From contig JAPOWB010000008.1 in NCBI GenBank assembly GCA_026707815.1, forward strand, positions 126,230 to 160,455: DNA of 34,226 nt, given 5' to 3'. Of the stretch, positions 1 to 34,226 are shown in pieces (the stretch's first letter is position 1; the number at the start of each line of letters is the position of its first letter). The position numbers and the translations under genes are program-made. Source of the DNA: Candidatus Saccharimonadota bacterium. GTDB lineage: Bacteria; Patescibacteriota; Saccharimonadia; Saccharimonadales; VXPC01. The notes beneath the pieces are model-generated. The model was not told the DNA's origin, ran no database searches, and saw only the letters and a program-made list of their open reading frames with translations.

Positions 1-377
1 AATTCAAGTTTTAGAGGCTTATTATCTTGAAGAATTAAAATAACAAATTGCCCCTCTTTTAAGAATTGGCTTTGTTGAGCTACGATATCTATGGCAAGTT
101 TATGCTCCTCAAAACTAGTTTGATTCATAAAGTAAAAGAAGCTGCTATCTCTGTATAAAAACTGAACAGACTGTTTAATAATTTCTACTGGTTGCAATTT
201 TTCATCACCCTTAAAAGTGTAAGCCTGCACTTTACCGGTTCGCAAATGGCGGGCTTTAACAATGACATTGGCTTGTTGGCGACCAAAAGCTTTTTGCTCA
301 TAATCTAAGCTTTCATAGACTTCACCCTTGAATAAGAAAATTATCCCTTTCTTTAGATGGGTGGGCTGTAAAACCAT
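1..377 (-). CDS. efp: Elongation factor P, C-terminus truncated by window start
   Basis: Manual minus-strand translation from the ATG at 377: MVLQPTHLKKGIIFLFKGEVYESLDYEQKAFGRQQANVIVKARHLRTGKVQAYTFKGDEKLQPVEIIKQSVQFLYRDSSFFYFMNQTSFEEHKLAIDIV... matches the EF-P KOW-like and OB domain pattern. Absent from the ORF track because it has no stop in the window. Confidence 0.85.
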   Translation of the reverse strand, partial: MVLQPTHLKKGIIFLFKGEVYESLDYEQKAFGRQQANVIVKARHLRTGKVQAYTFKGDEKLQPVEIIKQSVQFLYRDSSFFYFMNQTSFEEHKLAIDIVAQQSQFLKEGQFVILILQDNKPLKLE

Positions 378-385
378 AAAACAAA

Positions 386-667
386 CTAGGAATTGTCTGA
401 GCTATCAATATAGGGTAGTAAAGCTAAAAAGCGAGCTCTTTTAACGGCTCGACTGAGGCGCTTTTGTTGACTCTCATTTAAAATAGGTTTCAAACTATTG
501 GTCATTGATCGATAACGACCCTCAATTTGACCAAATTGATTAACAAAATGTTTCAGCGTCTCAATATTCTTATGATCAAAGTATAAAAATTTGTGAGCTT
601 TGATACCTTGGATATTTTTTCTAGGATAATAATTAGTTCTATTCATGAGTAATGTATTTAGTTTCAA
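386..667 (-). CDS. rpsR: 30S ribosomal protein S18
   Basis: S18-like: YYPRKN...YFDHKNIETLKHFVNQFGQIEGRYRSMTNSLKPILNESQQKRLSRAVKRARFLALLPY; next to ssb and rpsF. Confidence 0.93.
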   Translation of the reverse strand: MKLNTLLMNRTNYYPRKNIQGIKAHKFLYFDHKNIETLKHFVNQFGQIEGRYRSMTNSLKPILNESQQKRLSRAVKRARFLALLPYIDSSDNS

Positions 668-1125
668 AATGGAATATCTTGAGGATCAATTTCTTCTTGA
701 TCATAGTCAAAGTCCTCAACTTCATAATCAACAGCTTCCTGAGAAGTTTTCTTCTTAGGAGTCGGTTTAGGTTTAGCTTCATTTGAAGAAGCTGGAGTAT
801 TACCTAAAAGCAGAATGTTATCAGCTCTGACCTCTAGCTTAGATCGAGTCTGTCCATCTTGTTCCCAAGATGAACTTTTAAGTCTCCCAGAGACTAAAAT
901 CTGCTTCCCTTTATGACAATAAGTTTTTACGATTGAAGCTAGACCTCCCCAAGCTGAAATATCAACAAAATCAACCCCTTCATGTGTCTCACCATCAGAA
1001 GTTGTATAGCCATAATTTAAGGCTAAGCTAAAGCGACAGACTTCATCACCACTGGGAATAGCCCGAACCTCTGGATCCCGAGTTAAATTCCCTATTAAAG
1101 TTACCTGATTGAAACTACGAGCCAT
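664..1125 (-). CDS. ssb: Single-stranded DNA-binding protein (likely start at MARSFNQ, 1125; ORF extends to 1158)
   Basis: OB fold MARSFNQVTLIGNLTRDPEVR...FSLALNYGY, acidic C-terminal tip EEIDPQDIPF; CAGGAG upstream of the internal ATG. Confidence 0.93.
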   Translation of the reverse strand: MARSFNQVTLIGNLTRDPEVRAIPSGDEVCRFSLALNYGYTTSDGETHEGVDFVDISAWGGLASIVKTYCHKGKQILVSGRLKSSSWEQDGQTRSKLEVRADNILLLGNTPASSNEAKPKPTPKKKTSQEAVDYEVEDFDYDQEEIDPQDIPF

Positions 1126-1507
1126 CGGCAACTCCTGTCTGTTCACTTGATTGTCCATCAGTAATAGCTGTCACTGATTGGTGAGTCGGATTATCTAAAG
1201 CTTGTTTTAAAGCTTTTAAATCTGTTTTATGGAACATATAGCGCAAAATCTCATCCATAATGTTGAACTTAGGTTTTAGCTTATCAATGGCTTGAGGAGG
1301 TAGTTCTAAATCATAAAAAACATATAGAGCTTGAGTTTCGCCTTTAATTTTATAAGCTAAATCTCGCTTGCCCCAATGATCCTCTTTGAGGATTTTACCA
1401 TCAGCACCAGTAATTAGTTTCTTAACTTTCTGAGTTACTTCATCTAGATTTGATTCTAGATTGCTGAAATATAAAACAGCTAACTCGTAATGAACTGAAG
1501 AATTCAT
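1115..1507 (-). CDS. rpsF: 30S ribosomal protein S6
   Basis: YELAVLYFSNLESNLDEVTQKVKKLITGADGKILKEDHWGKRDLAYKIKGETQALYVFYDLELPP is S6-like; rpsF-ssb-rpsR order. Confidence 0.93.
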   Translation of the reverse strand: MNSSVHYELAVLYFSNLESNLDEVTQKVKKLITGADGKILKEDHWGKRDLAYKIKGETQALYVFYDLELPPQAIDKLKPKFNIMDEILRYMFHKTDLKALKQALDNPTHQSVTAITDGQSSEQTGVADGS

Positions 1508-1599
1508 AAATAAAAATCTCCTAAATTCTGATGGTTGTTAAATTGGCTACAATAAGACATGCTTTGAAACATTATAAATTTTAAACTATCTAAAATCAA

Positions 1600-3840
1600 T
1601 TATGAAGATTGCTGGTATTCATCAGAAGTATCATCCATATCTTCAAAATCGGAATTTGATTCAATCGAATCCAAAGTATCATCGACTGATTCAGGTGATG
1701 ACTGAAGCTCATCCAGAGATTTAACCAAAACTGTCCGAGGACGACTCCCATCAGCTGGACTAATAACCCCTCTATCTTCTAAATCTTCAATCAATCTAGC
1801 TGCCCGAGCGTAGCCAATTCTCAGACGCCTCTGGAGTAAACTGGTTGAGGCTTTGGCATCTTTGATGACCGCTTCAACTGCTTGGCTGAATAACTCATCT
1901 TCAGCATCTGACATCTCGGAGGAACCTAAGACCTGATTTCTAGAACTGGTGATAGTAACCTCTTGACTGATAATCTCATTATCATATTCGGGTGGTGATT
2001 GCTGACGTAAATAGTCACAAATCTTTTTAGTCTCGGCTTCGGTCATGAAAGCTCCCTGAAGTCGTTTAGGTTTAGACAAGGAGGTGTGAACAAAAAGCAT
2101 ATCTCCCGAACCAAGCAGTTTCTCGGCTCCGACTTGATCAAGAATCGTTCGGCTGTCTATTTGCGAGGCTACTGTAAAGGCAATTCTGGCTGGAATATTA
2201 GCCTTAATTAGACCGGTAATAACATCAACGCTTGGTCTTTGAGTAGCTAAAACTAGATGAATGCCAGCTGCTCTAGCTTTTTGAGCAATGCGAACAATTA
2301 AAGTTTCCATATCCCGAGAAGCCACCATCATTAAATCTGCCAATTCATCAATAACAACAACAATAAATGGCATTGATTGGCGATCATCTAAAGCATTGTA
2401 TTCTTCTATGTTACGCTTAGAAGCCTGGGCGAAGGTTTTCAGCCTTCTTTCCATTTCAGCCACTGTCCACTTTAAAGCTGAAATACATTTTTCGGGGCTA
2501 GTAATAACTGGAGTAAGAAGATGGGGAATGTCATTATATAAACCTAGTTCGACTTGCTTGGGATCAACTAAAATTAATTTCAGCTGGTTGGGAGAATGTC
2601 GGTAGAGTAAGCTGGCTAGTAAAATATTAAGACTAACTGATTTACCTGCCCCAGTTTGCCCAGCTAGAAGTAAATGAGGCATCTTCGTCAGATAAGCTAT
2701 CTCTGGCTGACCAGATATATCTTGCCCCAGCCCGAAAGCTAAATTATTCAAAACGGCTTGTTGCCAAGCTTCTGAATCAAATAAGCTTCTCACTCTGACC
2801 GTGGCAGCTTTCTTGTTGGGAACTTCAATACCAACAGCTTTTTGACCTGGAATCGGAGCTTCAATTCTGATTGACGAGGCTGCCAAATCTAGAGCAATAT
2901 TACTTTCTAGACCAACGATTTTAGCCAGTTTAATGCCTGAAGGTGGTCGCAGAGTATACTGAGTTACACGGGGACCAATATTAGCCCCTTCCATCTCGAC
3001 ATCAATATTAAAATTGGCTAAACATTCTCTAATAATTTCAGCATTGGCTTGAACATCGCCAGCGTCAGTTTTATCTTGGCGATCACTTAGTAAATTTAAG
3101 GGAGGAAACTGCCAATCGGAGTCAACTGGGGTGGTTAAAACTTTCTTAGCTACTACCTTAGGTTTGGTTGAGTTGATTTTGGTTGAATTTTCAAGAGGAA
3201 CATTGGAATTGAGAGTTAACTTCGTAGAATTTTTAGCTGGTTGAGGTTTAGATTTCGAATCAGTGGAGAAATCCTTCTGCTTTCGAGAAAGAAAATTCTT
3301 AATAAACTTAATCACTGATATAACTGAAGTATCTAACAAAGATAATAAGGCAATTATTGCAATAAAAAAGAAAATTAAAAAGACAATTGAAGAATGAAGT
3401 AACCAACCAAAAAGTTGGCTGATACCATAACCTAGATAACCCCCGTAACGCCCTTGATTAGCTAATTGAGAAGCTTCTGATTCCGGCAGGAGAACGTGCA
3501 AAATCCCTGCTAAAGTTAAAATTAAAATTATTCCAGATAATAGTCGAACAAAATGCAGATGATCTTTAATTTTCTGCAATCTCATAAAGGCAAGATAAAG
3601 GATTAAAATCGGTAGAACAGACCAAGTTAACCAACCAACTAATTTAGAGACTAATCCGGCAAAAGCTATCGGCAAATCTCCACCCCAATCCAGACTGCCA
3701 ACGACCAAAAATAAACTGATTAAAAAAAATAAAAAGAAAACCGACAGATTCTTAACTGATTGACTAACTGAATTGTCAGTCTTAGGTTTTGGTTGTGCGA
3801 TTGGTTTAGCCTTTGAGCTTGATTTGGATTTACGCCCCAT
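1600..3840 (-). CDS. ftsK: DNA translocase FtsK/SpoIIIE
   Basis: N-terminal TM segments, Walker A LLAGQTGAGKSVSLN, Walker B FIVVVIDELADLMM, C-terminal gamma winged helix. Confidence 0.95.
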   Translation of the reverse strand: MGRKSKSSSKAKPIAQPKPKTDNSVSQSVKNLSVFFLFFLISLFLVVGSLDWGGDLPIAFAGLVSKLVGWLTWSVLPILILYLAFMRLQKIKDHLHFVRLLSGIILILTLAGILHVLLPESEASQLANQGRYGGYLGYGISQLFGWLLHSSIVFLIFFFIAIIALLSLLDTSVISVIKFIKNFLSRKQKDFSTDSKSKPQPAKNSTKLTLNSNVPLENSTKINSTKPKVVAKKVLTTPVDSDWQFPPLNLLSDRQDKTDAGDVQANAEIIRECLANFNIDVEMEGANIGPRVTQYTLRPPSGIKLAKIVGLESNIALDLAASSIRIEAPIPGQKAVGIEVPNKKAATVRVRSLFDSEAWQQAVLNNLAFGLGQDISGQPEIAYLTKMPHLLLAGQTGAGKSVSLNILLASLLYRHSPNQLKLILVDPKQVELGLYNDIPHLLTPVITSPEKCISALKWTVAEMERRLKTFAQASKRNIEEYNALDDRQSMPFIVVVIDELADLMMVASRDMETLIVRIAQKARAAGIHLVLATQRPSVDVITGLIKANIPARIAFTVASQIDSRTILDQVGAEKLLGSGDMLFVHTSLSKPKRLQGAFMTEAETKKICDYLRQQSPPEYDNEIISQEVTITSSRNQVLGSSEMSDAEDELFSQAVEAVIKDAKASTSLLQRRLRIGYARAARLIEDLEDRGVISPADGSRPRTVLVKSLDELQSSPESVDDTLDSIESNSDFEDMDDTSDEYQQSS

Positions 3841-3886
3841 AACCTAATTTTAACAAATTATTTCTCTTTAGTAATTTTTAAGAGAT

Positions 3887-5941
3887 TCACCTTGAAGTCT
3901 TCAAGCGTTGGCGAGTCTTGGAGGTTTTAGAGCTAATCGTGGCTTTGGAATAAGCCTGATTGAACTTAGCAGTTTTCGGTTTGGCAGTAAATCCGTTGCC
4001 AACTACATTGACCACCGGAATGACAATGGGTGATCTTTGAGTTTGGTTATATAGAAAATGAGTAATATGGTCTTTTATCTCTGTCTTAAAACGATCCAAG
4101 GGTATGCGATTGAAACGTTGATCAACAGCCCTTTTTAATTCATTTCGAAATAGATCCATTAATTCTTCATTATCTCGAATATGTATAAAGCCTCGCGTGA
4201 CAATATCTGGACTAGCAATAAGCTGACCACTTGGACGATGAATAGTGAGAATAACAACGACTAGACCATTGGATGTCAAAAGTAACCGATCTTTAATGAC
4301 AACACTGGGGATAATTTGTCCAGAATCATCTATTAAAACCGAGCCCTGAGCGACCGATTGGGGATGAACTTTGGCTATCTGCTTAGAATTGATGGTTAAC
4401 ATATCACCATTGTTGAGCATAAAAGTCTTTTTAGTATCCATTTTGGCTAATTGTTGAGCAATTTGTAGATGGTATTGTCGGTTCAGGGCTCCAGCATAAA
4501 TGGGTACAAAATATTTAGGTCTGACTAGTTGGAGCATTTCGTGCTGTTCATCTCGGCAGCCATGACCAGAAACATGCAATTCTCCGACCGCCTGATCAAC
4601 ATCCCAAGTTGGAGCTCTATATAATCGGCAACCCAATCTAACTAAATCATCACCGAGTTTTTCGTAGGCGATTAAATTGCCAGGAATCGGTTTAGAGGAA
4701 ACCACGACTGTATCACCTGGTTTTAAGTTAATATATTTATGTTCGCCAATACTCATACGTTGCAAAGCTGCCCCCATTTCTCCTTGACCACCAGTACAGA
4801 GCATTAAAATTCGATCATCCGACAAGGAAGCTAATTGAGCTAGAGTAACAATTGTGTCTTTGGGAATTTTTAATAAACCAAGCCTAATAGCCAGTTCAAC
4901 ATGCTGTATCATGCTTCGTCCATCAATCGCAATTTTTCGACCACTGGCGGCGGCTGCTTGGATAACCATCTGAATTCGATTAATATTGGAGGAGAAACTG
5001 ACCACAAAAATCCGGCCTTGGCTGTGTTTTAAAATATGATCAAAACTGGCTTGGAGGGTATGCTCAGTCGGAGTTCTGCCCGGTTTTTGGGCATTAGTAC
5101 TTTCAGAAAGTAAAAGTAAAACTCCCTCATCTCCTAATTCTTTCAATCTCTTGGTATCTGAGGGAAGCATATCTAACGGCTCTGGATCGAGTCTGAAATC
5201 TCCCGTGTTAATAACCCGACCAACTGGAGTATCAACAACCACGCAAGTACTTTGAGGAATTGAGTGAGTGATTCTGACTAATTCAAGATAAAATGATTGA
5301 CCGATTAGCAGACGTTCATGACGATCAATGTTCATTTCGTGATATTCCAAATTCTCCACTAAATCCACGCTCTGAGCAAAGTTGCTCAAATTTTTCTTAA
5401 TCATGCCAATGGTAAAAGTTGATCCATAAATAGGAGCTGGATATTGAGGTAAAGTATGAGGCAAAGCTCCAATATGATCTAAATGCCCATGAGTTAAAAC
5501 ATAACCCTTCAATTTAGATTTAATGGTTTCCAAATAACTAAAATCACAGATAGCATAATTAACTCCCGGCAAATCTAAGCCCAACTCATTGCCACAATCA
5601 ATAATCAAAGCATCTGAACCATATTCTAGGACCATCATATTTTTTGAACCGATGCCATCTTGTCCACCTAAAAATATAACTTTTAGCTGATCTTGACCGA
5701 ATAAATTGACTGTTTTGGATTTGGTGGTTGATTTAGTCCCGGCCAACTGGGCGTTATCAATAACTTGATCAGCTAACCGTCCGCTCCTTTGTTGGGTTCT
5801 TAAAGCTTGGGTCATGCTAACTTGGGTTTGACCAATTAGACTCAATTTATTGGATCGAGATGAGGTCTTCCGAACTGGTCGCTTAGCAGTCGGTCTCCGA
5901 GTGGGTTTTCGATTTGATTTAGAGGAAAATCGCTGATTCAT
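3887..5941 (-). CDS. rnj: Ribonuclease J
   Basis: Metallo-beta-lactamase motif LTHGHLDHIGALPH, beta-CASP region, RNase J C-terminal domain; basic extensions at both ends. Confidence 0.93.
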   Translation of the reverse strand: MNQRFSSKSNRKPTRRPTAKRPVRKTSSRSNKLSLIGQTQVSMTQALRTQQRSGRLADQVIDNAQLAGTKSTTKSKTVNLFGQDQLKVIFLGGQDGIGSKNMMVLEYGSDALIIDCGNELGLDLPGVNYAICDFSYLETIKSKLKGYVLTHGHLDHIGALPHTLPQYPAPIYGSTFTIGMIKKNLSNFAQSVDLVENLEYHEMNIDRHERLLIGQSFYLELVRITHSIPQSTCVVVDTPVGRVINTGDFRLDPEPLDMLPSDTKRLKELGDEGVLLLLSESTNAQKPGRTPTEHTLQASFDHILKHSQGRIFVVSFSSNINRIQMVIQAAAASGRKIAIDGRSMIQHVELAIRLGLLKIPKDTIVTLAQLASLSDDRILMLCTGGQGEMGAALQRMSIGEHKYINLKPGDTVVVSSKPIPGNLIAYEKLGDDLVRLGCRLYRAPTWDVDQAVGELHVSGHGCRDEQHEMLQLVRPKYFVPIYAGALNRQYHLQIAQQLAKMDTKKTFMLNNGDMLTINSKQIAKVHPQSVAQGSVLIDDSGQIIPSVVIKDRLLLTSNGLVVVILTIHRPSGQLIASPDIVTRGFIHIRDNEELMDLFRNELKRAVDQRFNRIPLDRFKTEIKDHITHFLYNQTQRSPIVIPVVNVVGNGFTAKPKTAKFNQAYSKATISSKTSKTRQRLKTSR

Positions 5942-6525
5942 ATGATTAAGGGTTTTAATTTTAAAAAATCTGTCTGCATAATTGAAACCAGTTGAGGGTT
6001 ATAAAGACCAGCAGCTGGATGATATAAGGGGGCAAATAGAATTTTCGAATCTACTTCAGATGAAGTCTTAAAACGTTTCAATTTATAAGCTTGACCATGC
6101 TCTTGGCTTAATTTCAAATCAGGTTTGAAATAAGCTCCAGCATGACGACCTAAAGTTAAAATGAGTTTGGGCTTGATGATGTCTAATTCTTTCTCCAGAT
6201 ATGGGGCATGGTCGTTCTTTTCTGAATCTGACGGATCTCGATTACTGGGTGGTCTATATTTAACTAAGTTGGTTAACCAAATATCCTCAATCTTGAGTTG
6301 AATTAAAGCTAGCAATTGTTTAAGCAGTTGTCCAGCCCGACCGACAAACGGCCGTCCTTGCAAATCTTCATCTTTACCAGGAGCTTCACCAATCATTACT
6401 AACTGAGCTTGAGGATCGCCATAACCGAAAACCAGTTGAGTAGCCGATTGACCAAGATCAGACTCTGTCAGATGGATATCTTCTAGCATGCTTCTTTTAA
6501 GAGCTTCTAATTTTTGGGCTTTCAT
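5938..6525 (-). CDS. Family-4-like uracil-DNA glycosylase lacking all cysteines
   Basis: GEAPGKDEDLQGRPFVGRAGQLL, NLVKYRPPSNRDP, HPAAGL motifs; no C in the translation. Confidence 0.88.
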   Translation of the reverse strand: MKAQKLEALKRSMLEDIHLTESDLGQSATQLVFGYGDPQAQLVMIGEAPGKDEDLQGRPFVGRAGQLLKQLLALIQLKIEDIWLTNLVKYRPPSNRDPSDSEKNDHAPYLEKELDIIKPKLILTLGRHAGAYFKPDLKLSQEHGQAYKLKRFKTSSEVDSKILFAPLYHPAAGLYNPQLVSIMQTDFLKLKPLII

Positions 6526-8656
6526 TTTTTACATTTTTAGTCTTAATCTGCCTCATACTGAGATTCAATCGACCATGTTCGTCAATAGCGGTTAATTTAA
6601 CATCAACCTGATCGCCAAGCTTAACTAATTGACTAGGATGCTTTAAATGACCTTCAGTCATTTCTGAGACATGAACTAAACCATCATGACCATGCAGAAT
6701 ATTAACGAAGATACCGAAATCCATAATTCTAACAACTTCTCGCTGACGATAAATCTTACCGACCTCTGGTTCCTCGGTTAATTCTTCGATCTGAGCCAAG
6801 GCTTGATTTAAGGATGTCTCTTCTTCGGAGAAAACCAAAACCCGACCATCATCTTTAATATCGACCTTAGCCCCAGTTTCACGAGTTAAAGCTTGAATAG
6901 TTTCTCCACCTTTACCAATTAAATCTTTAATCTTATGGACTGGAATTTGTAAGCTTTCCACTCTAGGAGCTAAAGGATTAAGTTTTGATCTAGGAGCAGA
7001 CAAAACACTAAGCATGTGGTCTAAAATAACTTTCCGACCAACTTTGGATTGAAGTAAGGCTTGCTTAAGAATATCGACAGATAAACCAGCGACTTTCATA
7101 TCCATTTGTAAGGCTGTAATACCTCGCCCACTGCCAGCAACTTTGAAATCCATATCCCCAGCAAAATCTTCAGCATCGGCAATATCTGTTAAAACCAGAG
7201 GTTTACCTTCCGGAGTTAAAATTAATCCCATAGCTACACCTGATATAGGGGCTTTAATTGGAACGCCGGCATCCATTAAAGCTAAGCAACTTGAACAAGT
7301 GGCTGCCATAGATGTACTGCCCTGCTGACTCATAATTTCTGTCACACTGCGGATAGTATAAGGAAAATCTAGATGATCTGGCAGAACCGGTTCTAAAGCT
7401 CGCTGAGCTAAATAGGAATGTCCAATCTCTCGCCGACCTGGGCTACCCAATCTTTTAACTTCACCGACTGTATAACCCGGGGCACTGTAATGATGAAAAT
7501 AATATCTCTCTTCATCACGATCCATAGTTTCAAGTAACTGACTAAAAGAACTGGAGGCTAAGGTCACAATATTCAAGGCTTGAGTTGCTCCCCGAGTAAA
7601 TAAGGCGCTGCCATGAGTTCGAGGCAAAACTCCAACTTGACTGCTAAGAGGTCTAACCTGATCTAAATCCCGACCGTCCAACCTCTTTTCTTCGGTAATA
7701 ATTTTCTGCCTTAAAGCTTTATGGAGTAAACTTTCTAAGGCATCAAGGTGTAACTTAGCTTGAGTATCCAGCTCATCCTCTGATAATTGAACTTCTAGGT
7801 GTTTTAATAAATCTGATTTCAAGTCCTCAATTTTAGCCAATCTTTGAGCATAATCTCCAGTCAAGGTTTCGGCAATTTTATCTGAAGCCCAATCTTCGAC
7901 AAATTTAGTTATTGACTCCGTTGGGGTAATCAAAAGATATTCCTGTTTAGGTATGTCAACTTGACCTAGAAGTTTATTCTGAAAGTCGATTAAAATCTGG
8001 TTAGCCTGATGAGCTTCCTCTAGAGCTTGGGAGATAACCTCCTCAGAGATGACTCGAGCTGAAGCTTCGACCATCATTACCCCATCTTTATTCGAAGCGA
8101 CCAGCATATCCAAACTAGCCATATTTTGCTCATCCCGGCTGGGGTTTATAACAAACTGATTATCAACTTGAGCAATGCGAACTCCAGAAACTGGACCAGC
8201 GAATGGAACACCAGTTAGCATAACAGCTGTACTGGAAGCTAGAAGAGCAACGACATCAGGTCGGACTTGGGGATCCAAACTTAAAACTGTAGCCACAACT
8301 TGAACGGGATAGCGATATCCTTTAGGGAATAAAGGTCTGATAGGTCTATCAATTAATCGACCGATTAAAATAGCATCATCTGATGGACGACCTTCCCTTT
8401 TGATGAATCTTGAACCAGAAATTTTGCCTGAAGCATAGAAACGCTCTTCATAATCAACGCTTAAAGGGAAATAATCCATCTTATCATCCATATCACCAAC
8501 ATTGACAGTCGCTAAAACGACTGTCTGTCCATAACTAGCTAAAACGGCTGATTGAGAACGAAAAGCTAGACGATTAATCTCTAAGCTCAAAGTCTGACCC
8601 TTGAAATCAGTCTCTACTTTGGTAATTGGTTTAGAAAACGGGTTAATGATATCCAT
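6497..8656 (-). CDS. pnp: Polyribonucleotide nucleotidyltransferase
   Basis: Two RNase PH domains, KH motif KDLIGKGGETI, C-terminal S1 domain. Confidence 0.97.
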   Translation of the reverse strand: MDIINPFSKPITKVETDFKGQTLSLEINRLAFRSQSAVLASYGQTVVLATVNVGDMDDKMDYFPLSVDYEERFYASGKISGSRFIKREGRPSDDAILIGRLIDRPIRPLFPKGYRYPVQVVATVLSLDPQVRPDVVALLASSTAVMLTGVPFAGPVSGVRIAQVDNQFVINPSRDEQNMASLDMLVASNKDGVMMVEASARVISEEVISQALEEAHQANQILIDFQNKLLGQVDIPKQEYLLITPTESITKFVEDWASDKIAETLTGDYAQRLAKIEDLKSDLLKHLEVQLSEDELDTQAKLHLDALESLLHKALRQKIITEEKRLDGRDLDQVRPLSSQVGVLPRTHGSALFTRGATQALNIVTLASSSFSQLLETMDRDEERYYFHHYSAPGYTVGEVKRLGSPGRREIGHSYLAQRALEPVLPDHLDFPYTIRSVTEIMSQQGSTSMAATCSSCLALMDAGVPIKAPISGVAMGLILTPEGKPLVLTDIADAEDFAGDMDFKVAGSGRGITALQMDMKVAGLSVDILKQALLQSKVGRKVILDHMLSVLSAPRSKLNPLAPRVESLQIPVHKIKDLIGKGGETIQALTRETGAKVDIKDDGRVLVFSEEETSLNQALAQIEELTEEPEVGKIYRQREVVRIMDFGIFVNILHGHDGLVHVSEMTEGHLKHPSQLVKLGDQVDVKLTAIDEHGRLNLSMRQIKTKNVKNESPKIRSS

Positions 8657-8699
8657 TATTTTTCAATGTCTAATAAATTTGGGGTTGAAATCAGAAAAA

Positions 8700-8966
8700 T
8701 TATTTGCGTAGTTTTAGTTGCTTTATAAGAGTTTGATAACGTTGAGTATCTTTGTCGGCTAAATAATCTAACAGCCGTCGACGTTTACCAACTAGTTGCA
8801 GTAAGCCTCTTTGAGCCATCTTATCTTTTTTAGCTGATTGCAAATGTTGATTAATTACTTCTATTCTAGCAGTTAAAATAGCTACTTGAACTTCTGGTGA
8901 GCCGACATCCGTCGGTGATCGCCGAAACTTAGCAATTAAATCTTTCTTTTGATGCAGAACAACCAC
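8700..8966 (-). CDS. rpsO: 30S ribosomal protein S15
   Basis: SPTDVGSPEVQVAILTARI...LLQLVGKRRRLLDYLADKD.QRYQTLIKQLKLRK; adjacent to pnp. Confidence 0.97.
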   Translation of the reverse strand: MVVLHQKKDLIAKFRRSPTDVGSPEVQVAILTARIEVINQHLQSAKKDKMAQRGLLQLVGKRRRLLDYLADKDTQRYQTLIKQLKLRK

Positions 8967-9064
8967 TACCCAGTAATACTAATCTTGATATCTTTTAAAT
9001 ATGAATAGGAGAGCTATCTAAATTCAGACTTCAATGTAACAAAAAATAACTGATTAGTCAATAT

Positions 9065-10720
9065 TTAAGTCATTGAAGCTAAGGGCGGGGCGTCAAGAGG
9101 AGCTCTAGGATTAGACTGTTTATCTTCCCCTTGGAGAGCTTGGGGAGGTAAGGGTTGTCCGTACGGAGATTGAGCTTGGGGAGTAAGAGGTGGATTAGAT
9201 GCTGAACTATTATTAGTCGGCTCTGATGGTGTAGAAGGTAGCTGATTGTAATAATGCTCCATAGTCATAGCTTGATTGGGTGAAGGTGGTGGATTAGCCG
9301 ATGTGGTGGATTCTTGTTTGGGCGACTGTTGAAGAGGTGAAGGGCTTGATATGGCAGATATATTTGGTTGGGGAATAGAAGCCGGGGAAATATTCGACAA
9401 TTCATAACCTTCAATTTCATTACCTGCCAACGGTGGAGTAGCTGATTGGGTATTAATATTTGGTTGCAGATTAATAGTTTTAGCGGAGTTGTTACCAGAG
9501 ATAGGATCTCTAGTAGGACTAGAAGTTTGAGTTGAATTAGCTAATGGCTGAATAACCCGCTGACCTAAATTAGAAGTTTGATTATCACCAAATTTTTGAT
9601 CATTTACATTTGCAGTCGGAGACTGACTCATCCCCACTCCAGAACTGAATGATGGATTACTCTTTTGTTTCGATGAATCTGCTGATGGGACTTTAGGCAA
9701 AGCTGGTTTAGGCTCTACAACCGTCAATCGACCACTAGCATCAACTTGGACTTCATCGAGTTGGTGTTCATCTTCGGTTTGTTCTTTATTATTAGCAGTT
9801 TTACCGATAGTTATGGCATTCTCTTTTAAATCTTTTTCTGATATGTATCTAGAGCGGACTTTAGGTTTGGTGGTTGAAGCTGTTTGTTCTTCAGTTAATG
9901 AAGTTGCTTGAGTTTGAGATAAAGTAGTTTCATCAGCATCAACAACTATTCCAGAGGTTAATTCAAGTTCACAATCGACTAAATTTTCAGAAATAGCCTG
10001 AGGGCTAGCACCAAATTTTAAAAGCTCCCCTGCTACATACATGGTTTGTGGCTGGGTTTGTTGGTTTTTGAAATGATCGGTACAACCTATGATACTAGTC
10101 AACAAAGCATTAGATATCTGAGTCGTTAATTCAGCAACTTTCAGATATTGACTTAATTCGTAAATCATGACTCCCAAGCCACCAGAACTATCCTCTTCAT
10201 GCCAAGTATCAATATTTATATTACCTTTTCTATGGGTAATATTAATCATTGGAATATTTTCCATTAATTGTTCATATTGCCCAATAGTTGAATTGATTTC
10301 AGATTGATTAGCCACATCTAAAGTGAGAACTAAATCTACATTAAAATCCCCTCGCCTATATTTCATATCCTCTTCAGAAATAATCTTTTTAAAAGCTGGG
10401 GTTAGAAGAATTTGATAGGCATCATCTTCTTGAGCATAGTGAAATCTATCTATAAGATCTTTATTACAACTAATGATAAAGTCTCGGAGAAATCCAATAT
10501 CATTAGCAAGAACCTCATCTAAATCCAAAAAATCTAAGTTTTTGGGAGATTCTTTATCATAAGCAAAAACGACTTGCTTATTGAGGCTTTCTAAAATCTT
10601 AGCTAGACCTAATCCAGCTGTTAATTGCTCAACTGTGGAAGTTTGACTAGTGGCAATCAGAATGCTCTCTGATTCCTTCAAACGACTGGCTAATTGTTCC
10701 TTTGTGATGAGTGACGACAT
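9065..10720 (-). CDS. Degenerate DHH phosphoesterase-like protein with long Pro/Ser/Gln-rich tail
   Basis: N-terminal ~240 aa resembles the NrnA/DHH fold (LVLTLDVAN..., NITHRKGNINIDTWHEEDSSGGLGVMIYEL) but lacks canonical metal motifs; C-terminal half low complexity. Confidence 0.6.
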   Translation of the reverse strand: MSSLITKEQLASRLKESESILIATSQTSTVEQLTAGLGLAKILESLNKQVVFAYDKESPKNLDFLDLDEVLANDIGFLRDFIISCNKDLIDRFHYAQEDDAYQILLTPAFKKIISEEDMKYRRGDFNVDLVLTLDVANQSEINSTIGQYEQLMENIPMINITHRKGNINIDTWHEEDSSGGLGVMIYELSQYLKVAELTTQISNALLTSIIGCTDHFKNQQTQPQTMYVAGELLKFGASPQAISENLVDCELELTSGIVVDADETTLSQTQATSLTEEQTASTTKPKVRSRYISEKDLKENAITIGKTANNKEQTEDEHQLDEVQVDASGRLTVVEPKPALPKVPSADSSKQKSNPSFSSGVGMSQSPTANVNDQKFGDNQTSNLGQRVIQPLANSTQTSSPTRDPISGNNSAKTINLQPNINTQSATPPLAGNEIEGYELSNISPASIPQPNISAISSPSPLQQSPKQESTTSANPPPSPNQAMTMEHYYNQLPSTPSEPTNNSSASNPPLTPQAQSPYGQPLPPQALQGEDKQSNPRAPLDAPPLASMT

Positions 10721-10908
10721 AACTCCCTACTTCTTTTTGCTTTTATTTATTTTAATATCTGTACAAAACATACTGATAATCTATACCTACAATCTACCAT
10801 AAGTGTTTTATTATTTGCAAATTAATTTCCTTGTTTTAAAAACCAAGTTTTTCAGTTAGAATAAGTCAGACAATAAGTCAGACAATCTTTAAGGAAGACT
10901 CAAAAAAT

Positions 10909-11208
10909 ATGCCCATCATTAAATCATCCAAAAAACGAGTTCGCCAAGCCAGTGTTAGAACAGCACGAAACATGAAGCTCAAAAAGGATATTAGGCTGGC
11001 TACCAAGAATTTAGATGAATCCTTGAAACTCGGCAAAAAAACCGAGATTAATAATGCTCACACTAAATTAGTTAGTCTGCTTGATAAAGCTTCCAAGAAA
11101 AAACTTTGGCATAAAAATAAAGTCGCCCGACGCAAGTCGCGAATCATTAAAAAAATTAAAGAATCTCAAGCTAAATCAACTTCAACCTCAGTCAAACAAA
11201 AGAGCTGA
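10909..11208 (+). CDS. rpsT: 30S ribosomal protein S20
   Basis: MPIIKSSKKRVRQASVRTARNMKLKKDIR...LLDKASKKKLWHKNKVARRKSRI; ends in TGA. Confidence 0.95.
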   Translation: MPIIKSSKKRVRQASVRTARNMKLKKDIRLATKNLDESLKLGKKTEINNAHTKLVSLLDKASKKKLWHKNKVARRKSRIIKKIKESQAKSTSTSVKQKS

Positions 11209-11222
11209 ATAATTAAATTATT

Positions 11223-12179
11223 TCAGACAATGGATTGGATGATGTAGCAACCCCTTGTCATCAGATATTCAACTGCTCGTTCAGGATCCATAAAATCAAC
11301 CTTAATATGTTTATCTGTTAAATGACATAAGTCAATTAATTTATTCAATTGTCGCCAAGAAATTGATTTAGCTAAAACTTGAGATTTTTGAGCAACAAAT
11401 TCATGCATTTTGAATGCTTTGGCAGTTATAGGAATTGGCTGAGATTGAGACTTAATAATGACGACTTGTTGCAATTGCCAGACAATAGATCCCAAAATAT
11501 TCAGAGGGTGATTTTTTTGAATTAATTGATCGTTATACAATTCCAAAACTTTGTTTAAATCTCCACTAAATAATTCTCGAAGAAGCTGGAAAATTTGACT
11601 GGTTGTGGATTCAATTACCAAATCATCAATTAAATCTTTAGTGATTTCCGGATAAATTTGCAACTTGCGGAGTTCAGTATCCAAGCTAATTGAATCTTCA
11701 CCCACTTTACCAATCAAATAATCAGCTACTGGGGGAGTGATTTTAGTTGAATAATTGGCTGCTTGTTGACATAGCCAATTTTGAAGCTGATAACCCGTTA
11801 GAACTTTGTATTCTTTATGAGATGGATGCCGTTTGAGTAACTTGCCAAAGTTAGTCTTCAAATCTAATTTAGATTCTATGATAACTAGGTGAATATCATC
11901 TGCCTTAACCTGTAAAATATGTTCAATATTATCCTTGAATTCTGCCCGACTACTTAGGTGATTGATGAAAATAAGTTTGGGGGAATTAAAGAGAGACAAT
12001 GTACTAATTGAAGTTAAAAATTCACTTAGGGTTATATCTGGACGAGTTTCTAAATCTATATTCTCTACCCCCAAAATCTCATTCTGAGATAAAAACTGAT
12101 CAATTAAAGCCTGCTTACGAGCTTTAATTTGATAAATATCTCCACTTAAAATTTCTAACATCTTTGACATACTGGGCAA
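11223..12179 (-). CDS. holA: DNA polymerase III delta subunit (HolA-like)
   Basis: Delta-subunit-like architecture: ...SPKLIFINHL..., LLKRHPSHKEYKVLTGYQLQNWL, VADYLIGKVGEDSISLDTELRKL, C-terminal helical domain. Confidence 0.8.
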   Translation of the reverse strand: MPSMSKMLEILSGDIYQIKARKQALIDQFLSQNEILGVENIDLETRPDITLSEFLTSISTLSLFNSPKLIFINHLSSRAEFKDNIEHILQVKADDIHLVIIESKLDLKTNFGKLLKRHPSHKEYKVLTGYQLQNWLCQQAANYSTKITPPVADYLIGKVGEDSISLDTELRKLQIYPEITKDLIDDLVIESTTSQIFQLLRELFSGDLNKVLELYNDQLIQKNHPLNILGSIVWQLQQVVIIKSQSQPIPITAKAFKMHEFVAQKSQVLAKSISWRQLNKLIDLCHLTDKHIKVDFMDPERAVEYLMTRGCYIIQSIV

Positions 12180-13030
12180 ATATGAGTCCCTCTTCCCACA
12201 ACAACTATTCTTTTAATTTCAGTCTGACATCGCCGACAAGGTTGACCTGTTCTTTGATAAACATAAGCAAAATCTAAGTACTTTCCCTTTTCGCCTTTAG
12301 CGTTAACATAATTGCGACTGCTACTACCTCCCTGCTTTATACTTAATGTTAACACGTCTAAAAGAGCTTGATGGAGTTGTTTAAGCTGTTTTTTGGTTAA
12401 TAAATGAGCTGGTATTAAAGGCGAAATCTGACTCTTCCATAAAGATTCATCAGCATATATATTGCCACAACCAGCCATAAGAGTCTGATCAAGTAAACAA
12501 GCTTTTATGCTTCTTTGGGGTCGAGAGAAAAGTGTTACAAATTGGTCCGAAGAAATAGTCATCGCATCAATACCCAGAGTCTGAATATAGGTTTCCTGGT
12601 CTAATCCAGCCGTTGGGATTAATCTAATCCAGCCGAACTTTCTCATATCGTTAAAAAATAGCCAACCGTTGTCACTTAATTGAAAAATAGCTCTGGTTGT
12701 TTTATCTGGCAAACTGCCAATAAAACTATCAGTTGGATGACCAGCCCCAAATCTTCGTTTCTCTTGACCTTTAACAATTTGTTGATAGATGAGTTGCCCG
12801 GTCATTTTCAGATGAATAGTCAGACTATACCGACTATCTAAATCTATACAGATGACTTTACCTAAACGTTGCAAACCAATAATCTCAGCCCCTATAACGA
12901 ATTTTTCCAGCTGTAGTTTAGAGAGGCTAAAACTTCTCGGGGATTTAATATCAACGGCTTGAATTCGATGCTTGATTAAATATTCTTTCAAACCTTCAAC
13001 TACAGTCTCTACTTCAGGTAATTCTGGCAT
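12155..13030 (-). CDS. mutM: Formamidopyrimidine-DNA glycosylase (start at MPELPEVET, 13030)
   Basis: N-terminal PELPEVETVVEGL, zinc finger CRRCQTEIKRIVVVGRGTHICPVCQRC. The catalytic Pro must follow the initiator Met, which fixes the start. Confidence 0.95.
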   Translation of the reverse strand: MPELPEVETVVEGLKEYLIKHRIQAVDIKSPRSFSLSKLQLEKFVIGAEIIGLQRLGKVICIDLDSRYSLTIHLKMTGQLIYQQIVKGQEKRRFGAGHPTDSFIGSLPDKTTRAIFQLSDNGWLFFNDMRKFGWIRLIPTAGLDQETYIQTLGIDAMTISSDQFVTLFSRPQRSIKACLLDQTLMAGCGNIYADESLWKSQISPLIPAHLLTKKQLKQLHQALLDVLTLSIKQGGSSSRNYVNAKGEKGKYLDFAYVYQRTGQPCRRCQTEIKRIVVVGRGTHICPVCQRC

Positions 13031-13085
13031 ACTAATCAAATCATATAAAAGATTTGCCATATTTTAAAATCTCCCAAAAACATTT

Positions 13086-13397
13086 ATGATAGATTACACT
13101 AAAAGTTTTAATTTTATGCTCATGGAATCTCTAGATAACTTATTCAAAAATCATCAGTCAATCTCTCCACTTAAAACCAATGTTCAGAGATTAAAAACTT
13201 ACATAAATAAAAAATATGGGTTCAATCCCGAAATTAGCCTAGCTACTGATAAACTTATAATCTATGCACCAACGTCGTCTCAAACCGCTGTTTTAAGACT
13301 AGACTTAAGTAATCTCAACCAATTAATTGCTTTTCACTATCCTTTGCAAATCCGACTAAAAAGACAATCTAAACTGGCCAATGATCAGCTACGCTGA
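13086..13397 (+). CDS. Small DUF721/DciA-like protein
   Basis: Short basic protein with LATDKLIIYAPTSSQTAVLRLDLSNLNQLI, resembling DUF721 pattern; divergent from mutM and convergently overlapping polA. Confidence 0.45.
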   Translation: MIDYTKSFNFMLMESLDNLFKNHQSISPLKTNVQRLKTYINKKYGFNPEISLATDKLIIYAPTSSQTAVLRLDLSNLNQLIAFHYPLQIRLKRQSKLANDQLR

Positions 13398-15975
13398 TGA
13401 TAACTTCTAGATTAATGCCTAAGGAGGGATAAATATTCTCCATAGTCTGTTTGAGAATTTGACTAGTTGTACCAACTTTAGCTTTTGGACTTTCAATCAA
13501 AATACTGTCATGAATTTGCATAATCTGACGGCAGTCAGAATCTAGAGTCTTACTTAATTGAATCATTGCTAACTTCATTAAATCTGCCTCTGTTCCCTGA
13601 ATAGGCATATTAATAGCTTGGCGAAAAATGGCTTCTCTCGAATAAAAACTGGCGTTCTCCATTTCGGGAAAAGCTCGCCGACGACCGAATAAAGTCTCAA
13701 CATAGCCCTTATTTTTAGCCATGATCCTCAGAGATTCTTGGTATTCCAAAAGTTTAGGACGATTTTCGAAATATTTAGCAATGAAATCTTTGGCTTGGTT
13801 GAAAGACATCCCAGTCAAATTAGCTAAACTATGAGGTCCTTGACCATATAAAATACCAAAATTGATTGTTTTAGCTAGATATCTTTGTTGACGGGAAACT
13901 TTTTTTAGAGGTATATCAAAGACCAAAGAAGCTGTTAATCTATGAATATCTTGATTTTGATTAAAGGCATCAATCATAGCTTGATCACCAGCTAAAACTG
14001 CCACTAATCTTAATTCAAACTGACTGTAATCAGCGCTAATCAATTGATAGCCTTTGGGGGCAATGAAAGCTTGACGAACTTGACTGCCAACATCTGTTTT
14101 GATTGGGATATTCTGTAAATTAGGATTAGCACTACTTAGTCTGCCGGTGCTTGTTCCCGTCATGCGAACATCACTGTACACTCGACCATCCTCAGCGAGA
14201 TGTTCTAATAAACCAACAACATAGGTGCTTTGCAGCTTGGCTAATTCTCTCCAACTTAAAATATAGCCAACAATTGGATATTTGTTTTTTAGTTTTTGTA
14301 AAGATTCAGCATCAGTGCTGTAATTATTTTTGTTCTTTTTAATGCCTACAGTTGGTATTTGTAGTTTTTCATACAGCACTTTAGACATTTGACTGGGACT
14401 GGATAGATTGAATTCTACCCCAGCCAAATCATAGATTGTTGTTTTTAAGTCATCAATTTTCTCTTGAAAATCTGATTTTAACTTAATCAAAGTCTGTTTA
14501 TCTAAAGCCATGCCTTCTCTCTCCATGTGAGCTAAAACAGGAATGAATGGCCAGTCAATTTCAGTAGCAACTTCCTTTAATTTAGTCTCTTTATCTAAGG
14601 CTTTGACTTGGAGTTGCTTCAATTCAATTAAGATAGCTCCAATTTCTCCAGCTTGGAGTTTAAAATCTTCTAAAGACAATTCATCCAACTCATTAACATA
14701 ACCTAACTGTTCAGAGGCTAGAGTTGTTAAAGTTTGTTGGCGAAGACCCGAATTTAGTAAAAAAGCTCCTGTTTTTAAATCGTGATTAATCTCAATATCT
14801 TTTAAACCTAAATCTGTTAAAACTTGAACTAGCTGTTTAGTATCATAACCATAAATTCGAACTGCTCCCAATTCTGATAAAGAAACTAATTTATCAGTCG
14901 GATAAAGATGCAATTGTTTGACATCATCTGAAGCTAGTAAACATTTTAGATTTCGCCCAAACCTACCCTGACAATAAGCATGCAGTAAAACTGGCTTTGA
15001 CCAATCAAGCTTTTTGATATCCTCCAAAGAAGTATGACTGATAACTTTAAGTTTCTTTAAAGTAAAATGCCCCTGCATTAAGAAGTCTGCTTGATCTTTC
15101 ATTTGCATAGGTTTGGGTATTTGAGATAAAAGACTAAAAAATTCTAATTTTCTCAAAGATTGCTGAACTTTTAAAGTATCCAAATTAGCAATTGACATAC
15201 TCTTCAAATTTAGCTTGACTGGAGCATCTAGCATCAAGGTAACTAGCTTTTGGCTTAAAAATGCCATATCTTGACTGTCTTTGAGTTTTTGAGAAACTTT
15301 GGGATCAATTTTATCTAAAGATTTATATATATTCTCCAAAGTTTTATATTCTCGAATGAGAACCGTCGCTCCTTTAACTCCAACACCCTTAACTCCAGGA
15401 ACATTATCTGAACTATCGCCCATCAGGGCTTTCAAATCTCTGAATTGAGAAGCTTCAATATTGTATTTATTCTTAAATTCTTGTTGATTAAATTCGGTAA
15501 TTTGACTTAAACCTCGTTTCAAAACATATATTTTGACATGTTCATCCAAAGCTTGGAGTAGATCAAAATCAGAACTCACTAAAACAGTCTCCAAACCTCG
15601 CTGAGAAGCTTGATGAGCTAAAGTGGCCATAATGTCATCAGCTTCATAATCATCAAATTCATAAACAGGCCAATTAAAAGCTTTTAGCAAATCAAAAAGG
15701 CTGGGAATCTGATCTAAAAAAGGTTGAGGTGGCTGAACTCTTTGAGCTTTATACTGAGCATATAATTTTCGACGGGAGCGTATATTAGTTTGAGATTTAT
15801 CCCAAGCCACACAAACATAGTCTGGATTCAATTTTTTAATGATATTCAAGGATAGAGAGGCAAAACCATACACTCCCCCCGATGGCATGCCCTTAGAGGT
15901 AGTTAGATTGGGCATAGCGTAATATCCCCGATAAAAAATACTCTTACCATCAATAACAACTAAACGTTGGCGCAT
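13369..15975 (-). CDS. polA: DNA polymerase I (5'-3' exo plus polymerase; 3'-5' exo domain degenerate)
   Basis: N-terminal FEN-like domain (DDYEADDIMA, MGDSSDNVPGVKGVG), Pol A motifs DYSQFELR, KTINFGILYGQG, QIMQIHDSILIE. Confidence 0.97.
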   Translation of the reverse strand: MRQRLVVIDGKSIFYRGYYAMPNLTTSKGMPSGGVYGFASLSLNIIKKLNPDYVCVAWDKSQTNIRSRRKLYAQYKAQRVQPPQPFLDQIPSLFDLLKAFNWPVYEFDDYEADDIMATLAHQASQRGLETVLVSSDFDLLQALDEHVKIYVLKRGLSQITEFNQQEFKNKYNIEASQFRDLKALMGDSSDNVPGVKGVGVKGATVLIREYKTLENIYKSLDKIDPKVSQKLKDSQDMAFLSQKLVTLMLDAPVKLNLKSMSIANLDTLKVQQSLRKLEFFSLLSQIPKPMQMKDQADFLMQGHFTLKKLKVISHTSLEDIKKLDWSKPVLLHAYCQGRFGRNLKCLLASDDVKQLHLYPTDKLVSLSELGAVRIYGYDTKQLVQVLTDLGLKDIEINHDLKTGAFLLNSGLRQQTLTTLASEQLGYVNELDELSLEDFKLQAGEIGAILIELKQLQVKALDKETKLKEVATEIDWPFIPVLAHMEREGMALDKQTLIKLKSDFQEKIDDLKTTIYDLAGVEFNLSSPSQMSKVLYEKLQIPTVGIKKNKNNYSTDAESLQKLKNKYPIVGYILSWRELAKLQSTYVVGLLEHLAEDGRVYSDVRMTGTSTGRLSSANPNLQNIPIKTDVGSQVRQAFIAPKGYQLISADYSQFELRLVAVLAGDQAMIDAFNQNQDIHRLTASLVFDIPLKKVSRQQRYLAKTINFGILYGQGPHSLANLTGMSFNQAKDFIAKYFENRPKLLEYQESLRIMAKNKGYVETLFGRRRAFPEMENASFYSREAIFRQAINMPIQGTEADLMKLAMIQLSKTLDSDCRQIMQIHDSILIESPKAKVGTTSQILKQTMENIYPSLGINLEVIISVADHWPV

Positions 15976-16624
15976 GCCTATTATTATACTCTGCAGGTTT
16001 AGAATTGATTCATATCCAGTAAAGGATGTTTATTAGAATTTTTATCAAAGATAAACAGATGTAGTGGATTAGCTAAAATTCTCATAGTTTGTGAAATAAT
16101 CAAGAATAAAGGGGGTTTATGTCTAGACAAGGTTATGATCTCAAGTTTAAGACAGAGATCTTACAGATATGAAGCAGAAGGTTTATTTGTTTATGAAGGG
16201 GCTAAAAGTATGAGATTGATCTTAAGATCATCTATAGTTGATTAGACACAAACAGGATGTTAATTTGATACAAATCTTTATTAAGAGTTACGCTCTAAAG
16301 ATTATTTAGTTGGAGTTATCTGCATTCTGCGATCGAAACATAAGAAGGCTTAGAATTTCATGCTAAAAAGAGAAGAAGTAACTGGCAGATCCATAGATAA
16401 AGAGGGCTTTGGATCAACTTGTTAGAAAATTCAATCTAATTTATTGAATATTTTTCAAGTTTATGAGACTAATTCAAAGTTTCTAGTCGGCTTAGCAAAT
16501 GAGCTGTTCAATTAATTGGTAACAACGCTAGATAATGCCAAGTTAATTGAGAGAATCTATTGAAGTCATCAATTCGTGATTGGTGGTATGATATACTAAG
16601 GAAATAAAGGAAGTTCATTGCAAT

Positions 16625-17215
16625 ATGAAAAAGTTGTTTAAGAGCAAGGATGAAGATCAGCAAGGTTTTAGCGTCGTTAAGATTATTATCTTAACTGTTG
16701 TTGTTGGGCTAATCTTGATTATCTTATTTACTGTTTTTGTGTTTATTGTTATACCGCAACTGCAAAGAAACAGCAGAAACACTGATCGTCAAACTGATAT
16801 TGGTGCTATCAGAAGTGGGCTATGGTCTTATGCAGCCGATCAAGAAGGCACAATACCCGATGACACGACCAAACTCAATACTGTCTTGAGTGTTGTGGAT
16901 AGAATTTTTTACACTGATGCCTCTAGTTCAGCCTTAACCAATACAGCTCAAACTGCATTCAAAATCTATATAGAAAAAAGAAGTGCCGTGGTAACAACTG
17001 ATGTTTTGCCTGACGCTGATTCTGTGCATATCATTGTTGGAGCTGAATGCACAACTAGAGGATTAACCTCAACAGATGGGAATAGAATGTATAATGATGC
17101 TGAAACATATGACGATTTTGCTGGGATTCTGACAAAAACCGCCAGTGACAAAGCATATGTAATGCTATATCTATTAGAGGGCAACAAGCAAAAGTTAACT
17201 TGCGAAAATAGTTAA
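16625..17215 (+). CDS. Type IV pilin-like protein
   Basis: Short basic leader then QQGFSVVKIIILTVVVGLILIILFTVFVFIVIPQLQ (prepilin-like cleavage G|F plus hydrophobic helix), then RQTDIGAIRSGLWSYAADQEGTIP. Confidence 0.7.
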   Translation: MKKLFKSKDEDQQGFSVVKIIILTVVVGLILIILFTVFVFIVIPQLQRNSRNTDRQTDIGAIRSGLWSYAADQEGTIPDDTTKLNTVLSVVDRIFYTDASSSALTNTAQTAFKIYIEKRSAVVTTDVLPDADSVHIIVGAECTTRGLTSTDGNRMYNDAETYDDFAGILTKTASDKAYVMLYLLEGNKQKLTCENS

Positions 17216-17292
17216 TCCTCTACAATTTCTTTTAAACTTTTGTGGGCAATTTTATATTGCGTGAGCTTGAAGTGCGTAGTCTAGAGGAAAAA

Positions 17293-17661
17293 TTAATATC
17301 TAACAACAGAATCAACCAAGATCACAAAAAGGATTAAGAGCAAAGGGATAAAGATTAAAAACGTTGCCACTATGGGGATTGAAATTAAAGATAATGCTAC
17401 CGTAGCCTTAGCCTTACCTTTGCCATTTAATTGTTTAGACCTTTTTAATCCTATGATTGCAAACACAGTACTAGCAATCATACTCAGAACACCTACTAAA
17501 CCACTGATTATCCAAAGCAGAGAAAGGATACTAGCATCTGTTGGAGTACTAATATACATTGCTACTCCAAACAAAACCCACATCATCACTATAAAGATCA
17601 GATAGAGTATGCTACACGTCAAGCTCCATGCAGCAAATTTATTGCTAGGCGTTTTATTCAT
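17293..17661 (-). CDS. Small membrane protein, DUF4190-like
   Basis: Three hydrophobic segments with ASTVFAIIGLKRSKQLNGKGKAKATVALSLISI, typical of DUF4190-type proteins. Confidence 0.55.
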   Translation of the reverse strand: MNKTPSNKFAAWSLTCSILYLIFIVMMWVLFGVAMYISTPTDASILSLLWIISGLVGVLSMIASTVFAIIGLKRSKQLNGKGKAKATVALSLISIPIVATFLIFIPLLLILFVILVDSVVRY

Positions 17662-18025
17662 TACAAACCTAGTTTAGCATTTTGTACAAGTACTATTCAA
17701 TTTGCGCAGCAAATCAACCTCCGAAAAATCTAAATAGCTAACAAATATGAATCATATCTTAAAATCTGGTTTATATAATTGCAGAAAAGATACTCAAGAA
17801 GATTAATAAAAAACCAACTAAAAATAAATAAAGTAACCTCAGAGAAAAATATTAATGTCGTTGATGCCCTTGTCACCCTAATTAAACACATCAAGTTGAA
17901 GATTAGGTCATAATCTATATGTCTATCTATGCCTAAAACTACACATTAAGACTTATAGTCTTATTAAAGGCAGAGTAAACAAGTTGTAAAAACAGAGGTG
18001 ACGTAATTCTAATCCTTTAATGGAG

Positions 18026-19159
18026 TTACCGAATGTAATCTTTCAAAAACTCCATATCTTTGCGACTTCGGAGCTTACTTAAAGCTTTAGCTTCAATCTG
18101 CCTAATTCTCTCTCTAGTAACTTGTAGCTCTTGACCGACTTCTTCTAAGGTGTGAGTTTTACCTCCATCTAATCCAAATCGCATTTTAATAATCTTTCTC
18201 TCCCGATCATGAAGACCTTCTAAAATCATGTGAACATGTTCTTTCAGAAGCTGATTAGTCGTCTCTTCTTCCGGTTTAGCAACATTATCATCCTCCATAA
18301 TGTCACCGAAGACGGTATCTTCTTCTCCTTCCCTCAAAGGCTGGTCAAGTGAGCTAGGTTCAGATTGAATTCTTAAAATATATTCGACTTTATCGACTTC
18401 AATTCCTAGCTCCTTAGATAGTTCCTCAACAGTTGGTTCACGATTAAGCTCCTGAGTAAGATGTCTCTGAGTTCGTCGAAGCTTCCTAATCGTTTCGTGC
18501 ATATGGACTGGTATACGAATTACTCGGGATTGATCAGCGATAGTTCTGGTAATTTGTTGTTTAATCCACCAAGTGGCATAGGTTGAAAATTTAAAGCCTT
18601 TATGGGGATCAAATTTGGTCACAGCGGTCATTAAGCCTAAGTTACCAGCTTGGATTAAATCTGAAAAAGCCAAACCCTGACCAGTGTAGATTTTAGCTAT
18701 ACTGACAACTAATCTCAAATTGGCCTCAATCATTTTTTGATGAGCTTCTTGATCTCCATCTAAAATCTTATAAGCTAATTCTCTCTCCTCATCAACTGTC
18801 AATAATTTCGTCCGACCGATATTACGCAGATAAAGTCTAACTAAATCATGGGATGAAACTTCATCTAAAGTCTGATTAATTTGATTGAGGGTTTTGATAT
18901 TCTCGCCAAGTTCATCTTCCTCTTCTTCGGCATCTGGTCTGATAATATCTATGTTTTGCTTTTTAAAATCCCTGATTAATTTCTTCAAATGAACTTCATT
19001 CTCCGGTTTATTGGGAATAAATTTAGTGATTTGATTATAGGTTAATAAACCATCATCACCGACTAAAGCAATTAATTTCTCTTTAATTTCCTCATATTGC
19101 TTGTTAGTTAAGCTGACAGAGGATTTAGACCTTGAAGTCGTGGTTGTTTTTTTAGGCAT
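18026..19159 (-). CDS. rpoD: Primary sigma factor RpoD (SigA)
   Basis: Region 1.2-4.2 motifs: [102 protein letters not shown]. Confidence 0.98.
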
Positions 19160-19167
19160 AACAAAAA

Positions 19168-20913
19168 TTAAACCTGACGCTCAGATTTCATTTGCTGAAT
19201 ATGTAACTGTCTGAATAAATCTGTAAAAGCCTGCAATCGAAGAGTTGAGTTATTATAGGTATTTTGAGAGACAAGTTTCAGAGGAATTCTAACATGCTCC
19301 ATCTTAGATTGCAAACTCGCAGGCAGATCTTCAACTCTTGTAATAGCCTCATAAGAATTCTCTGTTAGAACCTTATAGATCTCTAATAAATCCGGATAAT
19401 CTTTTAAAATCCTCTTGATTCTCTTATCCTCTTCTTTATCAACCCTTCTTAAAGAAGGTTCGAATAATAATAAGCCTATTAATAGATAGACTTTATTTGT
19501 TAATGTCTGCTTATCGCCAGTAATGGCTAGAACATCTGATGCAGGCTGGGGATTATTGGGGTTTAACCCGCTAGGGGGTGATTTCAAATCTACTTGTCCA
19601 ATTTTTGCTAGCTTTTTATCTAAAGAAGTTCGAGAAATACCAACTTCCTTAACTAATTTCTGAAGATAATGATCCTGCTCAACTTCATCTTGAAGTTGAT
19701 TAATGACTCCTAGCATTACATCTGTCAAATGCTTCTTTCCCTCAGCAGTAGATAAATCCAAACGAGACTTATATTTGTCATATAGCCAATCCAAGGCTGG
19801 TTGAGGTTTAGAGACTAAACTCTCCCAAAGAGATAGATTATGTCTGACTAAATCATCTGGGTCATAGCCTGAAGGTAGACTGATAATAGACAGATTAACT
19901 TTAGCTTGAGAAGCTGATATTAGGCTTCTCTCCATAGCAGAAATCCCCGCCTCATCACCATCAAAGGCTAGACGTATGTCATTAGTTAATCGACCAATTA
20001 TTTGCAAATGATCAACAGTTAACGCTGTTCCTCCACAAGCAATCACCTGTTTAAAGCCTGCCTGATGACAGCTGACAACATCTAGATTACCCTCAACAAC
20101 AATACTGCAACCAGCTTGCCTAATATAATCCTTAGCCTGAAAATAGCCAAAGACATGTTTGGACTTGTTATATAACACAGTCTGAGCAGTATTAATGTAT
20201 TTGGCGATTCCAGTCTTATCTTTTAAAAGACGACCAGTAAAACCAACGACTTGACCATTACCATCGCTTAAGGGAATCATTAACCTATCAGCAAAGAAAT
20301 CCCCAAAACGTTCTGTCTCTTTAGATTGGTTTTTTTCTATCAGCCAAGCTGGAATTGGGCGTTTTTTAATCAGACCAGTCACAGCTCCTTGCTTTGGGGT
20401 GATTTTTAATTTTTCAAAATACTTCAACAAAGCCTCCCAAGAAGCTGGAGCATAACCTAATCGAAAATCTTCAATAACCTGGAATTTCAAGCCCCTCTTC
20501 TTTAAATAGGCTTGAGCTAATGGAGAGCTTTTTAGCTGCACTTGATAAAACTTAGTTGCTGCTTCCAAAATCTTTAGAGCCATCTTTCTCAAATCCTGTC
20601 TTTTTTTGACCCTCGGATTAGATTGATATTGGCTCATCTCTAAACCAGCTTTTAAAGCTAAAATTTCTAAGGCTTGTCTAAATTCCACCCCCTCATACTC
20701 CATGACAAATTTAAATAAATCTCCACCTTTGCCGGAACTAAAATCTTTCCAGATTTCTTTGCTGGGAGTGACAATCAGACTGGGAGTCTTTTCTTCTTTG
20801 AAGGGACTCAAAGCCTTATAAGAACTACCAGTTCTTTTTAGGGTGATATAACTGCCAATAACCTCCTCGACAGTTAGACGAGCTTTAATATCTGAAACTA
20901 AATCTCTATCCAT
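19168..20913 (-). CDS. dnaG: DNA primase lacking canonical zinc ligands
   Basis: [36 protein letters not shown] (CHC2-domain equivalent), [24 protein letters not shown]; adjacent to rpoD. Confidence 0.95.
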
Positions 20914-20948
20914 TTAAATTCAATTATAAATCAAATTTGAATAGAAGT

Positions 20949-21296
20949 TTACTTCTGCTTTTGGCTGACAAAATTATAACTATGGTCAATTAAATCTTTG
21001 ATTTCTTGCCAATTTAATTGACCACTTAAAATAATGGTATTCCAATATTTTTTAGGTAGATTATGACCTGGGAAAACTGACTCATATTTTTCTCTCAGAA
21101 TTTTGGACAATAAAGAATCACATTTTAGACTTAAATGCATTAAACCATTATGCTCTCTCAACAAAGCAAATAATGTTGCTACTGACTTGAAAGCGGAAGG
21201 CTGCACTGCATACGCTTTCAAGGGTAATCCAAGCGAATAATCTTGCTTAATTTGAGGCAGGGATAAAATATAATTTTCAACCGTTGAAAAATCCAT
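20949..21296 (-). CDS. MmcQ/YjbR-family protein (likely start at 21296; ORF extends to 21527)
   Basis: MDFSTVENYILSLPQIKQDYSLGLPLKAYAV...LMHLSLKCDSLLSKILREKYESVFPGHNLPKKYWNTIILSGQLNWQEIKDLIDHSYNFV matches the YjbR pattern. Confidence 0.75.
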   Translation of the reverse strand: MDFSTVENYILSLPQIKQDYSLGLPLKAYAVQPSAFKSVATLFALLREHNGLMHLSLKCDSLLSKILREKYESVFPGHNLPKKYWNTIILSGQLNWQEIKDLIDHSYNFVSQKQK

Positions 21297-21558
21297 AGAT
21301 ATGTACATTATATAAAAACAAAAATCCTTGAGCATGATAACTTTCTTAAGATTTTCAATAAACAGAAAACTATGCGTCAGCACAAACAGTTTTCTAATAT
21401 ATGAACTTAAAAATGCCCGAATCTCAGTCGAAATACGTTGTGTTTTATCAAGAAGCATATTATTTGTTAAATAAACAACTCTAAGAATCCTAGATTTAAA
21501 TCTATAGCAGTGCAAATTTAACAACAAATCATTTATATTCTTGTTGTATTTTACTTTA

Positions 21559-21590
21559 TATCATCTGTTATCATCTGTTATCAATGATAA
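21559..21590. repeat. 10-bp tandem direct repeat upstream of the giant ORF
   Basis: tatcatctgt tatcatctgt tatcaatgat. Confidence 0.6.
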
Positions 21591-21718
21591 AATGAGCTTA
21601 TCAGTTGCATCTAATTTGCGAACGAACTTTATTTAGCTCATATTCTCATAATTCAAAACTAGATGGAGAACTGAGTAGATGTAGATTGAATAATTAAATC
21701 AACAACTAAAATTCAAAA

Positions 21719-24700
21719 ATGCTTAAAACTCAGAAACTGCAATCAATTAAAAGATACCATCTGAATCTGAAAAGTGCTTTATTGATTATTGCAACAATCT
21801 TCGGCAATATTTTTTTTATAGCTATCTTCTATCTGAACTTCAATAATATTGTTCATGCTAGTAATTGGTGGGACGGTGTTGCATCTGGAAGTAATTGTAT
21901 ATTGCCAAACCCTGAAAAATGTCCTTTAATGCTATCTGATCATGTGCGTGACGAAATAAGCTCATCAATCCCGGCAATCCCGGAAAGAAGTCATTTAGAT
22001 AATGTAAAATACGACTATACTGCTGTTCATCACCCTATACAAATTTTCGAAATTACCCATGTTACAAGCTCACCGGCTACATTTAAGATATATTGCAGGA
22101 ATATAACAACAGAGTTAAACATCGACCACTTAGTGGATGATGGTGAAGCAACCCCCTTGTCAGGTGGAAGATACCAACCCAGCCGAGGCGGCTGGAAGGA
22201 GAAAAATATACGGCTTAATATATACGATTCTGAAGACGTCCTTAAATTTGAAAAACTCAATGCATGCCCAAGTTCACCTAAGCATATGGAAAAGGGGTGG
22301 GGTGGGTGGCTAAATACCAATGGGTCATGGGAGGTAGAACAAGGGTATCATATATCACTCGAATATTCTGACAAAAATGGATTATCATACTTTCATTACA
22401 CCGTTGAATGTGAAGACTGTGAAGCCACTATAGATACAAAAAGGAAGCTATATAATGATCCTTCCATTGCTTCTCATCCAGATCCTCAATATCCTGGTCG
22501 TCCAGAAGGGACTGAAGGAGACGCAGTTTTTGGCAGAACTGTATTAGGATGGTATGACAGCTCAGATAGTGAATATCAATTTAAGTGTAGATTAGAAAAT
22601 AGGCATGTTGACCAAGTTTACCTTTTTGATGATGATTCTGGATACAAATCCGCAATTCATAAATATGGGACGGGCAGTATAGAAATTACTGCAAGTGACA
22701 GCAATAACAAAACGAGTACGTTTCTGCAGACGTTTGAGTGGCCCGGTGGCTTGAACAATACTGGCCTATATACAATATATCAAAACCATCGATATATACC
22801 TCTTACAGACGTTCAAGAGTGGCTAAAAAAAGCCGATACTAGTCCTCCATATACATTGCAATTTACAATTCCACGGAGAAATTATGCATCTTGTAGTGTT
22901 ATATACAATGATCCAAAGCCCTTAATAGGAGCGATAAATATGACGCTAGGTCCAGAAAGTGATGGCGCATACAAGTGCCTCATATATTTTACTCATCTGA
23001 AGTTTGTGGATACTAATTTAACTCCCCCCAATCCTGAGCTAAGACTGACTATCAAGAAATGGGGTAATAACAATGGTGTATTATTGCAATCCGTTGCAAA
23101 TCCTCTGCCGGCAACTGGTGATCCTCTGACTAACGCCAGTCCCAGCCAATTGTTAAATCCTCCGCCTCCGGCCGTCAATGCAGCCAGCCATAAAGATCAT
23201 TTCATTGTTGATATCACTAATTCTCCGAAACATCTCAGAGCTTTAAGAGATAAGCTTAAAGCTTATGAATTTGAGATAAGGCATGTAGACACTGAAAACA
23301 ATATAAACAAGGTAATTGCCGAAACACTGCCTTGGCATAGTGATAATGGCAATATTAACAAAATCAAAAATCAGATTGATAAATGTTTGGAAAAATATAG
23401 AAAACTAACAGTAAGTATAACTGCCGATTGTGTTATATATGTATCTGAGTTGATGTGGACATCCTCCAATCCAAATAATAAGCATCCAAAATTAACCATT
23501 AAAGGCAAAAACACATCTGAACCATATAAGTTTCCGGTTGGCGGTACTAATAAGAAAGTATTCTACCAGCGATTAGAAGATGGTGGGGAATCTGTACAAT
23601 ATTGGTATTCTAATCCACTGCCGAAAGCTCTAAGCTTAACCTCAGCTGATTTAGAAAAACCAGAACATGATGGTCGACTTATTATAGATCTTAAAAAAGC
23701 TCCAAGCATTCTAAGAGGTATCCAAAATAATACATACACACTGACAGATTTTGTCTTTTGGGTTAGAGGTTATGAAAGAACCCCCAATTCAGACAGAACT
23801 ATCTGGTTTACTAGCACATCTGAAAATTATTCCCATTCTAAAAAAGATATTTTCGAAAGCACTTGGGAGCTACCACCAGGTCAAACCCTAAAAGATGTTG
23901 CTCTAAGATGTGCTGGCGATGTAGATGTGACTGGCGAAATTAGAATGACTAATAATTGTTATCTGTATATGCACTCTTTGAAATGGGAGGCTCAACCGAA
24001 TGCCAAACTCCAAGTAGTTTTGGCGTACAATGAAAGCCAAGCTAAACAAATTCAAGATCAGGCTAAGATAAATAATCACATTAAAACTTATTCTATTCAA
24101 AAGCTTAGACCAAGTACTACAGGCATTATTGAATCCTCGGCCAACCTTTTAAATAATGGTCTGCACAAACAAGTTGATGCCCCTGCTCAAGGTTTTAATG
24201 TCGACGACATAACTGTCACTAATCCAGTTGATCGATTTATGATTGACTTATATGAAGTAACTTCCATCAAGGATTCTAGTGGCTCTTTAATTAGTCAGCC
24301 GGGTCATAGCAGTCAAAATATTTATCAGAAATTAAAGCAATTAAAAGCCTTTGTCATTGGACATAAAGATAGTAGTGACAACTTCCATTTCTGGGATGGT
24401 GATACTAATACTCCGACCATTAGCGAGATCCCAATTCAACAAGTTCCCGATCAATACTGTGGACTAAGAGCTGAAGTTTACGCTGATGACTTATGTCATA
24501 TTTATATTAATATTCTTAATTTGCCATCCAACCAAACAAGCAGCTCTGTAGAGATTAACCCCTTTGTAAAAGATTCACCTAATACAAGATATACAAATCC
24601 AAAGATAGAACAGGTCGATTCCACATTTGACCTAGGATTTGGGATGATCTTGGATGCTTTTGGCGCACCTCTGACAGATGCTTTGACATTACGAGATGTA

Positions 24701-27700
24701 GACTATAGAACATTGGTCACTATCAACTCGTCTACTGGAAATATAACTACGCCCATGACTATCGATTATAAAAATGGCTATGCTACGTATAGACAGCGTA
24801 TTGAGAATTGGCCTAAAAACACCGACAAGCCAGACCAACCTGTTTGCGATAAGGAGCCTGGTGAGTGTAGTCCAAGTGCTGGAGAGACTTTTAAATTCAA
24901 GTTGGAGCCGGGTTCCTCACATCCTGTATCCTCAGCATCAGAAGCTTATAATCATTCCTATAATATTCAAGGAGCTTCTCGGAATGTCGTTCGTTCAGCT
25001 GGGCATCATTCATGTTCTGCTGGGACTTATCCATGCGGGACTGAAGAAAATCCACGAACTTGCACTAGATGGCGGTCTTGTGGTGCATCTCATTCTTTTT
25101 CCTATCTAACAGCAACCCCTGGCTCACCGGGGCATGCCCAAATACTATGGAGTCAAATGAGAGCCTTAACTCAAGCTGACATAGATAATATGATGGAGGC
25201 TATCAATTTAAATAACCATGATGTAGACACATATACAATTTTGACTCAAGATAATGTCGGCAGTTCAACAACTAACCAAGTACCGGTTGGTATTAATATT
25301 CAATTTACAGCTCCAGACCAAATAATAAGTAGCCCAGGTAATCAGCCGGACGTTACATTATCGGGTTTTCAATCATCTTCTAGAGTAAACTTTGAAAGAA
25401 CTATTTATGATTTAAAAATATACTTTTCTCTATACGAACTCAAAGAGCCAATAACTAGTTCTAGACGAATAAAATTCAATGAATCACAAAGATTTCGTAT
25501 AGTCAATGGAGGCAGTGAATCACAAATTTGGAGCTACGATAATGATGGTGAGAATGCCAGTGGTGATGAGATTAGACTTTATGGCTGGGGGGCACTAGAA
25601 GATCTGGCAGCTTCAGGTGGGACTTGGGATTTAACAATTAGCCAAAGAATTTCCTACAGTTGGGAAACTTGGGCGCCTAATCCGGGGCATGCCGGAGATT
25701 TTTCTAGCTGGCGGACTCGGACTGCTCCAAAAAGTCACCCCGGTGGAACATTGGAAGCTAGGGGGACTTGGGGAGCTTGCAGTAGAACACTTATAGTTCA
25801 AGTACCAGATTGCAATACTTGGGATATGCGTGACCCTCCAGTAACTAGCAGACACTTCAGTGCTAATACAGAAAATTCAGCTTCCGGGCGTAGATCTCAC
25901 GAAGTCTTTGATGTTGGTGAACAGGAACCGAGATCAAAACTAGAATATATCAATCGCAATAGACACTTCCATATTCTGGGTCTACCTAAATACAGTGTTA
26001 TAAGAGATGATCCTTATAAGAATATTGGGGGCAACAGCACTGGTGCTGCCCGCCAAATACCCACAGGTCAAATAGATGCCACTCAGAAACAAATCCAAAA
26101 AAGTGACAGAGATTTTATAAAGGAAAAACCGACCACCATTAATTACCCAGGTTCTTATCAGGTAACTTGGATACCGACTTGGAGATCTGATGCTCGAAGA
26201 TCTCCTTGGACTGGCGATAATCTAGGTCCATGGAAGGGTAAAGAAATAGAACAGACCAGTTGTTTTAATAACAATCCTACTCTAACTAGCCCTAAACTAG
26301 AAAAACCGACTTATGTCTGGGCAGATCCGCCTAATTGTGAGGTGACTCTTTGGAAAATTTATGAACTCGGTGCCGGTGGAGGCAATACTTTAGGAGTAAC
26401 ACTCAAAAACCCCAATAAAGCTCCAATGCGCATAGATAAAGTTGAACTCTTAGTTACACCTAAAGTCGGGGCAAGTAGATTCACATCTAATAATTCTGAA
26501 GAAGTCATAGGATCAAATCAAGCTGAAGGACAAATAATCCCCGCTAACAGTTCAGTCAATATTGAATTTACCTCTGCTGGTCAAGCTCGTTTGGGGCGAC
26601 ATTTCGCTCACCCCAGTCAACTCGGTCAACATTATTATGAATGGAAAGTTCAAACCAGTATGGGAGTTGAAACTTGGTCGACCAAATACCGAGATGTAGC
26701 TGGTAATAATAATGGCCTCAATCATAGGTCTTGGTTTGAAAAGACTGGCCAAGCCCCAGGAACAGCCACTTCTAATACAGAAAGAATTATTACTGAAGAA
26801 TCTAATGATACTCCACCAATTGAACCTGCATTTTCCAACCACTGTGTCGGTATTTACCGACCGGTGATTAGACCTTACGTCAAAGTTTTTTACAGCTCCT
26901 TAATCATTGGCGGGCGTTTTAACCCTTCTGAGGGTCGTAATTGCCCCAACCTAGACTTCAGCCAAGTCAAAGGTTATATCTTAGGTCATACTAATCCCAA
27001 CCCCATTGAAGACATAGATGGCGATGGGAATACTCATGGAGATATTACTGGATCATCGACAGAATACAGCTTACAAGTGACTAATCAAATTGATGGTTTC
27101 TATTCAGCCTCCCAAAGACAATCTAAATTCGATCCCTCACCTAAAGCTCCTTCTGGATTGACCTTGGGTAATACTAATCCCACCTTAAAATATGGCGGAC
27201 ATTATGGTAAGCAAGAAACCTGCATTGCCAATTATTGGCGAAAAGTCGACAAAGTTCCATCTCTACGTAGTAATTGGTTGCTTGGCGATACCTTATACCT
27301 ATCTGATCAAAGAAGTCGTCTCCATACCTATGATGTTGGCGGCGGAAAATACAAATATAACGGCGACTTGATCATCCGAAACAATTCCGCCAGTAGTCTG
27401 AATCTCAAAACTACCCTCTATGTCAATGGCGATGTTTGGATTAAGGACAATATCTACAATAACAATGACAATCTGCCTTGGACGCACCCGGTTCAGATTG
27501 GCTACATCTTCATTATCGCCAAAGGTAATATATATATCGATCCATCCGTTACAAATATTGACGCCATCTTAGTCGCCTACCCAGAATCTCATAACGATGA
27601 TGACACTGGTCGAATCTGGACTTGTGATCCAGAGGGCTTAGGTCGGGATAATCACTATTATGCCTGTAATAAGAAGCTGGTTGTTAACGGAGCTTTAATT

Positions 27701-27982
27701 GCTCAAAATCTCCACTTAGGACGATTTGCCGGAGTCACTGGCAATGATGTTGGTACCACCCAAGCCGTTGACTGCTTGGAAGTTTCAAGCCACTTTAGAC
27801 GCCCAACTGGAGATTCAACGAAATACTGTGGTTTTGGCTCTGAGGGGGATACGCCCAACAATATGGCTGGAGAAGAAATTAACTTACTGCCTGAATATTA
27901 TATTGGTTTACCATCTCTGCCACCTTGGGATGAATGGATGTACGAACGAGATAGTTTTGCTATTAAAGCTCTCAATTGGTAA
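21719..27982 (+). CDS. Giant (2087 aa) secreted/surface protein with diverged Cys-containing repeats and a C-terminal polymer/beta-helix-like domain
   Basis: Uninterrupted ORF; N-terminal hydrophobic signal/anchor (ALLIIATIFGNIFFIAIFYLNFNNIVHAS); four C-x-[ILV]-Y-x(3)-L motifs; DxDGDG loop at 27011; C-terminal IFIIAKGNIYIDPSVTNIDAILVA...KLVVNGALIAQNLHLGR region. Confidence 0.85.
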   Translation: MLKTQKLQSIKRYHLNLKSALLIIATIFGNIFFIAIFYLNFNNIVHASNWWDGVASGSNCILPNPEKCPLMLSDHVRDEISSSIPAIPERSHLDNVKYDYTAVHHPIQIFEITHVTSSPATFKIYCRNITTELNIDHLVDDGEATPLSGGRYQPSRGGWKEKNIRLNIYDSEDVLKFEKLNACPSSPKHMEKGWGGWLNTNGSWEVEQGYHISLEYSDKNGLSYFHYTVECEDCEATIDTKRKLYNDPSIASHPDPQYPGRPEGTEGDAVFGRTVLGWYDSSDSEYQFKCRLENRHVDQVYLFDDDSGYKSAIHKYGTGSIEITASDSNNKTSTFLQTFEWPGGLNNTGLYTIYQNHRYIPLTDVQEWLKKADTSPPYTLQFTIPRRNYASCSVIYNDPKPLIGAINMTLGPESDGAYKCLIYFTHLKFVDTNLTPPNPELRLTIKKWGNNNGVLLQSVANPLPATGDPLTNASPSQLLNPPPPAVNAASHKDHFIVDITNSPKHLRALRDKLKAYEFEIRHVDTENNINKVIAETLPWHSDNGNINKIKNQIDKCLEKYRKLTVSITADCVIYVSELMWTSSNPNNKHPKLTIKGKNTSEPYKFPVGGTNKKVFYQRLEDGGESVQYWYSNPLPKALSLTSADLEKPEHDGRLIIDLKKAPSILRGIQNNTYTLTDFVFWVRGYERTPNSDRTIWFTSTSENYSHSKKDIFESTWELPPGQTLKDVALRCAGDVDVTGEIRMTNNCYLYMHSLKWEAQPNAKLQVVLAYNESQAKQIQDQAKINNHIKTYSIQKLRPSTTGIIESSANLLNNGLHKQVDAPAQGFNVDDITVTNPVDRFMIDLYEVTSIKDSSGSLISQPGHSSQNIYQKLKQLKAFVIGHKDSSDNFHFWDGDTNTPTISEIPIQQVPDQYCGLRAEVYADDLCHIYINILNLPSNQTSSSVEINPFVKDSPNTRYTNPKIEQVDSTFDLGFGMILDAFGAPLTDALTLRDVDYRTLVTINSSTGNITTPMTIDYKNGYATYRQRIENWPKNTDKPDQPVCDKEPGECSPSAGETFKFKLEPGSSHPVSSASEAYNHSYNIQGASRNVVRSAGHHSCSAGTYPCGTEENPRTCTRWRSCGASHSFSYLTATPGSPGHAQILWSQMRALTQADIDNMMEAINLNNHDVDTYTILTQDNVGSSTTNQVPVGINIQFTAPDQIISSPGNQPDVTLSGFQSSSRVNFERTIYDLKIYFSLYELKEPITSSRRIKFNESQRFRIVNGGSESQIWSYDNDGENASGDEIRLYGWGALEDLAASGGTWDLTISQRISYSWETWAPNPGHAGDFSSWRTRTAPKSHPGGTLEARGTWGACSRTLIVQVPDCNTWDMRDPPVTSRHFSANTENSASGRRSHEVFDVGEQEPRSKLEYINRNRHFHILGLPKYSVIRDDPYKNIGGNSTGAARQIPTGQIDATQKQIQKSDRDFIKEKPTTINYPGSYQVTWIPTWRSDARRSPWTGDNLGPWKGKEIEQTSCFNNNPTLTSPKLEKPTYVWADPPNCEVTLWKIYELGAGGGNTLGVTLKNPNKAPMRIDKVELLVTPKVGASRFTSNNSEEVIGSNQAEGQIIPANSSVNIEFTSAGQARLGRHFAHPSQLGQHYYEWKVQTSMGVETWSTKYRDVAGNNNGLNHRSWFEKTGQAPGTATSNTERIITEESNDTPPIEPAFSNHCVGIYRPVIRPYVKVFYSSLIIGGRFNPSEGRNCPNLDFSQVKGYILGHTNPNPIEDIDGDGNTHGDITGSSTEYSLQVTNQIDGFYSASQRQSKFDPSPKAPSGLTLGNTNPTLKYGGHYGKQETCIANYWRKVDKVPSLRSNWLLGDTLYLSDQRSRLHTYDVGGGKYKYNGDLIIRNNSASSLNLKTTLYVNGDVWIKDNIYNNNDNLPWTHPVQIGYIFIIAKGNIYIDPSVTNIDAILVAYPESHNDDDTGRIWTCDPEGLGRDNHYYACNKKLVVNGALIAQNLHLGRFAGVTGNDVGTTQAVDCLEVSSHFRRPTGDSTKYCGFGSEGDTPNNMAGEEINLLPEYYIGLPSLPPWDEWMYERDSFAIKALNW

Positions 27983-27990
27983 AGAAAGCC

Positions 27991-28947
27991 ATGCTTTTCC
28001 GTCAAGCAATTGTTGATTACCTTGAATATTTAGAGATAGAGAAAAATCTCTCTCAAAAAACCATTGCCAATTATGATGCTTATTTAAAAAGATTGCTTGA
28101 TTTTGCTGGCGATGATTTAAAACTGGAAGATATCGACTTAGAGCTAATCAGACAATGGAGATTATGGCTGAATCGCTTGGGTGGTCTTAAACAAGCCCAG
28201 CTATCTAAGATAACTCAAAATTATCATCTAATTGCTCTGAGGAATCTCTTAAAATATGCCTCTAAGAGAAATTTGCAGGTCTTAAACTATGGTCAAATTG
28301 AACTAGCCAATGTCAAACGTCAAGCCGTTAGCTTCTTGACATTGGAAGAAATAGATAGGTTGATGGAAGTTTGTTCTTCTAATAATCTGAATTCTTTAAG
28401 AAATCGAGCTATTTTAGAATTGCTCTTCAGTAGTGGTCTGAGAGTTTCTGAGCTGACTAATTTAAATAAGGATCACATTAATCTAAAAAACAGAGAATTC
28501 GTCGTTAGAGGTAAAGGCCAGAAAGATCGTCTAGTCTTCATCACTGATGAAGCGGCTGATCATTTACAGAAATACTTAAATCAAAGAACTGATAACGCTT
28601 CTGCTCTTTTTATTAATACTTCAGCTAATAAACAGAAAGATGTTCAACAAGATGGCAATTACTTAAGATTAACCCCCAGAAGCATTCAGAGAATAATCCA
28701 AAAATTAGCTCTGCAAGCCGGCATCACCAAGAAAGTTACTCCCCATACCTTAAGACACAGCTTTGCTACCAATTTATTAAGTAATGGGGCAGATTTGAGA
28801 AGCATCCAAGTCATGTTGGGGCATGCCAATATTGCCACAACTCAAATATATACCCATACGACAGATTTACAATTGAAAAATATTCATCAGCATTATCACT
28901 CTAAAAATAAAGCTCAGAAAGAAAGATTAAAGCAACCATCTCAATAA
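27991..28947 (+). CDS. xerC: Tyrosine recombinase XerC/XerD-like (likely start at 27991; ORF track starts at TTG 27976)
   Basis: N-terminal SAM-like domain, catalytic motifs SGLRVSEL, GKGQKDRLV, TPHTLRHSFATNLLSNGADLRSIQVMLGHANIATTQIYTH. Confidence 0.92.
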   Translation: MLFRQAIVDYLEYLEIEKNLSQKTIANYDAYLKRLLDFAGDDLKLEDIDLELIRQWRLWLNRLGGLKQAQLSKITQNYHLIALRNLLKYASKRNLQVLNYGQIELANVKRQAVSFLTLEEIDRLMEVCSSNNLNSLRNRAILELLFSSGLRVSELTNLNKDHINLKNREFVVRGKGQKDRLVFITDEAADHLQKYLNQRTDNASALFINTSANKQKDVQQDGNYLRLTPRSIQRIIQKLALQAGITKKVTPHTLRHSFATNLLSNGADLRSIQVMLGHANIATTQIYTHTTDLQLKNIHQHYHSKNKAQKERLKQPSQ

Positions 28948-29011
28948 TGAGTTATTTGTGATTGCTAATCACTGCAAGAGGGCGACAGAATATATAGAGC
29001 TCCATCAAAGA

Positions 29012-30355
29012 TTACACTAAAAAGAAGTATGGTAGAGGAATATTAATGATATTCTCTGCCTCGTATAGCTGTAGAGGTGATCTAGAAAACATAACGCCAT
29101 AATCACATTTCATATTTTTCATAGTGGTTCTTACTTGATGAATGTCTTTTTGCCCCAAACCAAACTCTAGAGCAATTTGATGGTTATTGAGAATCTTCAA
29201 AATAAAATCACAGTAACCCAAATCTTTCTTAGTATAAAGATAGGTTAAAGAAGCCTTTCTTTTGCTAATAAATTCCCTATAGTAATGTAGACCAGCAATA
29301 TCTTCCAAGAGATTGCCTTGTCGAGTAATAGTGGTGGATGATTTGCTCGATAAACTACTATAAGCATCTCTAATAGCTGAACTCATAAACTGATAACGAG
29401 CAGGAGCTTTAATATTAATAGAATTCCTGCCATAGGCTGGAATTCGAATTAAAACTTCAGCCACAACCAAAGCTTCCAACATATCGGAAACTAAGGCCGT
29501 TGGCACCTCTAGATTACTGCTTAAAGTCCGCAGACTGGGGGTTGAACTGCTATCAGCTAAAAAATAAATTAATCTCCTGATTTTAGAAATCGAGCGGTGA
29601 TTAAAATTAAAACGCTTGTCAGTCACCAAATCATCAACCAAAACCTTGTCAATATTATCCAAAACTGCTTGTTGAAATTTGTATTTGGCAAGATTAATAG
29701 CAAAAGGCATTGTCCCTTCTGTCATATATGTGTAAATATTATTAAGATCATATCGTTGCCAAGCTCTATGATACAGAGGTTCTAAATCTTTTAATTTTTG
29801 ATAAACTTGTTCAGTTGATTGGGCATAGTAAATACTGGTAAGTAATTTATCTTTCAAGCCCTTAATAGGCAGCTTGTTATAAGCTATCATCTGATATTCA
29901 GTAAAATTTAAAGGATATAATCGTTCTATAGAAGCTCGACGACCAGCCGTATGGGCATCCAGTTGCAAGTATGTCGACGCTGAACCCGTACATAAAATAA
30001 ATAAATTAGAGTTTTGATCATGAATGGTTTTTAATTTTAAAGCCCAATCAGATTCCATTTGGATTTCGTCTATAAATAAAAATATTGGCTTATCTATTTG
30101 GAATAATTGTGCCCCCAAAATACGCTCATAGGCTTCAATAACATCCAACAAATTGAAATTCAGCGTTTTTAAAACATCAACGGATATATATGCCATATGC
30201 AATTCTTGATTCGAGAATTTGGAGCAAAGATCTTGATAAATCTGAGCCATTAAAGTAGTTTTCCCAACTTCTCTTAGTCCCGGCATAATTACCCACCGGC
30301 GGTTTGAATTATCATGAATGAAATCATTGATGTATTTTTGCAAGACAACTTTCAT
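29012..30355 (-). CDS. AAA ATPase with DUF4143-type C-terminus (AAA_14 family)
   Basis: Walker A GLREVGKTTL, Walker B IFLFIDEIQ, sensor LFILCTGSAS, RRASIERLYPLNFTEY; C-terminal FGLGQKDIHQVRTTMKNMKCDYGVMFSR. Confidence 0.85.
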   Translation of the reverse strand: MKVVLQKYINDFIHDNSNRRWVIMPGLREVGKTTLMAQIYQDLCSKFSNQELHMAYISVDVLKTLNFNLLDVIEAYERILGAQLFQIDKPIFLFIDEIQMESDWALKLKTIHDQNSNLFILCTGSASTYLQLDAHTAGRRASIERLYPLNFTEYQMIAYNKLPIKGLKDKLLTSIYYAQSTEQVYQKLKDLEPLYHRAWQRYDLNNIYTYMTEGTMPFAINLAKYKFQQAVLDNIDKVLVDDLVTDKRFNFNHRSISKIRRLIYFLADSSSTPSLRTLSSNLEVPTALVSDMLEALVVAEVLIRIPAYGRNSINIKAPARYQFMSSAIRDAYSSLSSKSSTTITRQGNLLEDIAGLHYYREFISKRKASLTYLYTKKDLGYCDFILKILNNHQIALEFGLGQKDIHQVRTTMKNMKCDYGVMFSRSPLQLYEAENIINIPLPYFFLV

Positions 30356-30461
30356 ATTTCTAGCAAAATATTTTTTTGACTAATTTCATAAACCAAATGG
30401 TTGTTTTGAATTTGATTATTTAAATAATTGATCAATTTATCCATGACCTTAAGGCATCAAG

Positions 30462-30522
30462 TTCTGTCTACTTAGAGTAGTACAGAAGTCCCTTGGTGCT
30501 GTCAACTTGCAAGTAGACAGAA
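30462..30522 (-). promoter_or_regulatory. 12-bp perfect inverted repeat bracketing a candidate minus-strand promoter
   Basis: TTCTGTCTACTT (30462-30473) and AAGTAGACAGAA (30511-30522); between them, on the minus strand, TTGACA-17 nt-TACTAC. Confidence 0.5.
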
Positions 30523-30715
30523 AAGATAATCTTTAATGTTAACTAATTTATGCATTATGTTTAATTTCTCCAGACGACTAGTTTTGATTACTGCATAAAC
30601 TATGAGAATTTGAACTAACCCACTACATAATGGGTAGCAAGCAATTCTGATCCCATGAAAACTATTTGATATATCATAACCAAAATAGATATACTTTACT
30701 TAGATATAGAATCAA

Positions 30716-31708
30716 TTGGATATGCGTTCATTAAAATCTCCGCAAATGATATCAGGCAAATCATTTGAATACGCTTTACTAATACAATTCTATGGAAAAC
30801 TCAAGCAAACCACTACGGTTAAAATTATCAAAAACTCATCTTTTAGGATTGCTAAAGAATGCTTTGGCTTTCTTTCAACCGATAGACGGAGTGATTATTT
30901 GTTGACAGCAAGTTTTGCTGTTAATTTCTTTATAGATATTGAGCCTCGGTTAAACAATCATCTAAATAACAGCGATTGTTTGCAACTAGAAATAGCCCAA
31001 GACTCCAGAGGTGAATTGGGGGATGCAAGAGATATTCTAATTATTAGATCTCTGCAAGATTGGGAAATAGGTATCTCTGTTAAAAATAATCACAGAGCCA
31101 TTAAACATTCACGTTTATCATATAGCATTGATTTTGGACAAAAATGGCTAGGTATAAATGTTTCTCAGCAATATTTAAATGATATTAAGCCCATTTTTCA
31201 GCAATTAGAAGAGATTAAAAGATTAACCAATAATACCAGAAAATGGAAAGAACTAGATAATCACCATTCGTCAATATACAAGCCTTTACTAGTAGCCTTT
31301 CGGTCTGAATTAGGTAGACTCCATGATGTAAATTCCTTGAAAGTATCACAGAATCTAATAAAATACTTAATTGGTAAAAAAGACTTTTATAAAGTTATTA
31401 AATTAAAAAATCAAATTGAAATCCAAGCCTATAATTTCAATCAAACTCTAAATTTATCCTTCAAAAATCAGAACCCTCTATACATAATTCCTGCGATCAA
31501 ATTGCCAACCAAAATTTTAGATATTAGATTTAAGCCTAATAGTCAAACAACAGTGACAGTAAAATTGAATTATGGCTGGGAACTATCTTTTAGAATTCAT
31601 AATGCTAGTTCAAAGGTTGAACCATCTTTAAAATTTGATATTCAACTTCTGAAATCTCCTAAAAAATTATTCAAAAATCATTTAAATATTGTTGGGAATA
31701 AAGACTGA
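30716..31708 (+). CDS. Type II restriction endonuclease, HaeIII-like (predicted GGCC)
   Basis: GELGDARDILIIRSLQDWEIGISVKNNHRAIKHSRLSYSIDFGQKWLGI resembles R.HaeIII; partner C5 methyltransferase starts at its stop codon. Confidence 0.85.
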   Translation: MDMRSLKSPQMISGKSFEYALLIQFYGKLKQTTTVKIIKNSSFRIAKECFGFLSTDRRSDYLLTASFAVNFFIDIEPRLNNHLNNSDCLQLEIAQDSRGELGDARDILIIRSLQDWEIGISVKNNHRAIKHSRLSYSIDFGQKWLGINVSQQYLNDIKPIFQQLEEIKRLTNNTRKWKELDNHHSSIYKPLLVAFRSELGRLHDVNSLKVSQNLIKYLIGKKDFYKVIKLKNQIEIQAYNFNQTLNLSFKNQNPLYIIPAIKLPTKILDIRFKPNSQTTVTVKLNYGWELSFRIHNASSKVEPSLKFDIQLLKSPKKLFKNHLNIVGNKD

Positions 31709-32766
31709 TGAAAATAGTATCCTTATTTACTGGTTGTGGAGGACTGGACTTAGGCTTTAAACAAGCTGGATTTGACATCATTTGGGCAAACGAATTTGAT
31801 AAAACAATTTGGGATACCATCAGAATTAATTTTCCTACAGTCAACTTAGATACTAGGAGCATTACTGACATTAAATCTAGTCAAATTCCTTCTGCTGAAG
31901 GTCTTATAGGCGGTCCGCCTTGTCAAAGTTGGTCTGAAGCTGGAAGTCGGAGGGGTATCAATGATAATAGAGGTAAATTATTCTATGAATATATAAGAAT
32001 ATTAAAAGCTAAACAGCCTAAATTCTTCATCGCTGAAAATGTGGCAGGAATATTGCATAAAAGACATGCATCGGCTTTGGGTAATATTATCACTAAATTT
32101 TCTGATGCCGGCTATCAATTATCAATCAAGCTTCTCAATGCCTCCGATTTTAATGTCCCCCAAGATCGTCTGCGGGTATTTATAGTTGGTTATCATCGAA
32201 GTTTAAATAGACGATTTCAATTTCCAAAACCTAGTAAATATAAAACAAATATGAAAGAGGCAATTTGGGATCTTAGAAAGATTAAACCAACTAAGATTTT
32301 AAATACGACTGTCATAAATGAAGATTTACAAACTCAAAACCATCATTATCTAGATAGCACTTTTTCCTCTAGATACATGTCTAGAAATAGAGTCAGGCAA
32401 TGGCATGAGCCATCTTTTACCATTCAAGCCAATGGTCGACACATACCTCTCCACCCTCAGGCTCCTAAAATGAAATTAGCATCTGCTAATCAACGAATGT
32501 TTGACGAACAACAATTAAAAAAATATCGGCGATTATCAGTTAGAGAATGTGCTAGAATTCAAACCTTTCCCGATGATTTTATCTTGCAATACAATAAAAT
32601 CAACAATGGCTATAAAATGATTGGCAATGCTGTACCTGTAAATTTGTCTCAATGCTTAGCTCAACAAATTTTAATTGATTTGACAGATAGTGATATTTCC
32701 TCTAGGGATACAGAAGAAAGTCAATTAGAGCTGTTTGATGTTCAAATGCAAAAGATGGTCAAATAA
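31708..32766 (+). CDS. DNA (cytosine-5) methyltransferase, M.HaeIII-like
   Basis: SLFTGCGGLDLGFKQAGF, GGPPCQSWSEAG (catalytic PCQ), FIAENVAGI, NVPQDRLRVFIVGY, QRRLSVRE-like ...YRRLSVRECARIQTFPDDF, MIGNAVPV. Confidence 0.96.
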   Translation: MKIVSLFTGCGGLDLGFKQAGFDIIWANEFDKTIWDTIRINFPTVNLDTRSITDIKSSQIPSAEGLIGGPPCQSWSEAGSRRGINDNRGKLFYEYIRILKAKQPKFFIAENVAGILHKRHASALGNIITKFSDAGYQLSIKLLNASDFNVPQDRLRVFIVGYHRSLNRRFQFPKPSKYKTNMKEAIWDLRKIKPTKILNTTVINEDLQTQNHHYLDSTFSSRYMSRNRVRQWHEPSFTIQANGRHIPLHPQAPKMKLASANQRMFDEQQLKKYRRLSVRECARIQTFPDDFILQYNKINNGYKMIGNAVPVNLSQCLAQQILIDLTDSDISSRDTEESQLELFDVQMQKMVK

Positions 32767-32892
32767 TAAGCTGGAATTAACTTTATATCTCGCACAAAAT
32801 TTATATTTACCAATGGAAAGCCCCGAAATTAATAGGGGTATAACCAGCAAATTTAATTTATCAGTCATTCTTTCACTATTAGTTTTATGAGT

Positions 32893-33066
32893 TAAAATTT
32901 CTGTTTGGTTTTCTAACTTCAAACGTGAGGTTAAACTAACCTCAACTGACTTAGGTCAAATCTATGAAACTATTATGTCTTATGTTAACTACTACAATCA
33001 TTATCGTCTCCACACTACTCTTAAAACCACCCCCTATGCCTATTATCTACAAAATCTCTCAAACTA
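32893..33066 (+). pseudogene. 5'-truncated IS transposase (rve/DDE integrase core C-terminus)
   Basis: Plus-frame translation VKISVWFSNFKREVKLTSTDLGQIYETIMSYVNYYNHYRLHTTLKTTPYAYYLQNLSN* is typical of IS3/IS481-type transposase C-termini; in-frame TGA just upstream. Confidence 0.8.
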
Positions 33067-33107
33067 AATAATAGCTATTAATCTGTCTAATAAAAAGAAA
33101 CTTGACA
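33055..33107 (+). mobile_element. IS right end, copy A (53 bp, ends ...TTGACA)
   Basis: tctctcaaactaaataatagctattaatctgtctaataaaaagaaacttgaca; perfect inverted match to 34174-34226; follows the transposase fragment. Confidence 0.85.
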
Positions 33108-33176
33108 TAAATTTACCTTGTTTAGCTTTAGATAATTTAATTAGCAAATCACTCTTTAATTCTTGTAGATAATCAG

Positions 33177-33204
33177 AATAAAAACCCCCTAATTAAAGGG
33201 GGTT
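33177..33204 (-). terminator. Rho-independent terminator downstream of the YDADGN fragment
   Basis: Minus strand: AACCCCC-TTTAATTA-GGGGGTT followed by TTTTTATT-like tract. Confidence 0.75.
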
Positions 33205-33237
33205 ATCAGGTTATATACTTTTAAGGGGTAAAAATTA

Positions 33238-33565
33238 ATTAGTGGTAATACCTAGTATTTATCAACTTGCCATCACCATCAAACCATTCTGATTTAATCT
33301 GATTACCATCAGCATCATATTCATACTTCTCATATCCCTTTGAATTACCATCAGCGTCATAGTTTTCTCTTTTAATCACATTACCATCAGCATCATAGTG
33401 GTCTTGCTGAATAAGATTACCATCAGCACCATAGTATTCAAATTTAACTCTATTACCATCAGCATCATATTCAGACTTATTATATCCCCTTAAATTATCA
33501 TCAGCATCATAGCGTTCATATTTAATCTCATTACCATCAGCATCATATTCATATTTGGGGACTTA
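33238..33565 (-). pseudogene. 5'-truncated YDADGN-repeat protein (MORN-2/YD-like), no start codon visible
   Basis: Minus-strand translation VPKYEYDADGNEIKYERYDADDNLRGYNKSEYDADGNRVKFEYYGADGNLIQQDHYDADGNVIKRENYDADGNSKGYEKYEYDADGNQIKSEWFDGDGKLINTRYYH*; in-frame TAA immediately upstream, no ATG or other plausible start before the repeats. Confidence 0.75.
33302..33547 (-). repeat. Seven-copy coding tandem repeat, 36/42-bp spacing
   Basis: attaccatcagcatcata-like units start at 33302, 33344, 33380, 33416, 33452, 33494 and 33530. Confidence 0.9.
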
Positions 33566-33579
33566 GGTAGCAAATAACA

Positions 33580-34179
33580 CTAAAATAAATAATATCTGAT
33601 AGATGTCTCTGCTACTTCCTTTAATATAGGTAGCATTTCTTGTTCAGTCCACATATCGTTTCTATGATACATGGTAATAGGTGCATAAAAATTATTATTA
33701 GCGTTGCCATCTATCTTATGAACATAAATGCGATTTAAACTATAAAACTCATTCATCATGCTTAGTCTAGATACATTTAGTTTTTCATTATCAGAGAAAT
33801 CACACCCCCAAGCAAATAAAACAAATGGGGTTATTTTTTCATGATTAAACATGGCTCTGATGCCAGTTAAGTTTTTACCAAATCTTTCTATGGCATTACC
33901 CTCAGCTTGCAGATCCTTACCCTCTTTAATGCGAGCATCATTTGTGCCTTGTCTTTTTATTTCACTGATTAATACAATTTTATCAGGTCTTTTCTTTAAT
34001 CTGTGCCTTAATATGATAATGCCACCATCAGGCTTTATGGTGCGATAATTGTAGTTAATTGCATTAAACTCAGATCTTACTTTATTATCTTTAATTCTAT
34101 CTATCATGTATTTGAAATTAAGCTCTTTTACATGATCTAAAATGTAATCCCTAAGATATGCTTCAAATCTATTTGTCAA
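33580..34179 (-). CDS. EcoRI-family type II restriction endonuclease, probably N-terminally truncated
   Basis: IKPDGGI...VLISEIKRQGTNDARIKEGKDLQAEGNAIERFGKNLTGI...FVLFAWGCDF parallels EcoRI (IKPDGGI, VAEAKHQG, DLMAAGNAIERSHKNISEI, YVLFLEGSNF); catalytic D51, E73, K75 present; TTG start lies inside the IS end. Confidence 0.85.
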   Translation of the reverse strand: MTNRFEAYLRDYILDHVKELNFKYMIDRIKDNKVRSEFNAINYNYRTIKPDGGIIILRHRLKKRPDKIVLISEIKRQGTNDARIKEGKDLQAEGNAIERFGKNLTGIRAMFNHEKITPFVLFAWGCDFSDNEKLNVSRLSMMNEFYSLNRIYVHKIDGNANNNFYAPITMYHRNDMWTEQEMLPILKEVAETSIRYYLF

Positions 34180-34226
34180 GTTTCTTTTTATTAGACAGAT
34201 TAATAGCTATTATTTAGTTTGAGAGA
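34174..34226 (-). mobile_element. IS right end, copy B (53 bp, runs off window end)
   Basis: Reverse complement identical over 53 nt to 33055-33107; starts 5'-TGTCAAG; encodes the same transposase tail (..LSN*) on the minus strand. Confidence 0.85.

Follow-up and report, generated by a model that had tools for sequence, protein, structure and literature searches.

Bacterial adhesins use tandem beta-domains, such as those of the Ig-like (Big) and FN3 types, as stalks built from secreted, repeated domains. The host-binding structures known from Saccharibacteria are type IV pili, and one of their minor pilins, PilX2, contributes to host binding in Nanosynbacter lyticus TM7x (PMC12206443). PilX1 and PilX2 of this strain are surface proteins that have additional beta domains at the C-terminus and no predicted pilin-type signal (PMC12206443), in which they may resemble a giant protein encoded in the 34,226 nt window analysed here (the whole stretch of DNA, to which all nucleotide positions refer unless a contig is named). 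They differ from it in being minor pilins encoded in type IV pilus loci, and the comparison with the giant protein is by description only. Like the adhesins, the giant protein is probably secreted and has repeated domains which may serve as a stalk, but it has no Pfam match to Ig-like/Big or FN3 domains and carries Cys-pair units.

A giant protein with a signal-peptide-like start

The giant gene (21719..27982, + strand) is an ORF of 2087 aa in a genome of 692 kb on nine contigs, and the C-terminal part of its product is conserved in relatives. The protein starts with a hydrophobic stretch ending in VHA|S, which was read from the sequence as a Sec signal peptide (21719..21859, +) with likely cleavage after VHA (aa 47). 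Since most family proteins have a signal-peptide-like start at the same position, with an A-x-A-type end, the stretch most likely serves as a Sec signal peptide that is cleaved off, and not as a membrane anchor. The whole protein matched no Pfam family at E ≤ 1 and its three parts matched none at E ≤ 10, with no HMM match to known Pfam repeat ectodomains (Ig-like, FN3, cadherin and others), and no family was matched in NCBIfam or PHROGs.

Within the window, the end of the giant gene is overlapped by a few bases by a gene for a tyrosine recombinase of the XerC/XerD type (27976–28947). Other genes encode a HaeIII-type restriction enzyme directly followed by a DNA cytosine methyltransferase (30716–32766), and a small protein whose start resembles that of a prepilin (QQGFSVVKIIILTVVVG, 16625–17215). 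No synteny of neighbouring genes was found between the giant gene and family members in other genomes.

The sole same-family relative in our sample was a giant ORF in the MAG of Candidatus Saccharibacteria bacterium SB0662_bin_47 (VXPC01000014.1, L032/L089); the family is represented by two genomes only, this one and the source genome. As SB0662_bin_47 is also the nearest relative with a name, the source is placed in the Saccharibacteria. The two proteins are of the same length (2090 codons in the relative) and collinear, with 32% identity over aa 1156–2086, where the Cys residues are largely kept; no significant BLAST alignment was obtained between their N-terminal halves. The family-conserved middle region (aa 1156–1712, 25184..26854, +) contains Cys pairs 1354/1365 and 1515/1540, both kept in the relative, and is followed by the C-terminal domain (26855..27979, +). 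Six Cys of the C-terminal part line up with Cys of the relative also when Cys was masked before alignment. This C-terminal domain is order-wide, with matches in 44/61 genomes, and its core extends more widely in the phylum (84/333 genomes, reaching other classes); it is unnamed in Pfam, and within the order the last residues of most members are exactly LPP-[VILA]-[YLF]. Three other genomes (L036, L057 and L066) have two family proteins whose genes lie in tandem, near each other and on one strand.

A diverged copy of a class-wide domain

Residues 284–396 of the giant protein (22568..22906, +) were assigned, by HMM and conserved Cys spacing, to an ectodomain that is class-wide in Saccharibacteria ('C...FDAD...NGIQ...C', hereafter FDAD/NGIQ domain), of which they are a diverged copy. 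This domain is ~120 aa in length, has the consensus C...[hydrophobic]-W-F-D-A-D...Y-x-W-x-W-x-N-V-x3-N-G-I-Q-x3-P...C, and is often located near the N-terminus of those proteins of the order that share the C-terminal domain of the giant protein. Within the order, 50 of 393 genomes encode it, and in a sample of the phylum it was limited to 7/333 genomes, all belonging to the same order and class. No PDB relative was found by sequence, and the domain has no name in Pfam or NCBIfam. The secreted proteins which carry it resemble the giant protein in their signal peptide, in the location of the domain and, in many cases, in having the same C-terminal domain, but they have a single copy of the domain, lack the Cys-pair units and are mostly 580–1670 aa long.

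An HMM of the FDAD/NGIQ domain, built without any protein of the giant protein's family, had its best place in the giant protein at aa 285–359, starting near Cys290 (22586..22588, +) and aligning VYLFDDDSG to the FDAD strand. This score was above those of all 400 shuffles; the E-value of 0.006 is weak in absolute terms. The end of the domain, up to Cys392 (22892..22894, +), lies beyond the HMM match and was placed by the conserved Cys spacing, as the two end Cys were present in 28 of 31 domains at a median distance of 109 residues, with 102 for Cys290 and Cys392. From the HMM place together with the spacing, Cys392 probably closes this domain by pairing with Cys290. The first-pass annotation had taken Cys392 as the upstream Cys of a first repeat unit, and it does lie 27 residues before the first motif copy described below, but as it matches the closing Cys of the class-wide domain, Cys392 and Cys420 are probably not a pair. 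Cys420 is the odd Cys left over once 290 and 392 pair, and the relative, which differs in having a large insertion in its class-wide domain, shows the same trio (337, 696 and 709).

Four copies of a Cys-bearing motif

The regular expression C.[ILV]Y...L.[WFL] has exactly four matches in the 2087 aa ORF, as reported in the first-pass annotation. These are CLIYFTHLKF (copy 1, aa 420–429, 22976..23005), CVIYVSELMW (copy 2, aa 571, 23429..23458), CYLYMHSLKW (copy 3, aa 747, 23957..23986) and CHIYINILNL (copy 4, aa 926, 24494..24523), all on the + strand and spaced by 151, 176 and 179 residues. The further Cys that had been noted upstream of each copy is indeed there (Cys392, 556, 731 and 914, with 27, 14, 15 and 11 residues between), as are the openings HFIVDIT, RLIIDLKKAP and RFMIDLYEV of units 2–4. 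Composition alone would give 0.002 matches per protein, for a pattern that was drawn up post hoc; since it was chosen after looking, a pattern-free search for the best quartet is the fairer test. Among ungapped 10-mers the motif quartet was the top four-member set, with a sum-of-pairs score of 138, while the best quartets of shuffled proteins scored 122.8 ± 8.5 and reached 138 in 4 of 60 cases, so that the ten-residue motif alone is not decisive.

Inspection by eye located a second strand-like stretch after each motif strand (PELRLTIKKW, HPKLTIKGK, AKLQVVLAY and SSVEINPFV), which is compatible with a hairpin. The pattern C-x-[ILV]-[YW]-x3-[LV] with a Cys 12–28 residues before it was found four times in the giant protein and twice in the relative. 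A GWAYD-type module of related proteins was considered as the origin of the motif and rejected, with a score of 8.3 against 6.7 ± 1.4 in controls (maximum 12.0).

Extent of the units and their Cys pairs

Three units were delimited on the + strand around motif copies 2 to 4: unit 2 (aa 488–601, Cys556/Cys571, 23180..23521, with its HFIVDIT opening at 23198..23218), unit 3 (aa 647–775, Cys731/Cys747, 23657..24043) and unit 4 (aa 835–955, Cys914/Cys926, 24221..24583). A possible degenerate fifth unit (aa 968–1061, 24620..24901, +) was seen by eye in the Cys maps of both proteins, where CDKEPGEC resembles CEDAPPGEC of the relative. The 110 residues upstream of the motif had a similarity of 1.62 among the four copies, versus 0.57 in controls, of which 6/100 reached 1.62, and the 45 residues immediately upstream of the motif showed no similarity among copies. 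Over the whole stretch including the motif, units 2/3 had a z of 5.5 and units 2/4 a z of 3.8, and for the upstream part only the values were 2.3 and 4.6, respectively; this upstream resemblance is confined to units 2–4, and is unclear for unit 1 and for the copies of the relative. Leave-one-out HMMs of the units did not recover the missing unit. Judged on these comparisons, a duplicated unit of 150–180 aa would be a less secure claim than the motif itself. The earlier reading of four tandem diverged units keeps its motif copies, which are real, and the upstream likeness of units 2–4, but unit 1 is composite and an equivalence of all four is not supported. AlphaFold predictions for aa 264–1074 as single sequence (pLDDT 32.5) and for unit 2 with five related units (pLDDT 40.2) had too low a confidence to compare the positions of the motif strands or to judge a common fold.

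The region of aa 421–1042 has only six Cys, and each of units 2–4 contains two of them as a close pair; with Cys placed at random, 0.33% of trials (0.0033) yielded three pairs within 20 residues. Disulfide bonding of these pairs is plausible, because the same genome encodes a DsbA-like thioredoxin with a CPAC sequence, and the relative has one beside its giant gene. The DsbA-like gene of the relative (L032, 11830–13236, − strand) immediately precedes the giant gene and has the same orientation. A VKOR partner for the DsbA-like protein was looked for and none was found, which counts against the explanation that we prefer.

Copies in the relative and distribution

The giant protein of SB0662_bin_47 has two motif places, CEIYIKQLLF (709) and CAVWIEDVSM (922), versus four in the source genome, and its Cys pairs are 696/709, 902/922 and 1072/1080. 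The first and third best of the weak BLAST alignments between both N-terminal halves are in register on these motif places. A profile of units 2–4 had its best place in the relative at 690–720, with a score of 22.2 that was reached by none of 60 shuffled-column controls (14.4 ± 2.5, maximum 21.5), and it also found motif copy 1, scoring 16.9 on the unit 1 region (controls 11.4 ± 2.1, maximum 16.5). The correspondence between the copies of the two proteins is ambiguous.

The first-pass annotation had suggested searching CPR proteomes with an HMM of the units. The motif is present in the family relative, and a profile of all units gave nothing convincing in the 391 other genomes of the order (393 in all). 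Whole-protein searches of genome contigs and searches of genome and viral contigs with the C-terminal alignment returned no unit-bearing relative besides SB0662_bin_47. In one genome (G482), a frame with 25,343 codons and no stop was discarded as an N-run artefact. The unit profile had no convincing relative in the PDB, where a match to PNGF-II (E 0.06) was taken as chance. The proposal of an undescribed extracellular domain family agrees with the Cys-paired repeat, the lack of a match in Pfam, NCBIfam and PHROGs, the signal-peptide-like start and the copies in the relative, but four equal units were somewhat of an overstatement. What is partly supported is a new extracellular repeat, restricted to the family, probably paired by disulfides and of an ordinary kind.

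Proposed architecture and alternative explanations

The reading that we prefer, with middling confidence, is that of a Sec-secreted, modular surface or host-contact protein in which a variable number of small Cys-paired beta-hairpin units make up a stalk. The signal peptide would be followed, in this order, by an N-terminal domain, a single diverged class-wide domain closed end to end by a disulfide (aa 284–396), the Cys-paired units (motif copies 1–4 and perhaps the degenerate fifth), the middle region and the C-terminal domain. The second Cys of each unit would open an edge strand (C-x-[ILV]-Y-h-x-x-L-x-[WFL]), after which come a turn and another strand. In units 2–4 this Cys is probably bonded to the Cys located 12–16 residues upstream, thus locking the beta-hairpin against pulling and proteases. 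As the unit number differs between the two relatives (four versus two), the run of units is a probable spacer or stalk of adjustable length, which would present the conserved C-terminal domain. Alternatively, the units may themselves bind the host cell, which is a guess based on the lifestyle of Saccharibacteria.

It is unlikely that only the ten-residue Cys strand recurs, through convergence or composition as in edge strands of unrelated beta domains, with no duplicated units at all. The equally good quartets in shuffled proteins, the lack of similarity directly upstream of the motif and the failure of the leave-one-out HMMs are what such a situation would give, but it leaves aside the regular spacing of the motif, the presence of exactly one Cys pair in each of units 2–4, the similarity of these units further upstream and the recovery of a place in the relative by their profile. 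More doubtful is a descent of the units from the FDAD/NGIQ ectodomain, as diverged tandem copies in which a local Cys pair took the place of the end-to-end disulfide. The FDAD/NGIQ HMM has its second place in the giant protein at aa 514–529 (KAYEFEIRHVDTENNI), in the hairpin of unit 2, and hhalign of units 2–4 against the class-wide profile chose the same hairpin, but these matches are non-significant (i-E 0.56; hhalign 12.1 versus 9.7 ± 2.2 in controls) and units 2–4 lack the conserved first Cys of that domain. We consider it highly improbable that the Cys pairs are metal-binding or redox-active rather than structural disulfides; their occurrence as close pairs would fit such a function, but spacings of 12–16 are unlike C-x2-C type sites, no further Cys are nearby, and the protein is predicted to be secreted in an organism with a DsbA-like enzyme.

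Significance for Saccharibacteria

A bolder and clearly speculative reading, less probable than any duplication or convergence scenario above, is that this lineage turned a single-copy class-wide surface domain into a tandem array, with a short local disulfide instead of the end-to-end one and varying copy number, and so obtained a fast-evolving stalk of adjustable length for host-bacterium contact. Apart from type IV pili, the means by which Saccharibacteria attach to their hosts are largely an open question. The unnamed secreted family, with its order-wide C-terminal domain and a two-Cys domain found in many genomes, would provide candidates for host contact, and the Cys-pair array may represent a lineage-specific elaboration of that family.
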